A stretch of 64,000 nt of DNA from Roseibacillus ishigakijimensis (GCF_016595415.1 NZ_JAENIO010000018.1:1-64000), one strand, 5' to 3'. Positions 1 to 64,000 are shown, counted from the stretch's first letter. The notes: a model not told the origin generated them from the sequence alone. Made by a program: numbers and translations.

Positions 1-127
1 TCAATCCTCCCACACCAATGAATTGTCATTTTTTCAATTTTGCCATCCCCTTCATACAGAACAGGGGCTGGAACCATTTCTAGGACCCGCTCTAGAGACT
101 AATTATTCGAGAAAAAAGTCACGAGAC

Positions 128-580
128 CTATTCCCAAAGAAAGGATTTTTTTTCGCCAAGGAGCTGATCTCCCTGCTCCAAAGTGGTGCGCCACGCGAGG
201 ACCCGTCCGCCTTTTTGGTAGGCCTCCCCTGCGATCTGAAACTCCGCCACCCCGGTCTCGGCCTGCGGGACGATGTCCTGCACGAGCGCGCGCACCTGGC
301 TGCCGGTGGCCGCCTGACGGTATTGGAAGGTCACCCGGATGGGGCCAGCGGCGGGGTCCACTCGCCAACGGGCGGAGTAATATTGCCCCCGGCGGGCTTG
401 GCGTTCCTCTTCGCTAACGGCCCCGTAAAGACGTTTCTGGATTTCCCCCCGCACCATCAGCTCGTCGCTCCATTCCGGATCCGCTGCCCGCACGGTGAAT
501 TGCTTCACCTCTAAGCGCTCATGCGAAGAACAACTTGCCCCCACCAGCGCGAGGCCCGCCAACCAGACTATCGGTTTCAT
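128..580 (-). CDS. Putative small lipoprotein, unknown function
   Basis: The product is about 150 residues. It starts MKPIVWLAGLALVGASC, a positively charged start, a hydrophobic stretch and a cysteine that could be lipidated, so it is probably an outer-membrane or periplasmic lipoprotein. The remainder is hydrophilic with several beta-prone stretches and no domain I recognise. The frame stays open upstream, but the methionine at 580 is chosen because the signal peptide begins there. It is divergent from the Fur gene with about 55 bases between the starts, so the two may share a control region. Function is unknown. Confidence 0.65.
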   Translation of the reverse strand: MKPIVWLAGLALVGASCSSHERLEVKQFTVRAADPEWSDELMVRGEIQKRLYGAVSEEERQARRGQYYSARWRVDPAAGPIRVTFQYRQAATGSQVRALVQDIVPQAETGVAEFQIAGEAYQKGGRVLAWRTTLEQGDQLLGEKKSFLWE

Positions 581-635
581 GTCCCAATCTTCCTTTCCTA
601 ATTCGATTTCCTCAATTACTGATTGGGGCATTCCC

Positions 636-1139
636 ATGATGCCTCCCGCCATTCGCGAAAAACTCGACGCCTTTATCCGCGCCAAAGGTCTGCGGCAAAC
701 TGCCCAGCGCGATGCCATTGTGGAGCTCATTTTCGAGTCCGACGAGCACTTCACCCCCGAACAACTCTTTGATCGCTTCCGCAAAAAAGGTTCCACCGCT
801 TCCCGCGCCACCGTCTACCGCACTCTGGCCCTGCTCACCGAAGCCGACCTCTTGCACGAAATCGACCTCGGCGACGGCCAGACGACCTACGATCCCAATT
901 TCCTCGACCGCCCTTCCCACAACCACCTCGTCTGCATGGACTGCGGCAAAGTGATTGAATTCGAGGACCCCCATCTCGACATTCTCAACAACTGCCTCAC
1001 CAAGCGCCTCGGTTTCCGCCCCCTCAAGCATTCCCTGCGCACCGAGGCCAGTTGCGAGCAACTGCGGGCCAAAGGACATTGCCCGAACCTCATTCAAGCC
1101 CGCCTGGAAGGCAAAAGACTCCCCAATCGGAAGAAATGA
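636..1139 (+). CDS. fur: Fur-family ferric uptake / metal regulator
   Basis: A protein of about 167 residues with an N-terminal winged helix (GLRQTAQRDAIVELI, then SRATVYRTLALL, the recognition helix typical of Fur) and a C-terminal metal-binding dimerisation domain. The SHNHLVCMDCGK motif gives the His-x-His and CxxC ligands, and two more cysteines lie near the C-terminus, consistent with a structural zinc site. Family members repress iron or other metal uptake genes when metal-loaded. Start is ATG 636 or the adjacent ATG 639. Its stop overlaps the next gene's ATG (ATGA). Fur is preferred over Zur or PerR because of the iron locus in the same window, but sequence alone does not settle the metal. 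Confidence 0.88.
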   Translation: MMPPAIREKLDAFIRAKGLRQTAQRDAIVELIFESDEHFTPEQLFDRFRKKGSTASRATVYRTLALLTEADLLHEIDLGDGQTTYDPNFLDRPSHNHLVCMDCGKVIEFEDPHLDILNNCLTKRLGFRPLKHSLRTEASCEQLRAKGHCPNLIQARLEGKRLPNRKK

Positions 1140-2374
1140 TCACCATGCGCAAACTCTCGCAAATTCTTCCCCTTTTCATTACGATACTTCTGGTAGCCGG
1201 AGGCATTTGGCTGGCTCTCACCCGCCCGCCTCGGCCGGAACCCACCCCTCCGGCCCCTCTGCCGGTCGGCCCCGCCCTGGCCACTCTGGGCACCAGCCCC
1301 GATTGGTCCCGTTTGCAAAAATTCGATGGCACTCTCTCGGCAGCGAGCTTCGGACGTGATTTGCGTGAGATCTATGCCCTTCCGGAGGCTTGGCAACCGG
1401 CCATCACCTTCGACCCCGGCGGTGTGACGGTGAAGCATCATCACGGGGAAAACGCACCCACCACGCACCTGTCCTTTGCCGCGCAAGATTCCCCCGCCGC
1501 TCCTCTCCCCCCCCTTTCTGAAATCCACATTGCCCTCGATCCCGGGCACATTGGCGGAGAGTTCGCCATCCTCGAGCAGCGCAACTTCCAGCCTTTCTCC
1601 GAGGATGCGAGCCAAATCCCGGTCCGCGAAGGGGACCTCGCTCTCGCTACGGCCCGACACCTGAAAAAACTCCTTGAGGAGATGGGAGCCACCGTGACCC
1701 TCGTGCGGGAAACCTCCGAGCCGGTCACCGATCAACGACCCCAGGACTTTCTCCCCGCCTTTCCCGACCGGCTTCTGGCCGAAAAAATCTTTTACCGCAC
1801 CGCTGAGATCCGCGCTCGCGCCGAGCTAGTCAACGAGGTCATCCAGCCCGACCTCGTCTTCTGCCTCCACTACAACGCCGATGCCTGGAATGATCCCGCC
1901 GACCCTTGGGCCCCCCGCAATCACTTCCACCTTCTTCTCAATGGAGCCTACATGGCGGGCGAGCTGGTCCACGACGACGAGCGCTTCGAGATGCTGCGCC
2001 ACCTTTTCAGCCGCACCGCCCGCCGCGCTCTCCCGCTCGCGCAAAAAATCTCCGACGTCTTTCTACGGGAACTCGACCTCGTGCCCTACAACTACTCCCC
2101 TGCCGCGCCAGCCCTGCCCGTCGACCCGGTGCGCCCCATCTACGCCCGCAACCTCCTCGCCAACCGTCTCTACGAAGCCCCCACCATTTTCCTCGAGCCC
2201 TATGTGATGAACCATCGCGAAGTCTATCACCGCGTGCAGCTCGGCGACTACGAGGGCTTTCGCGAAATCAACGGCACGCCCCGCCGCTCCCTGGTGCGGG
2301 AATATGCCTACACCCTCGCCCAAGGCATCGCCGAATTCTACCGCGAGAACCCCCGAACCTCTCCCTTGCCATGA
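1136..2374 (+). CDS. N-acetylmuramoyl-L-alanine amidase-like protein (amidase_3 fold)
   Basis: About 412 residues. The N-terminus has one hydrophobic segment (residues ~8-25) followed by a proline-rich linker, suggesting a membrane-anchored or secreted enzyme. The catalytic domain carries the amidase_3 zinc landmarks: LDPGH (His), a Glu shortly after (EQRN), CLHYNAD (second His) and a late Glu in IFLEPYV. Such enzymes cut the amide bond between muramic acid and the peptide stem during wall remodelling. The spacing between motifs is longer than in AmiC-type enzymes, so this is a divergent branch. It is translationally coupled to fur upstream (ATGA) and to the next gene downstream (ATGA). Confidence 0.75.
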   Translation: MITMRKLSQILPLFITILLVAGGIWLALTRPPRPEPTPPAPLPVGPALATLGTSPDWSRLQKFDGTLSAASFGRDLREIYALPEAWQPAITFDPGGVTVKHHHGENAPTTHLSFAAQDSPAAPLPPLSEIHIALDPGHIGGEFAILEQRNFQPFSEDASQIPVREGDLALATARHLKKLLEEMGATVTLVRETSEPVTDQRPQDFLPAFPDRLLAEKIFYRTAEIRARAELVNEVIQPDLVFCLHYNADAWNDPADPWAPRNHFHLLLNGAYMAGELVHDDERFEMLRHLFSRTARRALPLAQKISDVFLRELDLVPYNYSPAAPALPVDPVRPIYARNLLANRLYEAPTIFLEPYVMNHREVYHRVQLGDYEGFREINGTPRRSLVREYAYTLAQGIAEFYRENPRTSPLP

Positions 2375-3210
2375 CTCCCACCTTGCTTATTGCCGGCCAC
2401 GGCTACCTCGGCCAAGAAGTCGCCCGCCAGGCCCGCGCCCGCCAATGGACCGTCTTCACCCTCTCCAAATCCGGCGACGAAGCTGATTTCGCGGTCGACT
2501 TCACCGACGAGGCCGCACTGAGCAAGCTGGCCCGCCAGATTCCCGCTCCCACCCACCTGCTGGCCAGTGCCTCCTCGGGAGGGCGCGGGGTGGAGGCTTA
2601 CGAGGAGATCTTTCTCACCGGCACCCAGCGCCTCATCGCCGCCTTTCCCTCCGCCCATCTCACCTTCATCTCCTCCACTTCCGTCTATCGCCAAACCGAT
2701 GGCAGCACGGTGACCGAGGAGAGCGCCCCGCAAGGACAAACCGCGACCTCCGCCATCTTGCAAGAAGCCGAGCGCATGGTCCTCGCCGATAGCGGCACGG
2801 CCCTGCGCCTGACTGGAATCTACGGCCCCCATCGGAGCGTCATCCTGCGCCGCTTTCTCGCCGGAGAAGCCACTTTGGAAAAAACGGAACAGGGCTTGGG
2901 CCTTCGCCTGCTCAATCAGATTCACCGCGATGATGCCGCCCGCGCCGTCCTCCACCTCATCGCGGAGAACGAGCGCGGCCTTTTCAATGTCAACGACAAC
3001 GAGCCCACTAGTCAACTGGCGACCTATCAGCAACTCTCGGAAAGACTCTCCCTCCCTCTACCGTCCACCGCTCCGCCCAACCCCAACTCCAAGCGGGGCT
3101 GGACCCACAAAGCGGTCTCCAATGCCAAGCTCCGCGCCACCGGCTGGGAGCCGCACTACCCCAGCTTCCTCTCCGCACTCGACGACCTTTTGCCCACCAT
3201 CCAGTCATGA
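2371..3210 (+). CDS. NAD(P)-dependent epimerase/dehydratase-like protein (YeeZ-type extended SDR)
   Basis: About 279 residues. The N-terminal AGHGYLGQEVA matches the GxGxxG dinucleotide-binding loop of extended short-chain dehydrogenases. FISSTSVYRQ followed by an acidic TEES stretch and LRLTGIYGP are the usual epimerase landmarks. The Tyr of SVY lacks a YxxxK partner, so classic catalysis is doubtful, as in the YeeZ-like group. Substrate unknown. The gene overlaps both neighbours by four bases, so it belongs to the fur-amidase-epimerase-peptidase operon. Confidence 0.75.
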   Translation: MTPTLLIAGHGYLGQEVARQARARQWTVFTLSKSGDEADFAVDFTDEAALSKLARQIPAPTHLLASASSGGRGVEAYEEIFLTGTQRLIAAFPSAHLTFISSTSVYRQTDGSTVTEESAPQGQTATSAILQEAERMVLADSGTALRLTGIYGPHRSVILRRFLAGEATLEKTEQGLGLRLLNQIHRDDAARAVLHLIAENERGLFNVNDNEPTSQLATYQQLSERLSLPLPSTAPPNPNSKRGWTHKAVSNAKLRATGWEPHYPSFLSALDDLLPTIQS

Positions 3211-4334
3211 CCGTCACCAGCCTGCTGCAAGAATTGGTTCGCATCCCCTCCGTCAATCCCGATGCCGTGCCCGCTTCGCCCCACTCCGGGGAAGAGGCCA
3301 TGGCCCAGCATCTCGCCCATCTGCTCACCAGCTGGGGCTTTGCGGTCACCCTCGACGAAGTCCAGCCCGGACGCCCCAACCTCATCGCCCGCGCCCCCGG
3401 TCCCGAGGATCGACCCCGCATTTTCTTCGGCCCTCACCTCGATACCGTGGCGGTGGACGGGATGACCATCGACCCCTTTTCCGGCGAGGAAAAGGATGGC
3501 TGCATCTGGGGCCGCGGAGCCAGCGACACCAAGGGCCCTATGGCAGCCATGCTCTGCGCTCTTCACCACCACCGCGATCGCTTGGCCGAGCTCCCCGTGG
3601 CGGTGGATTTCGTAGCCTTCATGGGCGAGGAATCCCACCAGCCGGGCGCCAAACACTTCGCCCGCCACCAGGCCCGCGACTACGAGTTCGCTCTCGTTGG
3701 CGAGCCCACTTCTCTCCAGTTTGTCCGCGTCACCAAGGGCTCGCTCTGGGCCACAGTGCGCACTACGGGAAAAGCCACCCACGCTTCCCAGCCCCATCTG
3801 GGCGAGAACGCCATTCTCAAGCTCACCGCTTCGCTCGATTTGCTCAATCGCAAGCTCACCAACCGCCTCGCCACCTATCAGCATCCCGTACTGGGTCACT
3901 CCACGCTAAATATTGGCACCATTGCGGGCGGCAGCAGTGCCAACATCGTGCCCGACCACGCCGAAGCCACCCTCGACATCCGCTTCACCCCCGACCTCGC
4001 GGCGGAGGGCGGCGCCAGGCAACTGGTCGAGCAACTCATCGCCGAGAACCAGCTTCCCCTCACCTTTGGCCCCACCAGCGAGGCCCCACCCATGGAAGTG
4101 AAGCCCGACCACCCCTGGTTGCAACGTCTCACCAGCGCCCTCCCGGAAGGAAAACTGGTGGGCGCGCCCTGGTTCTCCGACGCCGCCCACCTCAATGCCG
4201 CCGGCCTCCCTGCAGTCTGCATCGGCCCGGGCTCCATCGACCAAGCCCACACTGCCGACGAATTCATCACAATCAGCGACTTGGAAAAAGGCGCGGATTT
4301 CTTCAAGAGCCTGATTGCGAGCTTGGAGAACTGA
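3207..4334 (+). CDS. M20-family metallopeptidase (ArgE/DapE/succinyl-diaminopimelate desuccinylase-like)
   Basis: About 375 residues with the full M20 di-zinc set: FGPHLDTVAV (His and catalytic Asp), GRGASDTKGP (bridging Asp), FMGEESH (catalytic Glu pair), a later Glu in GEPTS, and a C-terminal His in QAHTADEF. The central dimerisation domain has the usual SQPHLGENAI region. The family hydrolyses N-acylated amino acids or small peptides; ArgE or DapE activity cannot be separated by eye. It is the last gene of the fur operon, overlapping the epimerase by four bases and converging with the next gene, with a 32-base 3' overlap. Confidence 0.82.
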   Translation: MTVTSLLQELVRIPSVNPDAVPASPHSGEEAMAQHLAHLLTSWGFAVTLDEVQPGRPNLIARAPGPEDRPRIFFGPHLDTVAVDGMTIDPFSGEEKDGCIWGRGASDTKGPMAAMLCALHHHRDRLAELPVAVDFVAFMGEESHQPGAKHFARHQARDYEFALVGEPTSLQFVRVTKGSLWATVRTTGKATHASQPHLGENAILKLTASLDLLNRKLTNRLATYQHPVLGHSTLNIGTIAGGSSANIVPDHAEATLDIRFTPDLAAEGGARQLVEQLIAENQLPLTFGPTSEAPPMEVKPDHPWLQRLTSALPEGKLVGAPWFSDAAHLNAAGLPAVCIGPGSIDQAHTADEFITISDLEKGADFFKSLIASLEN

Positions 4335-4926
4335 GCTCCTGCTCTTTCTGGTAAAAGCGATAGTGTCCGGTCAGGGGAAAAGCAAAAAGGCGATTCTCTT
4401 CCCGGGTGCCCGCGCCGATATTGTGAATGACAAGAGGGATCCCCCGAAGAGATTTTTTATCGGACACCACCATGATGTGCGGGAGACGTCCGTTGACGAG
4501 GCAGGTGACCAAGTCGCCTGGCAGATAGTCGCCCGGCTCCTGCGTGACGGGAAGCGCCAACCCCTGCCGCTCGAAGTAGGTCTGCAAGTTGGGCACGCGG
4601 CGGTGATCGATGTTTCGGTCCGGCCGCTTGAGCCCCCAGTTGCGAGGATAGGCGGAAAAGTGGGCCGCCATGTCCTCGTGCACCAGCTTTTGCAGATCCA
4701 CCCCGGTGGCGCGAAGAGCCCGGATGACCACATCGGTGCACACGCCGGTCTCCTCGGGCACATCGCCCCCGGGATAGCTCAAGGCCACATAGTCAGGCAC
4801 GTAACGGGTCGTGACCCCGATGCGGGCGCGGGCCCCTTCCACGATGGCCGCATTGGCGTTCTTTTCCCGCTCCTCGCCACAAGACAGTGAGGTCCAAAGG
4901 AAACAAATAGCCAGAATCACCCGCAT
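4303..4926 (-). CDS. DUF1287 family secreted protein
   Basis: About 207 residues. A signal-peptide-like N-terminus ends near a cysteine (WTSLSCGEE), so it may be a lipoprotein. The body has features of DUF1287: an early RIGVTTRYVPDYV stretch, TGVCTDVVIRALRATG, then PGDYLPGDLVTC and a late HNIGAG. The family resembles NlpC/P60-type cysteine hydrolase folds; the Cys in GVCTDV and the His in PHIMVV or HNIG could form the active site, but this is inference. Its 3' end overlaps the convergent peptidase gene. Confidence 0.75.
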   Translation of the reverse strand: MRVILAICFLWTSLSCGEEREKNANAAIVEGARARIGVTTRYVPDYVALSYPGGDVPEETGVCTDVVIRALRATGVDLQKLVHEDMAAHFSAYPRNWGLKRPDRNIDHRRVPNLQTYFERQGLALPVTQEPGDYLPGDLVTCLVNGRLPHIMVVSDKKSLRGIPLVIHNIGAGTREENRLFAFPLTGHYRFYQKEQELSSPSSQSGS

Positions 4927-4982
4927 GTTCAGTCAACGAGGCCCGATGCTCTCCTTGTCTCAACATTTTCCCCGGCCCCCAA

Positions 4983-5390
4983 CTATTGCCACCTCCACTC
5001 AATGGGGACCTCGATATCGGGATGGATGCTCTGGTGGACGGGACAAGTGAGGGCCGAATTGATCAGCAGCCGGGCCTCGGGATGATCGGCGGGCAAAGGC
5101 ATGGCGATGGTCACCGCCAGCCGGGTGATGCGCCGGGGCGAATCGCTCGACATCTCTTTAGCGACCTTGATTTGTAACCCGGCGAGAGAGAGCTCTTTGC
5201 GCCGGGCCGTGATTCCCATGATGGTGGCCATGCAAGTGCCGAGGGCGGTGGCCACCAGGTCAGTGGGGGAAAAGGCCTCCCCCCGGCCCTGGTTGTCTAC
5301 GGGAGCATCAGTCGCCAAAGTCGAATTCGAGGGCCCGTGATGGGCTTCGCAATGCAGGTCTCCCTTGTAATCGATCGTCACTTCTACCAT
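4983..5390 (-). CDS. OsmC/Ohr-family peroxiredoxin-like protein
   Basis: About 135 residues. Both redox cysteines of the OsmC fold are present: one in TALGTCMATIMG and one in LTCPVHQSI. The N-terminal VEVTIDYKGDLHCEA and the FSPTDLVATA stretch also fit. Family members reduce organic hydroperoxides through a thiol pair in the cytoplasm. The start at 5390 is needed to complete the first strands of the fold, which makes its first 83 bases overlap the 3' end of the upstream kinase gene on the same strand. It is the last gene of the sigma-kinase-OsmC cluster. Confidence 0.85.
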   Translation of the reverse strand: MVEVTIDYKGDLHCEAHHGPSNSTLATDAPVDNQGRGEAFSPTDLVATALGTCMATIMGITARRKELSLAGLQIKVAKEMSSDSPRRITRLAVTIAMPLPADHPEARLLINSALTCPVHQSIHPDIEVPIEWRWQ

Positions 5391-7926
5391 CTTCGTCGTC
5401 TTCCGGTTCCTCTTCTTTGTCGTCGACTTGCTCCACTTTGGCAAGCACGACGCGAAAGCCGTAGCCATCGTCGATCTCGCTCACCACGCGCCGGGCCCCG
5501 GTGCGCAAGTGCTCGGGCAGGTAGTCCTTCCACGAGCCCCCCCGGCTGGTGCCAAAGCCCGCCTTACGGGTGGTGTAAAAGTCGCTCACCCACTCGCGCA
5601 CATTGCCCCCCAAGTCATGAATCCCCAACTCATTGGGAGGGAAATGCCCCACGGGGGCGGTGGTCGGGAAGCCATCATTGTAGCCGGAGACCAGCTTGGA
5701 AGGCACCCGGGAGGCCGCGCCCTCCATACCAGCGATGTTGACCACTTTCCCAGCGGGGGGAAAATCCTCTCCCCACGGGTAGCCATCGGATTCCAACAAA
5801 GCACGCTGACTGGGGGTCTCCCCCACCTCGCCATCCAACCCGGCCATACGCGACCACTCCTCGTCAGTGGGCAGCCGGTATTCATGCCACTCGCGAATGA
5901 GGCCGTGCTCCCTCTCCTGCAGCGTGAGCCATTGGCAGAAGTCGAGCGCATGCTGCCGGGTGATGTTGACGACGGGATGATCCTCGGTCTGGGAAAAATC
6001 AGGCGATTCGGGCATGACCCCCTCGGAGGAGACCACGAACTCACGAAAATCGCGCACCCGGGTTTCCCATCGGGCAACGAGGAGATCCGGGGAAAATTCC
6101 ACGAACTCCATCGCGAGGCTATTCTTCCAATTGGGAATTTGCCACGGCATGCCCTGGGTGGGCCGCAAGGAGATCGCGGGCAAGGTCAAAGCCTGGCCTT
6201 CGCTCACGGTCACCGTCGTTTCAAAGTCCTCGTAACCATCGAGCTCCGCCCGCAAGCGATATTCCCCGGGAAAGACCGCAATCTCTTCCAGGGGAGTGGT
6301 CCCCACATATTCATCGTCGAGGTAAACCCAAGCCCGCGGAGGCTCCGTGGCGAAGGCGAGGCTGCCGTGCTGAATGGGGAAGACCCGCACCCGGAAGGGC
6401 CGCAACCCTTCATCCCACACTTCCTGAGGCACACCCAAAAAGCCCTCGCGGTCCTCGAACTCAACCGCAAAACGGTATTCGCTGGCTCGCACCCCGTCGG
6501 CCTCACTCTTCTCTGCCAACCAACGGACAAACTCTTCCCCTTGCTCGGGGGTGACAAAGGCCGCCCGACGCTTGATTCCGTTCTCGCTCACCTCGTGCCC
6601 TTCCCACTTCTGCCCATCCCCCGCCGGGGATTGCTTGAATTCCACCGGACCCACCAGGTAAGCGGACAAGTGGGAATTACCCTCGGGGAAATAGCGCTGA
6701 CCCAAGAAGTCCCGCCATTCCAGCCCCGGCTCGGGTGGATAGCGCTCGAGAGTCACATTGAAGATTTCGTATTCCTCATCGAGAGTCTCGGTGATCTCGG
6801 CGGTCTTATGCCCGGGATAGCTCAGGAGAAAGGTGACCTCGGAGCCAAAGGGAAACTCCTTGGGCCCATAGGGAGTCGCCCCAATAGGCTCCCCCTCGCC
6901 ATCGTAAATCTCCGCCCCCTCGGGAATACTGGCCACGGTGACAAAGGCCCGGGTGGGCGCGGCCTTGATGCGACCTGCACTGGAATTGACCACCACCGGA
7001 GTGGCCGTATAAAAGGCAAAACCCAGCAATCCCAAAGTGACGCCCACAGTGGCAAAGGGAAGGGCCAGCGGGGTCTTCTTTTTCTGTATGCGCTTGGCCC
7101 GGTGGATCAGAAGCAGGACCTGCTCCAGATCGGCAGCCTCGCGATATCGGCGTTTCTTGATGCGTGGGTCGCAAGTCTCGCAGATGACCTTGTTGAGAGC
7201 CAACCAGCGCTTGGTATCCTGCTTCGGAATGGGCTCATCGGGCAGCTCGGGAAAGTCCAGCCGATCTTTCCCAGTGGCCATTTCGTAGAGCACCTTGCCC
7301 AAAGCATAGACATCCGCTCCGGCAGATCCGGGGCCCTCCGGCGGCACAAAGCCCTCGGTGCCCACGAAGGTGCGCTGGTCGCGGGCGGCCACCAATCCGA
7401 TATCAGCCAGGCAGGCCTGCCCTTTGACAAAGATGACGTTGGAAGGCTTCACGTCGCGGTGGGCCAACCCCTGGGCATGGAGATGCGCCAGCGCTCCCGC
7501 CAGACGAGCCCCTGCTTCAGCACAAAAGCCCACCGCGAGGGGGCGCCGCCCCGCCCGCAGCATGTCACTGCGCAGCGTGCGTGGCTCGTAATCGGCAGGC
7601 CGGATGTTGGAACCGCGTTCAACATCATCGCCCAGCTCCATCACGTAGTAATAAAACTCTTCCTCTCCCCGCCGATCCCGCCCGACGTGCAGAATATCAA
7701 CCAGACCGGGGTGCTCGCGGGCCACCGGCTCATACTTCAGGATTCCCTCGAACTCGCGTTCGAAGGTGCGATCATCATCGAAGTCGTTGCGATAAACGAG
7801 CTTCACCGCGCGCAAGGTATCGGTGACCGAGCGCGCCATCCAGATCTCCCCGTAGGAGCCTCCACCGATTTGGCGGAGCACTTCCATATCCGGGATTTCC
7901 GGCGCTGACCGAGGCTGCCGGGCCAT
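5308..7926 (-). CDS. Transmembrane Ser/Thr protein kinase with PEGA and SUMF1 (formylglycine-enzyme-like) domains
   Basis: 872 residues. Residues ~15-275 form a Hanks-type kinase: glycine loop IGGGSYGE, Lys in AVKLV, HRDVKPSNV, and ADIG in place of the usual DFG. A transmembrane helix lies near 290-310. PEGA-type repeats (IPEGAEIYDGEGEPIGATP and WVYLDDEYVGTTPLE) lie around 325-375 and 525-575. Residues ~592-830 are a SUMF1/FGE-like domain (LPTDEEW, YPWGE, LGGNVREWV, RGGSW). The gene follows the sigma factor by three bases, so the kinase may act on that sigma pathway. A charged tail after the SUMF1 domain overlaps OsmC. Confidence 0.88.
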   Translation of the reverse strand: MARQPRSAPEIPDMEVLRQIGGGSYGEIWMARSVTDTLRAVKLVYRNDFDDDRTFEREFEGILKYEPVAREHPGLVDILHVGRDRRGEEEFYYYVMELGDDVERGSNIRPADYEPRTLRSDMLRAGRRPLAVGFCAEAGARLAGALAHLHAQGLAHRDVKPSNVIFVKGQACLADIGLVAARDQRTFVGTEGFVPPEGPGSAGADVYALGKVLYEMATGKDRLDFPELPDEPIPKQDTKRWLALNKVICETCDPRIKKRRYREAADLEQVLLLIHRAKRIQKKKTPLALPFATVGVTLGLLGFAFYTATPVVVNSSAGRIKAAPTRAFVTVASIPEGAEIYDGEGEPIGATPYGPKEFPFGSEVTFLLSYPGHKTAEITETLDEEYEIFNVTLERYPPEPGLEWRDFLGQRYFPEGNSHLSAYLVGPVEFKQSPAGDGQKWEGHEVSENGIKRRAAFVTPEQGEEFVRWLAEKSEADGVRASEYRFAVEFEDREGFLGVPQEVWDEGLRPFRVRVFPIQHGSLAFATEPPRAWVYLDDEYVGTTPLEEIAVFPGEYRLRAELDGYEDFETTVTVSEGQALTLPAISLRPTQGMPWQIPNWKNSLAMEFVEFSPDLLVARWETRVRDFREFVVSSEGVMPESPDFSQTEDHPVVNITRQHALDFCQWLTLQEREHGLIREWHEYRLPTDEEWSRMAGLDGEVGETPSQRALLESDGYPWGEDFPPAGKVVNIAGMEGAASRVPSKLVSGYNDGFPTTAPVGHFPPNELGIHDLGGNVREWVSDFYTTRKAGFGTSRGGSWKDYLPEHLRTGARRVVSEIDDGYGFRVVLAKVEQVDDKEEEPEDDEDGRSDDRLQGRPALRSPSRALEFDFGD

Positions 7927-7929
7927 AGC

Positions 7930-8649
7930 TTAGATCTCGTCTTCCTCTTCCCCCAGTTTACGCAGTTTCTCCAGTTCCTTCTTGAGCACCGCACCCACGC
8001 GATGCTTGGCCAAATAAACTTGCGCCATGCTCACCCCGAGGTGCTTCTGCACCTTCTCGGCATCCCACTGCTTGACCACGTAGTAGTCGAAAATCTGATA
8101 CTGCTTCGGCGAAACCAGTGCCTTGGTGCGGGCCAAGGCCGCATCCGCCAGATTCTGCTTCCACTCCACATCCCACATCCGCTCCAGCAGGTCACCCTTG
8201 GGATCCTCAAAGCGATCGATGACCGCTGTCTTGCGCTCATCGCTCCACTCCCCCATCGCCATCGCGGTATCCTTCTTCCGTTTGCGGAATTGGTCGTTGA
8301 TGCGCCAACGGGTCATATTCATGAGCCAGGTTTTGAAAGACCCCTGCTCCGGATCGTAGAGATTCTTCTTACTCTGCTTGGCAATGGAGAGAATGGTTTC
8401 CTGAACGGCATCAAAGGCTTCCTCCGAACGAAGACCGGCCTTGAGGGCGACCGAGTAGATCAACCGCCAATAGGTCTTGTAAAATTCATCCCAAGTGCGC
8501 TGGTCCTCCCAGTTGTCGAGGCGCGCGATCAGACTCTTGCGCGTCTGTTCGTAAGCCGCCTCGATCTTCTTCTGCCGGGCCTTGCCCTCTTCGGACTGAG
8601 GCTCTTCGGGAAGATCGACCGCCGTTTTCTTTTTCGCTCGCTTCGCCAT
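7930..8649 (-). CDS. ECF-type RNA polymerase sigma factor linked to a Ser/Thr kinase
   Basis: About 239 residues. After a basic N-terminal extension, residues ~55-130 fit sigma region 2 (FYKTYWRLIYSVA, AFDAVQETILSIA, FKTWLMNMTRWRINDQF). Residues ~175-230 fit region 4, a helix-turn-helix (KQYQIFDYYVVKQW, VQKHLGVSMAQVYLAKHRV). Such factors redirect RNA polymerase to a small regulon. The kinase gene starts three bases after its stop, and no anti-sigma factor is nearby. In planctomycete and verrucomicrobial genomes this pairing suggests control by phosphorylation, which is inference here. ATG 8649 is chosen; the frame also extends upstream. Confidence 0.85.
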   Translation of the reverse strand: MAKRAKKKTAVDLPEEPQSEEGKARQKKIEAAYEQTRKSLIARLDNWEDQRTWDEFYKTYWRLIYSVALKAGLRSEEAFDAVQETILSIAKQSKKNLYDPEQGSFKTWLMNMTRWRINDQFRKRKKDTAMAMGEWSDERKTAVIDRFEDPKGDLLERMWDVEWKQNLADAALARTKALVSPKQYQIFDYYVVKQWDAEKVQKHLGVSMAQVYLAKHRVGAVLKKELEKLRKLGEEEDEI

Positions 8650-8881
8650 GCTCTTTCCAATGCTACCACGCCTCCTTGCTCTTGTCTTTCCCGATTCCGT
8701 CACCGGAGTGTCACGGGACGGGAAAAACCGGCTACGAGGATGAGGGCAGAAAACGTAGCATTTCAAGCCAGCTTTCAGCCATCGCCCCCGGTGTCACAGA
8801 AAAAAACACCCCCCGCCCCCCCATTCCCCCGGATTCGCCCTTGTCAAAACTCCCCCTCCGCGCCATCGCCATAGCCCTTCC

Positions 8882-9856
8882 GTGACCACATCCCGAGACG
8901 ACATCTACATCGCCCGCTACCGGCTACGCAGCGCCACCGGCTTGAGCTCCCGCCGGACCAGCCCCGATCACCCCGGTGCCCTCATCCAGCTCAATCACGG
9001 CTTCGCCTGTCTCCACCCCTGGCCCGAACTAGGCGATCCCACTCTGGAAAAGTGCCTCGCCGATCTCGCCGGCAAACGACGTTGGCCCCTCGTCCGCCGC
9101 GCCCTGCGCTGTGCCGAGATGGACGCCGCCGCCCGCCTCAATGAAGACTGGATGTTCGAGGAAATGGAGATTCCCCCCAGCCACTTCACCCTCCCCACCA
9201 CCGATAGCGACCTCCTCCTCACGGCCACCGAGCAAGGATTCGATACCATTAAACTCAAGATTGGCCGCAATCTCAGCCAGGAAGGACACTTTCTGCGCGA
9301 ACAAAGCACCCTTTGGCCCCGTTTGCGCTGGCGCCTCGATGCCAACGAGAAACCCAAGCGCGAGGAAATCCGCGATTTCCTCCTCGCTCTTCCCGATGAA
9401 ATCCGCGAACGCATCGACTTCGTGGAGGATCCCTGCCCTTTCGGTGAAGACAGTTGGCAGAAACTCCACCGCGAGACCCGCGTCCCCTTAGCCATCGACC
9501 GGGAAGCCGCCCCCAACGTCAGCTCGCGACAGAGCGCCCAATACGTCATCATCAAGCCCGCGCTCGACGAACCCTGGCTCCTTGCCGAAGCCGCCGCTGG
9601 CAAAGGGCAGCGCGTCGTCGTCACCAGCTATCTGGACCACCCCTTCGGGCAAAGCTTTGCCGCTTGGGAAGCAGGTCGCCTCGCCCTCCAGTTCCCGGGC
9701 CTCGTCACAACCTGCGGCCTCCAGACCCACCACCTCTTCCAGAGCAATGCCTTCACCAAAGCCCTCGGACCGGTGCAGCCGGGCTTCCAACCCGTCGCCT
9801 GGACCGGTCTCGGCTTCGATGAGCAGTTGGACAGCCTGCGGTGGGAAAAACTCTAA
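8882..9856 (+). CDS. menC: o-Succinylbenzoate synthase-like enolase-superfamily enzyme
   Basis: About 324 residues starting at a GTG. It shows the MenC pattern of the enolase superfamily: TIKLKIGR (catalytic Lys of the KxK motif), WRLDANEK (first metal Asp), FVEDPCP (metal Glu) and AIDREA (metal Asp), then IIKPA with the second lysine. MenC dehydrates SHCHC to o-succinylbenzoate in menaquinone synthesis. A MenE-like ligase for the next step lies at 28480-29556, supporting this over other enolase-superfamily functions, although the two are not adjacent. It converges with the BLUF gene, with a 4-base overlap. Confidence 0.8.
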   Translation: MTTSRDDIYIARYRLRSATGLSSRRTSPDHPGALIQLNHGFACLHPWPELGDPTLEKCLADLAGKRRWPLVRRALRCAEMDAAARLNEDWMFEEMEIPPSHFTLPTTDSDLLLTATEQGFDTIKLKIGRNLSQEGHFLREQSTLWPRLRWRLDANEKPKREEIRDFLLALPDEIRERIDFVEDPCPFGEDSWQKLHRETRVPLAIDREAAPNVSSRQSAQYVIIKPALDEPWLLAEAAAGKGQRVVVTSYLDHPFGQSFAAWEAGRLALQFPGLVTTCGLQTHHLFQSNAFTKALGPVQPGFQPVAWTGLGFDEQLDSLRWEKL

Positions 9857-10314
9857 GTCACCACCAAGGCTTGCCGCAAAGCGGGCCGGGAGCAGAACTT
9901 CTTGAGCAAATCCACGAAGACCCGCCCCTCAAGCGGACCCTGCTCCAAAAAACGACAACGGAAATTCTCCACCATCTCCAGGCTCAGCTCCTCCCGCGGG
10001 CTCAGATCAAAGGTCTGCATATTCCACTCCTCAAAGCTGCGCCTTTCCACAGGCTCATCAACCACCCGCACAAGATCGCAGTGGCGCGGGTCTTCCTCCA
10101 GTGTCGCCATGAGAGCCTCCAAGGCGGGCTGAGGCCCCTCGATGGCCTGCAGGAACCGGTTTTCGTGGAAAAACAGGGCACCGTAAATTCCAGCCCCCGG
10201 GTTCCTCCTTTGGGCCGCGGCGCCGATTTCTCGCAAGTCAACCTCTACCCCTTTCCCACTAGGAATGTAGCAACTAAGGTAGATAATGAGGTGAATATTC
10301 GAGCTATCGTTCAT
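9853..10314 (-). CDS. BLUF-domain blue-light photosensor (single-domain)
   Basis: About 153 residues. The first ~100 residues are a BLUF flavin domain with all the expected photocycle residues visible: Tyr in IIYLS, Asn in RRNPGAGIYG, Gln in FLQAIEG and Trp in EEWNMQ, plus the conserved EDPRHCDL. The ~50-residue C-terminal tail is probably the helical cap seen in short BLUF proteins such as PixD. There is no fused output domain, so signalling would be through a partner protein that the neighbourhood does not reveal. It acts in the cytoplasm with bound FAD. Confidence 0.85.
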   Translation of the reverse strand: MNDSSNIHLIIYLSCYIPSGKGVEVDLREIGAAAQRRNPGAGIYGALFFHENRFLQAIEGPQPALEALMATLEEDPRHCDLVRVVDEPVERRSFEEWNMQTFDLSPREELSLEMVENFRCRFLEQGPLEGRVFVDLLKKFCSRPALRQALVVT

Positions 10315-10432
10315 CCGTTCATTTCATGCATGCTCCTTTTCCACCTCTTTGGGAAGCAGTATTTAACGATTTTTTCCGAATTCTCCCCTTTTCACCCGAA
10401 CAGCTGACTCCTCCTCACCTCAGCAGAAAAGA

Positions 10433-10470
10433 AAAAACCGGGCCAGATTAGACATTCTGACCCGGGTTTT
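10433..10470 (-). terminator. Rho-independent terminator of the secreted-protein gene
   Basis: An imperfect inverted repeat (CCGGGCCAGA against TCTGACCCGG, one mismatch) is flanked by A-runs on the left and T-runs on the right. Read on the minus strand, the stem is followed by six T residues and lies just past the stop at 10495. It could also work for plus-strand transcription. Confidence 0.7.
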
Positions 10471-10494
10471 AAAAGGACTCAATAAAGAGGCAAG

Positions 10495-12726
10495 CTACGG
10501 ACGGACAACCCGGTAGAAAGCCCTTCCGCCCTCTTCGGGAGTATCGTCCGTATAGATCACCATCCCATCCGCGATCGCGAAAGCCCCTCCTGTCAAGGTC
10601 TCCCACGAATTGGCCAGCAAAGTGGCGGAACGTTGAATCTCATCGCTGAGCGCGCCCGGATCGGTCACTCCCTCGGGCGCGGGGTAGGTCACCCGGACCT
10701 CGTTCGCGGACTCGTCGACCACGAGAGCCTCCACCACCAGAGGCGCGGGGGGCGTGAGGGGAATGACGGTGACGCTTACCGGCCCCAGAGTCTGGACTCC
10801 ACCACCGCCCGAAGGGGTGTAGCTCAGGACATAGTCGAGAGCTCCGGTAGCCGTGGGCGTGACCAAAAGACTGCCCACTCCGGTCGCAGCATCGGTGGAG
10901 GAGGTGACTTCCCCCACTCCTTGATCAATGGTCACCGTCGCTCCCGGGTCCACCGTCCAGCGCAGCTCGAAGCTGCCCCCCTCGTCAATGACGTTGGGAG
11001 TAGCGGCAAAGGCATAGGGAACCACCGGACCCGCGACTGCCGCGATTTGATAGAGCACCCGCTGGGAACCATTGGCCTGCGCCCCCGTGGTGAAGGTGGT
11101 CCCCGCCGTCATCTGGCGGAAATACACGCTGTAGCTCGTGTTGGCGGAGCCATTCCCGTTCTCATCATTTCCAATGTCCAGCCCGGTATCCTGCCAGCCA
11201 TCGGCAGCCACCCAATCCATCACCCCTCCTCCCAGCGTAGGCGGATCGTCTTGCCCGGAAGCTGGATCGGCTCCCCCGAGGTCATCGCCCACCCGGTTAT
11301 CCACGATGAGAAAGACGGTCGCATCTTCTGCCAGGGTAGCGGTCACCGAATAATCGCCCGAATCCTTGCTATCATTGGGGACATTCATGTATTGGGCCCC
11401 TTCCATCACTGGCGGCACATCGATCCAGCCATGACTGCGGTCGGTGTAGACTGGATTTCCGGCAAAGAGCAGGCTCGAATTCAGCGAACTTCCGGTGATG
11501 GAATCTTCAAACAAAGAATCCACTAGTTCGATAGTTTGCACCAGCTCATAAGTCGTGCCATCAACGGTATAGCGCAGCTTGAAAGTATTTTCGCCTGCAT
11601 ACACCAGCCAACCAGACTCCTGGCCTTCTCCAGTTTCCAATGAGGTAAGAGAAGTTTCATCCACCTCTGTAAAAGGCCCCTCCTCTGGTCCGACTAACAA
11701 AAGCACCTCACTCGTGTTTGGCAACACGCGCCATTCCAAATCCACCGTGGAATAGCCCGCGATAGCCACCGTTGGCGAAACCGTAAAGTAAGAGGGCAAA
11801 ACGGTCACCTCTTGCTCAAACATCACCGGAGTCCCCTCCAGATTGTAACTCAGCACATAAGTCGTTGTTTCAGTCGGGGCAGGCAGGGAGAGGGACCCCA
11901 GCCCGTTGGAGGCGGTATTGCCGCTCACATCGCCCACTCCAGGGCTCAAGGTCAAATCGGTTGCCTCCGGGGGAGCATACCAGCTCATCTCGACCGAATC
12001 TCCCTGGTAAACTTCCACTGGGCCCGCTGTGAAGAATGGCTCCGGGATTTCCTGCAAGATCAAAGTCGGCTGATGTTCAGGAGATTCTTCCGTGTGAAAA
12101 AACAGCTCCTGACTACCCCCGTAGATGAGGAAGGTCACCTTTTTGTCACCGTCCAGAGCACCTTGCAAAAGAACGGTCATCTCTTCACTGCCTTCCCCCA
12201 TCACATTGAATTCTCCGCTGGGAACATTGGTGAAGGTCAACAATTCTTCCACCGCCCCCTCGGCCCAATACAGGTTGGTGTCGCCATTGCTTCCCACAAA
12301 GTCACCGCTCAACAAGGGATTCGCCGCATCATAAGCAGTGCTCTCGGTCAACAAGCTGTCATCCCCCGTGAACGCCGCCAGCGTCCAATCCGCCGTGCCC
12401 TTGGTATTGCCATGCGACTTCAGGGTCAATGTGGCGCCCACGATATCATCACCAGTTAACTCGACTCCGCTCAAATCGAACTGAACTTGTCCGATATAGA
12501 AGCGAGCTTGCCCGCTACCATCAGGCCCATACTGACGAACTTTTGCATAAGAACCATCACTTGGCACAAAGGTGCCATGAAAGGTATCCGGCTTATCAAT
12601 CACTCGATAATAACCATCAAATCCCTCGCCATCCGCTGTCGTCACCGAAACATCGGCCGAAAGCTGTTCAACAGCCAGGAAGCCACAAACCAGCGCCACT
12701 GTTTTTGATATTTTCAATTCACTCAT
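10495..12726 (-). CDS. Large secreted protein with Ig-like repeats
   Basis: 743 residues. A signal peptide (to about residue 24, LSADV) is followed by an N-terminal ~200-residue beta region (FYIGQVQFDLSGV, GATLTLKSHG) resembling DNRLRE/carbohydrate-binding-module-like domains common in verrucomicrobial exoproteins. Several Ig/Big-like segments of ~90 residues follow, each with a ValGlyGluVal or ValGlyAspVal turn (for example PGVGDVSGN and QGVGEVTSS), and a C-terminal fibronectin-like part ending in FYRVVRP. No enzyme motif or PEP-CTERM tail is seen. It is probably exported and surface or matrix associated. Function unknown. Confidence 0.7.
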   Translation of the reverse strand: MSELKISKTVALVCGFLAVEQLSADVSVTTADGEGFDGYYRVIDKPDTFHGTFVPSDGSYAKVRQYGPDGSGQARFYIGQVQFDLSGVELTGDDIVGATLTLKSHGNTKGTADWTLAAFTGDDSLLTESTAYDAANPLLSGDFVGSNGDTNLYWAEGAVEELLTFTNVPSGEFNVMGEGSEEMTVLLQGALDGDKKVTFLIYGGSQELFFHTEESPEHQPTLILQEIPEPFFTAGPVEVYQGDSVEMSWYAPPEATDLTLSPGVGDVSGNTASNGLGSLSLPAPTETTTYVLSYNLEGTPVMFEQEVTVLPSYFTVSPTVAIAGYSTVDLEWRVLPNTSEVLLLVGPEEGPFTEVDETSLTSLETGEGQESGWLVYAGENTFKLRYTVDGTTYELVQTIELVDSLFEDSITGSSLNSSLLFAGNPVYTDRSHGWIDVPPVMEGAQYMNVPNDSKDSGDYSVTATLAEDATVFLIVDNRVGDDLGGADPASGQDDPPTLGGGVMDWVAADGWQDTGLDIGNDENGNGSANTSYSVYFRQMTAGTTFTTGAQANGSQRVLYQIAAVAGPVVPYAFAATPNVIDEGGSFELRWTVDPGATVTIDQGVGEVTSSTDAATGVGSLLVTPTATGALDYVLSYTPSGGGGVQTLGPVSVTVIPLTPPAPLVVEALVVDESANEVRVTYPAPEGVTDPGALSDEIQRSATLLANSWETLTGGAFAIADGMVIYTDDTPEEGGRAFYRVVRP

Positions 12727-13089
12727 AACCTACTCTTTTTGAGAAAATCCCGAGTCCTCCCACCTCTCGCCGAACCTCCCGCACGCTCGCGACAAATCGA
12801 CGAAAAAAATCAGCCCCCATAACTCAAGATCAATAGCTCACCTTTCCGAAAAGAAACTTCCTCCGTCAAGACGAAAGGCCCCGCTCGCAGGAAAACCAGT
12901 TATTCAAAACACACTCACCCAAATGAGGTATCAACTGCCGATTTTCATTATCTTTGAAAGACCCATAATAAGCTCTTTTTTCCTAGCGAGAAAAGGTCCA
13001 CCCTTCGCCTTCAGGGACCGCGGAATCCGGAACGAAGAAGAGCATGAGGAACTTGACTCTCTCCGCCGCCTCCTCCCATGCTCCTCGCG
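12727..13089. other. Intergenic region, divergent promoters expected
   Basis: A 363-base stretch between two divergently transcribed genes. It is visibly richer in A and T than its surroundings, and I see no convincing open frame, RNA fold or repeat in it. It should hold the promoters for the secreted-protein gene (left) and the nucleotidyltransferase gene (right), but no clear -35/-10 pair stands out. Confidence 0.5.
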
Positions 13090-13998
13090 ATGAGCAAACC
13101 CACCCTCCTCGTTCTCGCCGCTGGCATGGGCTCCCGCTATGGCGGCCTCAAACAAATGGATCCCATGGGACCCAATGGCGAAACCATCCTTGATTATTCA
13201 GTCTTCGACGCCATCCGAGCCGGCTTCGGCAAAGTGGTTTTCGTCATTCGGGAAGATTTTGCCGAGGCCTTCAAAGAAGGAGTCGGAGCCCGATTCGCCG
13301 ATCGCATTGAGATCGACTATGCCTTTCAGCAGCTCGACGACCTCCCGGAGGGCTTCTCGGTCCCAGAGGGTCGGGAAAAACCCTGGGGCACCGCCCATGC
13401 GGTGCGCGCCGCTCGGCACGTCATCAACGAGCCCTTCGCCGTGATCAATGCGGACGACTTTTACGGAGCGAACGCCTACCAGACTGCGGCCGATTTCCTC
13501 ACCAACCTGCCCACCGACTCCACCGACTACGCCATCGTGGGCTATTACCTCAAGAACACCCTTTCCGACCACGGCGGGGTCAATCGGGGTATCTGCACCG
13601 CCAGCGCCGACGGCCTTTTGGTCAACGTGGAAGAAGTCGTCGACATCAAGCGCCAGGCAGACGGAACAGTGGCGGGCACCGGGCTCGATGAAAAGACTCG
13701 CCTGGTCTCCGAGGAAGACATCGTGTCCATGAATTTCTGGTGCTTCTCGCCCGCCTATTTTGCCCAGACCGAGGAGCATTTCGCCGCCTTCCTGCGGGAG
13801 AAAATCGAGACCCCGAAGAGCGAATGCTACATCCCCACAGTCGTGGATGATTTCGTCGAAAAAGGCCGCGCCACCTGCAAGATTTTGCCCACTTCTTCCA
13901 GCTGGTTCGGGGTCACCTACCCCGACGACAAGCCCCTCGTGGTCGATGCCGTGGCCGGCTTGATCGCGGCTGGCGAATACCCCGAAAAGCTCTCCTGA
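13090..13998 (+). CDS. Sugar-nucleotide nucleotidyltransferase family protein
   Basis: About 302 residues. The N-terminus LVLAAGMGSRYGGLKQM is the signature loop of sugar-phosphate nucleotidyltransferases, and FAVINADDFYG carries the metal-binding Asp region. The enzyme would transfer a nucleotide to a sugar phosphate in the cytoplasm. The substrate is not evident: WGTAHAVRAARHVI is general to the fold, and no partner sugar genes are adjacent. ATG 13090 is preferred; an in-frame ATG at 13078 is possible. A clear terminator follows the gene. Confidence 0.8.
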   Translation: MSKPTLLVLAAGMGSRYGGLKQMDPMGPNGETILDYSVFDAIRAGFGKVVFVIREDFAEAFKEGVGARFADRIEIDYAFQQLDDLPEGFSVPEGREKPWGTAHAVRAARHVINEPFAVINADDFYGANAYQTAADFLTNLPTDSTDYAIVGYYLKNTLSDHGGVNRGICTASADGLLVNVEEVVDIKRQADGTVAGTGLDEKTRLVSEEDIVSMNFWCFSPAYFAQTEEHFAAFLREKIETPKSECYIPTVVDDFVEKGRATCKILPTSSSWFGVTYPDDKPLVVDAVAGLIAAGEYPEKLS

Positions 13999-14028
13999 AG
14001 CCTCGCGACCCCGCTTGGTTCCTATCCC

Positions 14029-14061
14029 ACCCGGCCGGTTCGCCCGCCGGGTTTTCTTTTT
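14029..14061 (+). terminator. Rho-independent terminator after the nucleotidyltransferase gene
   Basis: A seven-base stem (ACCCGGC with GCCGGGT, 10-base loop) is followed by a T-rich run (TTTTCTTTTT). It lies about 30 bases past the stop of the upstream gene. Confidence 0.75.
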
Positions 14062-14133
14062 GGCAAAAAGAGCGGAAACGCACCCAACAACGGCTCGACA
14101 GCTGGCGTGGGAAAGGCCATCGTGTCACCACGA

Positions 14134-14415
14134 ATGGCAGAGACTCTCGACAAGCGTTTTATGGACTTCGTGCTTTTTCAGGCACAGAATGCCGGGCTTT
14201 TTTTAGGCAAAATCCCCAATCCCGCCACGGGCCAAACCTCGGTGAATCTCCGGGCCGCTCAAAGCGTGCTCGATTCCTTGGAAATGCTCCGCGACAAGAG
14301 CAAGGGCAACTTGGTGAAAGAGGAAAGTGAATTTCTCGCCAAGGCCATTGGCAACATTGAGACCCTCCTGGAAGCAGCGGAACGCGGCGAACTCGGCAAC
14401 GACGAAGAAGAATGA
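14134..14415 (+). CDS. DUF1844 family protein
   Basis: About 93 residues from ATG 14134; a GTG at 14107 and an ATG at 14161 are alternatives. The pattern FVLFQAQNAGLFLGKIPNP, then AQSVLDSLEMLRDKSKGNL and a terminal helix matches the DUF1844 family, small soluble helical proteins of unknown role. The stop overlaps the kdsA start by four bases (ATGA), so the two are translationally coupled. Confidence 0.75.
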   Translation: MAETLDKRFMDFVLFQAQNAGLFLGKIPNPATGQTSVNLRAAQSVLDSLEMLRDKSKGNLVKEESEFLAKAIGNIETLLEAAERGELGNDEEE

Positions 14416-15227
14416 ATACCTTTCAAATCCAAGACATCACCCTCGGCGGCGGGGAGCTTTTTTTCATCCTCGGCCCCTGTGCCATTGAGAGCGAGGACTT
14501 CACTTGGCAAATGGCGCGCGACATTCAAGCCATCGCGCAAAAGCTGGCCGTCCCCTTCGTCTTCAAGGCCTCCTACGACAAGGCCAACCGCACCTCCGCC
14601 GACTCCTATCGAGGGCCCGGGGCGAAAGCCGGATGCGCCCTCCTCGGAGCCATTGGCAAAGAGCTGGGCGTGCCCGTGACCACCGACATCCACACCCCGG
14701 AGGATGCCGAGATAGCCGCCGAGCACATCGATTTCCTCCAGATTCCGGCCTTTCTCTGTCGTCAGACCGACCTGCTGGAAGCCGCCGCCAAGACCGGCCG
14801 CGCGGTCAACATCAAGAAAGGGCAATTCCTCGCTCCCTGGGATTGCCGCAACATCGTGGGAAAGATGCAATCCTTTGGCTGCGAGCGCTTCACCCTCACT
14901 GAACGCGGCACCACCTTCGGCTACAACAACCTGGTCACCGACATGCGCTCGCTCTACTGGATGCGCCAGGAAGGCGTGCCCGTCATCTTCGATGCCACCC
15001 ACTCGGTGCAGCGCCCCGGCGGCGATGGCAAGACCACCGGAGGCGATGGCGAGCTGGCACCCGTGCTGGCCCGGGCAGCAGTGGCCACCGGAGTGGACGG
15101 AGTTTTCATGGAGACCCATGCCAATCCGGCAGAGGCCTTTTCCGATGGCCCCAACCAGGTCCCCCTTTCTCAATTGGAGGAAGTCCTGACCTCGCTGAAG
15201 GCCATCCATCAAGTGCTCAATCCCTGA
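14412..15227 (+). CDS. kdsA: 3-deoxy-8-phosphooctulonate (Kdo-8-P) synthase
   Basis: 271 residues, the normal KdsA length. Motifs: LGPCAIES near the N-terminus, FKASYDKANRTS, PGAKAG, VTTDIHTPED, FLCRQTDLL, NIKKGQFL, RGTTFGYNNLV and FDATHSVQRPGG. The enzyme condenses phosphoenolpyruvate with arabinose-5-phosphate in Kdo synthesis for lipid A-core. The Cys in GPC indicates the metal-dependent class II type, where class I enzymes have Asn. It sits directly upstream of LPS export genes, a common arrangement. Confidence 0.95.
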   Translation: MNTFQIQDITLGGGELFFILGPCAIESEDFTWQMARDIQAIAQKLAVPFVFKASYDKANRTSADSYRGPGAKAGCALLGAIGKELGVPVTTDIHTPEDAEIAAEHIDFLQIPAFLCRQTDLLEAAAKTGRAVNIKKGQFLAPWDCRNIVGKMQSFGCERFTLTERGTTFGYNNLVTDMRSLYWMRQEGVPVIFDATHSVQRPGGDGKTTGGDGELAPVLARAAVATGVDGVFMETHANPAEAFSDGPNQVPLSQLEEVLTSLKAIHQVLNP

Positions 15228-15234
15228 CCGGCTC

Positions 15235-16539
15235 ATGAGGAAAAGCGCGACAGTCTGCTTCGCAATTCTGGGAGCCCTTCCCCTGCTCCCCGGCGAAAGT
15301 TTGTCGCCGACTCTGGAGGTCCTCCCCCTCAACAGCACTCTCAGCGACGTCACCATCCCGCGCTACGACGAGAACAATCGTCGCGTGGCCTACCTGAAGG
15401 CGGGGCTGATGGAAATCCTCCCCGATGGACCTCCCGTGAACGACCGCCAGGCCATCATGGTGGATTGCAGCGACATCCAGCTGCGCATGAATACCGAGGC
15501 CGCCGGAGGCCACGTGGCGGTCGATATGGAGCAGGCCCGCTACCGGCTCACGCCCGGCGTCTTGACGGTGCAGGAAAGGATCACCGCCTCCAGTCCCCAG
15601 TTCGACCTCGCGGGCACCGGAGGGGTCTTCCACCTCGACACCCGCCGCGGCTTCCTTTTCGGACCCATTTCTTGCCAGATTTATGCCAAACCAGAACCCT
15701 CCGCCTCTCTCATGAAACCACCTCTCCCCGCCCTCCCCGCCCTCCCCGCCCTCCTCGCCAGCACCAGCTTCCTCGTCGCGGCCGAGCCCACTCATCGGCC
15801 TCCCACCGCCGCAGAATTGCTCAAGGTGGAACAACTGGCCACTTCTACCGAAGCGCAGCTGCAGTCCAGCCAAACCGAGGCTCACAAGGAAAGCGCCCAA
15901 CATGAGGAAAAGGCACAAGACGCCCAAGACAAGCTCCTTTCCTTTTCCCAGCAGGTGGACAATCAGGCCCTGACCCGGCTCATCCAGAATCCCCCGCCCG
16001 CCAACACCACCGCCCAGGCAAAGGCTCCCATCAAGGATCCCGAGCTCACCATCGAGTGCGACGGCGGCTGCTTTTTCGATGGCAACGAAAATCTCCTCGT
16101 CCTTCTCCGCAATGTGGTTGTCAAAGAGGAACGCTTCACCCTGAAGGCCAAGAAAGAACTCAAGGTTTTCTTCCTCACCGAAGAGCCCGCAGAGGGCGCA
16201 AGCGAAGAAGAAGCTGACGACAACCCCGATCTCACCATCACCGACTTGGAAAGCCTGGTCGCTACCGGAGGAGTGAATTTCAGCGGCATCGATAAAGACG
16301 GCAATCCCGTGGAAGCCTCTGCGGCCACCGCCTACTATGACGACCAGAGCAAAGTGCTCATTCTCAAAGACGGCCGCCCCACCTTCTGGATGAAAAAGGG
16401 AAAAATGGAGATCCAGCTGCAATCTGAAAACCAGGGTTCCTCCGTGCGCATCGAATTGGGCGAAGAAGGCCTCAAAGCCAACACCTCCGGCGATGGCTGG
16501 AAGATTGACAGCAAGGACTTCCCCTTGAAAAACAACTGA
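15235..16539 (+). CDS. LptC-LptA-like LPS transport protein, apparently fused, with an internal signal-peptide-like segment
   Basis: 434 residues. The N-terminal half (residues 1-155) has a signal peptide and an LptC-like beta region (STLSDVTIPRYDE, RVAYLKAGLMEIL, DCSDIQLRM). Residues ~160-185 (Met, Lys, then hydrophobic repeats ending VAAEP) look like a second signal peptide. The C-terminal half (~255-430) resembles LptA/OstA beta-jellyroll repeats (LTIECDGGCFFDG, ENLLVLLRNVVV, VATGGVNFSG). Located between kdsA and lptB, it probably bridges the periplasm for LPS. It could be a real fusion or two proteins read from 15235 and 15712; there is no stop between them. Confidence 0.7.
   Translation: MRKSATVCFAILGALPLLPGESLSPTLEVLPLNSTLSDVTIPRYDENNRRVAYLKAGLMEILPDGPPVNDRQAIMVDCSDIQLRMNTEAAGGHVAVDMEQARYRLTPGVLTVQERITASSPQFDLAGTGGVFHLDTRRGFLFGPISCQIYAKPEPSASLMKPPLPALPALPALLASTSFLVAAEPTHRPPTAAELLKVEQLATSTEAQLQSSQTEAHKESAQHEEKAQDAQDKLLSFSQQVDNQALTRLIQNPPPANTTAQAKAPIKDPELTIECDGGCFFDGNENLLVLLRNVVVKEERFTLKAKKELKVFFLTEEPAEGASEEEADDNPDLTITDLESLVATGGVNFSGIDKDGNPVEASAATAYYDDQSKVLILKDGRPTFWMKKGKMEIQLQSENQGSSVRIELGEEGLKANTSGDGWKIDSKDFPLKNN
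15724..15759. repeat. Four tandem 9-bp units inside the LptC/LptA gene
   Basis: CTCCCCGCC occurs three times in a row, followed by CTCCTCGCC. The units encode Leu-Pro-Ala or Leu-Leu-Ala within the internal signal-peptide-like stretch. Because the unit is 9 bases, changes in copy number would keep the reading frame. Confidence 0.85.
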
Positions 16540-16545
16540 ACTTCC

Positions 16546-17304
16546 ATGGTTGCACCCACCAAAAGCCCGCAAGCGACGAACATCCTCGAAGTCACCGGCC
16601 TGCGCAAATGCTACGGCAAGCGCCCGGTGGTGGAGAACGTGGCCCTCTCTGTCAAACCAGGTGAGATCGTCGGCCTCCTGGGCCCCAATGGCGCGGGCAA
16701 AACCACCACCTTCTACATGGTGGCCGGCCTCGTTCCGCCCAATGCGGGCACGGTGCGGCTCAATGGCAAAGACGTCACCCGCCACGCCATCCACCGCCGG
16801 GCCCGGCAGGGGCTGGGCTATCTGCCGCAAGAAGAATCCATCTTCCGCAAGCTCACCGTGGAACAAAATCTCCTCGCCGTTCTGGAAGCGCAGCGAGGCT
16901 TATCCAAAAAGGCCCGCTTGGAAAAAGCGGAAGGGCTCATGGAGCGCTTCGGCATCACCAACATCCGCAAGTCCCTGGCCATTACCCTATCCGGGGGAGA
17001 GAAACGCCGCCTCACCATCGCCCGGGCCCTCTGCACCGACCCCACCATCCTCCTCCTCGACGAGCCCTTCTCCGGTGTCGACCCCCGCGCGGTAGCCGAT
17101 ATCCAGAAGATCATCACCCAGCTGCGTAACGAGGACGGCCTCGCCCTCCTCATCACCGACCACAATGTGCGCGAAACCCTGCACATCACCGACCGCACCT
17201 ACCTCCTCGTCGATGGCCGCGTCATCCTGGAGGGCTCGGCCGAAACCATCGCCAACGACCCCGAAGCCCGCAAATTCTACTTGGGCGACGAGTTCCGGTT
17301 GTAA
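16546..17304 (+). CDS. lptB: LPS export ABC transporter ATP-binding protein
   Basis: 252 residues. Walker A GLLGPNGAGKTTT, Q-loop region LPQEESIFRKLTV, signature LSGGEKRRL, Walker B LLLDEPFSGVDP, and switch His in LLITDHNV. The LPQE and GVDP features are characteristic of LptB. It energises LPS extraction from the inner membrane with LptF/LptG, which are not in this window. It lies six bases after the LptC/LptA-like gene, in the kdsA-lpt operon. Confidence 0.93.
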   Translation: MVAPTKSPQATNILEVTGLRKCYGKRPVVENVALSVKPGEIVGLLGPNGAGKTTTFYMVAGLVPPNAGTVRLNGKDVTRHAIHRRARQGLGYLPQEESIFRKLTVEQNLLAVLEAQRGLSKKARLEKAEGLMERFGITNIRKSLAITLSGGEKRRLTIARALCTDPTILLLDEPFSGVDPRAVADIQKIITQLRNEDGLALLITDHNVRETLHITDRTYLLVDGRVILEGSAETIANDPEARKFYLGDEFRL

Positions 17305-17338
17305 ACCAAAGCAAAAGATAATTGCCTGAACGAGAGCA

Positions 17339-17710
17339 GTGAACACCCGATTTCCTCCCGCTCTCGTTATTTCAACCGTTCTTTTGGGAGCAGGGACAAT
17401 CGCTCTTTTTGGTCAGGTTGACTCGCCGCTAGGGCTGATTCTTCTCGTCCCTTTTTCCCTATTCCCTCTATTCGTGTCAATCTACCTCTCTTCCTTTTGC
17501 CTCGAACGATTTTGCCAGATTCTCCTGACCGTAGGGTCTCTTCTTTACGGCGGCTGGTTTGCTTTCGTTTACCTCAGCGCCTTCCACTGGCACCTCGATG
17601 CCCAAAGTTCGATTGCCCTCCTTTTCGTCGGGATCTATTCCTTGCCGATCATGATTCCCATCTGGCTCGTAAGTGCGACCGTTCATCGCCGACGCTTGAA
17701 CAAAAATTAG
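17339..17710 (+). CDS. Small integral membrane protein, unknown function
   Basis: About 123 residues starting at GTG, almost entirely hydrophobic, with four predicted membrane segments (about residues 8-25, 30-52, 58-80 and 88-112) and a basic C-terminal tail HRRRLNKN. No family is recognised. The coding sequence is noticeably richer in T and A than the LPS genes before it and belongs to the accessory patch that also holds the DUF433/DUF5615 pair. Confidence 0.55.
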   Translation: MNTRFPPALVISTVLLGAGTIALFGQVDSPLGLILLVPFSLFPLFVSIYLSSFCLERFCQILLTVGSLLYGGWFAFVYLSAFHWHLDAQSSIALLFVGIYSLPIMIPIWLVSATVHRRRLNKN

Positions 17711-17760
17711 AAAAATTTCTCCCCTCGCCACTTCCCCCAAGATCTGCTATCTTCGGGCCC

Positions 17761-17973
17761 ATGATCGCCCTCGAACAAAGCCCGGTTCAATCTGATCCCC
17801 GGATCGTGGGCGGCACGCTGGTTTTTCGGGGCACCCGTGTCTCCGCCCAGACCCTCTTGGATTATCTCGACTCAGGAGAAGGACTGGAGAGCTTTTTAGA
17901 GGATTTTCCTTCCGTAGAAAAAGCGAGCGCACTCCTTTTCCTCAAAATTGCTCGTGAAGACTGTCATTCTTGA
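17761..17973 (+). CDS. DUF433 family antitoxin-like protein
   Basis: 70 residues: SDPRIVGGTLVFRGTRVSAQTLLDYL is the DUF433 pattern (VGGkPvirGTRI), a short helix-turn-helix protein. Members commonly pair with PIN-like DUF5615 proteins as the antitoxin half. The next gene overlaps its 3' end by 20 bases, which supports coupled expression. Confidence 0.82.
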   Translation: MIALEQSPVQSDPRIVGGTLVFRGTRVSAQTLLDYLDSGEGLESFLEDFPSVEKASALLFLKIAREDCHS

Positions 17974-18274
17974 TGAGAACCTTCCCCAAAAGCTCCGCCA
18001 TTGGCTTAGTGAGTTCGAGGTTGTTACCGTTTATTATCAGGGCTGGTCGGGGGTCCAGAACGGGGAGCTGATTGCTCTCATCGATGGCAAATTCGATGTT
18101 TTCCTCACCGCAGACCGAAATCTACGTTATCAACAAAACCTCGCCGACCGGGCAATCGCGATTGTGGAAATCCCTTTTACCAACCGGAGGGAAATTCCTC
18201 AATACATTGAGGCTATTATAGCGGCCATCATTTCTGCCCAACCGGGAGATTACCTCACGATTGATCGACAGTGA
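17954..18274 (+). CDS. DUF5615 PIN-like toxin candidate
   Basis: About 106 residues, starting at GTG 17954 (MKTVILDENLPQKL), with TTG 17948 as alternative. The early LDENLP and central VFLTADRNLRYQQNL carry the conserved acidic residues of the Mut7-C/DUF5615 PIN-like fold, suggesting a metal-dependent ribonuclease. Paired with the DUF433 gene upstream it forms a VapBC-like toxin-antitoxin candidate. Toxicity is inferred from the family pairing only. Confidence 0.8.
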   Translation: MKTVILDENLPQKLRHWLSEFEVVTVYYQGWSGVQNGELIALIDGKFDVFLTADRNLRYQQNLADRAIAIVEIPFTNRREIPQYIEAIIAAIISAQPGDYLTIDRQ

Positions 18275-18295
18275 TCATCCTGACGATAAATCTCC

Positions 18296-18844
18296 TCACC
18301 CGCCCTGCTGCAAGCGCTTCAGGCGGCGTTTGAGGGAAAGCTTGGTGGCGGGGGCCACCCGATCGATGAAGAGAACGCCATTGAGGTGGTCGACCTCGTG
18401 CTGGATGGCCCGGGCGAGGAGACCATCGCTCTCCAGCTTGATCACGCGACCATCGAGAAGCTCCAGCTTGGCAATGACATCGAGGGGGCGCTTCACCTCG
18501 GCCTGGATGTCCTGAATGCTGAGACAGCCCTCGCGGCCCAGCTCCTTTTCCTCACCAAATTCCAGCTCGGGGTTGATGAAGACCAAGGGCATGACTTCAT
18601 CCAACTCCGCCACTTTATCGTCGATTTTCAGGTAGGTGATGGACTCCGGGTCGTGGGAGACATCGACCACCGCGAGACGAAGGTCTTCCCCGATTTGCGG
18701 GGCGGCCAAGCCCACTCCATGGGCGTCGTTCATGGTTTCGATCATATTTTCGGCGAGCTCGCGGATCTCATCCGTCACCTCTTCCACAACCCGACACTTT
18801 TTGCGTAGAATCGGGTCTCCGTATTGTTTGATTTCCAAAACCAT
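18296..18844 (-). CDS. def: Peptide deformylase
   Basis: 182 residues with the three deformylase motifs intact: GVGLAAPQIG, EGCLSI (metal Cys) and QHEVDHLNG (HExxH metal site). The enzyme removes the N-formyl group from nascent proteins. It starts three bases after the stop of the ExbD-like gene, so it appears to be co-transcribed with the ExbB-ExbD pair instead of the usual fmt neighbour. Confidence 0.95.
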   Translation of the reverse strand: MVLEIKQYGDPILRKKCRVVEEVTDEIRELAENMIETMNDAHGVGLAAPQIGEDLRLAVVDVSHDPESITYLKIDDKVAELDEVMPLVFINPELEFGEEKELGREGCLSIQDIQAEVKRPLDVIAKLELLDGRVIKLESDGLLARAIQHEVDHLNGVLFIDRVAPATKLSLKRRLKRLQQGG

Positions 18845-18847
18845 GTC

Positions 18848-19273
18848 TCAGTTGTTTTCAGTGGGCAAATTGATGCGGGCGGGCACCTCTTTCAGTTCAA
18901 TCCCGACCTCGCTGAGCGCCTCCCATACCTTGAAGAGCTGGCCAAGGGAAGAGCCTTCGTCAGCTTCCAGCTCCAATTCGCGGTCGGGATTGACCGTCTG
19001 GAAGGCTTTCAGGTATCCCGCCAGCTCTCCTTCCGGCACGGTGACCCCTTCGAGGAGAATATCCCCCTCACGAGTGAGGGCGAGGACCGAGCGCTCGACG
19101 GTGAGCTCGCTGGAAGCCACTTCCTTCACCGTCGGCAATTCGATGGGCACGACTGGCCGGGGCTTTTTCCGGGTGGAAGTAACGATGACGAAAATGAGGA
19201 GAATCGCCAGAATATCAATCAGCGGCACGATGGGCACATTGTAGGCCTTGCGCTTGGGGCGGTAGAGTTCCAT
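18848..19273 (-). CDS. ExbD/TolR-family biopolymer transport protein
   Basis: 141 residues. One N-terminal membrane segment (VPLIDILAILLIFVIVT) carries the conserved Asp in PLIDI that senses the proton flux, followed by a periplasmic domain. With the ExbB-like protein encoded just upstream it would form a proton-driven inner-membrane motor. No TonB or Pal gene is adjacent, so it could serve TonB, Tol-Pal or another machine. Confidence 0.85.
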   Translation of the reverse strand: MELYRPKRKAYNVPIVPLIDILAILLIFVIVTSTRKKPRPVVPIELPTVKEVASSELTVERSVLALTREGDILLEGVTVPEGELAGYLKAFQTVNPDRELELEADEGSSLGQLFKVWEALSEVGIELKEVPARINLPTENN

Positions 19274-19279
19274 CGCGGC

Positions 19280-19972
19280 TTATCCTTGCGAACGTTTGAA
19301 AAAGACGTGCTGGTGACAGGCGGAGACCACCTTGCTGAGGACCACCTCCAGGCGGGCGGCCATGGTCTCGATCTGGCGGGAGAAATAACTGTGAGCAATC
19401 ACGCTGGGCACGGCCACCGCCAGCCCCGCAATGGTGGTGCTGAGGGCCATGGCAATCCCCTTGGACAACTGCGAGTAATCGGCATCGGCCCCGAAATCGC
19501 GGAAGACGAGCACGAGACCGCTGGCGGTCCCCAAAAGTCCCAGCAAGGGAGCAATGGTGATGACCACCTCCAGCACCGGAAGGCCACCATTGAGCTTCAC
19601 AATCTCCTCGCGGGCACTGGATTGCACCGCTTCCTGCACTTCGATCTGACTGCGCCCGGCATTACTGACGGCCACCGAGCACAGGCGGGAGAGCGCGGAT
19701 TGTCCGGCCCGAAATTCCCCCTCCAAATCGCCGAGAGTGTCGTTTTCCAGATACTGGTCAAAGCGTTCCACCTCGCCCGCGAGCTTGTCGGGGATGATGT
19801 GCTCCTTACGCAGAGTCATCAGCTTCATCACCGTGACGGCGAGGGCAACGATGGAGCACAAGGCAATGGCGGCCATGAAGGGGCCGCCATTCACGAGAAA
19901 ATCCCACACGCGGGAAGTGGCATCAAAGTAGGAAGCAGCCAAAAGAGGGTTCATACAGGTGACGAACTCCAT
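19280..19972 (-). CDS. MotA/TolQ/ExbB-family proton channel protein
   Basis: About 230 residues from ATG 19972 (ATG 19954 and a TTG further upstream are alternatives). It has a first membrane helix (FMAAIALCSIVALAVTVM) and two later helices around VVITIAPLLGLLGTASGLV and STTIAGLAVAVPSVIAH, with the GLLGT motif and conserved Thr residues of the TolQ/ExbB channel. It is followed after six bases by the ExbD-like gene and then def. Confidence 0.85.
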   Translation of the reverse strand: MEFVTCMNPLLAASYFDATSRVWDFLVNGGPFMAAIALCSIVALAVTVMKLMTLRKEHIIPDKLAGEVERFDQYLENDTLGDLEGEFRAGQSALSRLCSVAVSNAGRSQIEVQEAVQSSAREEIVKLNGGLPVLEVVITIAPLLGLLGTASGLVLVFRDFGADADYSQLSKGIAMALSTTIAGLAVAVPSVIAHSYFSRQIETMAARLEVVLSKVVSACHQHVFFKRSQG

Positions 19973-20185
19973 GACACAGACCGTGATTCCCGCCAAGTCT
20001 GGAAGAAAAAAAGTCTGAATGAGCAAAAATATCAGGAAATTTACTTTCTTCTTATTTCCAACTACTTGCCGATAAATCCTATTGTTTTGCGCCAGTAACA
20101 GAATAATTGATAAAAATTTAAGATTGCAATTTTCTTTTAAAAACGAAATGAAGCGCTCCAGCGAATAATTTCATCCTCCAACCTT

Positions 20186-20986
20186 ATGAAAATCTTTCAC
20201 CTTTCCCCCTTGGTCCTAGTGAGCGTGGGTACACTTTCAGCCGCTCCCACCTATGAAGCTCAGCTTCTCAACGGCACCGCTCATAGTGATTCGTATTTCT
20301 ACGAGAACTTCAACGACTTCGACGACGACCCTGCAAATAACGGTGACGAGCCTCCGGCCTATGTCGATTCTGCTGAATTTACAACCATCCTATGTATGGG
20401 CTCATTGAGCGGCAAGGCGGTAGGACCTCCTTTTGGCCCCAGCTCCGTCTACGAGGCCTATAATGCGGACAATCAACCCCGAGTGAATCCCGAAGATCCC
20501 TTTTTGCCCGTCCTCGGCCTGAATAGCGGTGATTCCTACTCCTTCCGCTATGACTTCTCTGAGCCTCTTCGTGGCGGCAGCGTCCGCATCTCTGATGCTT
20601 TGAACGCTCGCTTCGATTACAAGCTGACCCTGATCAGCACCGATGGAGCGGAATGGGAAAGCCAAAGCTTCACCAACTCCGGAAGCGGTGGCCAACAATA
20701 CTTGGGACTGGGGACCAATGAACTGACCTTGGACAGCACCACCACGCAAACTTCAGGAGCAGGTGATTTCGGAGGATCCGCCGTGATCGCTGATACCGGC
20801 TCCTACACCGGGTTCATCCTGGAAATGATCTATAACGAGGATGCTTCTTCCAACGGCGAAATCCTCTCAGACAAAAACGTTGTCGTCTGTCTGGAAAATT
20901 TCTCCTTCGGTCCCGTCCCCGAGCCCTCTTCCTTGGGTCTGGTCGCGCTAGGCGGACTGCTCGCCCTGCGCCGCAAGCGGAACTAA
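20186..20986 (+). CDS. PEP-CTERM sorting domain protein
   Basis: 266 residues. An N-terminal signal peptide (ends near LSAAPTY) and a classic C-terminal sorting signal are present: VPEPSSLGLVALG, a hydrophobic helix and a basic RRKRN end. The body is acidic and rich in Asp, Asn, Gly and Ser, with no enzyme motif. It is presumably exported, processed by an exosortase and released into the cell-surface matrix. The upstream region is A/T rich and the gene is followed by a terminator, so it is likely monocistronic. Confidence 0.88.
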   Translation: MKIFHLSPLVLVSVGTLSAAPTYEAQLLNGTAHSDSYFYENFNDFDDDPANNGDEPPAYVDSAEFTTILCMGSLSGKAVGPPFGPSSVYEAYNADNQPRVNPEDPFLPVLGLNSGDSYSFRYDFSEPLRGGSVRISDALNARFDYKLTLISTDGAEWESQSFTNSGSGGQQYLGLGTNELTLDSTTTQTSGAGDFGGSAVIADTGSYTGFILEMIYNEDASSNGEILSDKNVVVCLENFSFGPVPEPSSLGLVALGGLLALRRKRN

Positions 20987-21009
20987 GCGACTTCGCGCTC
21001 ACTCTCTCC

Positions 21010-21041
21010 AGCCTGCTTTCCTCGGGAAGCGGGCTTTTTTT
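21010..21041 (+). terminator. Rho-independent terminator after the PEP-CTERM gene
   Basis: AGCCTGCTTTCC pairs with GGGAAGCGGGCT around a short loop and is followed directly by seven T residues, about 25 bases past the stop. Confidence 0.8.
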
Positions 21042-21096
21042 ATCGAACCCCGCCCTTTCACGGTCGGCGACATTGACCTGCGGTCGGCAAACTCCC

Positions 21097-22116
21097 ATGC
21101 TGTCAGCGATGGAACATGCTTCGGAATCGGAAATCGCCAGCGCCAGCCGCCATGTGCGCTCGTTGGCGGCGGGCCTCAACGAGGTCATCTATGGCCAGGA
21201 AGAGCTCGTCGACCTGGTCGTCATCGGCCTTCTCGCCCGCGGCCACATCCTGCTGGAAGGCCTGCCGGGTTTGGGAAAAACCGAGCTGGTGAAGACTCTT
21301 TCCAAGCTCCTTTCCCTGGACACCAAGCGCGTCCAGTTCACCCCCGATTTGCTGCCTGGCGACATCACCGGAAATCCGGTTCTGCAGGAAACGGAGGGTC
21401 GGCGCGAGTTCGTCTTCCAGCCCGGCCCCCTTTTCACCAATCTCTGTCTCGCGGATGAGATCAACCGCGCCTCGCCCAAGACCCAATCCGCCTTACTGGA
21501 AGCGATGCAGGAGCGCCGGGTGACCGTGCTGGGAACGACCCACGACTTGCCCCGGCCCTTTTTTGTTCTCGCCACCCAGAACCCCATTGAGCTGGAGGGC
21601 ACCTACCCCCTGCCCGAGGCCCAGCTCGACCGCTTTTTGTTCAAGCTCGAGGTCACCCGCAACTCGGTGGACACCCTGCAGCGCATCATCACCACCCGCG
21701 ATCTGGGGCAGGAGCCTGAGGTGCGGCCTCTGCTGAAGGCGGAAGAACTGGAGGAGGTGCTCGCTCTCGTGCGGCGCATCTATCTCCCCGACGTCGTCGC
21801 CAACTACATCGCCCGCCTGGTGGACGCCACCCACCCGGGGCAGTCCACCGCCGCCAGCGCCATTAAATACGGTGCTTCTCCGCGCGCCGCCCTCTCTCTG
21901 GCCTCGGCCGCCCGCGCCCGCGCCCTCCTGCAAGAGCGCACCCACACCTCCTTCGAGGACGTGCGCTTCGTGGCCCCCGCCGTGCTGCGCCACCGCATTT
22001 TACTGGAATACAATGCCCGCGTGGAAGGACTGACCAACAACGATTTGGTCGCCAGGATCCTCGCCGAAGTGCCCACCCAGAGCGAGCCCCTGCCCAAGAC
22101 CTTGCAAAGCCAGTAA
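21097..22116 (+). CDS. MoxR-family AAA+ ATPase
   Basis: About 339 residues. Walker A is EGLPGLGKTEL, Walker B lies in CLADEINRASPKTQ, followed by ATQNPIELEGTYPLPEAQLDRF (sensor and arginine region), the standard MoxR pattern. These ATPases act as chaperones or activators, usually beside DUF58 and VWA proteins. Here the next gene encodes a large membrane protein instead. ATG 21097 or 21109 is the likely start. Confidence 0.9.
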   Translation: MLSAMEHASESEIASASRHVRSLAAGLNEVIYGQEELVDLVVIGLLARGHILLEGLPGLGKTELVKTLSKLLSLDTKRVQFTPDLLPGDITGNPVLQETEGRREFVFQPGPLFTNLCLADEINRASPKTQSALLEAMQERRVTVLGTTHDLPRPFFVLATQNPIELEGTYPLPEAQLDRFLFKLEVTRNSVDTLQRIITTRDLGQEPEVRPLLKAEELEEVLALVRRIYLPDVVANYIARLVDATHPGQSTAASAIKYGASPRAALSLASAARARALLQERTHTSFEDVRFVAPAVLRHRILLEYNARVEGLTNNDLVARILAEVPTQSEPLPKTLQSQ

Positions 22117-22125
22117 TCCGCCACC

Positions 22126-23910
22126 ATGCCCCGCTTCCTTCTCTTTCTCCTCGCTCAACTGATCGTTCTCGCCAGCGCGACGGCCCAGTATCAGCTCTAC
22201 AGCTCGCCAGCGGATCCCAAGCACGGCAGCAAGATGACAGTGACCGCGATGAGCAGCATCCTGCCCACTTCCGGCTACCTCCCGGTGCGGGTGGAGATAC
22301 GCAATGGCGACCCCCAGAATGACCGCAACTGGTCCTTCCATTTCACTTCCAAAGACCATTCCTGGGATGCCGGCAATCACCTCAGCTCCACCTTCTCCGC
22401 CTCTTGCCCCGCCGGGAAACAGCGCAGTGTGGAATTCCTCGTGCCCATGGTCACCGTCTTGCAGGAGGAAGGCCGTCTCTCGCTGGAACTCCGCATCACG
22501 GGCGCTCCACCCATCGCGGCCAACCATCTTTCCATGGAAAATGATCACAGCGCGGACTGGCCGGCCATCCTGATGAGCCAGGCCTTGCACACCCCGAATT
22601 CCGGCGCTCTCAATGCCACGGTGGCCAGCCGCTTCTCCTACGGTGGACCCCAATTTGCGGGGAGTTTTCTCCCGCGCGACCTGAGCAGTGACTGGCGGGC
22701 CTACGAGGGCTTCGACCTCCTCATGCTCACTGACCTGGATTGGAAGGAACTGAGCCCGGGTGCTCAGACCGCGATCAAAACGTGGAACCGCTTGGGCGGA
22801 AAAATCCTTTTCTACACCACCGATGCCAGCGTGAGCCTCGCTTCCCTTGGCTTTGAACCCACAACGCAAGACGGCCTCACATCCGAGCGCTCCTGGGGGG
22901 AGAGCCGCCTCATCAGCCTGCCAGCCGCCACCGGTTATTCCCTTGATGCCAGCGAGACCGAAAGACTGGCCGCCGGGCTCCCCAACCCAAGCAACACCTT
23001 CGTCAGCCTGCGCCAGTTTCCCCGGGGCTGGCCCCTACAGCAGACCTTCGGCCAACGCTCCTTCAATCCCCTCCTCTTCATTCTCATCCTCATCGCCTTC
23101 GCCATCGTCGTGGGGCCCATCAACCTCTTCGTCTTTGCCAAGTCCGGACAACGCCAGCGTCTCTTTTTCACCACTCCCCTCATTTCCCTCAGTGCTTCCC
23201 TGCTCCTGCTCATTATCATCATTTTCCAAGATGGTTTCGGGGGCAAAGGCCATCGCCTGGCCGTCGTCGAGCTGCGTCCAGAGGAAAACATGGCCTACCT
23301 GCACCAGCAGCAAATCTCCCGCACCGGCGTCTTGCTGAATACTTCCTTTGAGGTGCCCGACTCCGCCATCGTAAAGCCTCTTGCCCTAGAGGAATCGCGC
23401 TGGACCCGGGTTACCGACTACAATTTTGGCGGAGAAAGCCGCTACCGCATGGATCACGAGGACCAAAGCACCCTCCGCCTCAGTGGCGACTGGTTCAAGT
23501 CGCGCTCCGAATACGGCCATCAAGTGAAGGCCGTGCAACCGACCCGGGGCCGCTTGGAACTTCTCACTACAGAAGGCCGCCCGCAGGTGACCTCCACCTT
23601 CAGCTTTTCGCTCAAAAAAATCTACTACCACGGCGAGAACGGCGTCTATTGGCAGAGCCCGGGATCACTCGCCAGCGGTCGCTCCATCGCCCTCGAGCCC
23701 TGCCCGGAAGAGGATTTCCGCCGCTGGCTCTTGCAACAAAAGAAAAAATTCACCTCCCACACCCGCAATCGTTGGGAAATCCTGAGCGGACAAGAACGAC
23801 GTGGCCACTTCTACGCCCTCGCGGATGAAGGCCCCTTTGTCGACACCTTGCCCTCTCTCAATTGGGAGGAATCCACCGCCCTGCTGACCGGCCCCATGGT
23901 CAAGCCCTAG
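22126..23910 (+). CDS. Large membrane-anchored protein coupled to MoxR, unknown function
   Basis: 594 residues. It has a signal peptide (cleavage near ATAQYQ), a ~300-residue extracytoplasmic beta-rich region with a gatase-like stretch (GFDLLMLTDLDW, LGGKILFYTTD), then two membrane helices near residues 310-332 and 343-365, and a further ~230-residue domain. This layout recalls the uncharacterised membrane proteins found in MoxR/DUF58 clusters. It starts nine bases after the MoxR stop, so the two are probably one operon and may interact. No catalytic motif seen. Confidence 0.65.
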   Translation: MPRFLLFLLAQLIVLASATAQYQLYSSPADPKHGSKMTVTAMSSILPTSGYLPVRVEIRNGDPQNDRNWSFHFTSKDHSWDAGNHLSSTFSASCPAGKQRSVEFLVPMVTVLQEEGRLSLELRITGAPPIAANHLSMENDHSADWPAILMSQALHTPNSGALNATVASRFSYGGPQFAGSFLPRDLSSDWRAYEGFDLLMLTDLDWKELSPGAQTAIKTWNRLGGKILFYTTDASVSLASLGFEPTTQDGLTSERSWGESRLISLPAATGYSLDASETERLAAGLPNPSNTFVSLRQFPRGWPLQQTFGQRSFNPLLFILILIAFAIVVGPINLFVFAKSGQRQRLFFTTPLISLSASLLLLIIIIFQDGFGGKGHRLAVVELRPEENMAYLHQQQISRTGVLLNTSFEVPDSAIVKPLALEESRWTRVTDYNFGGESRYRMDHEDQSTLRLSGDWFKSRSEYGHQVKAVQPTRGRLELLTTEGRPQVTSTFSFSLKKIYYHGENGVYWQSPGSLASGRSIALEPCPEEDFRRWLLQQKKKFTSHTRNRWEILSGQERRGHFYALADEGPFVDTLPSLNWEESTALLTGPMVKP

Positions 23911-23916
23911 CCCGCC

Positions 23917-25032
23917 TTAGCGCAGGAGCCGCAGGGGCGGGAACTTTTTCCGCAAAGCGGTGAGGTTCATGGCGAGCAGAATGAATCCGGCCCAGACGAG
24001 TCCGGCAGTGAGCAAGGAGCCCGGCACCCCGAGGGCATGGCGGAGGGTGGAGCTCAATCCAAAGCCGAAAATGCCCGAGTAAACCACAATGTGATGGAGG
24101 AAGAAAATGGTCAGGGTTTCCTGCCCACAGCGAGTGACCCACTGCACGGGCCGACTCTCCAGCTTTTCCTTTTTCGTCAACCAAAGACTGAGTAAACCAA
24201 TCAATCCGGTCAGCACAAGCACCTCCCCCGTGCGCCAGTGACGACCATAGACGGCAGCTTCGGGAGAGAGCGAAAAGAGCCCCTCCATGATGAGCTTGGC
24301 TCCCTCGTGCAAGGGGCCACTGAGAGCCATCGTGAGCGCCCCCGCCGCGATGAGCACTCCGAAGGCCCGGGGCGAGCGATACCACTTGCTAACCCAGGCC
24401 CAGGCCCCCAGTCCCGCCCCGGTGAAGGCGTAGCCGAGATAAGGCAACAAGGGAAAGGCGGCGTATTGACGCGAGAAAAAGGTGCCCAGCACCCGTCCCC
24501 CTCCGCTCTCGGGCGCCCAGGTCTCGGCCCAAGGGCCAAAGAGGAGAATGAGCTGCCCCAAGAGCAGGACAGCGAGTGCAAAAATTTTTCCCCGGGGACG
24601 ACAGAGAAGCCAGAGGAGAATGAGCAAGATGATGGCGATCCCGATGGAATGAAAGACGTAAGATTTCCCCAAAATAGCGAGGACACGGCTCCACTCTCCG
24701 GCAAAAAGGTCTTTGACAAAATCCGGCGATATCCGCAGCACCCATCCCAGCACCATGAGCTGGAGCCCCCGTTTGAGCCCCTTGCCAATCCGGTCGCCCC
24801 CCTGCTCGGCCGATCGCAGCAGGAGATAGGCGAAGATAAGTCCCGCCGCGGTGAAGAAAGTCGGCGCGGTGAGGCCCTTGAGATACCACCAGACAAAGTG
24901 CGCGGGATAGCGATTGTTCTGCAGTTCTTCCCGCAAGACCACCCCGATGGTGTGCCCTTGCAGCATCATCAAGATGGCGTATCCACGCAGCAAATCGATG
25001 AAGACGATGCGCTCCTTGCGGCCTTCGCTCAT
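23917..25032 (-). CDS. Multi-pass membrane acyltransferase-like protein (DUF1624/acyltransferase_3 type)
   Basis: About 371 residues with roughly ten membrane helices. The N-terminal RIVFIDLLRGYAILMMLQGHT resembles the start of acyltransferase_3 and DUF1624 (heparan-alpha-glucosaminide N-acetyltransferase-like) proteins, including the conserved Arg and His, and FFLHHIVVY near the C-terminus fits as well. It would transfer acyl groups to a glycan or lipid at the inner membrane. It starts ten bases after the E2 gene and may be co-transcribed with it, though no metabolic link is evident. Confidence 0.7.
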   Translation of the reverse strand: MSEGRKERIVFIDLLRGYAILMMLQGHTIGVVLREELQNNRYPAHFVWWYLKGLTAPTFFTAAGLIFAYLLLRSAEQGGDRIGKGLKRGLQLMVLGWVLRISPDFVKDLFAGEWSRVLAILGKSYVFHSIGIAIILLILLWLLCRPRGKIFALAVLLLGQLILLFGPWAETWAPESGGGRVLGTFFSRQYAAFPLLPYLGYAFTGAGLGAWAWVSKWYRSPRAFGVLIAAGALTMALSGPLHEGAKLIMEGLFSLSPEAAVYGRHWRTGEVLVLTGLIGLLSLWLTKKEKLESRPVQWVTRCGQETLTIFFLHHIVVYSGIFGFGLSSTLRHALGVPGSLLTAGLVWAGFILLAMNLTALRKKFPPLRLLR

Positions 25033-25042
25033 GATCGCCGCG

Positions 25043-26293
25043 CTAGAGTTCCTCCGGCTTTTGCAGGAGTTCGACCACCCGCTGCAGCAGGACCCCCGCG
25101 CCCCCACCATCGACCACGCGGTGATCGAAGGTCAGGGTCAGCTCGGCCTGCAGCTCGGGCTCGAAGATTCCCTTCTCCGCATTCCAGACCGGACGCATTT
25201 CGCCGGAGCCCATGCCGAGAATAAGGGTCTCGCTGGGCAGTGGCACGGGCGTGGCCCAGCGCAATCCGAAGGTGCCGAAATTGGTCACCGTCGCGATCCC
25301 GCCGCCCACCGCTTCCTCGGGCACTTTTTTGTCACGGCTTTGCGTGACGAGATTCTCGTAATCAGCGGAGAGGTCGGCGATGTCGCGCTCATCGACCCGG
25401 CGCAGAACCGGCACCACCACGCCATCCTCGACCTGCACCGCGACCCCGATGTCGTAGGCCTTGGGATGGACCACCTTTTGCCCCACGAGGAAACCGGCGG
25501 TCGCCGGATGTTCCTTGAGCGCGAGGCCAAAGGCCCGGAGCAGGAAAAGAGTGAGGCCCGGCTTGGGGTCGAGAGTCTTGCGGTAGGCGAGAAGCTTTTC
25601 CAGAGGGGCTCCGGTGCCCACCGTAGCCAGCGGCCGGGTCCAGCTACGGCGCATGGCGTCGGCCACCGCGAGACGCATGGGCGAGGCTTTGCTGCCGGGC
25701 CAACCGTCGATGTAGGCCAGAAAGCTCTCCAAGTCCTCCACCGTCACCCGTCCCCCCGCGCCACTCCCGGCAATGGCGGAGACATCGGCACCCTGAAGCC
25801 CGAGCTCGTTCATGCGCGCCCGCATGCGGGGCGAAATGTAATGGGCTCCGGCAGGGCCTCCGGCGGGAACTTGCAGCCCCTGCACACTAGGCTCCACGGT
25901 GACCTTGGGCGGGGTATAGCTCTCGTCCTCTTCGCCAGGACGATAATCGTGAGGACGGCTTTCCTCCGCTTCGGCAGGTTGAGCGGGGGCATCCCCTTCG
26001 CCCGCCTTTTCGTCCCCATGGACACTAACTCCGGTGCGCGCGACTTCTTCCTCGCTCACTTCGAGCAGCCCCAAAATGCTCCCGACAGCATAGGTTTCCC
26101 CTTCTTCCGCAAAGAGCTCCTTCACCGTGCCACCACACAAGGTCGTCACGCCCATGGTGGCCTTGTTGGTCTCCACTTCAATGATTTCGGCATCGGCTTG
26201 GACTTGACTACCGACCGCGACATCGAGGCGAATGACGGTGGCCTCGGCAATGGACTCGCCGAGTTGAGGCATGGTTACGGCTACGAGAGGCAT
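25043..26293 (-). CDS. 2-Oxoacid dehydrogenase E2 component (dihydrolipoyl acyltransferase)
   Basis: 416 residues with the standard domain order. A lipoyl domain (residues 1-80; EVETNKATM carries the lipoyl Lys) is followed by an acidic linker, a peripheral subunit-binding domain (ISPRMRARMNELGL, GSGAGGRVTVEDL) and a catalytic core ending FDHRVVDGGGAG with the active-site His. The protein passes acyl groups from E1 to CoA. It lies directly downstream of E1 beta. No E3 gene is in the window. Pyruvate, acetoin or branched-chain substrates cannot be separated by eye. Confidence 0.9.
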   Translation of the reverse strand: MPLVAVTMPQLGESIAEATVIRLDVAVGSQVQADAEIIEVETNKATMGVTTLCGGTVKELFAEEGETYAVGSILGLLEVSEEEVARTGVSVHGDEKAGEGDAPAQPAEAEESRPHDYRPGEEDESYTPPKVTVEPSVQGLQVPAGGPAGAHYISPRMRARMNELGLQGADVSAIAGSGAGGRVTVEDLESFLAYIDGWPGSKASPMRLAVADAMRRSWTRPLATVGTGAPLEKLLAYRKTLDPKPGLTLFLLRAFGLALKEHPATAGFLVGQKVVHPKAYDIGVAVQVEDGVVVPVLRRVDERDIADLSADYENLVTQSRDKKVPEEAVGGGIATVTNFGTFGLRWATPVPLPSETLILGMGSGEMRPVWNAEKGIFEPELQAELTLTFDHRVVDGGGAGVLLQRVVELLQKPEEL

Positions 26294-26305
26294 AGTGATG
26301 AATGA

Positions 26306-27274
26306 CTAGAAATTGAGGAGCTTGCGCAGGGAATCGCTGATCGTTTCGGGAGTGGGACGATGGGCCCGCCAGAGATCGGGGTGATAGGGAATGGGGGTGT
26401 CTTTGGCATTGAGCCGCAGCGGCGGGGCATCGAGGAGATGGAAGCCCTCAGCCACCACCCGGGAGACGACCTCCGCCGTCACCCCTCCCCAGGGGAAGGC
26501 TTCTCCCAGCGCCAGGAGGCGTCCGGTGCGGGCCACACTGGCCATGATGGTATCGGTATCGATGGGCTTCACACAGCGCAGATCGACCACTTCGATTTCC
26601 CAGCCATCCTCGGCGAGACGCTCCGCCGCTTTCACCGCCTCGTGCACCATGGCGGAATAGGTGACCACCGTGGCGTGCTTGCCCGGCCGGGTGATCCGGG
26701 CCTGCGTCAAGGGCAAGCCATCGGATTGGTAATCGTCCGCTTTCAACCAGCGGTAGAGCAGCTTGTGCTCGCAGAAAACCACTGGATCCGAGCAAGCCAC
26801 CGCCCCCTTGAGCATGTGGTAGGCATCCCCCACGGTAGCGGGAGCAATGACCATCAAGCCAGGATAGTGAGCGTAGAGGCCCTCCATCATCTGGCTGTGA
26901 AACGGTCCCGAGCCCGGCGTCCCCCCCGAGGGCAGGCGCAAGGTCAGCGGAATCGCGGTGCCCGTGCGCCAGAAGTAAGTGGCGGCATGATTGACCACCT
27001 GATTGAAGGCGATGGAGGAAAAGTCCGCAAACTGCATTTCCACAATGGGTCGCATGCCTTCGAGCGCCGCCCCAATGGCCGCCCCCACCATGGCATCCTC
27101 GCTGATGGGGGTGTCGAGCACGCGACCGGGAAATTCTTCCACCAACCCCTTGGTGGCCTTGAAGGCTCCCCCGAAGGGCCCCACGTCCTGGCCGTAAATG
27201 AACACGCGCTCGTCTTCCGCCAGCAAATCCCGCTGGGCGTCGCGAATGGCATCGATGTAAGTGACTTCTCCCAT
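26306..27274 (-). CDS. 2-Oxoacid dehydrogenase E1 component, beta subunit
   Basis: 322 residues. VTYIDAIRDAQRDLLAED, YGQDVGPFGGAFKATKG, DTPISEDAMVGAAIGAA, MQFADFSSIAFNQ and the C-terminal EVVDLRCVKPID are the usual landmarks of PDH/BCKDH-type E1 beta chains. It pairs with the alpha subunit to bind thiamine diphosphate. The gene starts 11 bases after the alpha gene and ends 12 bases before E2. Confidence 0.92.
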   Translation of the reverse strand: MGEVTYIDAIRDAQRDLLAEDERVFIYGQDVGPFGGAFKATKGLVEEFPGRVLDTPISEDAMVGAAIGAALEGMRPIVEMQFADFSSIAFNQVVNHAATYFWRTGTAIPLTLRLPSGGTPGSGPFHSQMMEGLYAHYPGLMVIAPATVGDAYHMLKGAVACSDPVVFCEHKLLYRWLKADDYQSDGLPLTQARITRPGKHATVVTYSAMVHEAVKAAERLAEDGWEIEVVDLRCVKPIDTDTIMASVARTGRLLALGEAFPWGGVTAEVVSRVVAEGFHLLDAPPLRLNAKDTPIPYHPDLWRAHRPTPETISDSLRKLLNF

Positions 27275-27285
27275 CCTCTTTTTCC

Positions 27286-28293
27286 TTAAAAAATTCCTTC
27301 CGGCGCCAAGTCCTTCAGCGCCCGCCAATCCTCCTGACGCGCATCCGGGGTGGATTCCCGTTGGGTCTGCGCCACCGCAGCGGTGACCTCCTCGCGGGCC
27401 TCCTCCTCCCAGGCCGCCCACTCGGATTCGCTCGCTCCGCCCTTTTGCAAAAGCTCTTCCCTCGCCACTGCCAGACAATCGCGTCCCAGTTCGCCCGCCT
27501 TCAGCGCGGCGTCCACATAGGCCCCGTCGTCATGTTCGCCATGTCCACCCAGCCGCAGCAAATCCGCCACCACCAGTTGGGGGCCTTCCCCGCCCCGGGC
27601 CGCCGCCACCGCACCCCCGACCTGTGCCAGGCAATCCAGCAAGCTATTCCCCCGCGCGCGCCAACCCCGCACGCCGTAGCCTGCGGCGCGGTCGAAAAGA
27701 TCACCGACAAATTGCCGGTGATTGGGAGTGGAGTAGGCATATTGATTATTGGCCACGATCACCACGAGGGGAAGCTGCTCCACCGCCGCCAGATTGAGTC
27801 CTTCGTGAAAAGCTCCCGTGGAAGTGCCGCCATCACCAATGCAGGTCGCCCCCACCACTCCGGCCAGTTCGCCCTTCAGCCGCCGGGCCAGCAACATCCC
27901 GGTCACCACCGAGACCGCCGCCCCCAAGTGACTGATCATGGCTGGCATCCCCTTCTCCGGGCGACCGCGGTGAATATTGCCATCGCGACCGCGCATCGGC
28001 CCTTCCACCGAGCCGAGATAGGTGCGGGTCACATCCAGAAGCTCTTCTCCAAAACCCGTCCTTCCGGCCTGGTCGCGAATCAAAGGGGCAAAGACATCGC
28101 GCCCGGGCTGCAGCTGCGTGCCCAGCACCCCGCTGAGGGCTTCCTGCCCCCTCCCGAGGTAAACTCCGCCCACGATTTGACCCGCCTTGTAAAGACTGCG
28201 CAATTTGTCTTCCAGAATCCGGGCCGTGATCATCGCCCGCGCCGCACGACGCGCCGACTCCCGAAGCTCTTCCGTCAATTCCCCCCCAACCAT
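27286..28293 (-). CDS. 2-Oxoacid dehydrogenase E1 component, alpha subunit
   Basis: 335 residues from ATG 28293. The thiamine diphosphate motif is seen as CIGDGGTSTGAFHEGLNLAA followed by VIVANNQYAYSTP. GRGQEALSGVLG and HLGAAVSVVTGMLLA fit the family, and GGHGEHDDGAY lies in the phosphorylation-loop region. It decarboxylates the 2-oxoacid. First gene of the E1 alpha-E1 beta-E2 operon. The upstream gap (28294-28479) is shared with the divergent menE gene. Confidence 0.9.
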   Translation of the reverse strand: MVGGELTEELRESARRAARAMITARILEDKLRSLYKAGQIVGGVYLGRGQEALSGVLGTQLQPGRDVFAPLIRDQAGRTGFGEELLDVTRTYLGSVEGPMRGRDGNIHRGRPEKGMPAMISHLGAAVSVVTGMLLARRLKGELAGVVGATCIGDGGTSTGAFHEGLNLAAVEQLPLVVIVANNQYAYSTPNHRQFVGDLFDRAAGYGVRGWRARGNSLLDCLAQVGGAVAAARGGEGPQLVVADLLRLGGHGEHDDGAYVDAALKAGELGRDCLAVAREELLQKGGASESEWAAWEEEAREEVTAAVAQTQRESTPDARQEDWRALKDLAPEGIF

Positions 28294-28479
28294 TGCCGGA
28301 CAGCTTGAACGGACAACGAGAATCCCGCAACGCCTTTCCTTGCCTTTCCGCGACGATCTTTTGCCTCCCGTAACAATGGCGAGAAAGTAGTCCGGCCAGC
28401 TCCTCGCCACCCGCCCCCAGGGGAAAGCCGCTCCTCCCCCACCCTTGCCAAATTCTCCCGCTCCCGGCAATCTCGCGTC

Positions 28480-29556
28480 ATGTTGCGCCTCTTTTCGCCG
28501 CCCCATCTCCAGGAAGCTGCCTCGCTTCTGGCGCAAGCGAACTCCGCTCTTTCCGGCCTCGTTTTTGCCACCAGCGGCACCACGGGCGCGCCCAAGTGGA
28601 TTCTCCACGCCGAGGAGGGATTGGATTGGTGCGCCCGCACCGTCAATGCCCACTTCGCCTGCAGCTCCCGCGACGTTTGGGGACTCGCCCTCCCCGAGTT
28701 TCACGTCGGCGGTTATTGCCTCACCCACCGCGCCCGTCTCGCGGGAGGGCGCCTAGCCCGCTTCCCACACAAGTGGCAGCCCGAGGCGTTCCTGCACTTT
28801 CTCCAGCAGGAAAAAGTCACCGTCACCTCCCTCGTGCCCACCCAGGTCCACGACCTCGCGCAAGCCTCTCTGACCGCCCCCCCGGAGCTCCGCCTCGCCC
28901 TCATCGGCGGCGAAGCCCTCGAGCCCGCCCTCGCCCAGCAGGCCCGCGAGCTCGGTTGGCCCCTCATCGCCAGCTACGGCATGACCGAGACCGCCGGCCT
29001 CATCGCGGCCGGCACTCGCGACGACGACACCCTCCGCCCCTTGCCCGGCTGGCAGCTCGCCAGCGATGCCGACAAACGTCTCACCATCACAGGACCGGGC
29101 CTCTTCACCGGCTACCTGACCGAGAACGGGCTCCAACCTCGGGAAGACCCCTTTCCCACCCAGGATAGGGTCGACCTTTCCCCCGAAAAAATCACCCTCC
29201 TTGGTCGCAGCGACGACCAGCTCAAGATTCTCGGCGAACTGGTCGACCTCGCCCGTCTGCGCCGGGAGTTCGCCGCCCTCGCCAGCCCTCTGCCTGCGAC
29301 CGTCATCGCCTTGCCCCATCCCCGCCGGGGTCACCAACTCCTGCCCGTCTTGGAAGCCCCCGCCGTGCCCGACGGGCTCGCCACCGCCTTCCAGACCTGG
29401 AATGCCGGCCTCCCCGGCTTCTCCCGTTGTCAGCCCCCCATCGCCTGCACTCCCTGGCCCCGCACGCCCGTGGGAAAGACTGACCGTCAGTCCCTCATCC
29501 GCTTGCTGACAGATCAGAGCGGGAATTGTGATGCAGACCGGCCCGGAAACAGCTAG
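28480..29556 (+). CDS. menE: o-Succinylbenzoate-CoA ligase-like AMP-forming enzyme
   Basis: 358 residues, short for the ANL superfamily. The phosphate-binding loop FATSGTTGAPKW, the adenine motif IASYGMTETAG and the hinge LLGRSDDQLKILGE are visible, as is a late Lys in PVGKTDR. The small size and the missing N-terminal part fit MenE enzymes of this phylum, which activate o-succinylbenzoate with CoA in menaquinone synthesis. The MenC candidate at 8882-9856 supports this, but other acyl-CoA ligases are possible. Confidence 0.75.
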   Translation: MLRLFSPPHLQEAASLLAQANSALSGLVFATSGTTGAPKWILHAEEGLDWCARTVNAHFACSSRDVWGLALPEFHVGGYCLTHRARLAGGRLARFPHKWQPEAFLHFLQQEKVTVTSLVPTQVHDLAQASLTAPPELRLALIGGEALEPALAQQARELGWPLIASYGMTETAGLIAAGTRDDDTLRPLPGWQLASDADKRLTITGPGLFTGYLTENGLQPREDPFPTQDRVDLSPEKITLLGRSDDQLKILGELVDLARLRREFAALASPLPATVIALPHPRRGHQLLPVLEAPAVPDGLATAFQTWNAGLPGFSRCQPPIACTPWPRTPVGKTDRQSLIRLLTDQSGNCDADRPGNS

Positions 29557-29676
29557 GGATAGGAGTCTTGAAAATTCGTGGACAGCGGTCTCTCGTGGCA
29601 CCCTCCTTCCTGGAGAGTTTGGCCCGACCGCCCCACCCCGGGCCTCGTCCCTTCCACCCCAACCCCATACTCCATC

Positions 29677-31203
29677 ATGGCCACCACTAATGGATCCCAG
29701 ATCCCGATTTTTGAGGAAGAAGAAGCGCCCCGCCAGCTTCCCTCCAAAAACCTCCCACCCCGGCTGACCAAGAAAAAAGCCCGCGAATTCGGCCTTATCG
29801 CTCCCGCCACTTTGGGAAAAAACTTCGTCCTCGACACCAACGTCCTCCTCCACGACCCGGGCTGCCTCGACCGCTTTGCCGACAATCACATCTGCCTCCC
29901 CGCCGACGTACTTTCCGAGCTGGATCGCTTCAAAAATGAGCAAAGCGAACGCGGAGCCAATGCCCGCCAGGTCCATCGCACCCTCACCCAGCTCTTTTCC
30001 AACGGCCAAGCCCCCACCACCGGCGTCACCACCGCCGGAGGCGGCTCAGTGCGGCTCGTGGTCTTCGACCCCAATCTCTGTGGCAAGACCACCGCCCGCA
30101 TGCAGCAGTTCTTCCGCGTCTTTCCCGACCGCAGCCGTGTCGATCACCGCATCCTCGGGGCCGCGCTCCTCGTCGAGGAATACAACAGCCCGCCTGTCAT
30201 CGTGGTCACCAAAGACCTCAACATGCAATTGAAGGCCAAGGCCGTCGGCATCGAATGCGAGGACTACCTCAATGACAAAGTCGACCCCAAGGAAGTCTCC
30301 CACTACGACCTCCCCCGCATCGAGGTTAGCCCCAGCGACCTGCAAGGCTTCGCCAGCACCGGAGTGCTTTATGTCGAGGGAGCCGCCGACGATCTCGCCA
30401 TCAACGAATACGTTCTCCTCAAAGCCGGACCCAAGCAAACCATGCCCGCCCGCCTCAATAAAGAGGGCGAATTCGTCCGTCTCGCCATCCCCGAGGCCCT
30501 CCGCATCCCCGAGGGCACCAGCCTCAAGCCCCTCAATTTGGGCCAAAAATGCTTCATCGACGCCCTTCTCAATCCCGACATCTCCTTGGTCACCTGCTAC
30601 GGCCAGGCGGGGACCGGCAAGACCCTCGTGGCCATCGCGGCCGCCCTCAGCGAGGTCTTTGCCCGCCACTACAACGGACTGACCGTCAGTCGACCCGTCG
30701 TCGCCATGGGCGAAGGCATCGGCTTCCTCCCCGGCACCCTGGACGAAAAAATGCGCCCCTGGTTGCAGCCCGTCTACGATGCCCTCGACCTCCTCATGGT
30801 TCCGCCCGCTGCCAAGGGCCCGCGCCGCAAGCAGCAAAAAGGCGCTGACACCGCCGAGGCGGGAAAAAAGCCCTACGACAAGCTCATCGAGCAAGGCATC
30901 ATCGAAGTGGAAGCCCTCTGCTACATCCGCGGCCGCTCCATCCCCAACCGCTTCTTCGTCCTCGACGAGGCCCAGCAGCTCACCCCGCAAGAGGCCAAGA
31001 CCATCGTCACCCGCATGTCGCGCGGCTCCAAGCTCGTCCTCGTGGGCGATCCCGCCCAGATCGACAACCCTTACGTCGACAGCCGCTCCAACGGCCTCGT
31101 CTACACCCGCAAGCGCCTGAAGGGCCAACCCTTCGTCGCCCACGTCTCCCTCAGCCGGGGCGAACGCAGCCCCCTCGCCGAAGCCGGAGCCCAAATGATG
31201 TAG
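29677..31203 (+). CDS. PhoH-family protein with N-terminal PIN domain (PhoH2/YlaK type)
   Basis: About 508 residues. Residues ~45-200 are a PIN ribonuclease domain (FVLDTNVLLHDP, LPADVLSELDRFK, a later Asp in VVTKDLN). Residues ~285-500 are the PhoH ATPase: Walker A YGQAGTGKTLVAIA, FFVLDEAQQLTPQEAK (Walker B) and LVGDPAQIDNPYVD. PIN-PhoH proteins are RNA-unwinding nucleases. The start at 29677 leaves a short acidic N-terminal leader. A lysine-rich insert (RRKQQKGADT) sits within the ATPase half. Confidence 0.92.
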   Translation: MATTNGSQIPIFEEEEAPRQLPSKNLPPRLTKKKAREFGLIAPATLGKNFVLDTNVLLHDPGCLDRFADNHICLPADVLSELDRFKNEQSERGANARQVHRTLTQLFSNGQAPTTGVTTAGGGSVRLVVFDPNLCGKTTARMQQFFRVFPDRSRVDHRILGAALLVEEYNSPPVIVVTKDLNMQLKAKAVGIECEDYLNDKVDPKEVSHYDLPRIEVSPSDLQGFASTGVLYVEGAADDLAINEYVLLKAGPKQTMPARLNKEGEFVRLAIPEALRIPEGTSLKPLNLGQKCFIDALLNPDISLVTCYGQAGTGKTLVAIAAALSEVFARHYNGLTVSRPVVAMGEGIGFLPGTLDEKMRPWLQPVYDALDLLMVPPAAKGPRRKQQKGADTAEAGKKPYDKLIEQGIIEVEALCYIRGRSIPNRFFVLDEAQQLTPQEAKTIVTRMSRGSKLVLVGDPAQIDNPYVDSRSNGLVYTRKRLKGQPFVAHVSLSRGERSPLAEAGAQMM

Positions 31204-31288
31204 GTCCCGGCCCTCGCTTTGGGAAAAGAGATAAGTCAATCCCACGAATTGACTTTCTTTGAACACCCGTTAGCTTGGGCCTCCCTCA

Positions 31289-31852
31289 ATGCGTATCGCT
31301 TCCGTCATCGCCAGCCTCCTCGTCACCTTTGCGCTGACGAGTTGTAGCCTATTCAACCGTCCCGCTCCCGCCCCCGAGCTGGATCCCGGCCTCGTGCGCG
31401 AAATTCAAGCCCTCGGCAATCGCAACTGGATCGTCATCGCCGACGAATCCTTCCCCCTCCACACCCGCCGCGGCGTGCGCACCTTGCTCGTGAACAAAGA
31501 AATCCCCGAAGTTCTCGGCGGAGTCCTCGACGTCCTCGACAACCAGCAACACGTCACCCCCGTTTTCTACCGCAGTCAGGAGCTCACCTTCGTGGAAAAC
31601 GACAACGCCCCCGGCATCGACGCCTACCGCGTGGCCCTCAATGGAGCCCTGCGCGGCCATGCCATGCGCGACTTCCCCTACCGCTACCTTTCCGCCATCC
31701 TCGAGGACGACTCCAAGACCTTCGCCGTCCTCGTCATCAAGACCCAGACCGCCCTGCCCTACTCCTCCATCTTCATCGAGCTCGACAGTGGCTACTGGGA
31801 CCAGCGCGCCGAACAAGGCCTGCGCCAAAAGATGGAAGGCTCCGGCTCATGA
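31289..31852 (+). CDS. Lipoprotein with an RbsD/FucU-like fold (tentative)
   Basis: 187 residues. The N-terminus ends in a lipobox-like LTSCSLF. The mature part has an order of motifs reminiscent of the RbsD/FucU sugar mutarotases: LGNRNWIVIADESFP near the start (RbsD: LGHTD...CDAGLP) and FAVLVIKTQTALPYSSIFIE near the end (RbsD: ...PYANVIL). The catalytic His (LGH) is Asn here and the PYAN Asn is Ser, so activity would differ. An exported, lipid-anchored RbsD-like protein is unusual. The match is from memory of the family and needs a profile search. It overlaps the next gene by four bases. Confidence 0.6.
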   Translation: MRIASVIASLLVTFALTSCSLFNRPAPAPELDPGLVREIQALGNRNWIVIADESFPLHTRRGVRTLLVNKEIPEVLGGVLDVLDNQQHVTPVFYRSQELTFVENDNAPGIDAYRVALNGALRGHAMRDFPYRYLSAILEDDSKTFAVLVIKTQTALPYSSIFIELDSGYWDQRAEQGLRQKMEGSGS

Positions 31853-32175
31853 AAGTAGACGAAGAAGCCCTCACCAAAGAAAGGGAAGAAGCCTGGATCG
31901 GCGACGCCGTCCTCGCCCTCTACGTGCGCGAGTGGATTCTCGCTCAAGGCCAGGGGCTGGATGGAGAAGCCTTCATTCGGTTCTCCAGCAATGACTTTCT
32001 CCGCTTCCGGGGCAATCCCACCTCCGTCGAAGCCGAAATCGGCCGCGTCTACAGCGAGCACGGCCTCCAAGCCGGCTTCGACTGGATTAGCGAACACCTC
32101 CTCCCCCGCTTCCTCGAACGCGAAAAGCAACTCGCCGCCATCGACAAAAAAGGGCGGAAGAAGAAACGGGGTTGA
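31849..32175 (+). CDS. RNase III-like single-domain protein
   Basis: 108 residues. EREEAWIGDAVLALYV matches the RNase III signature (ERLEFLGDAVL), keeping the Glu and Asp. TSVEAEIGRVYSEHG matches the second catalytic helix (ADxxEALIGAIYLD), keeping the Glu, but the Asp position appears to be Thr. There is no dsRNA-binding domain; the tail is basic (KKGRKKKRG). It is somewhat shorter than Mini-RNase III enzymes of 23S rRNA maturation. It may be a divergent or inactive relative. Confidence 0.7.
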   Translation: MKVDEEALTKEREEAWIGDAVLALYVREWILAQGQGLDGEAFIRFSSNDFLRFRGNPTSVEAEIGRVYSEHGLQAGFDWISEHLLPRFLEREKQLAAIDKKGRKKKRG

Positions 32176-32329
32176 GGGGAGAGATTGCCTTCACCCTCGA
32201 AAGGAGCATTCTCCTTAGACAACCAGCCCCTCCCTCAGTCGCTTTATTCACCAAACGGGAGGGATGAGAATGACAGAAGACAGGAAAACGCTCCTGATTC
32301 GCGCCTCAGTACCATTAAACTGAGAAAAA

Positions 32330-32731
32330 ATGCCCGTAAGGAACTCTAAGAAAAAAATATTTGGGCATTGTGATTGCTGTGATTCGAAAACTGCCAAGAT
32401 CACTGGGAGCGTATTTCTAGAAGACAAGGGTGAAACGCTCTATCTGGCAAGATGGACCGTAGGTCAGCGGAAGCATGGCATTGCTTTCCTGATTTTGGTG
32501 CCCTCACAAAACGTATTTATCAGCATAGTCTACTCGTTCGAAGAAAACTCCTTCATGGTCGTTGGACCAAACGACCAGGATTGGCAGCCAATGAATGCTC
32601 CTATGCGAATTCTCAACAGGGAGGAAGTCATCGGGACCAGACTTGCAGAGTGGGCATTCTCTTTTATCGACGAAATTTGGACAAACGACCGGCACTTAAT
32701 CAAGTTCTACCATAAAATGACGATTAAATGA
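32330..32731 (+). CDS. Hypothetical protein with an N-terminal Cys cluster
   Basis: 133 residues. The N-terminal FGHCDCCDSKTAKI could bind zinc. The rest is a mixed alpha/beta protein with no family I know (FISIVYSFEENSFMVVGP, AEWAFSFIDEIW). Its base composition is visibly more A/T rich than both neighbours and its codon choice differs, suggesting recent acquisition. A six-base-stem hairpin (32305-32324, CTCAGT with ACTGAG) ends five bases before the start codon. Confidence 0.6.
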   Translation: MPVRNSKKKIFGHCDCCDSKTAKITGSVFLEDKGETLYLARWTVGQRKHGIAFLILVPSQNVFISIVYSFEENSFMVVGPNDQDWQPMNAPMRILNREEVIGTRLAEWAFSFIDEIWTNDRHLIKFYHKMTIK

Positions 32732-32753
32732 GACCCCTTGCTATCGAAGCTCT

Positions 32754-32777
32754 GGAGCGGGTTGAAGCCCGCGCTCC
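32754..32777. repeat. Small palindromic (REP-like) element
   Basis: GGAGC-GGG, a six-base loop, then CCC and, after two unpaired bases, GCTCC form a near-perfect hairpin. It lies in the spacer between the hypothetical gene and the ThuA gene and has no T-run, so a terminator is less likely than an interspersed palindrome. Whether it is repeated elsewhere cannot be judged from this window. Confidence 0.5.
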
Positions 32778-32863
32778 GTGTGAAAAAAACCCACGCGGCC
32801 GAAGACGCTTTCCTGAAATTCTTCTTTGCCCCGCGCCGTTTGCTGCTTGAATCTTCCGAAGCT

Positions 32864-33835
32864 ATGAAATGGTTCTCTCAACTCACTCTCTTGACCTGTG
32901 CACTCGCCCTGCCCGCTGCGGCGGCGGAGAAATTGCAAGCCCTCATCGTGGATGGCCAGAACAACCACGCGGTGTGGCCCAAGTCGACCATCATGATGAA
33001 GCAATACCTGGAGGAGAGTGGTCTCTTCGAGGTCGAAGTGGCACGCACCCACTTTCTCTGGAAGCATGAGCGGGAGGAAAAATGGCTGAAATTTGCGGAA
33101 ACCGGCGATTGGGTCGGCTTGGACAAACCCAAGGCGGACCCGGACTTCGCTCCCGACTTCAGCAAATACGACCTGGTGGTGAGCAACTTCGGCTGGAACG
33201 CGGCCGCTTGGCCCGAGGAAACGAAGCGCTCCTTTGAAGAGTATATGAAAAACGGCGGCGGGCTGAGCATCGTGCACGCCGCGAACAACAGTTGGCCGGA
33301 GTGGCCGGAGTTCAACAAGATGATCGGCCTCGGTGGCTGGGGCGGACGCAGTGAAAAGGACGGCCCCTACGTCTACTATGACGAAGAGGGCAATGTGGTG
33401 CGCGACGAGAGCCCCGGCAAGTGCGGGGCCCACGGTCCGCAAAACGAATTTGTGGTGACCATGCGGGTGAAGGATCACCCCATCACCCAGGGCTTGCCCG
33501 ACTTTTGGCTGCACACCAAGGATGAATGCTACTCGCATCTGCGGGGCCCGGCGGAAAACATGACCATCCTGGCTACAGCAGCGGATACCAAGGCGCTGCA
33601 GGATGCGGGGCGCCATGAGCCCATGCTGATGACCATTGACTACGGCAAGGGACGGGTCTTTCACACCACCCTCGGCCACGATACCGAGGCTTTTGAGGGA
33701 GTAGGCTTCATTGTCACCTTCCTGCGCGGCTCGGAATGGGCGGCCACCGGTGAGGTGACCCAAGAGATTCCGGCGGACTTCCCCGCCAAGGACGATGCCA
33801 CCCACCGCGAGTTCGAGCACCACGCCCACGATTGA
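32864..33835 (+). CDS. Secreted ThuA-domain protein
   Basis: 323 residues. The signal peptide ends near AAAAEKLQ. The ThuA (trehalose-utilisation, glutamine-amidotransferase-like) fold is shown by ALIVDGQNNHAVWPKS, YDLVVSNFGWNAAAWP, GGGLSIVHAANNSW, VKDHPITQGLPDFW, DECYSHLRGP and VFHTTLGHDTEAF. These proteins are abundant in Planctomycetes and Verrucomicrobia and are linked to sugar utilisation. It ends in a His-rich tail. The next gene's ATG overlaps its stop by one base. Confidence 0.88.
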   Translation: MKWFSQLTLLTCALALPAAAAEKLQALIVDGQNNHAVWPKSTIMMKQYLEESGLFEVEVARTHFLWKHEREEKWLKFAETGDWVGLDKPKADPDFAPDFSKYDLVVSNFGWNAAAWPEETKRSFEEYMKNGGGLSIVHAANNSWPEWPEFNKMIGLGGWGGRSEKDGPYVYYDEEGNVVRDESPGKCGAHGPQNEFVVTMRVKDHPITQGLPDFWLHTKDECYSHLRGPAENMTILATAADTKALQDAGRHEPMLMTIDYGKGRVFHTTLGHDTEAFEGVGFIVTFLRGSEWAATGEVTQEIPADFPAKDDATHREFEHHAHD

Positions 33836-34623
33836 TGAACCGCGAGGCGATGCAGTGCTTGCTGGCGGAGGTGGCAGCCGGCGAGCGCACGGTGGAAACC
33901 GCCTTGGAAGACCTCGTGCGACTCCCCTACGAGGAGCTGGCGCACTCGACCTTGGATTTGCAACGCGAACTGCGGCAGGGCTCGCCGGAAATTATCTTGG
34001 GCGAAAACAAAACCGCCGGGCAGATTGGGGACAATCTCGCGCGGCTGGCCGGAGTCCATGGCAAAGCACTGGCCACCCGGGTGACCCAAGCCAAGGCGGA
34101 AGAACTGCTGGCAAATTGGCCGGGACCGGAGAGCCCGGTTTACCATGAGGCGGCCCGCTGTCTCACCCTCGGACTGCCCCCGCGAAGGGAGCCGGAGGAG
34201 GACGAGCCCTATCTGGTGGTGGTGACGGCGGGGACCTCGGACTTGCCGGTGGCGGCGGAGGCAGCGGTGACGCTACAGTTCCTCGGTCACCGCTTTTGTG
34301 AAATCCAGGATGTGGGAGTGGCGGGATTGCATCGCCTCTTGCCCCACCTACCTACCCTGCGGGGAGCGAGCGGAGTGCTGGCCATTGCCGGCATGGAGGG
34401 AGCTCTTCCCAGCGTTCTCGGTGGCTTGCTCGCGTGCCCGGTAGTGGCGGTGCCCACCTCGACAGGCTATGGCATCGCCCGCCACGGCGAGACTGCCCTG
34501 CATGCGATGCTGACCTCTTGCGCGGCAGGCATCGCGGTGATGAATATCGACAATGGCTTCGGCGCGGCCCTTTTCGGGCACGCCCTGATGAGAGAGATTG
34601 GAAAGGCAAAGTCTCTCTCCTGA
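33835..34623 (+). CDS. larB: Nickel-pincer cofactor biosynthesis protein LarB
   Basis: 262 residues. The N-terminal helical part (DLVRLPYEELAHSTLDLQREL, with SPEIILGENKT) and C-terminal AIR-carboxylase-like domain (VVVTAGTSDLPVAAEAA, AIAGMEGALPSVLGGL, VAVPTSTGYGIA, MNIDNGFGAA) are typical of LarB. LarB carboxylates and hydrolyses nicotinic acid adenine dinucleotide to start synthesis of the nickel-pincer cofactor of lactate racemase. LarC, LarE and LarA are not seen in the window, so it is separated from its usual partners. Confidence 0.93.
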   Translation: MNREAMQCLLAEVAAGERTVETALEDLVRLPYEELAHSTLDLQRELRQGSPEIILGENKTAGQIGDNLARLAGVHGKALATRVTQAKAEELLANWPGPESPVYHEAARCLTLGLPPRREPEEDEPYLVVVTAGTSDLPVAAEAAVTLQFLGHRFCEIQDVGVAGLHRLLPHLPTLRGASGVLAIAGMEGALPSVLGGLLACPVVAVPTSTGYGIARHGETALHAMLTSCAAGIAVMNIDNGFGAALFGHALMREIGKAKSLS

Positions 34624-34666
34624 GCATTTCCCTTTTCTTTCCGTCCCAAGAAGGCAGGTTGCGGCG

Positions 34667-35425
34667 GTGTATCAATCACTCGAAGCGGAATGGCATGACC
34701 TCTTCTGGGAGGCGGAGGGGCCGGCGGCAGAACTGCCTCTGATGGAGTTTTTTCTCAAAAAACATCCGGGTAAAGCGCTGGAAATCGGTTGCGGCTCGGG
34801 GCGATTGCTCCTCCCCCTGCTAGCCAAGGGCTACGAACTGGAGGGACTGGACAACGCGCCGGAGATGATTGATCGCTGCGAAAAGGCAGCCCGGGCGGCA
34901 GGGCTTTCCCCCACCCTCCACTGCGCCGATCTCTTCACCCTGCCTCTGGATTCGGGCTACCAGGCCCTGGCCCTCCCGGCCTTTACCTTGCAACTGTTGC
35001 CCGACCCCATTGCTGCGATGTTGCGGATGCAAGAACTGCTCACCGAGGGCGGCGGGCTCTATTTTTCCGTCTTTTACCCCTGGCTGGAGCTGGAGGGCGA
35101 ACTACCGGAGGGGGAATTCTACCCTGATCACAGCCTGCCGCTTCCGGATGGCAAGGAGGCCGCCATTGTGACGAGACATGAACTGGACCGCGCGGCACAA
35201 ATCCTGACCCGCACCCATCGCTATGAACTGCGGGCGGGTGCCGGGGTGGAGCGCAGCTATGAATCGCGCCAAGTGATCCGCTATGCCACGGAAGAAGATT
35301 GGGAAAACCTCCTCCATGCGGCGGGCTTCGCGGTGGAAGAACGTTGGGAGGATTTTTCCCAAGAAGAGAACGCCGGAGAAGAAAGCGCCGGGGTAACGAC
35401 TTACCTCGCGCGCAAAGCCACCTGA
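34667..35425 (+). CDS. SAM-dependent class I methyltransferase
   Basis: About 252 residues from GTG 34667, which follows a purine-rich AAGAAGGCAGG stretch; a TTG start inside larB at 34598 is less likely. ALEIGCGSGRLLLPLLAKG is motif I for S-adenosylmethionine binding, LEGLDNAPEMID motif II, and the alanine-rich loop after LHCADLFTL motif III. The C-terminal half (EEDWENLLHAAGFAV) is of the methyltransf_25/11 type. The substrate is unknown. Confidence 0.85.
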   Translation: MYQSLEAEWHDLFWEAEGPAAELPLMEFFLKKHPGKALEIGCGSGRLLLPLLAKGYELEGLDNAPEMIDRCEKAARAAGLSPTLHCADLFTLPLDSGYQALALPAFTLQLLPDPIAAMLRMQELLTEGGGLYFSVFYPWLELEGELPEGEFYPDHSLPLPDGKEAAIVTRHELDRAAQILTRTHRYELRAGAGVERSYESRQVIRYATEEDWENLLHAAGFAVEERWEDFSQEENAGEESAGVTTYLARKAT

Positions 35426-35442
35426 GTGACGGACACGAAAAA

Positions 35443-35460
35443 GGCGGCCCGCAGGCCGCC
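35443..35460. terminator. Bidirectional Rho-independent terminator
   Basis: A perfect seven-base stem GGCGGCC/GGCCGCC with a CGCA loop lies between convergent genes. A-rich sequence precedes it and reads as TTTTT on the minus strand, so it suits the azurin transcript best. The plus-strand side is weaker. Confidence 0.75.
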
Positions 35461-35485
35461 TGAGAAAAACCTTTAGTCCAAGAGC

Positions 35486-35977
35486 TTACTTCGCTTCCAC
35501 CTTCATCACGCCTTTCATCAGAGCAGCGTGACCGGGGAAGGAGCAGATGTAAGGATACTCGCCGGGTGCGGGAGCAGTGAAAGTGACGGACGCCTCTTCA
35601 CCAGGGCCAAGCATTTTGGTGCTGGCCACCACCTTCGCGAGAAGGGCCTCATCCTTGGGCAGACCAGTGGTGTCCTTGTTCACCATGCTGGCGGCCGCGA
35701 AGGACATGGGCTCGGTGCCCGGCTGCAGAATCACGATGTTGTGCCCCATGGCAATTTTCGGAAGTTTGCCCACGTTCTTGAAGGTCAGAGCGACTGTTTC
35801 GCCCTCTTTCACAGTGAACTCGGCAGTATCGAACTTCATGGTGTCGTCGCCTGCGATAGTCACCTGCTGATCAGCGGCCTTGACCTCCGCCGCAGCGGCT
35901 TCCTTGGCTTCTTCAGCGACCACCACACTCATTTGGGCCGCCAAAGCGACTCCAGTTGCAATCATCAGTGTTTTCAT
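35486..35977 (-). CDS. Azurin-like cupredoxin
   Basis: 163 residues. The signal peptide ends around MSVVVAEEA, followed by a short Ala/Glu-rich linker. The type 1 copper ligands are visible: His in MGHNIVI, Cys and His in YICSFPGHA, and Met in AALMKG. The blue copper protein would shuttle electrons in the periplasm. The globin gene just upstream on the same strand suggests an operon and a possible link to nitric oxide or low-oxygen respiration (inference). Strong terminator downstream. Confidence 0.92.
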   Translation of the reverse strand: MKTLMIATGVALAAQMSVVVAEEAKEAAAAEVKAADQQVTIAGDDTMKFDTAEFTVKEGETVALTFKNVGKLPKIAMGHNIVILQPGTEPMSFAAASMVNKDTTGLPKDEALLAKVVASTKMLGPGEEASVTFTAPAPGEYPYICSFPGHAALMKGVMKVEAK

Positions 35978-36040
35978 GTTTGAGAAAGATGCCCATTCTA
36001 CGAGCGAAATCAAAAGATTATTCAAAGGAATGCCCTTTCC

Positions 36041-36415
36041 TCAGCGGTTGCGCATGAAATCGGCCACCCCAGCGAAGAAGGTCATCATCGCAGCGGCCGT
36101 GTCGGGAGCAACATTCTCTTCTTCAAGGGCACCTGCCATCAGCTCCAGCCAGCGGTCACGCTCGCTCTCCCCGATGCGGAAAGGCATGTGGCGCATGCGG
36201 AGACGCGGGTGCCCCCGCTCTTGCAGGTAGGTGGGATCTTGTCCGAAGCGAAAGCGCAGGAAGAGGGCGAGTCGACGCTCCGAGCCCTCCCAATCATGGT
36301 CAGGATACATGGGCCCGATGAGGCGATCGGCGCGGATCCTGCGGTAAAAAGCCGCGGTGAGACGATCGAAACCCTCCGCCCCCAGTTCCTGCCAAATTTT
36401 TTCTTCGTCCATCAT
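36041..36415 (-). CDS. Group II truncated hemoglobin
   Basis: About 124 residues. RLRMRHMPFRIG holds the proximal His, RDRWLELM the Trp of helix G that marks group II, and YPDHDWEGSERRLALFL the E-helix region. Such globins bind oxygen or detoxify nitric oxide and peroxide. The adjacent azurin could supply electrons only across the membrane, so a direct link is uncertain. Two tandem ATGs (36415 and 36412) are possible starts. Confidence 0.88.
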   Translation of the reverse strand: MMDEEKIWQELGAEGFDRLTAAFYRRIRADRLIGPMYPDHDWEGSERRLALFLRFRFGQDPTYLQERGHPRLRMRHMPFRIGESERDRWLELMAGALEEENVAPDTAAAMMTFFAGVADFMRNR

Positions 36416-36574
36416 TTCAAATCGACGGAATGAGCCCGCCTGCAAAAGACCATCTCCTCTTCCCGTAAACTTTCAAGACTTGCCTCATCACGAAAATCTA
36501 GCTTGGGTGAGCGTGGCTAGGGACACGTCCCCCTTGCGGTGACGCTTCCCTACCAAACCTTCCCCCCTTTATCC

Positions 36575-39175
36575 ATGTCTGAAGACAATCCTACATTCGA
36601 AGTGCTGCCTGCGGAAGAAGTGGAGCAATTGCTGCCCGCCTATAGCCAATTGTCCTTTCTTGCCCAAGGCGGCATGGCGGCTGTTTACCGCGGGGTGCAG
36701 ACTTCTCTGGACCGGCCCGTGGCCATCAAGCTGCTGCCCCGCGAGTTCGGGACCAGCGAATCCTTTCGCCTGCGCTTTGTGGCCGAAGGCAAGGCCATGG
36801 CCAAGCTGAACCACCCCAATCTTGTCGGCATCTTCGACTTTGGAGAAGTGGATGGCCTTCTCTATCTGGTGATGGAGTATGTGGAGGGCAAAACCCTGTA
36901 TCATGACACCTATGGCACACAGGTTGATGAATACCGGGCGCTGGAAATTTGCGCCAAGGTCGCCGATGGGCTGGCCCATGCCCACGAGCACGGCATCCTG
37001 CACCGCGACATTAAGCCTGCCAACGTCTTGCTCAATGCCGAGGGAGAGCCCAAGCTGGGTGACTTTGGCCTCGCCGAGGAAGAGGAGCGGGCCGAGGGGG
37101 ATGATTTGGTCTTCGGCACTCCGGGCTACACCTCGCCGGAGGTGATGGCCAATCCGGCTGCGGCGGACGAAAAGGCGGACATCTACGCCATTGGGGTGAT
37201 GCTCTACGAACTGCTCACCACCCAGCTCCCCACGGACCCCTATCAAGCCCCCTCCCGAGTGGTGCAGAGCGATCCCCGCATCGACCCCATCATTGCCAAA
37301 GCAATTCAGCCCGACCCGACCTACCGCCACGCCACCGCACGCGAACTGGCAGAGCATCTCCATTCCGTGCTCGCCTCCATGAAGGCAGCCCCCCGGCGCC
37401 GATTAGCCACCGGCAGCCCCTCGGCCAGCCCGGCAGCAGTGAAAGTCGCCACTGGCGGCGCGCGCCCTCTGGTCACCCAGGCTGGTCCGGCCGCGGCCCT
37501 TCCCCCGCGCACTCCCCCCCGCAAGAAGTCGCAGACCGACTTTGTGCTCTTGCGGAATATGCTCATCATCATCGGCCTTTGCGTGGCCATCTTCGGAGCG
37601 TGGACCGCGCTCAAGCAAAAGGAGACCCTCACCGCCAAAGACAAAACCAAAAACGAGGAACTCAAGAAGCTGGAAGCCCGCAAGAAAGAGGCGGCCCGGC
37701 GCGCCGAAGCCAACCCCAATGGCTCCCTGAATGGTGGCACAATCACCACTCCTCCGGTAGCGAAAGAAGAAGCCCCTGCTCCCGCAGAGCCCGATCCCTT
37801 GGCCGGGCTATCCCCTGCCGAACAGCTGGCCGCACTGAAGGACCGCCTCGCCGCTGGCGATCACAGCAAGTTTCCTGAGGGGACCCGCCAGCGCGGGGCC
37901 TCGCACTACTTCTTGGTCGAAGAGCCCCTCTCCTGGTATCAGGCCATTGACTACGCCGAGCAGCATGGTGGACACCTGGCCATCGCCGCCAACCAAGACG
38001 ACCTGCGCTGGCTCTCGTCCCACCTCCCCGACGGAAAAAACTCCTGGCTGGGAGCAGGAGCCATTGCGCGCAATGACTGGGCTTGGCAGGACCAGGAAAT
38101 TCCCTTCAGCCTCGAAAAGCCCCGCACCAGCACCGGCACCGCCCTGATGGTGAATGCGGTCACGGTCTTGTGGGCCCGCCAGCCCGCCGAAGCCCAACCC
38201 TTCTTCATTCAATGGGACGAAGGCGACAAGGAGCCCCTGCGCGCCACCGAGCTCGCGACCATCGCACAGACCTTGGAAAGCAACAAACCAGTCTGGCCCG
38301 CGGGCACGGTCTCTTCCCTCGGCAAGCGCTACCTCATCCTGGCACAAGCGACTTCCCTCGCGGAGGCACTGGCCCAGGCCGAGCAAGCGGGCGGCACGCT
38401 GGCAGCAGCCAGTGACGAAATCGAAGGCAACTTTCTGCGGCAAATCACCAGCCAATCCGGGCTCTCTCACCTCTGGCTGGGAGCACAATATCGGGAAGGC
38501 AACTGGCAATGGCTCACTGGGGAACCCTGGGAATTCGCCCAGTGGAAAGAGGGCTTTCCCAAGGAAGATCCCGAGCTGGCCGGCCTCCTCGTCACTCCCG
38601 AGGGGTGGCAAAACGAGCATCCCGGAGAGCCGGTGGGCGGATTCATCATCGAGTGGTCCAAGGATGCCGAAGGGCTCTCCGCCCACGACTTGGCACCCAG
38701 TGCTCCCAGCGAGATGACCGTGCTTAAAAGCAAAGCGGTGGAGATGCTGCAGGAAAATCGCCGGGCCCACCTCAAGCGCATCGCCGACAACGTGACAGCC
38801 CAAGGCATGTCGCTCCGCCAATGGCTGCGCAATATTCCCAAGGAGGAGGCCACCACTCTGGCCGGGCGGTATGAAGCCTACCAAACCACCCTGGACCAAG
38901 CAGCTCCCTACCTCCCGGATCCCGCCGAAGTGACAGGTTTGCCAGCGGAAGCGATGAAAATTCTCCACCGCCACCATCAGCAGCAGAAGGACTACCTGGC
39001 CTCCTTCCATCAGGAAGCCGATGTCATCCGGGCTGCCTACCTGAAGCGGGCACAAGCCGAACACCAGAAACTGACCGAACGGGGGCTGAACTCCCGCTTG
39101 GCCACCCTGGAGGAAGAAATGGCCGCAGCGGGCACAGACGGAGAAAGCTTCGTCGCCCACATTCTGGGAGAATAG
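36575..39175 (+). CDS. Transmembrane Ser/Thr kinase with two extracytoplasmic C-type-lectin-like domains
   Basis: About 866 residues. Residues ~20-285 are a complete Hanks kinase: LAQGGMAAVYRG, AIKLLP, HRDIKPANVLL, GDFGLA, FGTPGYTSPEV. A membrane helix spans ~328-347, followed by a Lys/Glu-rich coiled segment. Two lectin-like domains follow: ~440-540 (YQAIDYAEQHGGHLA, SWLGAGAI, WAWQDQE) and ~582-692 (ALAQAEQAGGTLAAA, HLWLGAQYREGNWQWL, GFIIEWSK). Both lack cysteines and a clear calcium motif. The C-terminal ~150 residues are helical. The layout suggests a receptor kinase sensing a surface ligand. Confidence 0.87.
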   Translation: MSEDNPTFEVLPAEEVEQLLPAYSQLSFLAQGGMAAVYRGVQTSLDRPVAIKLLPREFGTSESFRLRFVAEGKAMAKLNHPNLVGIFDFGEVDGLLYLVMEYVEGKTLYHDTYGTQVDEYRALEICAKVADGLAHAHEHGILHRDIKPANVLLNAEGEPKLGDFGLAEEEERAEGDDLVFGTPGYTSPEVMANPAAADEKADIYAIGVMLYELLTTQLPTDPYQAPSRVVQSDPRIDPIIAKAIQPDPTYRHATARELAEHLHSVLASMKAAPRRRLATGSPSASPAAVKVATGGARPLVTQAGPAAALPPRTPPRKKSQTDFVLLRNMLIIIGLCVAIFGAWTALKQKETLTAKDKTKNEELKKLEARKKEAARRAEANPNGSLNGGTITTPPVAKEEAPAPAEPDPLAGLSPAEQLAALKDRLAAGDHSKFPEGTRQRGASHYFLVEEPLSWYQAIDYAEQHGGHLAIAANQDDLRWLSSHLPDGKNSWLGAGAIARNDWAWQDQEIPFSLEKPRTSTGTALMVNAVTVLWARQPAEAQPFFIQWDEGDKEPLRATELATIAQTLESNKPVWPAGTVSSLGKRYLILAQATSLAEALAQAEQAGGTLAAASDEIEGNFLRQITSQSGLSHLWLGAQYREGNWQWLTGEPWEFAQWKEGFPKEDPELAGLLVTPEGWQNEHPGEPVGGFIIEWSKDAEGLSAHDLAPSAPSEMTVLKSKAVEMLQENRRAHLKRIADNVTAQGMSLRQWLRNIPKEEATTLAGRYEAYQTTLDQAAPYLPDPAEVTGLPAEAMKILHRHHQQQKDYLASFHQEADVIRAAYLKRAQAEHQKLTERGLNSRLATLEEEMAAAGTDGESFVAHILGE

Positions 39176-39200
39176 CCGCGCGGGCCTCAAGCGCCTCCCT

Positions 39201-39698
39201 TCATCGGGACGAGCGCTGCAGGCGACGGGGCTGGAACTTGTCCTTGGCCCGCTTTTCCTCCGTCCAATGCGGTCCATCAGCGGCATCCTCGCCATGGGTA
39301 TCGAAGCGCAGACCCGCAACCGTGATGAAGACATGCCCGGTTCGCACCCAGATGGTGAGATGTTCCCCTTCCCCGGCCTCGCCGAAGGTCAGAAAGCCCT
39401 TTGAAGCTCGCACGCCCTTCATGACCCCCATTTCCCGCAGGAGGAAGCTGGCGGCCCCGGAGCAATCATATCCGGTATCCTCATAGACCCCGTGTCCTCC
39501 CCCCCACTTGTAAGGTTTGCCCACAATCTTGTTCCCGGCAGCGACTGCCTTTTTGACCATCTCAGGCGCATGCCCGGCAGCCTGGGCTTTGCCAGAAGGA
39601 AGAAGGGTGACCAGTGGGGAGGAACCTTCGGCCTGGCTCACCGAGATCCACGCCCAGAGAAGGCCAGCCACAAGAGCGAAACGAAAGAGAGTCTGCAT
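39201..39698 (-). CDS. NlpC/P60-like cell-wall cysteine peptidase (small, secreted)
   Basis: 165 residues. The signal peptide ends near SVSQAEG. The core GKPYKWGGGHG followed by GYDCSGAASFLLREMG gives the catalytic Cys in the standard NlpC/P60 context, and GHVFITVAG supplies the His. Such enzymes cleave gamma-D-glutamyl-meso-diaminopimelate bonds in peptidoglycan. The arrangement around the Cys is more compact than in typical P60 domains. It converges with the lectin-kinase gene. Confidence 0.8.
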   Translation of the reverse strand: MQTLFRFALVAGLLWAWISVSQAEGSSPLVTLLPSGKAQAAGHAPEMVKKAVAAGNKIVGKPYKWGGGHGVYEDTGYDCSGAASFLLREMGVMKGVRASKGFLTFGEAGEGEHLTIWVRTGHVFITVAGLRFDTHGEDAADGPHWTEEKRAKDKFQPRRLQRSSR

Positions 39699-39746
39699 GA
39701 CACCCTATCGACCGCAAAAAGACGGCCAAAATTCAGAAAAAATGTC

Positions 39747-40367
39747 TCAGGAGGACCGCATCCAGTCCACCACCTGGGCCAGAGCGCGCCCCCGGTGGCT
39801 CATGCTATTTTTAATCTCACCGCCCAGTTCCGCAAAGGTCTTCTCATACCCTTCGGGAATGAAGTAGGGATCATAGCCAAAGCCTTCGGAACCACGGGGA
39901 GTCGGGATCAAGCGCCCCTCCACCGCCCCTGCGAACTCCGCCAGAGCCTGCCCCTCCCGGGCCAGCACCATCACACAACGAAAGCGCCCGCTGCGCTGGT
40001 CCTCCGGCACCTGGGGCAGCTCCCGCTCCAAGCGGGCATTGTTTTTCAGGTGATTGCCTTCCTCCCCTCCGTAGCTGGACGACCACACGCCGGGCTCTCC
40101 CCCGAGGCCATCAACCTCCAGCCCCGAATCATCAGCCAGCACCAATCCAGCAACCTCCCGGCTGATGCCGACCGCTTTCAGAGTGGCATTCTCGGAAAAT
40201 GTGCTTCCCGTCTCCTCCACTTCGGGCAAAGCCACGCCTTCCGCTTCCAGCTCGTTCACATCCACCACCTCGCAAACACCCCGCAGCATTTCACGAATTT
40301 CGATGGTCTTCTTGCGATTGCGGGTGGCTACGATGAGGCGTTGATCGGGTGAGGCCGGGTCAGTCAT
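39747..40367 (-). CDS. rdgB: XTP/dITP diphosphatase (HAM1/RdgB family)
   Basis: 206 residues from ATG 40367; a GTG at 40376 is also possible. LIVATRNRKKTIEI, ETGSTFSENATLKA, VLADDSGLEVDGLGGEPGV and GSEGFGYDPYFIPEGY are the conserved family motifs. It cleans non-canonical purine nucleotides such as XTP and dITP from the pool. The late SHRGRAL motif is present. Confidence 0.95.
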   Translation of the reverse strand: MTDPASPDQRLIVATRNRKKTIEIREMLRGVCEVVDVNELEAEGVALPEVEETGSTFSENATLKAVGISREVAGLVLADDSGLEVDGLGGEPGVWSSSYGGEEGNHLKNNARLERELPQVPEDQRSGRFRCVMVLAREGQALAEFAGAVEGRLIPTPRGSEGFGYDPYFIPEGYEKTFAELGGEIKNSMSHRGRALAQVVDWMRSS

Positions 40368-40434
40368 GACCCTCACAAAGCAAAAGATGCCTTTTTAGGG
40401 AAATAAAATCGCCGGGCCGGGCGTCCTAGGGGGG

Positions 40435-40875
40435 ATGAAAGCAATTTTGACGACCTTCACTCTTCTTTTGACCGCAGCCTTCGCCTTGGCAGAAAAAGAA
40501 GGCTGGACCACCGATTTGGAAAAAGCGTTCTCGGAAGCCAAAAAGAGCGACAAAGACGTGTTGGTGGAATTCACCGGTTCGGACTGGTGCCCGCCCTGCA
40601 TCATGATGAAAAAGAACGTCTTTTCGAAAGAGGAGTTTCTCAGCAAAGCTAGCGAAGACTTCATCCTGGTGGAGCTCGACTTCCCCAATGGAGACGAAAA
40701 GCTGAAGGAAAAGAACATGCCCTACGCAAAAAAATACGCCATCGAAGGATTTCCGACTGTGATTTTGTTTGACTCTAGTGGTGAGGAATACGACCGCTTC
40801 TTCGCCTCGGCCCACCCCTCGGTGGAGAAGTTTCTCGCCCACCTCGAGAGTGCGCAGGCGGCCGCTAAAGAATGA
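40435..40875 (+). CDS. Secreted thioredoxin-fold protein
   Basis: 146 residues with a cleavable signal peptide (AAFALAEKE). FTGSDWCPPCIMMKK is a CxxC thioredoxin active site with Pro-Pro between the cysteines, and EGFPTVILFD contains the cis-Pro loop. This DUF255/thioredoxin_7-like type acts on periplasmic thiols. It is followed by a strong terminator, so it is probably monocistronic. Confidence 0.9.
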   Translation: MKAILTTFTLLLTAAFALAEKEGWTTDLEKAFSEAKKSDKDVLVEFTGSDWCPPCIMMKKNVFSKEEFLSKASEDFILVELDFPNGDEKLKEKNMPYAKKYAIEGFPTVILFDSSGEEYDRFFASAHPSVEKFLAHLESAQAAAKE

Positions 40876-40940
40876 ATTTCCCGGTAATTGTTGTGTGTGT
40901 GTAAATGGTTCGGATTCCCCCCGAACCCTCATGGTAAGAA

Positions 40941-40980
40941 GCCCCGCTCGGTCTAGCCAAGACCGGGCGGGGTTTTCTTT
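40941..40980 (+). terminator. Strong Rho-independent terminator after the thioredoxin gene
   Basis: CCCCGC-T-CGGTCT pairs with AGACCG-G-GCGGGG, about 13 bases of stem with one mismatch, followed by TTTTCTTTTTT. Confidence 0.88.
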
Positions 40981-41070
40981 TTTCTCCCGGGAAGGCCTGC
41001 TGTGAACTTGTCAACAAAGGGAAAATGGGCTTGAATAAAAGACGGTCCCCCAAGGGTCATACCCACCGAC

Positions 41071-42159
41071 ATGAAAGCGTTCCTCCCAATTCTGGCAGCC
41101 CTCCTCGCGCTGCCCCTCCTCTCCTCCTGTGTCGCTCCGACCGGATATGGGGTCACCTACAGCACCGGTAGCTACGGGGGCTACAACAGCTATGGCTCCA
41201 GCGTAGGCATTATTTCCACCTCCCATTCCCGTTGGGGTTATGATCCCTATTACCGGTCCTACTACGACTATTCTCTGGGCAAATACTACAATCTCGGCTC
41301 GGGGCGCTACTACAGCACCCTGCCCCGCCGCTACAGCACTCCCTATTATCCCAGTCACTATCGCCGTGGCACCGCCCTACGCTGTCCCACCAACCTGCCC
41401 CACCTCCATACCAGCTATCGCCGTCCCTCGGAGGGTTTTGTGAATACCAGCCACTCCCGCTGGGCCTACGACCCCTATCGACGCAGCTATTTTGACCGGC
41501 AGAACAATCGCTACTACGACACCTCGCGGGGGCGCTACTACGATTCCCTGCCCCAGCGCCACAGCAAGCCCTCCTACCCATCGGGCCACCGCTCGGGCAA
41601 ACCCGTGCAAGTCCACAACCGCCTGCCCTACGTTAATCATCGCACCGAGAGCAATCACTCCCGCCGCGACCGCGATGATGATCGCAACCGCTATCAGCGC
41701 CCCACCCGCACGCAAAGTCCCGTCTTCCCCAACCACCGGAATCAACCCGGGCAGCAGACGCGGCCGGATGACCGCTACCGCTCCCAAAATCGTGACTTCA
41801 CCCGCGAGGGGTCCAGCTCGTCCCGAAGCTATCCCCGCCGCTCGGCGAGCGAGCCCACCTTCCACACTCGGTCCAGTGTAAACCGCAACGATTACCGCAA
41901 GGAAGCCATCAGCCGCCAACAGGAAGAAGTGCGCCGCCGCGTCATTGAGCGCTCCCGCCCGACCCCCACCGTGCGCCCCCAAGCCAACCCCTCCCGCGAA
42001 CGACAAATGCCCGCACGCCCGAGCCCGACGAATCGCAGTCAGGAGAATCGCCGCGAGCAACAGGCCAGACCCAGCCGCGAAAACAGCAACCGCAATGCCG
42101 ACAACCGGAGCAACCGCTCCTCCCATGACAATCGCCAGCGCGGCCGCCAGATTTTTTAG
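41071..42159 (+). CDS. Low-complexity Tyr/Arg/Ser-rich lipoprotein with an internal duplication
   Basis: 362 residues. The signal sequence ends in a lipobox LLSSCVAP. Residues ~45-110 and ~122-190 are two copies of a ~67-residue unit (TSHSRWGYDPYYRSYYD with later GRYYSTLPRRYS; NTSHSRWAYDPYRRSYFD with GRYYDSLPQRHS). From ~190 to the end the chain is disordered, rich in Arg, Asn, Ser, Gln and Pro, and strongly basic. It could bind polyanions such as LPS or surface polysaccharide. No family recognised. It is bounded by terminators on both sides. Confidence 0.72.
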   Translation: MKAFLPILAALLALPLLSSCVAPTGYGVTYSTGSYGGYNSYGSSVGIISTSHSRWGYDPYYRSYYDYSLGKYYNLGSGRYYSTLPRRYSTPYYPSHYRRGTALRCPTNLPHLHTSYRRPSEGFVNTSHSRWAYDPYRRSYFDRQNNRYYDTSRGRYYDSLPQRHSKPSYPSGHRSGKPVQVHNRLPYVNHRTESNHSRRDRDDDRNRYQRPTRTQSPVFPNHRNQPGQQTRPDDRYRSQNRDFTREGSSSSRSYPRRSASEPTFHTRSSVNRNDYRKEAISRQQEEVRRRVIERSRPTPTVRPQANPSRERQMPARPSPTNRSQENRREQQARPSRENSNRNADNRSNRSSHDNRQRGRQIF

Positions 42160-42179
42160 GATTGATTGTTTTTTGGTCC

Positions 42180-42216
42180 AAGCCGCCTCTCTCCCGTCGA
42201 GAGGCGGCTTTTTTTT
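42180..42216 (+). terminator. Rho-independent terminator after the Tyr/Arg-rich gene
   Basis: AGCCGCCTCTC pairs perfectly with GAGAGGCGGCT around a short CCGTC-type loop, then eight T residues follow. Confidence 0.9.
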
Positions 42217-42299
42217 GCCCGGAAAAGGTGAATCCCGCCGCCTGAGGCTCATAAGGCTGGACTCCGGTTGTCCTCTTCTGGTTTGTTCCCCGCGAAATC

Positions 42300-44834
42300 A
42301 TGTCTGACGAACGTTCCAAACCCTTTCCTTTCGACGAATTCGAACCCCGCTGGCAAAAGCGCTGGGCCGACGAAAAGACCTATCGCACCCCTGGTCCCGG
42401 CGAAGAGGGCTTCGATGCCAGCAAGCCAAAATACTTCGTCCTCGACATGTTTCCCTACCCTTCCGGCGCGGGACTCCACGTCGGCCACCCCGAAGGCTAC
42501 ACCGCCACCGACATCATCGGCCGCTACAAGCGCATGAACGGCTTCAACGTCCTGCACCCCATGGGTTGGGACGCCTTTGGCCTGCCCGCCGAGCAGTATG
42601 CCATCAAGACCGGCCAGCATCCCCGCGTCACCACCGAGGCCAATGTCGACAACTTCCGCCGCCAGCTGCAAGCCATCGGCTTCGCCTACGACTGGGACCG
42701 CGAGGTCAATACCACCGACCCCGGCTACGTGAAGTGGACCCAGTGGATCTTCCTGCAGCTCTACAAATCCTATTTCTGCGAAGAAAGCCAGAAGGCCCGC
42801 CCGGTGAGCGAGCTGGAGGAAAAAGGCTGGACCCGCGAGCAAATCGACGAGGTGCGCCTGGCCTTCATCCACGAAGCCCCCGTCAACTGGTCCCCCAGCA
42901 TGGGCACCGTCCTCGCCAACGAAGAAGTCGAGGAATGGAAGGCCAAGGGCGAGACCGTCGAGCGCCGCCCCCTGCGCCAATGGATGCTGCGCATCACCAA
43001 ATACGCCCAACGCCTCATCGACGAGCTCGAGCCCCTCGATTGGCCCGACTCCATCAAAGCCCTGCAGACCAACTGGATTGGCCGCAGTGAGGGAGCCGAA
43101 GTCGACTTTGAAGTTTCCGACCTCGAAGCGGAAACCATCACCGTTTTCACCACCCGTCCCGACACTTTGTTCGGAGCCACCTACATGGTCCTCGCCCCCG
43201 AGCATCCCTTGGTGGCAAAAATCACCACTCCCGAGCAAAAGGAGGCCGTCGCAGCCTACCAAGCGGCCTGCGCCAGCAAATCCGATCTCGAGCGCGGTGA
43301 CCTGAACAAAGACAAGAGCGGGGTCTTCACCGGAGGCTACGCCCTCAATCCCGTCAACGGCGAAGCCATCCCCATCTGGATCGCCGACTACGTAATGATG
43401 GGTTACGGCACCGGCGCCATCATGGCCGTGCCCGCGCACGACGAACGGGACTTCGAGTTTGCGAAGAAATTCGAGCTCCCGATTATTCAGGTCGTCTCAG
43501 AGAATCCAAAGGGGAATGACGGCGGGACGCCGGAGCTCCCTGAAGCAAGCTCCGCTCCCGGCACGGCTATCAACTCCGGCTTCCTCGATGGCCTGTCCAC
43601 TGCGGAGGCCAAGGCCAAGATGATCGACTGGCTGGAGGCCGAAGGCAAAGGCAAACGGCGCGTGAACTTCAAGCTGCGCGACTGGCTTTTCTCCCGTCAG
43701 CGTTACTGGGGTGAGCCCTTCCCTCTCCTTTGGGACAAGGAAACCGGCGAACACGCCCCTCTCCCCGAGGAAGAACTGCCCCTGCTGCAGCCCGAGATGG
43801 AGGACTTCAAGCCCACCGGCGATCCTCGCGGACCTTTGCTGAAGGCCACCGACTGGATCAACTACTCCGACCAATTCGAGCGCGAGACCAACACCATGCC
43901 CCAGTGGGCCGGGTCCTGCTGGTATTACCTGCGTTACTGCGATCCCAAGAACGAAGAGGCCTTCATTTCCAAAGAAGCGGAGCAGTATTGGAGTGGCGAA
44001 GATGCCCATGTCGACCTCTACATCGGCGGCACCGAGCACGCCGTGCTGCACCTGCTCTACGCCCGCTTCTGGCACAAGGTCCTCAACGACCTCGGCTACC
44101 TGAGCACCAAGGAGCCCTTCAAAAAACTGGTCAACCAGGGCCTCATCATGGGTGAGGACGGGCAAAAGATGTCCAAGTCCCTCGGCAACGTGGTCAATCC
44201 CGACGACGTCATCGAAGGCTATGGCGCGGACAGCCTGCGTCTCTACGAAATGTTCATGGGGCCGCTCGAGCAGGTGAAGCCCTGGTCCATGAAGGGCGTA
44301 GAGGGGGTCTCCCGCTTCCTGGCCAAGGTCTGGCGCTTGCGCGAAAAGGTATCAGTCGACACCAAACCCGATGACCTTCAGAAAATCACCCACGCCACCA
44401 TCAAGAAAGTCGGTGAAGACATCGAAGCCCTCCGCTTCAACACCGCTATCTCGGCCATGATGGAATGCGTGAACGCCTACACCAAGGCCGAGGCCGTGCC
44501 GCAAGACCTCTTCCTCGACTTCCTGCGCATCCTCAATCCCTTTGCCCCCCACCTGACCGAGGAGCTGAACTCTCAGCTCGGTCAAACCGCATTGCTTAGC
44601 GAGCAAGCGTGGCCGAAATACGACGAAGCGCTCTTGGTGGAGTCGGAAATCACCATCATCGTGCAGGTGAATGGCAAGCTGCGCGCCAAGCTGCAGGTCC
44701 CCGCCGAGATGAGCAAAGGCGACCTCGAGGCCACCGCGCTGGCCGAGCCCAAGGTGCAGGCCCACACCGATGGCAAGACGATCCGCAAGGTCATCGTCGT
44801 GCCCGGCAAGCTGGTCAATATCGTAGCGAATTAA
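42300..44834 (+). CDS. leuS: Leucyl-tRNA synthetase
   Basis: 844 residues, near the usual bacterial length. The class I signature is [18 protein letters not shown] (HIGH equivalent HVGH) and the KMSKS loop is [10 protein letters not shown]. The CP1 editing domain shows [12 protein letters not shown] and a later HDERDFEFA. The C-terminal domain ends in [15 protein letters not shown]. It charges tRNA-Leu in the cytoplasm. No T-box or leader is recognised in the upstream 80 bases, which mainly hold the previous terminator. Confidence 0.97.
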
Positions 44835-44994
44835 TTTAAGCCCGGCCAAGGTGTTTCGTTTTCCTCAAATCCTTCGCAGAAATCGGAACACCTTACTTTC
44901 ATCTTATTCTTAATCAAGAAAATACACCCCCACCAAAAATAGACGGGGAAAAATCACATGGAGGAGCCCGTATTACTGGGTAACTCTGTCCATC

Positions 44995-47900
44995 GTGCGT
45001 TTTTCCACCCAATCTTTTTTTAGCCCCCGCTTACGTCCGCTGGCCCTCGGGATGACCGGTTTGGCCCTGCCCGGCGCTTTGAGTGCCGAAGGAGCCATTG
45101 ACTTCGGTCGCGATATCCAGCCTCTGCTCTCGGAAAACTGCTATTTCTGCCATGGCACCGACCCCGAGCATCGGGCAGCCGAGCTTCGTCTCGACAAGCG
45201 CGAGGCTGCGATTGAGGCCGGAGCCATTGTGCCGGGGCATCCCGAAAAATCCGACCTCGTCGCCCGCATTCTGACGACCGACAAGGACGACATCATGCCG
45301 CCCCCGGACTCGCACCGGACTCTTTCCCCCGAGCAAAAGCAGCTCTTGCAGGACTGGATAGCGGAAGGCGCGGAATACACCGAGCACTGGTCCTTCACCT
45401 CGCTCCCCGAGCCCACGGGCCGTTCGATCGACGAGATTGTGTCGACTCGCTTGGAGGAAGAGAATCTCACTCTCCTCCCCCCCGCCGAGCCCCACGTTTT
45501 GTTGCGTCGTTTGACCCTCGATTTGACGGGCCTGCCTCCCACCCCGGAGGAAGTGGCTGCTTTTTCCCCGGAGAAGATTGAGGAAACCATCGATCGCCTG
45601 CTGGCCAGTCCGCGCTTTGGCGAACGCTTCGCCACCCCTTGGCTGGATGTCGCCCGCTACGCCGATTCCTACGGCTTTCAGGTCGATAAGGACAACCGGG
45701 TCTGGCCCTACCGCGATTACGTCATTCGCTCGCTCAACGAGAACAAGCCCTTCGACCGTTTCATCCACGAGCAACTGGCAGGGGATCTTTTGCCCGATGC
45801 CAACGACGAGACCCGCCTGGCCACGGCCTTCTCCCGTCTACACCAGCAGAAGGTGGAGGGCGGCTCCATTCCGGAAGAATTCCGGGTGGAATACATCGCG
45901 GACCGGCTCCAGACCTACGGCACCACTTTTCTCGGGCTGACCATGGAATGCGCCCGCTGCCACGATCACAAATACGATCCCATCACCGCCAGGGACTACT
46001 ACTCGCTCTTTGCCTTTTTCGACGACATCGACGAAGCAGGCCTTTACTCTTATTTCAATCCCGAGGCCACGCCCACTCCGGCCATGCCCCTGATGGACGA
46101 AGCGGACAAAGCGAAGCAGGTGGAGCTGGAGAAAAAGGTGGCTGCCGCCGCGCGCAAGGTGCAGCACCTCGCCCAGCAGGAGATGGCGGCGTCCGACGAG
46201 ACCCTCGATCCAGCCGATCTCCCCGGCCAGCAGCTGCACCTCAGCTTTGATGATCCTGCGTCGGTGGGCCCGAATTCCTCGGTAGCTGGCAAGTTTGGCC
46301 AGGCTGCGCAGTTGACCGGAGACGATGCTATCGAGACCGACGTGGGCGACTTCGCCCGCGAGCAACCCTTCACCATCTCGACCTGGGTGCAGACCCCCGA
46401 TGTGAAGGAACGCGCGGTCGTCTTTTCCCGCTCCAAGGCGTGGACCGATGCCGCCTCGCGAGGCTACGAACTCCTCCTCCTCGACAATCAGGTGCAGTGG
46501 TCGCTCATTCACTTTTGGCCCGGCAATGCCATCTCCATCAAAAGCAAAGAGGCCCTCGAACCCGGGCGCTGGTATCACCTCGCGGTGAGCAATGATGGCT
46601 CGTCCACTGCGGCGGGACTCTCCATTTTTCTCGATGGGAAAAAGGTGGAAGCCGAAGTGGTGCGCGATGAGCTCACCCGCCCCATCAAGGGTGGTGGCAA
46701 TCCCCACATCCGCCTCGGGGAACGCATGCGCGACCGGGGTTTCAAGCAAGGACTGGTGGACGAATTCCGCGTGTTCAATCGGGAATTGAGCGCGCAAGAG
46801 ATCACCGCTCTGCATGAAGCCAAGGCCTTGCCCGCCGACCCGGCGACCCGGCTCCAGCGGGAAGAGACTTACCAGGCCGCGCTGGCGGATCTGCAGCAGG
46901 CGCGCGCGGAGTTGAACCGCTTCATCGCCGGGATCCCCGAGATCATGGTCATGCGGGAAACGCCCGAGCCCAAGCAAGCCTACATTCTGGACCGTGGCGA
47001 ATACAGCAATCGCGGCGAACCGGTCGACGCGGCCTTTCCACACTTTTTACCCGAGCTCAATCTCGCGCCCAGCAATGAGCACGCCCGTCAGCTCAATCGC
47101 CTCGATCTGGCGCGCTGGACGACCCATCCCGACAATCCCCTGACTGCACGGGTCACCGTCAACCGCTTTTGGCAAAGCCTCTTTGGCCGCGGGCTGGTGG
47201 GCACGGCGGAAGATTTCGGGATTCAAGGTGAGCGCCCCGAGCACCAGGAGCTCCTTGACGAACTCTCCGCCCGCTTCATCGCCGGGGGGTGGGACGTGAA
47301 AGCGCTGCTCAAGGAAATCGTCTCCTCGCGGGTCTATCAACAGCAATCGCTGGCCACTCCCGAGATGGCGGAGCGCGACCCCGAGAACCAGCTCTTGGCC
47401 CGGGGCCCGCGCCACCGCCTTTCAGCGGAGATGATTCGAGACCAGGCCCTCTATACCGCCGGTTTGTTGGTAGAGAAAGAAGGAGGCCCTCCGGTGAAGC
47501 CCTATGACCTCTCTGAAGCCTTCAAGCCCTCCGACCCGGATCGAGGCGAGGGCGTCTACCGGCGCTCGCTCTACACCTACTGGAAGCGGACCGCACCCTC
47601 GCCCGCCATGCTGGCCTTCAATGCCACCAAGCGCGAGGTCTGCATGCCCAAGCGAGATGTCAATTCCACCCCCCTGCAAGCTCTCGTCCTGCTCAATGGC
47701 ACCCAGTTTGTGGAAGCGGCCCGTGTGTTGGCGGAGAAGGAACTGGCCAAGAGCAGAGACCTCACTGCCGTCATCCAGAGCCTCTACCTCATTCTGACCG
47801 CGCGCCAGCCCGACGCCGAAGAGCAGCGCATCCTGCGCCAGCTCTACGACGAACAGCTCGCGCACTTCCAGAGTCATCCCGAAGAGGGCAAGACCTTTTT

Positions 47901-48006
47901 GCAGACCGGACAAAGCGAGGTGAAAGCAGCCAGCCCCGAGTTGGCCGCCCTCACCGCCCTCACGCAGGCTCTCCTGAACCTGCACGAAGTGAACATCAAA
48001 TCCTAA
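44995..48006 (+). CDS. PSCyt1/DUF1549/LamG/PSD1 (DUF1553) secreted planctomycete-type cytochrome protein
   Basis: About 1003 residues from GTG 44995. The signal peptide ends near GALSAEG. The cytochrome-like domain follows ([11 protein letters not shown], a CxxCH haem motif). DUF1549 ([30 protein letters not shown]) follows, then a LamG/concanavalin-like insert (~residues 410-620, [11 protein letters not shown]), then the PSD1/DUF1553 domain ([30 protein letters not shown]). It is paired with the downstream DUF1501 gene, as usual in this phylum, and probably works on complex polysaccharides in the periplasm or at the surface. Confidence 0.9.
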
Positions 48007-48029
48007 CCTTCTCGTAGAAAAGCACCGAC

Positions 48030-49469
48030 ATGATTCTCAACCGACGCGACCTCCTGCGCACCACCACGATGGGATTCGGCACCCTGGCGCTGAACTCCCT
48101 TCTGCATGCGGAAAGCACGCCCGCGCCTCTGCCCCACCTCGTGGCCAAGGCCAAGCGGGTGATTTTCCTTTTCCAGTCCGGCGGCCCGTCCCAAGTCGAT
48201 CTCCTCGACCCCAAGCCCTTGCTCAACAAAATGCACGGCGAGCAGTTGCCCGACTCGGTGCGAGGAGGCCAACGGCTGACCGGGATGTCCGGCAACCAGT
48301 CCTCCATTCCCCTGGCGGGCTCCCCCTTTGAGTTCATGCAACACGGCCAATCCGGCCAATGGTTTTCAGAGATTCTCCCCCACACGTCGGAAATCGCGGA
48401 CGACATCTGCGTGGTGAAAAACATGTATACCGAGGCCATCAACCACGGCCCCGGGGTCACCTTCCTGCAAACCGGTTCCCAGCTGGCGGGACGCCCCTCG
48501 ATGGGAGCCTGGATGCAGTATGGACTCGGCACTTCCAACAAGGATTTGCCCGCCTTTGTGGTGCTGGTGACCAAAAACAAGAGCGGCCAGCCCCTCGTCT
48601 CACGGCTCTGGGGATCGGGTTTTCTGCCCTCCGAGTATCAGGGCATTCGCTTTCGCTCGGGGAAAGACCCCGTCCTCTACCTCACCAATCCCGAAGGGGT
48701 TTCGCCAAAGGCCCGCCGACAGATGCTCGACCGCCTGGCCGAGCTGCACCAACACCAGCACGCCATGGCGGAGGAACAGGCCATTCTCGATCGCATCCAG
48801 CAATATGAGATGGCCTTCAACATGCAGTCCAGCGTCCCGGATGTCGCCAATTTGTCCGATGAGCCGGAATCCACCTTCAAGCTCTATGGCGAAGAGGCCC
48901 GCGACGCCGGCACCTATGCGGCCAACTGCCTGATGGCCCGTCGCCTGGCCGAACGCGGCGTTAAGTTCATTCAGCTTTACCACCAGGGCTGGGACCAGCA
49001 TGGCGGACTGAAGGGCGGCATCATGAAGCAGTGCCAGGAGACCGACCGGGGCTCCGCCGCCCTGGTCAAGGACCTCAAGCAACGCGGTTTGCTGGAGGAC
49101 ACCCTCGTCGTCTGGGGCGGAGAATTCGGCCGCACCAACTACTCGCAGGGCAAGCTCAACGGCGACCAATTCGGTCGCGATCACCACCCCCGCTGCTTTT
49201 CCATGTGGCTGGCCGGGGGCGGCATCAAGGGAGGCACCTCCTTTGGCCAGACCGACGATTACGGCTACAATATCGTCAATGCCGACGGCGTGCCCATCTC
49301 CCCCACCAAGCATCACTACACCATCGATGCCACCCACGTGCACGACCTGCAGGCCACCATTCTCCACCTCATGGGCATCGACCACACGGCGCTGACCTAC
49401 AAGTTCCAGGGACGGCGCTTCCGCCTGACCGACGTTCACGGCAAGGTGGTGGAGCCCATCTTGGCCTGA
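48030..49469 (+). CDS. DUF1501 family Tat-exported protein
   Basis: 479 residues. The N-terminal NRRDLLRTTTMGFGTLAL is a twin-arginine (Tat) signal. The rest fits DUF1501, a sulfatase/phosphatase-like alkaline phosphatase fold (FLFQSGGPSQVDLLDPK, NHGPGVTFLQTG, VVWGGEFGRT, DHHPRCFSMWLAGGG). It is likely a partner of the PSD1 protein encoded 23 bases upstream. The substrate is unknown. Confidence 0.92.
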   Translation: MILNRRDLLRTTTMGFGTLALNSLLHAESTPAPLPHLVAKAKRVIFLFQSGGPSQVDLLDPKPLLNKMHGEQLPDSVRGGQRLTGMSGNQSSIPLAGSPFEFMQHGQSGQWFSEILPHTSEIADDICVVKNMYTEAINHGPGVTFLQTGSQLAGRPSMGAWMQYGLGTSNKDLPAFVVLVTKNKSGQPLVSRLWGSGFLPSEYQGIRFRSGKDPVLYLTNPEGVSPKARRQMLDRLAELHQHQHAMAEEQAILDRIQQYEMAFNMQSSVPDVANLSDEPESTFKLYGEEARDAGTYAANCLMARRLAERGVKFIQLYHQGWDQHGGLKGGIMKQCQETDRGSAALVKDLKQRGLLEDTLVVWGGEFGRTNYSQGKLNGDQFGRDHHPRCFSMWLAGGGIKGGTSFGQTDDYGYNIVNADGVPISPTKHHYTIDATHVHDLQATILHLMGIDHTALTYKFQGRRFRLTDVHGKVVEPILA

Positions 49470-50468
49470 TCAGTCCGTCAAGAGGTCCTCGAAAGCCGGG
49501 CTGGCGAACTCGCGGTAGCCCTCTCCCTCGCAAGCCACGAAGGTGGCGGCGAGGGCACGCTCCCGGGCCTTGGCCAGCCCTTCCTCTGGACCGAGCACAA
49601 AAAGGGCGGTGGCCCAAGCATCGGCAGCGAGACAGGTGGGAGCCAGCACGGAAACTGCACGGAGACTGGAGTGCGCGCTCTCCCCGCGCAACGGATCGAT
49701 GAGATGATGCTGCCGCTTTCCGCCTTCCTTCCGGGATTGCACGGCGGTGCCGGAAGTCGCGAGCGAAAGCCCGCACAGAGCGACGCGCGTGGGAGGCAGA
49801 CCCGAGGGCCCGCCACTCAGGGGATCGAGGTCAACCCACCAAGGAAGGCCTCCGGGCTTGATTCCACTGCCACGAAATTCCCCCCCGACTTCCAAGAGAT
49901 AGTTGAAGATGCCCTCGCGCTCCAAGTGCCCGCCCACCCGGTCGAGGGCATAGCCCTTGGCAATGGAAGAGAGATCTAGGCAGCACGCCCCCTGATGCCG
50001 GGCCCTTTGCCCGGTTTCATCCAGCTCAATAGCCGACCATCCGGGAGAGGATGTCTCCCTTTCTGCCAAAAACAAATCAGGACCAAAGCCGCAACGACGC
50101 ACGAGCTGACCCACACTGGGATCGTAGCGCCCCTCGGTCTCCGCGGCGAAAGCGAGGGCCTCTCGCAGCACGTGAAAAAACTCTGGCGAAAGCGGCCTCC
50201 ACTCCCCGGCCGGAGCCTGATTGAAAAGAGTGAGCTCGGAATCCGCCGCATAATGGCTCATCTGCCGCACCACGAGAGCGAAATCGGCCTCGACCCATTG
50301 AAGCACTTGCCGCCGCGCACAGCCGGGAGGACGGAGAAAATGGAGCTTCCAATAGGTGCCCATGGTCTCGCCCTCCAGAACGGAAAGAGAGCCGGGGTCT
50401 CCGGCTCTCGCAGCGAGAAACCCCGGATCCAGATCACGCGGAATCACGACCCGGGGCTCTGTTTTCAC
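49470..50468 (-). CDS. apbE: FAD:protein FMN transferase (ApbE)
   Basis: About 332 residues starting at GTG. The ApbE motifs are all visible: ETMGTYWKL, DLSSIAKGYALDRV, LLEVGGEFRGSG, LATSGTAV, HHLIDPLRGES and AADAWATALFVLG (metal Asp region). ApbE attaches FMN covalently to a Ser/Thr of extracytoplasmic redox proteins. It is the last gene of the PepSY-DUF2271-DUF4198-ApbE operon. No signal peptide is obvious, and I did not see the usual flavinylation motif in the neighbouring proteins. Confidence 0.92.
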   Translation of the reverse strand: MKTEPRVVIPRDLDPGFLAARAGDPGSLSVLEGETMGTYWKLHFLRPPGCARRQVLQWVEADFALVVRQMSHYAADSELTLFNQAPAGEWRPLSPEFFHVLREALAFAAETEGRYDPSVGQLVRRCGFGPDLFLAERETSSPGWSAIELDETGQRARHQGACCLDLSSIAKGYALDRVGGHLEREGIFNYLLEVGGEFRGSGIKPGGLPWWVDLDPLSGGPSGLPPTRVALCGLSLATSGTAVQSRKEGGKRQHHLIDPLRGESAHSSLRAVSVLAPTCLAADAWATALFVLGPEEGLAKARERALAATFVACEGEGYREFASPAFEDLLTD

Positions 50469-50480
50469 AAGGATTCGAGT

Positions 50481-51302
50481 TTAGAGGGGAAGGACCTCGA
50501 AGGTCGCGGTGTAGGAAGCGCGCTGCTTGAAGGGCACGCCCTCTTTTTCGCCCGCCTCGGCGGAAATGCTCGCGGTCAGCCAGTAGCGGCCGGCTTCCTC
50601 AACGGTGAAGGAAAAGGTTCCTTCGCTGGTGGTCAGCCCTTCGATGGGATTGGGGGAATCGCGGAAGCGATCATTGCCCTTTTGCACGAAGACTTCCACT
50701 CCCTCGACGGGCTTGCCATCGAGAACAAAAGTGAAAGTGGCTTCTTCTCCGGTGAAGAGATCGTTCGGGTGACTGTCGGTGAACTTGATTTCCAACCCTT
50801 TGCCAGTGGGCTCCAGCGCTTTGGTGTCGGGCGCGCCATTGGTGACGTAGGTCACGGTCTTGGAGGAGGATTCGGTGAGCTCGATCCCTTCTTTCTCAGC
50901 AAGACCTTCGGCCTTGAACTCCTCGAGGTCACCCCGCCAGCGCTTGGCTTCCCCCTCTTCTTCCCAAGAAGCGAAGTAACCAAGACGGTCGCGATTGATG
51001 AGGTAAGTGCCTTTCTCCTCCAACTGGATTTCAAAGGAAGAACGGATGTGACCGTCATTCTCAAACTGCTTCTCCACTTCCGCGCCCGAGGGGCTGATCA
51101 CCTTGATGGACTCGGTGCCCATGGCATGGTGATTAGGGAAAAAGAGATCATTGGAGATGGCGGCATCGAAGGAGACCCAGGGGCTGTCTCCGGAAAGAAC
51201 CGATGTGGAGGGGAGAATCCACGCGCGGTGCGCGAAGAGAGAGGAAACGGACACGCTGAGGAGTGCGGTGCCTAGAACGACAGTTTTGATAGTGCTTTTC
51301 AT
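50481..51302 (-). CDS. DUF4198 periplasmic protein
   Basis: 273 residues with a signal peptide ending around SSLFAHRAW. FAHRAWILPSTSVLSGDSP is the usual start of the mature DUF4198 domain. The C-terminal ~90 residues form a CNA-B/transthyretin-like beta domain (FTFVLDGKPVEGVEVFVQK, GRYWLTASISAEAG). DUF4198 proteins are often encoded beside TonB receptors and metal-uptake genes. It is co-transcribed with apbE (12-base gap) and the DUF2271 gene (8-base gap). Confidence 0.88.
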   Translation of the reverse strand: MKSTIKTVVLGTALLSVSVSSLFAHRAWILPSTSVLSGDSPWVSFDAAISNDLFFPNHHAMGTESIKVISPSGAEVEKQFENDGHIRSSFEIQLEEKGTYLINRDRLGYFASWEEEGEAKRWRGDLEEFKAEGLAEKEGIELTESSSKTVTYVTNGAPDTKALEPTGKGLEIKFTDSHPNDLFTGEEATFTFVLDGKPVEGVEVFVQKGNDRFRDSPNPIEGLTTSEGTFSFTVEEAGRYWLTASISAEAGEKEGVPFKQRASYTATFEVLPL

Positions 51303-51310
51303 TGGTTGAA

Positions 51311-51829
51311 TTAGGATTGGGAGGGTTGCAGGGAGATGGGGCCGAGTTCGTTTTTGCCCACCACGGGCTCGTCCGATTGCACGGTCAGGGTTTCGCCATC
51401 CCAACTGAAGGGAATGGCCAGCATTTCGCGGCCGCCGACTTCGCGGGAGGCCTCTACGTAAAGCTTGTAAACTTTATCCGGAGCGGCAGGCAGCTTGGCG
51501 AGATAATCCTTGAGCGCCACCGAATGGGTGCCCGGGGGCTGGGTCGGACCGCTGAAGCCCTCCACGGGGAATTCGAGCGCGCGGCCCGAGACCCGCCACC
51601 ACTTGCGGATGTCTTTGAGCCACTTTTCACCGCTGCCATTTTTCATGGCCACATCATACCAGAGGGCCACGTCCATCACGTGGTCACGCCCGTCGTCTTC
51701 GATCCAAGCGGCCACGTAGGGCCGGTGATACTCGGACACGTCGAGAGATGGAATCTCGATGACCAGTTCGTAGTCCCCGGCAAGGGAAACGGCCATCCCG
51801 GAGAGAGAGAGGAGGAATGTTTTTTTCAT
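51311..51829 (-). CDS. DUF2271 periplasmic protein
   Basis: 172 residues. A short signal peptide ends near SLAGDYEL. RPYVAAWIEDDGRDHVMDVALWY, WLKDIRKWWR and YVEASREVGGREM are DUF2271 hallmarks. Its genes regularly sit between PepSY and DUF4198/ApbE genes in iron-related clusters. It is probably a periplasmic partner of the PepSY membrane protein. Enzymatic role unknown. Confidence 0.88.
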   Translation of the reverse strand: MKKTFLLSLSGMAVSLAGDYELVIEIPSLDVSEYHRPYVAAWIEDDGRDHVMDVALWYDVAMKNGSGEKWLKDIRKWWRVSGRALEFPVEGFSGPTQPPGTHSVALKDYLAKLPAAPDKVYKLYVEASREVGGREMLAIPFSWDGETLTVQSDEPVVGKNELGPISLQPSQS

Positions 51830-51840
51830 GAGAAAGAGAA

Positions 51841-52539
51841 TCAGTGGATGAAGAACAGGATGAGCACGATGGGCAGAACGACCCCACCCGCAACAAGGGG
51901 CCAGGTGGAAGGACGTCGCTTGCAATGGACCCAGAGGAGGGCCAGTCCGGTGAGGGTAAAGATCACGCAAGCCACCGAGAAAATATCGAGATACCAAGAC
52001 CAGGCGGTGCCGGTATTACGCCCCTGGTGGAGGTCATTGAGAAAGGAAACCGTGCCGCGATAGGTCTTTTCATACTCCACCTCGCCCGTTTCGCGATCGA
52101 TGAGCAACCAGGCGTCCTGACCGGGTCGAGCCAGGGTGAGATAGATTTCATACTCCGACCACTCGGCTTCCTTACCTGCCACGGGCGTGCCCAGCTTTTT
52201 GGAAAGATCCTTGGCCAGTTCCTTGGGCAAGGGGGTGTTTTCCTCATACTCCAGCCCCGCCAAGCTGGCTAATTGAGACTCGCTCAGCTCCAGCTTCTCA
52301 TTAGTGACCTTGGGCTTCACCTTGATGTCCTCCGCGTGATTGAGAGTGATCCCGGTCACCGCGAAGAGAAGCATGGAAGCCAGACAAACCGCACTACTGA
52401 CCCAGTGCCAGAGATAGAACTGCTTGGTGAAGATGGTCTTCAGCTTCTTTTTTTTCTTGGGCCGAGGCGGACGGACCGAGGAGGTGACCGGCGTGGGCGC
52501 GGAATCTATCGGAGCTGGTTTGGTGGAAGGAGAGGACAC
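51841..52539 (-). CDS. PepSY-associated transmembrane protein
   Basis: 232 residues. After a basic cytoplasmic leader (PKKKKKLKTIF), the first helix FYLWHWVSSAVCLASMLLFAV carries the WHW His, then TGITLNHAED is the PepSY_TM signature. A periplasmic PepSY-like domain follows, then HQGRNTGTAWSWYLDIFSVA with a second pair of helices. The conserved His residues could bind haem and move electrons across the membrane, for example to reduce siderophore iron (inference). First gene of its operon, divergent from the oxidase gene across the Fur-box-like site. Confidence 0.86.
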   Translation of the reverse strand: MSSPSTKPAPIDSAPTPVTSSVRPPRPKKKKKLKTIFTKQFYLWHWVSSAVCLASMLLFAVTGITLNHAEDIKVKPKVTNEKLELSESQLASLAGLEYEENTPLPKELAKDLSKKLGTPVAGKEAEWSEYEIYLTLARPGQDAWLLIDRETGEVEYEKTYRGTVSFLNDLHQGRNTGTAWSWYLDIFSVACVIFTLTGLALLWVHCKRRPSTWPLVAGGVVLPIVLILFFIH

Positions 52540-52604
52540 GGGATGGCGTTGCGACGGCGAAGACCAAAAGACATCGCGAGGTTTTTGTCAATTTTTATTG
52601 CTAT

Positions 52605-52619
52605 TGAGACTCACTCTCA
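52605..52619. promoter_or_regulatory. Fur-box-like operator between divergent iron operons
   Basis: TGAGACTCACTCTCA is a 7-1-7 inverted repeat with a single mismatched pair, matching the TGAxAxT-N-AxTxTCA form of Fur operators. It lies about 25 bases before the oxidase start and 66 bases before the PepSY start, inside the only non-coding gap of the iron locus. Fur binding is inferred; a Fur-family gene is at 636-1139. Confidence 0.6.
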
Positions 52620-52643
52620 CTATGACGCGCCCAGCCGACCGCC

Positions 52644-53714
52644 ATGGACTTCACCGCAATCCCCTCCGACGCCGTCTCGCTCATCGACTATGAGCGGATG
52701 GCGAGCGGGCGCCTGTCCGCCGGGGTTGCCGCCTATCTGAATGGAGGGGCAGCCGACGGCCAGACCGTGCAGGCAAACCGGACGGCCTGGCAGCAGGAAA
52801 AAATTGTGCCCCGCGTGCTTCGAGCGCAGGAAATCGCCTCTTTTCGGAGCGAGCTCTTCGGACGCGAGTTGAGCAGCCCCCTTCTCATTGGCCCCACAGC
52901 CTATCACCAGCTCTTTCATCAGGATGGGGAGCTCGCCACCGCGCAAGCCGCGAGCCTGGCCAAAGTGCCCTACGTGGTCAGTGCCCAGGCCAGCCGTCCT
53001 CTGGAAAGCATTGCGCAAGCCGCTCCGGAGGGTTCCCGCTGGTTCCAACTCTACTTGCCCGAAGACCGTGCTTTCGCCCAAGAACTGGTGCATCGGATCG
53101 AGGCCGCTGGCTACGAGGCTCTCGTTCTGACCGTTGATGCTCCCGTCAATGGCATCCGCAATGACGAACAGCGGGCCAACTTCCAACTCCCTCCGGGAAT
53201 CTCGGCGGTGAACTTGCCGCAAGGTCGTGCGGCGGCCATCCCGACCTCGGCGATGGACGCCGGCTTTCGCCAAAGCTTGCCCACCTGGGAGCATGTGGCC
53301 TGGCTGAAGTCCCTGACCAACCTTCCCCTTTTGCTCAAAGGCATTCTCCATCCTGACGATGCCGAGCAAGCCCTGTCCCTCGGGGTGGACGGCCTCATTG
53401 TCTCCAACCACGGCGGACGCACTCTCGATCAAGTGATCAGCACCCGCGAAGCCCTTGCCAACATTGTCACCCGGGTGGCCGGACGCGCGAAAGTCCTCGT
53501 CGACGGCGGCCTCCGACGCGGCACCGATGTCTGGCAAGCACTGGCCCTGGGGGCCGATGCCGTGCTTCTGGGCCGCCCCATTCTCCATGGTCTTTCCGTC
53601 GCCGGGGCGGCGGGCGTGGTCCATGTCCTGAAACTTCTCCAGCACGAATTCGAAGTCGCCCTCCTTTTGAGCGGGGGACTGCCTTCCTCCATTTTTCCAA
53701 ACAAGCACTCATGA
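52644..53714 (+). CDS. FMN-dependent alpha-hydroxy-acid oxidase/dehydrogenase
   Basis: 356 residues. Family features: PRVLRAQEIA, SSPLLIGPTAYHQLF, RWFQLYLPEDR, VLTVDAPVNGIRNDEQR, LLLKGILHPDDAEQA (active-site Lys) and SNHGGRTLDQ with the catalytic His and Arg. It oxidises L-lactate, glycolate or a similar 2-hydroxy acid with FMN in the cytoplasm. Its 3' end overlaps the siderophore receptor start by four bases, so it is translationally coupled to iron uptake. It may degrade a hydroxy-acid part of a siderophore, or it may be a general lactate oxidase. Confidence 0.88.
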   Translation: MDFTAIPSDAVSLIDYERMASGRLSAGVAAYLNGGAADGQTVQANRTAWQQEKIVPRVLRAQEIASFRSELFGRELSSPLLIGPTAYHQLFHQDGELATAQAASLAKVPYVVSAQASRPLESIAQAAPEGSRWFQLYLPEDRAFAQELVHRIEAAGYEALVLTVDAPVNGIRNDEQRANFQLPPGISAVNLPQGRAAAIPTSAMDAGFRQSLPTWEHVAWLKSLTNLPLLLKGILHPDDAEQALSLGVDGLIVSNHGGRTLDQVISTREALANIVTRVAGRAKVLVDGGLRRGTDVWQALALGADAVLLGRPILHGLSVAGAAGVVHVLKLLQHEFEVALLLSGGLPSSIFPNKHS

Positions 53715-55864
53715 GCACACACAAAGACAAAGAACTGCCATCCTCCTTGCGCCACGCCTCCAACCGCCGCACCCACCAGGTGATGGCCTCCAGCCTGGCG
53801 GGCGCCATGCTGATGGCTCCCGGAGCCAACGGACAGGAAACGCCCGTTGATCTGGGTGCCTCCACTGTGGTTTCCGAAGAGGAAGCCGCCAATGACACGC
53901 TCCAGCCCCAGCAACTCTCCTCCCCCCGCTACAACCAACCCTTGGTGGAAATTCCCAAGACCATCTCGGTCATCCCGCAAGAGCTCATCAAGCAGCAGAA
54001 CGCGGACACCATTGAGGATGCTCTGCGCAACGTGCCCGGCATCTCCCTGACTGCGGGCGAAGGCGGCGCACCTGCCGGCGACCAGCTCTACATCCGCGGC
54101 TTCGATGCCCGCAACGACTATCTTGTCGATGGCATCCGCGACCTCGGTGGCTACGTGCGCGACTCCTTCAACTACGAACAAGTCGAGGTCTCCAAAGGCC
54201 CCGGCTCCACCGATACCGGCCGCGGATCCACTGGCGGCTCGGTGAACCTTTCCACCAAAACTCCTCACTTGGAACAAGGGGGCTCCCTCTCCGCCACCAT
54301 CGGCACCGAGAGCTACTACCGCGGCACCCTGGACTACAACCAACCCTTCGCCGCCAACAGCGCCTTCCGCCTGAACTTGATGGGGCAGGACTCCGACGTG
54401 CCCGGGCGGGACCACGTGGAGAATGACCGCTGGGGCATCGCCCCTTCAATCGCCTTCGGCATCGATACCGATTTCGAGGCCGTCTTCAGCTACATGCACT
54501 TGCAGCAGAACAACGTGCCGGACTTCGGTCTCCCGTGGATCAACAGCCAGTGGCCCGAAGGCGTCTCTTCCGGCAACTGGTATGGCCTCCTCTTCCGCGA
54601 CTACGACGACACCCAGACCGACATCTTCACTGCCGAGTTCACTTATCACGTCCACGAAGACCTGACCCTGCGCAGCATCTCCCGCTATGGCCGGGTGGAC
54701 CGCGAGTCCTCCCACACCTCGCCGCGCAACCGGGTGGCTGGCGAGACCGTGCGCCGCAACGACGTCAAGGCCCGCAATCAAGTAAACGAAGTCTGGGCCA
54801 CCGCGCTCGACGTGAACTACTCTTTTGACCTCTTTGGCATGCAACACGCCCTCGTTGCGGGGGTTGATTTCACCTTTGAGCGCGAAGACCGCAACCGCCT
54901 CGTGGAATCGAATTCCGGAGCCGCTCCCGATACCGATCTCTTCGATCCCAATCCCCACGAAAGATACGCCACCAATTACACCTTCAACGGTGAAACGATT
55001 GGCGAAGTGGAGACCTTCGGCATCTTCCTCTACGACACCATCGACCTGAATAGCCAGTGGTCCCTCTCCGGCGGCGTCCGCTATGATCACATCGAATCTG
55101 ATTACTCCGGCGAAGTTCTCTCCGGACGGGGTGCAGGTGCCTTCGACTACTCCCGCACTGACAACGTCTGGAGCTGGCGGGGAGCCATCAACTACAAGCC
55201 GACAGAAAATGGAAACATCTATTTTGCAGTCGGTTCTTCCATCAAGCCTTCCATTGAAGGGCTCTCGCTCAACGCCGACTCCGAGGATTTGGACCCGGAG
55301 GAAAGCATCAGCTACGAACTGGGCACCAAGTGGAATCTCCTCGACAATCGCCTCACCGCCACGGCCGCTCTGTTCCGCACCGAGAAGACCAATGCCATTT
55401 CCAATGATCCCTTCACCGGCGACCCTCGCCTCGCTGGCGAACACGTGGTGCAGGGTGTCGAGCTCGGCTTGACCGGAAACATCACCGACCAGTGGAGTGC
55501 CTACGCAGGCTACGCCTTCATGGACTCTGAAATCACCGAGTCCCTCGAAGTCGACGAAGAAGGACAAGCTCTCGAGGACACCCCCGAGCACAGCTTCTCA
55601 GTCTGGACCACTTACGATGTCACCGAAAAGCTCTCCCTCTCGGCCGGTGCCCGCTACGTGGGCACGATCGAAAATGGAGCCAAGGAATTCGGTGACTACT
55701 GGACTGTCGACCTCGGAGCCAGCTACGCCTTCACCGACGATATCACCATGCAGCTGAACGCCTACAACGTCTTTGACGAGGAATACATCGAGAAAGACGG
55801 GGGCGGCCACTTCGTTCCCGGTCAAGGTCCTTCCGCGACCATGTCGGTGAGCTACCAATTCTAG
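53711..55864 (+). CDS. TonB-dependent siderophore receptor
   Basis: 717 residues. The signal peptide ends near GANGQETPV. The plug domain follows, with VEIPKTISVIPQELI, DALRNVPGISL, YIRGFDARNDYLVDG and FNYEQVEVSKGPGST. The 22-strand barrel ends in ATMSVSYQF with the terminal aromatic residue. The plug sequence and the adjacent PiuC-like gene fit catecholate or hydroxamate siderophore receptors (FhuA/FecA/PiuA type). It works with the TtpC-type TonB motor encoded downstream. Confidence 0.95.
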   Translation: MSTHKDKELPSSLRHASNRRTHQVMASSLAGAMLMAPGANGQETPVDLGASTVVSEEEAANDTLQPQQLSSPRYNQPLVEIPKTISVIPQELIKQQNADTIEDALRNVPGISLTAGEGGAPAGDQLYIRGFDARNDYLVDGIRDLGGYVRDSFNYEQVEVSKGPGSTDTGRGSTGGSVNLSTKTPHLEQGGSLSATIGTESYYRGTLDYNQPFAANSAFRLNLMGQDSDVPGRDHVENDRWGIAPSIAFGIDTDFEAVFSYMHLQQNNVPDFGLPWINSQWPEGVSSGNWYGLLFRDYDDTQTDIFTAEFTYHVHEDLTLRSISRYGRVDRESSHTSPRNRVAGETVRRNDVKARNQVNEVWATALDVNYSFDLFGMQHALVAGVDFTFEREDRNRLVESNSGAAPDTDLFDPNPHERYATNYTFNGETIGEVETFGIFLYDTIDLNSQWSLSGGVRYDHIESDYSGEVLSGRGAGAFDYSRTDNVWSWRGAINYKPTENGNIYFAVGSSIKPSIEGLSLNADSEDLDPEESISYELGTKWNLLDNRLTATAALFRTEKTNAISNDPFTGDPRLAGEHVVQGVELGLTGNITDQWSAYAGYAFMDSEITESLEVDEEGQALEDTPEHSFSVWTTYDVTEKLSLSAGARYVGTIENGAKEFGDYWTVDLGASYAFTDDITMQLNAYNVFDEEYIEKDGGGHFVPGQGPSATMSVSYQF

Positions 55865-55879
55865 TCTGTCGACTACCCT

Positions 55880-55923
55880 CCCCCCTGCCCCTGCTCTCGA
55901 CATTTCCGAGGGCGGGGGCTTTT
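55880..55923 (+). terminator. Possible terminator after the receptor gene
   Basis: A C-rich arm and a matching G-rich arm (CCCCTGCCC with GGGCGGGGG) enclose an inner CTCG/CGAG stem and are followed by CTTTTC. The stem has mismatches and the T-run is short, so attenuation instead of full termination is possible. Confidence 0.45.
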
Positions 55924-55948
55924 CTCCCTCCCACCCTTTTTCCGAATC

Positions 55949-56641
55949 ATGATTCTGCAAATTCCCGACGTCTTTCCCCCGGAAGGAGTGAAGAAAATTC
56001 GCGCCCTCCTCGAGCAAGCGAACTGGATCGATGGTGCCAGGACCGCTGGCGGCCAGGCGGCCAAAGCCAAGCGCAATGAGCAGCTCGACGTTCATGATCC
56101 CCTCGCCAAGCAACTCGGTGACGACATCCGCAAGGCTCTCGGGAGCAACCCTCTCTTTCTCTCGGCCGCTCTTCCCCGGCAAATCCTCCCGCCCATGTTC
56201 AACAAATACGCGGGCGGCGGCACCTTCGGCACCCACGTCGACAACGCCATCCGGCACATTCCCCAGACTGGCCAACCCATCCGCACCGATTTGAGTGCGA
56301 CCCTCTTTTTCTCCGAGCCCGAAAGCTACGAAGGCGGGGTGCTCCACATCGAGGACACCTACGGCACGCAAGAGGTCAAGCTCCCGGCCGGCCACCTCAT
56401 TCTCTATCCCTCCACCAGCCTGCACCACGTCACCCCCGTGACCCGGGGCGAGCGCCTTTCCTCCTTTTTCTGGATCCAAAGCATGGTGCGCGACGACATG
56501 CAACGATCCTTGCTCTTCGATCTCGATTCCTCCATTCAAGAACTGGCCATGGCCGCGCCCCAAAACGAGCAAGTCTCGGCCAGCAGCGTCAAGCTCACCG
56601 GCATCTATCACAACCTCATTCGCCAATGGGCGGAGGTGTAA
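55949..56641 (+). CDS. Fe(II)/2-oxoglutarate-dependent dioxygenase, PiuC/PKHD type
   Basis: 230 residues, the usual PiuC length. QIPDVFPPEGVKKIRALLEQA opens the fold. The iron ligands are His and Asp in GTHVDNAIRH and a later His in TSLHHVTPVTRGER, whose Arg binds 2-oxoglutarate. The family is typically next to TonB-dependent siderophore receptors and regulated by Fur, as here. Substrate undefined. Confidence 0.93.
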   Translation: MILQIPDVFPPEGVKKIRALLEQANWIDGARTAGGQAAKAKRNEQLDVHDPLAKQLGDDIRKALGSNPLFLSAALPRQILPPMFNKYAGGGTFGTHVDNAIRHIPQTGQPIRTDLSATLFFSEPESYEGGVLHIEDTYGTQEVKLPAGHLILYPSTSLHHVTPVTRGERLSSFFWIQSMVRDDMQRSLLFDLDSSIQELAMAAPQNEQVSASSVKLTGIYHNLIRQWAEV

Positions 56642-56662
56642 CTCCTTCCCTTTTTCCTACCT

Positions 56663-57406
56663 ATGAAGCACCTTTTTCTTTCCCTTCTCTGCGCTGCTCC
56701 GCTCGCGCTGGTCCCCGGGCTGTCAGCTCAAGATGACGAGGTCACGCCCGAGGATCTCGTCGCCCAATGGCTGAAGACCGAGCGACTCATTGCTCAAGAA
56801 GCCGCCGACTGGAAGGCGGAACAGGCCCACACCGCCCAACTCCTCGCCCTCTACGAAGACGAGCTCGCCCTGCTCGACGAAGAGCTGGCTCAAGCGGGAA
56901 AGAATGCTCCCACTGTGGATGAGGAAGCGGAAAACTTGAAAGCCCGCATCGCCGCCTCCGAACAAGCCCGCCGCGAAGCCATTCAATTTCTCGCTCGCCT
57001 CCAGCCCCGCGTGGTCGCGCTCTTCGCCCGCTTTCCCCAGCCCTTGCAAAAGCAGCTGGAAGACGACGCCTTTATCCTCGAGCGCGAGGTGAATAACGAG
57101 ACCCTCGACGAGACAATGCGCGCGATAGTGAAAATTCTTCAGGAAGCAGGCCGTTTCAACCGCAGCTATGTCTTCGAAGAACACCTCATCAGCCTCAAAG
57201 GTGAGGACCTGCGCGCGAAGGTCATGTATCTCGGCTTGAGCCGGGGCTTTTTCCTGGCAGGCAAACGAGCCGGTAGCGCCACCCCCGGCGACGAAGGCTG
57301 GGTCTTCCGCGAAAATGACAAGCTCGCCAACACCTTGGAAAAGGCCTTTCTCATTCAAGAAAAGCAAGTGCCCTCCGCCCTGATCGAACTCCCTCTCCAA
57401 CGCTAG
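56663..57406 (+). CDS. DUF3450 periplasmic protein of the TtpC-type TonB system
   Basis: 247 residues. The signal peptide ends at LSAQDDE. A long coiled coil follows (residues ~30-115), then FARFPQPLQKQL and a C-terminal GWVFRENDKLANTLEKAF region, the DUF3450 pattern. Genes of this family precede ttpC in Vibrio-type TonB2 clusters. The product is probably a periplasmic partner of TtpC. The gene lies 15 bases before ttpC. Confidence 0.85.
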   Translation: MKHLFLSLLCAAPLALVPGLSAQDDEVTPEDLVAQWLKTERLIAQEAADWKAEQAHTAQLLALYEDELALLDEELAQAGKNAPTVDEEAENLKARIAASEQARREAIQFLARLQPRVVALFARFPQPLQKQLEDDAFILEREVNNETLDETMRAIVKILQEAGRFNRSYVFEEHLISLKGEDLRAKVMYLGLSRGFFLAGKRAGSATPGDEGWVFRENDKLANTLEKAFLIQEKQVPSALIELPLQR

Positions 57407-57421
57407 TTTCCCGACCTCGCC

Positions 57422-58765
57422 ATGTCCGTTTCCAAAATTTGCCTCTTTCTCCTCGCCACGCACTGGGCCACCGCCCAAAGCCAGCTCACCAGCGAGGTGC
57501 AAAGCGACCTCGCCTCCGCCCAGGAACGCCTCCTCGCCCAACGCGAAGAGACCGCGGAAGCCAAACAAGCACTGGGGGCCACCCTCACCGAGAAGCAGAA
57601 CGAGCTCCTCGTCAAGCGTCGCCAGGCCAGCATCGCCCGCCGCACCCAGGCCGATAACGAAGCCTTTCTCCGCTCGCTGCGCAACAAGGACTTCGCTTCC
57701 ACCGGCGCGGTGGAAGCTCTCAATGAAACTCTGCGTGGCTATGGCATCCAGCTGCAAACCCGTCACCTGCCCGGCGAGCCCGCCGACCCCCGCCTCGAGA
57801 GCGCTTTCAACCAAAACGAGGATCCCAGTAGCGCTCTAACCGAGCGACTGGCCTTACTCGAACTCGGTCTCGATCGGTTGGAAGACGCCCTCGGCGGACG
57901 CACCACCCCGGCGGAGGTCACCACTGACGAGGCCGAAATCGTCTCCGGTGAAGCCATCGAATTCGGTCCCGCCCGCTGGTTCGTCTCCGCTGACAAATCC
58001 CAAGCCGGCAGCTACACAATTTCGAAGTCCGGTCAAGTTGCCACCCTCGATTCCGGTGACCAAAAGACGGCGCTCGCCCTGCAAAAAGGGGAAGAAGCCA
58101 CCGCCACCCTCGACATCACCGGCGGCAAGGCCCGCGCCCTCGCCGCCATTCGCTCCGGCCCGCTCGACCTCATCAAGAAGGGTGGAGCCTGGGTCTACCC
58201 CATCCTCCTCCTCGCCGCCGGAGCCCTCTTCTGCGCGGTGCGCAAATTCCTCGAACTCCGTCAGGTGCAAGAGCCCGGCGAGACCTGGCTGCAAGAAGTG
58301 GTCTCCCTCTTCCAAAACGGGCGCACTGAGGAGGCGGTCGCCCGGGCCCGGGAAGCCCAACACCCCATCCGCCGAGTGCTGCCCGCCGCCATGGAGGTGG
58401 CCGGGAGCAATCTCGAAATCGCGGAGGACATTCTCTTCGAACACATGATCACGGTGAAGGAGCATCTCCGCCGCTGGCTGCCCTTCATCGCCGTCACCGC
58501 CGCCACCGCTCCCCTCCTCGGCCTCCTCGGCACCGTCTCCGGTCTTATCCGCACCTTCCGCGTGATTGCGGTGGAAGGCACGGGGGAAGCCCAGTCCATC
58601 TCGGGCGGCATCTCCGAGGCCCTCATCACCACCCTCTTCGGCCTCTCGGTGGCCATCCCGGCCTTCATGGCCCACGCCCTGCTCGCCCGCAAAGCCAAGG
58701 GCATCGAACAGAATACCGAGCGCATGACGCTGTGTTTCCTGAACCACTTGCGCAAACAGCGATGA
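57422..58765 (+). CDS. TtpC-like MotA/TolQ/ExbB protein with a long periplasmic N-terminus
   Basis: 447 residues. A signal peptide is followed by a coiled coil (residues ~20-100), a linker and a ~90-residue periplasmic domain. The proton-channel part is at ~245-445: first helix PILLLAAGALFCAVRKF, then TAPLLGLLGTVSGLI and ITTLFGLSVAIPAFMAH. The combination is diagnostic of TtpC, the extra subunit of the TonB2 energy system. It overlaps the ExbB start by four bases. Confidence 0.9.
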   Translation: MSVSKICLFLLATHWATAQSQLTSEVQSDLASAQERLLAQREETAEAKQALGATLTEKQNELLVKRRQASIARRTQADNEAFLRSLRNKDFASTGAVEALNETLRGYGIQLQTRHLPGEPADPRLESAFNQNEDPSSALTERLALLELGLDRLEDALGGRTTPAEVTTDEAEIVSGEAIEFGPARWFVSADKSQAGSYTISKSGQVATLDSGDQKTALALQKGEEATATLDITGGKARALAAIRSGPLDLIKKGGAWVYPILLLAAGALFCAVRKFLELRQVQEPGETWLQEVVSLFQNGRTEEAVARAREAQHPIRRVLPAAMEVAGSNLEIAEDILFEHMITVKEHLRRWLPFIAVTAATAPLLGLLGTVSGLIRTFRVIAVEGTGEAQSISGGISEALITTLFGLSVAIPAFMAHALLARKAKGIEQNTERMTLCFLNHLRKQR

Positions 58766-59310
58766 CCTCCATCCTGCAAAAGCTCCCCCTCGAATTGCAG
58801 TCCGTCCTCGACCAGGGCGGGCCCATTCTGTGGCTGCTTCTCCTGCTTTGCATCGTCCTTTACAGCATCCTGACCTCCACTTGGCTGGGGCTCTTTGAAG
58901 TGAAAAAGGCCATCAAAGGCCTCGACCTCACCCTGGCCCACGAACGTTGCGAAGAGGAGGTCCGCTGCGATGTCGCCCTCTTCGAGCTCGACAAGCTCGC
59001 CTGGGTGCGCCGCCGCATCCCCGTCCTCTCCGTCCTCTGTGCGCTGGCTCCCCTCGCCGGGCTTCTCGGCACGGTTTCCGGCATGCTCAGCACCTTTTCC
59101 GGCATGGCTTCCCAGCACGCGGCCAAGCCCATCGACGCCATTTCCTCCGGCATCTCCGAGGCCCTCCTCACCACCCAGGCCGGCCTGCTCATCGCCATCC
59201 CCGCCACCCTCATCTTTGCCCTCCTGAAGAGTCAACTCGCCCACGTCCACCACACCCTGGAACAGCACGCCTGCCAGACCGTGGTCCAACTAAAAACACC
59301 CCAGCCATGA
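58762..59310 (+). CDS. exbB: ExbB-type proton channel protein of the TonB motor
   Basis: 182 residues, short as in the ExbB2 subfamily. First helix ILWLLLLLCIVLYSIL, then the channel pair LAPLAGLLGTVSGMLSTF and LLTTQAGLLIAIPATLIFAL. The GLLGT motif and the Thr-rich second helix are conserved. It starts inside the end of ttpC and overlaps exbD by four bases. Confidence 0.93.
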   Translation: MTSILQKLPLELQSVLDQGGPILWLLLLLCIVLYSILTSTWLGLFEVKKAIKGLDLTLAHERCEEEVRCDVALFELDKLAWVRRRIPVLSVLCALAPLAGLLGTVSGMLSTFSGMASQHAAKPIDAISSGISEALLTTQAGLLIAIPATLIFALLKSQLAHVHHTLEQHACQTVVQLKTPQP

Positions 59311-59717
59311 AGTATTCCCGCCGATTTTCCGAAAGCGAAGAAGGGGAAACCCAAATCGATATCTCTCCCCTCATCGACATCGTTTTCATCCTCGTCATTT
59401 TCTTCATCGTCACCACCGTCTTCAACAAAGAGGTCGGCGTGGAAGTGAACCGCCCGCCCCAGGTCGCCTCCGCCAAATCCCTCGACCGCGATTCCGTGAT
59501 GCTCGCTCTCACCGATCAGGGCCAGGTCTACTACGGCGGTCGCAACATCGGCTTCGATGGCATCGAAAGCGTGATCTCCGGCGTGCAGGACGGCGGCGAT
59601 CCCATCCCCGTCATTCTCATTTGCGACACCGCCTCCCAGGCCGAAGGCATCACCAAGGTGATCAACGCCGCCAACCTGGCCGGGGCCAGCTCGGTCTCCA
59701 TCGCCACCCAAAAGTAA
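59307..59717 (+). CDS. exbD: ExbD-type protein of the TonB motor
   Basis: 136 residues. A membrane helix starts DISPLIDIVFILVIFFIV with the key Asp in LIDIVF, followed by a periplasmic domain ending AGASSVSIATQ. Together with ExbB and TtpC it harvests the proton gradient for TonB. The start at 59307 is fixed by the four-base overlap with exbB. Confidence 0.94.
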   Translation: MKYSRRFSESEEGETQIDISPLIDIVFILVIFFIVTTVFNKEVGVEVNRPPQVASAKSLDRDSVMLALTDQGQVYYGGRNIGFDGIESVISGVQDGGDPIPVILICDTASQAEGITKVINAANLAGASSVSIATQK

Positions 59718-59733
59718 GAAAGGAATATTCCCC

Positions 59734-60501
59734 ATGCTCCTCCGCTCCTCCCTCACTGGTCTCGTCGTCACCCTCCTCCTTGCGGTCCTCCTCGCCGCCT
59801 CCCGCATTTTCTCCGTCGAGCCTCCCGAGACCATCGAGCTCACCGAGGTGGAAGTGATCGAACTGGCCCCTCCCCCCCCACCACCAGAACTCTCCGAGCC
59901 AGAGGAGCAAACCAGTGAGGACCTCCCTCCCCCGCCCACACCCAAGATCGAACTGCAGGACGTCGTCACCCCCGACACTCCCGAGATCGCGTTGGCCATC
60001 AGCGAGGTGCCCTTGACCACCCCCATCCAGAACTTCCAGACCGAGATGGCCCCCGCTCCCATGCCGGCCCTTCCAAAACCCAAACCCAAGCCCAAGCCGG
60101 TGGCCAAGCCCAAGCCCACTCCGCGCAAATCCACCCCCGCACCCACCCGCACCTACACCAAGCCAACTCCCAAGCCCTCCCCCCGGCCCGCCCCCAAGCC
60201 GGTGGAAGTCACCAAGTCCTACTACTCGGCGGGCGAACTCGACAGCCTCCCCCGCGAGCGCTACACGGGCAAATTCCGCTGGCCCTCCTCCGCCCGCGGC
60301 ACCTCCGGCACTGTGAAGCTCTATATCGAAATCTCCACCTCCGGCCGCGTCAAAGTCCTCAGCGTGGTCTCTTCCACCGATTCCGCCTTGAGCAGTGCCG
60401 CCAGCAAGATCGCCCGTGGCAGCCGCTTCACCTCCCCCACCCGCGGCGGCAAACCCGTGAAAGCCCGCTTCTATAAAACTTATCACCTGAAAAAGCCATG
60501 A
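59734..60501 (+). CDS. tonB: TonB energy-transducing protein
   Basis: 255 residues. N-terminal membrane anchor (residues ~8-25), an acidic proline stretch, a long Pro-Lys spacer (PKPKPKPKPVAKPKPTP) spanning the periplasm, and a C-terminal TonB domain (YTGKFRWPSSARGTSGTVKL, GKPVKARFYKTY). It transmits energy to the siderophore receptor. It has an AAGGAA-like ribosome site 12 bases ahead and overlaps the TPR gene by four bases. Confidence 0.93.
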   Translation: MLLRSSLTGLVVTLLLAVLLAASRIFSVEPPETIELTEVEVIELAPPPPPPELSEPEEQTSEDLPPPPTPKIELQDVVTPDTPEIALAISEVPLTTPIQNFQTEMAPAPMPALPKPKPKPKPVAKPKPTPRKSTPAPTRTYTKPTPKPSPRPAPKPVEVTKSYYSAGELDSLPRERYTGKFRWPSSARGTSGTVKLYIEISTSGRVKVLSVVSSTDSALSSAASKIARGSRFTSPTRGGKPVKARFYKTYHLKKP

Positions 60502-61874
60502 CCCGACTTTTCCTCGCCCTCTCCCTGTTGGCCACCGGGGCCTTCGCCGCCCCCCAGATGCCCCTCTCCCAGTCCTATTGGCAGGACCCCGCCTTCCTCA
60601 AGGAATTCAACGGCTCCTACCGCATCAATGCCAATATCGAGCCCGTGCTGACCAGCGAAGAGCGCGGCCTCCTCCGCGACATCCAGTCCCTGATGTCCAC
60701 CGGACAACGCACCAACACCATCAACAAGCTCAAGGCCAGCCCTCTGGTAAACACCTCCCCCGCCGTGCAGTTCAATCTCGCCAACGTGCTCAGCGAGAAT
60801 GGCCGCCTGGAGGAGGCGATCGTCTACTACCGCAAGGCCATCAAAGAACTCCCCTCCTTCCGCCGCGCCCACCAGAACCTCGCCTACGCCCTCTTCCGCG
60901 AAGGCGAAGTGGACGAGGCCTACGATCATCTTTTGGAAACAGTCCGCCTCGGCGGCGGCGATGGCTCCGTGCACGGCCTCCTCGGCCACTGCTTCCAGCA
61001 AAAAGGGCAGCCCGAAGCCGCTCTCCTCTCCTTCCGCCAGGCCCTCGTCACCCAACCCGAGACCACCGAGTGGAAAATCGGCGTGGCCCACTCCCTGCAA
61101 CAGCTCAACCGCTCCGCCGAGGCCCTCGCCCACTACGAGAGCCTGGAGGAAAAAAGCGACCTCGTGCACCTGCAGATCGCCCTTCTGCACAATGAACTGG
61201 GTCAACCCGGGAAGGCCCTCGCCAAGCTGGAAGTCCTGCGCCGCAAAGAGGCCCTCGACGCCGATTATGAGATTCTCCTCGGCACCCTCCTGCTCAATCA
61301 CGGCAATCCCCTGCAGGGAGCCAGCGTGCTCAAAGACGTCATCGGAGCAGCCAGCTTCACCAATCACCCCGCCGCCCTCAATGCCGTCCGCTTCAGCTTG
61401 GAAAGTGGTCACCGCGCGCTGGCAGGAGAACTGCACGAACTCGTCAAGACCGACGAACTTTCCCCCGCCCAGAGCACCACCCACCGCCGCCTGCAAGCCC
61501 AGCTCCTCCTCGCCCAAGCCGGAGAAGGCGGCGAAGACGCGGCCAGCCAAAAGGAAGAAGGACTCGCCCTCTTGCGCGAGCTGGTCACCGCCAATCCCAC
61601 CGACTCCCACTCCCTCCTCCTCCTCGGGCAACAGCAAGTGGAAGCAGGTGAGAACCGCGCCGCCCTCCTCACCTTCGAGCAAGCCATTCACGCCGAGGGC
61701 TCGCACTCGCCCCAAGCCATGCTGGCCAAGGTGCAGACCCACGTCGCCCTCCAAGAGCACGAGCAAGCCATTCCCGTGCTGAAGGACTACCTTGCGATCA
61801 ACGACGACCCCAGCGTGCGCGACTACCTCTCCGCCTTGGAAAACATCGTGCGCGCCCGCACGGTGGCTCAGTAG
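60498..61874 (+). CDS. TPR-repeat protein of the TonB2-type cluster
   Basis: 458 residues. The signal peptide ends at GAFAAPQM. About ten helical TPR-like repeats follow (AVQFNLANVLSENGRLEEAI, AHQNLAYALFREGEVDEAYD, EWKIGVAHSLQQLNRSAEAL). TPR proteins close TtpC-type TonB clusters and are thought to be periplasmic or outer-membrane scaffolds. The last 20 codons (61811-61870) are the left copy of a 59-bp direct repeat; the right copy, with a different ending, is at 63834. Confidence 0.88.
   Translation: MTRLFLALSLLATGAFAAPQMPLSQSYWQDPAFLKEFNGSYRINANIEPVLTSEERGLLRDIQSLMSTGQRTNTINKLKASPLVNTSPAVQFNLANVLSENGRLEEAIVYYRKAIKELPSFRRAHQNLAYALFREGEVDEAYDHLLETVRLGGGDGSVHGLLGHCFQQKGQPEAALLSFRQALVTQPETTEWKIGVAHSLQQLNRSAEALAHYESLEEKSDLVHLQIALLHNELGQPGKALAKLEVLRRKEALDADYEILLGTLLLNHGNPLQGASVLKDVIGAASFTNHPAALNAVRFSLESGHRALAGELHELVKTDELSPAQSTTHRRLQAQLLLAQAGEGGEDAASQKEEGLALLRELVTANPTDSHSLLLLGQQQVEAGENRAALLTFEQAIHAEGSHSPQAMLAKVQTHVALQEHEQAIPVLKDYLAINDDPSVRDYLSALENIVRARTVAQ
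61811..61869 (+). repeat. Left direct repeat (59 bp), 3' end of the TPR gene
   Basis: This 59-base stretch, from CAGCGTGCGCGAC to GGTGGCTC, recurs at 63834-63892 with a single difference (T here at 61849, C there at 63872). Immediately after it the two copies diverge (AGTAG here, CCTGA there), so the repeat ends just before the stop codon of each copy. Confidence 0.97.
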
Positions 61875-61984
61875 CGCTCCGTTCGGCTTGGAGAAGGGTT
61901 CCACCAAGGTGAGGGAATCCCCGCCCGCGCGACAACAGTGATCGACAAACTCGACCTCCCTGGCGGTTCGAGGTAGTTTTGCCC

Positions 61985-63142
61985 ATGCACTTCCGCCATC
62001 TCACCGTCAGAAATTGGCGCAACTTCACGAAAGTAGACGTTCCTCTGAGCGAACGGCTATTCTTGGTGGGACCCAATGCAGCCGGAAAATCGAACCTCCT
62101 TGATGTCTTTTTATTTTTAAAGGATTTGGCCAAGTCCGATGGAGGCCTGCAACAGGCGGTGGAATCACGAGGCACAATGAAGAAGCTTCGCTCCCTCTTC
62201 GCCCGCAGCAACCCCAAGATAGAAATCGGGGTGGAGCTCCACGACCCTGACACAGACGATCGGTGGACCTACCACATCGCTATCAGCCAAGAACAGCGGG
62301 GGCATCATCGGCCCATCATCGCTGCGGAAAAGGTAACCCTCAATGGCAAGACCCTTTGCGACCGACCAGACCCGAACGACCGCTCCGACCCCGAGCGCCT
62401 CACTCAAACTTGGCTGGAGCAAATCAGCCTCAACAAAGACTTCCGCCCTCTGGCCTCCATCTTTCAACAAACCAATTACCTTCACCTCGTCCCCCAGCTT
62501 CTCAAGTTCCCAACCTTAGCGAGCCGTGAGGGAAATGGCCACGACCCCTTTGGCGTCCGCTTCCTCCAACGCATGATGGAGACAACGGAAAAAACCCGTC
62601 GGTCGCGCCTTCGCAAAATCGAGAGAGCCCTCCAAGTCGCCGTTCCTGAGTTCAAGGATCTCTTGGATGTGCGTGACGAAATCACCGGTCAGCCTCACCT
62701 GGAGGCAACCTACCGTCATTGGCGACCCAATGGTGCCCGCCAACGCGAGGACCAATTCTCCGACGGCACGCTCCGCCTCATCGGCCTCCTCTGGTCACTG
62801 CTGGACGGCCGCTCGCTCTTGCTCTTGGAAGAACCAGAAGTCTCGCTACACTCCGACATCATCCGGGAACTACCTTCCTTAATGTGGCGGGTGCAGAGGG
62901 AGACCAAGACCAAGCGGCAATTGTTTGTTTCCACCCACAGCTACGAGATGCTCAGCGACAAAGGGATTCGCCCGTCTGAAATACTTATTCTCGAGCCCTC
63001 TCAGGGAGAAGGGACCAAGGTGAGCAATGTGGCCGACATCCCGGAACTAAGGACCCTTCTCCAGAACGGACTTTCTCCGGCAGATTCAGTTCTTCCCCGC
63101 ACCAGGCCAGGCAATCTGCAACAACTCTCTCTCTTCGAGTAG
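61985..63142 (+). CDS. ABC/AAA_21-like ATPase (OLD/PARIS-type), first gene of the cassette
   Basis: About 385 residues. FLVGPNAAGKSNLLDVFLFL is a Walker A of the RecF/SMC/OLD kind. The signature region SDGTLRLIGLLWSLLDG, Walker B LLLLEEPEVSLH and the switch FVSTHSYEML follow. These ATPases with a paired TOPRIM partner occur in anti-phage modules such as OLD, PARIS and AbiL. The chain has no fused nuclease domain; the next gene, one base after, provides a TOPRIM-like candidate. ATG 61985 is preferred to TTG 61979. The function is inferred from architecture. Confidence 0.85.
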   Translation: MHFRHLTVRNWRNFTKVDVPLSERLFLVGPNAAGKSNLLDVFLFLKDLAKSDGGLQQAVESRGTMKKLRSLFARSNPKIEIGVELHDPDTDDRWTYHIAISQEQRGHHRPIIAAEKVTLNGKTLCDRPDPNDRSDPERLTQTWLEQISLNKDFRPLASIFQQTNYLHLVPQLLKFPTLASREGNGHDPFGVRFLQRMMETTEKTRRSRLRKIERALQVAVPEFKDLLDVRDEITGQPHLEATYRHWRPNGARQREDQFSDGTLRLIGLLWSLLDGRSLLLLEEPEVSLHSDIIRELPSLMWRVQRETKTKRQLFVSTHSYEMLSDKGIRPSEILILEPSQGEGTKVSNVADIPELRTLLQNGLSPADSVLPRTRPGNLQQLSLFE

Positions 63143-63143
63143 A

Positions 63144-63749
63144 ATGATGCCTATCCCTGTTCATTGCGCGGTCGAAGACAAGCTCAGCGAGGCCATTCTG
63201 CTCCGTTGCTTTTCCGAATGCGGATTGACCCACGCCACGACCCTTAGCCGGGGCGGTTTTGGCTACCTCAAGAAGATTGCTCCCGCCCTGAACCTCTCCG
63301 CGCAGGGAATGCCTTACGTGATGTTGACCGACCTCGACGACGGACCTTGCGCCCCAGAACTGATTGCCAATTGGATGAACGGGCAAATGCGACATCCTCA
63401 TTTCCTCCTCCGAGTCGCGGTGCGGGAGGTCGAAGCTTGGTTGTTGGCGGATACCGCGAACTTCAGCCAGTTCCTCGGCATTTCCGCCAACCTTCTTCCC
63501 GAAGATTGCGAGATGCTACCGGATCCCAAGCTGGAGCTTCTAAAGGCCGCCCGACGCAGCCGCCATCGCAAAATTCGAGAAGACCTTGTCACCCAAGAAG
63601 CCCATGGCCCGGTCCAAGGTCCGGACTACAACGGAGCCCTCGCAAAATTCGTGGCCGAGAATTGGGACTTGTCCGAAGCAGCAGGCCGCTGTCCAAGCCT
63701 CCAAAAACTGATGATTCGCTTGCGTGAACTTGAACAAACATTGCGTTAG
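63144..63749 (+). CDS. TOPRIM-like protein (DUF4276-type), second gene of the cassette
   Basis: 201 residues. HCAVEDKLSEAILLRCF could supply the first acidic residue of a TOPRIM fold, MLTDLDDG the Asp-x-Asp pair, and VREVEAWLLADTANF is the hallmark of DUF4276-like proteins next to ATPases. LPDPKLELLKAARRS and GPDYNGALAKFV follow in the conserved order. A metal-dependent nuclease role is plausible. It starts one base after the ATPase stop, so the two are a two-gene operon. Family assignment is from memory of pattern, not from a search. Confidence 0.7.
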   Translation: MMPIPVHCAVEDKLSEAILLRCFSECGLTHATTLSRGGFGYLKKIAPALNLSAQGMPYVMLTDLDDGPCAPELIANWMNGQMRHPHFLLRVAVREVEAWLLADTANFSQFLGISANLLPEDCEMLPDPKLELLKAARRSRHRKIREDLVTQEAHGPVQGPDYNGALAKFVAENWDLSEAAGRCPSLQKLMIRLRELEQTLR

Positions 63750-63833
63750 CAAACAGGCTCCAAAGAAACTCGCCTCCAAATCACCCTAATTCTCAAATTA
63801 TTTACAGAAAATCAATTATCACGAAAATACATG

Positions 63834-63892
63834 CAGCGTGCGCGACTACCTCTCCGCCTTGGAAAACATCGCGCGCGCCCGCACGGTGGCTC
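63834..63892 (+). repeat. Right direct repeat (59 bp)
   Basis: Copy of 61811-61869 with one substitution (58 of 59 identical). Its left edge abuts A/T-rich cassette sequence ending AAAATACATG, and its right edge continues into CCTGACACTTG, presumably the original chromosome. Confidence 0.97.
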
Positions 63893-63897
63893 CCTGA
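63834..63897 (+). pseudogene. Displaced native 3' end of the TPR gene
   Basis: In the frame of the TPR gene this reads SVRDYLSALENIARARTVAP and then TGA, differing from the intact gene's end at two residues (Ile-Ala for Ile-Val, final Pro for Gln). It has no start codon or upstream coding sequence, so it is a remnant of about 20 codons, most simply the original end of the gene before the cassette came in. Confidence 0.75.
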
Positions 63898-63909
63898 CAC
63901 TTGAATAAA

Positions 63910-64000
63910 TTACGAAATATTTCGTAGCTCGGTCACAAGCGCGCCTGTCGCCGTGGCTTGCCAGGCCACCTCGTGGTCACCCACGCTGGCGCGGTAGGTG
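63910..64000 (-). CDS. C-terminal fragment of a minus-strand gene running off the window
   Basis: Reading in from the right edge gives 29 open codons ending VAWQATATGALVTELRNIS and a TAA. The codon use is high G+C at third positions, like the chromosomal genes. Too short to identify. It would converge with the TPR gene in an uninterrupted chromosome, ending 12 bases past the remnant's stop. Confidence 0.45.
   Translation of the reverse strand, partial: TYRASVGDHEVAWQATATGALVTELRNIS
63911..63926. promoter_or_regulatory. Perfect 16-bp palindrome beside the right repeat
   Basis: TACGAAATATTTCGTA is its own reverse complement. It overlaps the stop of the minus-strand fragment and lies 18 bases outside the right repeat. 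It could be a small transcription terminator stem, an operator, or a recombinase-related site. No T-run follows it. Confidence 0.5.

Follow-up and report, generated by a model that had tools for sequence, protein, structure and literature searches.

HEC-01 gene pair between 59-bp copies of a TPR gene tail in Roseibacillus ishigakijimensis: a possible insertion with long target duplication

How does a two-gene module come to lie between two copies of the tail of a host gene? This question is raised by a locus near the end of the window, the whole stretch of 64,000 nucleotides of Roseibacillus ishigakijimensis DNA that was analysed (positions are counted from its first letter). An earlier note on this DNA had read the locus as Campbell-type integration into the 3' end of a conserved gene. 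We have analysed the repeats, the cargo and comparable loci in this and other genomes, and we weigh this reading here against other explanations of the same arrangement.

The repeats and the insertion site

The target of the insertion is the 3' end of a TPR gene (60498-61874, plus strand), a 458-aa ORF with Pfam TPR matches that closes an ExbB/ExbD/TonB-like motor operon. This gene is completed by the left copy of the 59-bp direct repeat (61811-61869, plus strand), and the resulting ORF ends ..IVRARTVAQ at the stop codon TAG 61872-61874. The right copy (63834-63892, plus strand) begins 2023 bp after the start of the left one and is identical to it in 58 of 59 positions. It is an orphan TPR 3' end, which reads ..IARARTVAP and runs to the stop codon TGA at 63895-63897. 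The inserted segment between the two copies (61870-63833, plus strand) is 1964 bp long with a G+C content of 55.7%, below the 63.9% of the TPR gene and the 60.4% of the whole window. It contains only the genes for HEC-01A and HEC-01B, with flanks of ~110 and 84 bp, and no recombinase, integration or transfer gene and no methyltransferase or restriction enzyme gene is present between the repeats. The earlier note had described the same anatomy: the position of the repeats and their single mismatch, a segment holding an ATPase and a TOPRIM-like gene alone, an intact TPR end on the left with a differently ending orphan on the right, and the lack of an encoded recombinase. ORFs, translations and profile matches bear out this description.

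Two copies of the repeat and no further ones are present in the 4.14-Mb assembly, where the next-ranking matches reach 14-25 bp; a whole-genome check of this kind had been suggested in the earlier note. Six tyrosine-recombinase matches are found in the genome, on other contigs. The match between the two copies is far from chance (E = 2.9e-23), and in a 3-mer-block shuffle of ~2 Mb of the genome no local direct repeat scored 18 or more, while the 59-bp repeat scores 56. The last 84 bp of the insert before the right copy (63750-63833) are A+T-rich (34.5% G+C). No relatives of this stretch were found in the genome, and a search of the whole genome returned no further copies of the insert ends. 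A hairpin inside the repeat (CGTGCG-CGCC-CGCACG) is probably a chance product of G+C-rich DNA.

Beyond the right copy lies the 3' end of the convergent trmO gene (63910-64000 in the window, continuing past it to ~64572; minus strand), which ends ..LVTELRNIS and matches TrmO_N with E=1.2e-38. Its stop codon is located 12 bp past the orphan TPR stop, and removal of the insert would therefore yield a tight tail-to-tail TPR/trmO junction. A perfect 16-bp palindrome at 63911-63926, TACGAAATATTTCGTA, could by its sequence have served both genes as a terminator when they still met tail to tail.

At E<=0.001, 49 of 58 relatives have a homologue of the TPR gene, of which the closest is 45% identical; the three genomes of the same genus gave none at a comparable level. 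Comparison with relatives, also suggested in the earlier note, reveals no sampled TPR homologue with the cassette or the repeat, and repeats bracket 0 of 29 TPR loci. This supports an insertion specific to one lineage as judged from the sequences compared, in which the TPR homologues lack the insert but also differ from the window locus in sequence and neighbours. Other genes stand downstream of the homologues inspected, for example a dapA-like gene (named by eye) in G006, and the C-terminal alignment of the homologues is too divergent for the native ending to be assigned.

The HEC-01 gene pair

The first gene of the insert (61985-63142, plus strand) encodes a HEC-01A-like AAA_21 ATPase of 385 aa when read from the ATG at 61985, with a TTG at 61979 as an alternative start. 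The protein matches Pfam AAA_21 with E=3e-35 and the PADLOC profile HEC-01A (PDLC04180) with E=8.5e-153 over its full length (positions 1-380 of 382), and a profile made from its alignment finds GajA and AriA in the PDB. The second gene (63144-63749, plus strand) starts 2 bp after HEC-01A and encodes a HEC-01B-like DUF4276 TOPRIM-type protein of 201 aa, which matches the PADLOC profile HEC-01B (PDLC04194) with E=2.2e-57 and DUF4276 weakly (E=4.9e-6). Its structure is predicted with a mean pLDDT of 92.8. Among solved structures the model is closest to the C-terminal nuclease regions of OLD proteins, with a probability of ~1.0 at an E of only 4e-3, and the motifs AxED, TDLD and EVExW are kept across relatives. 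The predicted fold is in keeping with a TOPRIM-like protein and upholds the same call made in the earlier note. With a full-length HEC-01A match and an adjacent HEC-01B match, the pair is, by its profiles, HEC-01, a candidate anti-phage system catalogued in PADLOC.

The pair resembles PARIS (AriA/AriB) in being a two-gene operon of an AAA_21 ATPase and a TOPRIM-type partner. However, the partner here belongs to DUF4276, whereas AriB is defined by DUF4435, and the detection rule of PARIS combines an AAA_15 or AAA_21 ATPase with a DUF4435 partner (PMC9122126). The ATPase of this rule is present in the insert but DUF4435 is not, and the PADLOC scan gave no AriB match, so that the pair is not PARIS itself. 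By analogy, it probably works like PARIS and other OLD-type systems, in which the ATPase would act as an infection sensor that frees a TOPRIM nuclease effector, roles that we infer solely from family and fold. No conserved cassette ends were found among HEC-01 relatives, no insert DNA on plasmids and no HEC-01A in phage records.

Comparable cassettes and the origin of the repeats

The earlier note knew of no described integration site of this kind. Our analysis reveals that the site is not singular, as a second case is present in the same genome and more are found at unrelated genes in other genomes. A scan for local direct repeats, covering ~2.0 Mb of the assembly, returned mostly paralogous genes, internal repeats or a CRISPR-like array. 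On contig C137, a repeat of 35 bp (174689-174723 and 175385-175419, 35/35 identical) brackets a DUF433-like/DUF5615 toxin-antitoxin pair, where the DUF433 assignment follows from homology to the pair in genome G450 and from our own reading, Pfam being silent on the first protein, which is short. An intact minus-strand DUF3109/YkgJ-like gene has its tail and stop codon in the right copy; behind alkB, the left copy forms an orphaned gene end. No such repeat was found at DUF3109/YkgJ-like orthologues of ten relatives, three of them of the same genus (G001-G003 were among those compared), and the same-genus genes have other tail sequences than the one on C137.

In genome G450, a DUF433/DUF5615 cassette lies between 85-bp repeats (78/85 identical) of the rnc 3' end. 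The sister genome G525 has this insert too, and the other rnc loci compared do not. In G013, 61-bp repeats (53/61) from the tail of an hsdS gene also flank a DUF433/DUF5615-type cassette, and a ParDE-type pair in G007 lies between ~270-bp repeats (82%) which take in the end of nth. In a deltaproteobacterial MAG (L112) three copies of the acrB tail alternate with a ParDE-type pair and, after it, an AAA/RloB pair, forming a tandem array of two cassettes. In Mycobacterium yunnanensis (L081), a HEC-01-like pair lies in a 3.3-kb segment without integrase between 46-bp repeats of the 3' end of tRNA-Met; this case looks like ordinary integrase-type targeting. A paper on a mycoplasma toxin-antitoxin pair mentions flanking direct repeats in passing (PMC8562856).

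Homology between the C137 and G450 cassettes extends over ~650 bp, and their repeats come from two unrelated genes. That homologous cassettes are found at the ends of unrelated genes and between unrelated repeats suggests that the repeats come from the target and not from the element. The gene tails concerned are poorly conserved, and the repeats copy them almost exactly and resemble their own target far more than its orthologues; they therefore look target-derived. At the sites where the intact and orphan copies of G450 differ, G525 agrees sometimes with one copy and sometimes with the other, which is expected if the two copies started identical. Taken together, the closeness of the repeats to their own target and this split at variable sites favour a duplication made at insertion. 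Our preferred reading, on which we stand about evenly between acceptance and doubt, is that the window locus is an insertion with long target duplication, in which the repeats derive from the target and no site-specific recombinase takes part.

Under this reading, the HEC-01 pair would have been acquired and put in where the TPR gene and trmO met tail to tail, a site that before insertion would have read TPR ..GTGGCTCCCTGA in a single copy, 12 bp and trmO. The insertion event would duplicate the terminal 59 bp of this gene, which would rebuild the TPR reading frame beside the insert and leave the orphan 59-bp tail at its far side, with both the TPR gene and trmO left unbroken. The repeats might arise, for example, through homology-assisted and illegitimate joining of incoming or circular DNA, and selection might then retain the insertions that spare both neighbour genes. 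What the sequences show is the anatomy, the identity of the cargo, the lack of the insert in the relatives sampled and the recurrence of the arrangement; the direction of the event and its molecular mechanism are what we infer here, and the need for a step that makes a 35-85 bp target duplication counts against the favoured reading.

A likeness to this proposal is found in restriction-modification (RM) genes, for which a passage in PMC3031569, citing Nobusato et al. 2000, describes insertion with "long and variable target duplications". As far as that passage goes, the two have in common a short selfish or defensive complex, long and variable target-derived repeats and an element that needs no recombinase. 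The window locus also presents a complex flanked by long target-derived repeats, with the left copy in frame with the TPR gene. However, compared with the RM insertions as that passage describes them, the cargo here is HEC-01 (toxin-antitoxin pairs in the parallel cases) and not RM, and what is duplicated is the end of a gene, so that the gene is made whole again.

The main alternative, possible though in our judgement somewhat less than probable, is that the insert is an integrase-less, CIME-like island placed by Campbell-type site-specific integration, with the 59-bp TPR tail as attL and attR and a tyrosine recombinase acting in trans. A restored gene with an orphan tail at a gene end is the textbook outcome of such an event, and the integrase-less HEC-01-like pair between tRNA-Met repeats and the tandem acrB cassettes, which resemble accretion, also point this way. 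Islands that restore the gene at whose 3' end they sit are known, including ICESt1/3 at fda, SCC at rlmH and those at tRNA genes. They share with the window locus a 3'-end target that stays functional through the copy on the element side; unlike the window insert, in which no recombinase is encoded, they carry or derive from recombinase-bearing elements. An autonomous site-specific integrative element can be ruled out for the window on the same ground. CIMEs are defined by attL and attR kept without integration genes, and tandem accretion has been described for them (PMC5704250). The window locus agrees with this definition in its two att-like gene-end repeats around two genes without integration or transfer functions, and the acrB array agrees with the accretion. 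However, the cassette here is a minimal one of two genes, no related integrative element with the same repeat was found, and related cassettes do not have repeat sequences in common.

Against this alternative, no recombinase lies inside or beside the window insert. The repeat, confined to its two copies in the genome, was not found in viral contigs in an exact 32-mer search. If the repeats were att sites, related elements should have related att sequences, which the C137 and G450 cassettes do not have. The poor conservation of the TPR tail makes a specialised att site unlikely, and the two genes with their short flanks are no decayed island. Of the Campbell-type reading in the earlier note, insertion at the 3' end of a coding gene with a restored end and an orphan tail stands, whereas a site-specific mechanism is doubtful given the unrelated repeats.

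An old duplication in the TPR family, in which the right copy would be what is left of a second TPR gene and the defence pair would have lain between paralogues, is improbable. Adjacent paralogues with near-identical tails do exist in this genome (C104, 54002/55114 and 103149/106453), but here the last 59 bp alone are duplicated, at 98% identity and with abrupt ends. Moreover, the only other strong TPR match in the genome (C77) aligns with residues 6-272 and not with the tail, and trmO, 12 bp past the orphan stop, leaves no room for a second gene end. Less probable still is an assembly artefact joining two strain variants of a metagenome bin at a common sequence: 192 contigs and 95% completeness suggest a metagenome-assembled genome and the window lies on a 74.9-kb contig, but four different flanks surround two copies that are not identical, chimeric assembly through a common k-mer would leave one copy and not two, and the C137 case is independent.

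Recurrence among defence and toxin-antitoxin pairs

Insertion with long target duplication, if correct, bears on how defence and toxin-antitoxin modules that lack integrase and transposase pass between genomes, and small defence modules may commonly settle at gene tails without an integrase of their own. A broader view, which we consider rather unlikely at present, is that defence and toxin-antitoxin pairs of several phyla share an undescribed recombinase-free (or host-enzyme-driven) mobility, in which insertion at a gene tail duplicates 35-90 bp of target and keeps the host gene whole. The window, C137 and G450 inserts are all located at tail-to-tail gene junctions; that such junctions are especially targeted is an equally doubtful part of this view. 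The scar, consisting of an orphan gene tail, a short cassette and an intact gene tail, makes such insertions findable, orientable and countable in any genome and thereby makes the mechanism of insertion testable. In annotation, an orphan gene tail beside a two-gene module could be taken as the mark of a likely acquired defence or toxin-antitoxin cassette.

A survey by one procedure found direct-repeat brackets at 9 of 27 DUF5615, 3 of 27 ParE, 2 of 23 HEC-01 and 0 of 29 RloB loci, counts which include by construction the C137 and window cases that triggered the survey; among the bracketed loci, all three of ParE and one of the two of HEC-01 passed a weaker inspection only. Control loci (rnc, YkgJ-like and TPR) were bracketed in 0 of 73 cases, and random tiles of the genome in 22 of 1755, chiefly at paralogues and the CRISPR-like array. 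The difference from controls is significant for DUF5615 (Fisher, p = 2.5e-6) and for the four families pooled (p = 9e-4), with the surveyed loci of a single bacterial family being not fully independent. Among the HEC-01 loci, the brackets are those of the window and a doubtful one (L056), and none of the closest HEC-01 relatives in genome contigs is bracketed. RloB pairs did not add another bracketed family in this survey. Of the nine DUF5615 brackets, several are other than clean gene-tail duplications: one involves an antitoxin paralogue (L274), one is internal to a Fic-type gene (L278), and in four the repeats stand after toxins or are non-coding (L275, L277, L283 and L291). Where the repeats of DUF5615 arrays follow the toxins (L275, L277 and L283), the arrays might be read as integron-like.

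Junction palindrome and a second gene-tail cassette

The stop codon of trmO, which lies convergent to the TPR gene beyond the right repeat copy, is overlapped by a perfect 16-bp palindrome, TACGAAATATTTCGTA (window 63911-63926), possibly the bidirectional terminator of the original TPR/trmO pair. On contig C137 of the same assembly (G000:C137:174689-175419; L186 14689-15419), a DUF433-like/DUF5615 toxin-antitoxin pair is flanked by two perfectly matching 35-bp copies of a DUF3109/YkgJ-like gene's 3' end. The anatomy of this cassette is like that of the HEC-01 cassette in the window, and both are present in one genome.

Other duplicated gene ends and defence-related loci in the genome

Two pairs of neighbouring paralogues on contig C104 are near-identical over their final 216 bp (G000:C104:54002-55329) and 263 bp (103149-106715) and diverged in the remainder, possibly through gene conversion of the tails. 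At G000:C115:121564-124256, a 194-bp piece of the gene for a 1718-aa protein recurs downstream of a small gene. The repeated piece resembles a polymorphic-toxin tip that has been displaced, and the arrangement includes a candidate immunity gene. The genome also carries a CRISPR-like array with 37-bp repeats, GTCTTCAGTGCCTTTCGGCTGAGGGGATTGGGGGGAG (G000:C126, ~41.8-43.4 kb), and a RloB-family gene (G000:C125:30061-30597).

Gene-end and non-coding repeats in other loci

In a deltaproteobacterial MAG (L112:1428-4606), the acrB tail occurs three times; a ParDE-type pair separates two of these copies and an AAA/RloB pair the next two, a pattern suggestive of two cassettes accreting at a single gene end. 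In Mycobacterium yunnanensis (L081:7556-10936), 46-bp repeats of a tRNA-Met 3' end flank a 3.3-kb segment which contains a HEC-01-like pair and no integrase. In three DUF5615 toxin loci (L275, L277 and L283), a 50-90-bp non-coding repeat recurs after adjacent toxin-antitoxin units, a layout loosely resembling a cassette array.
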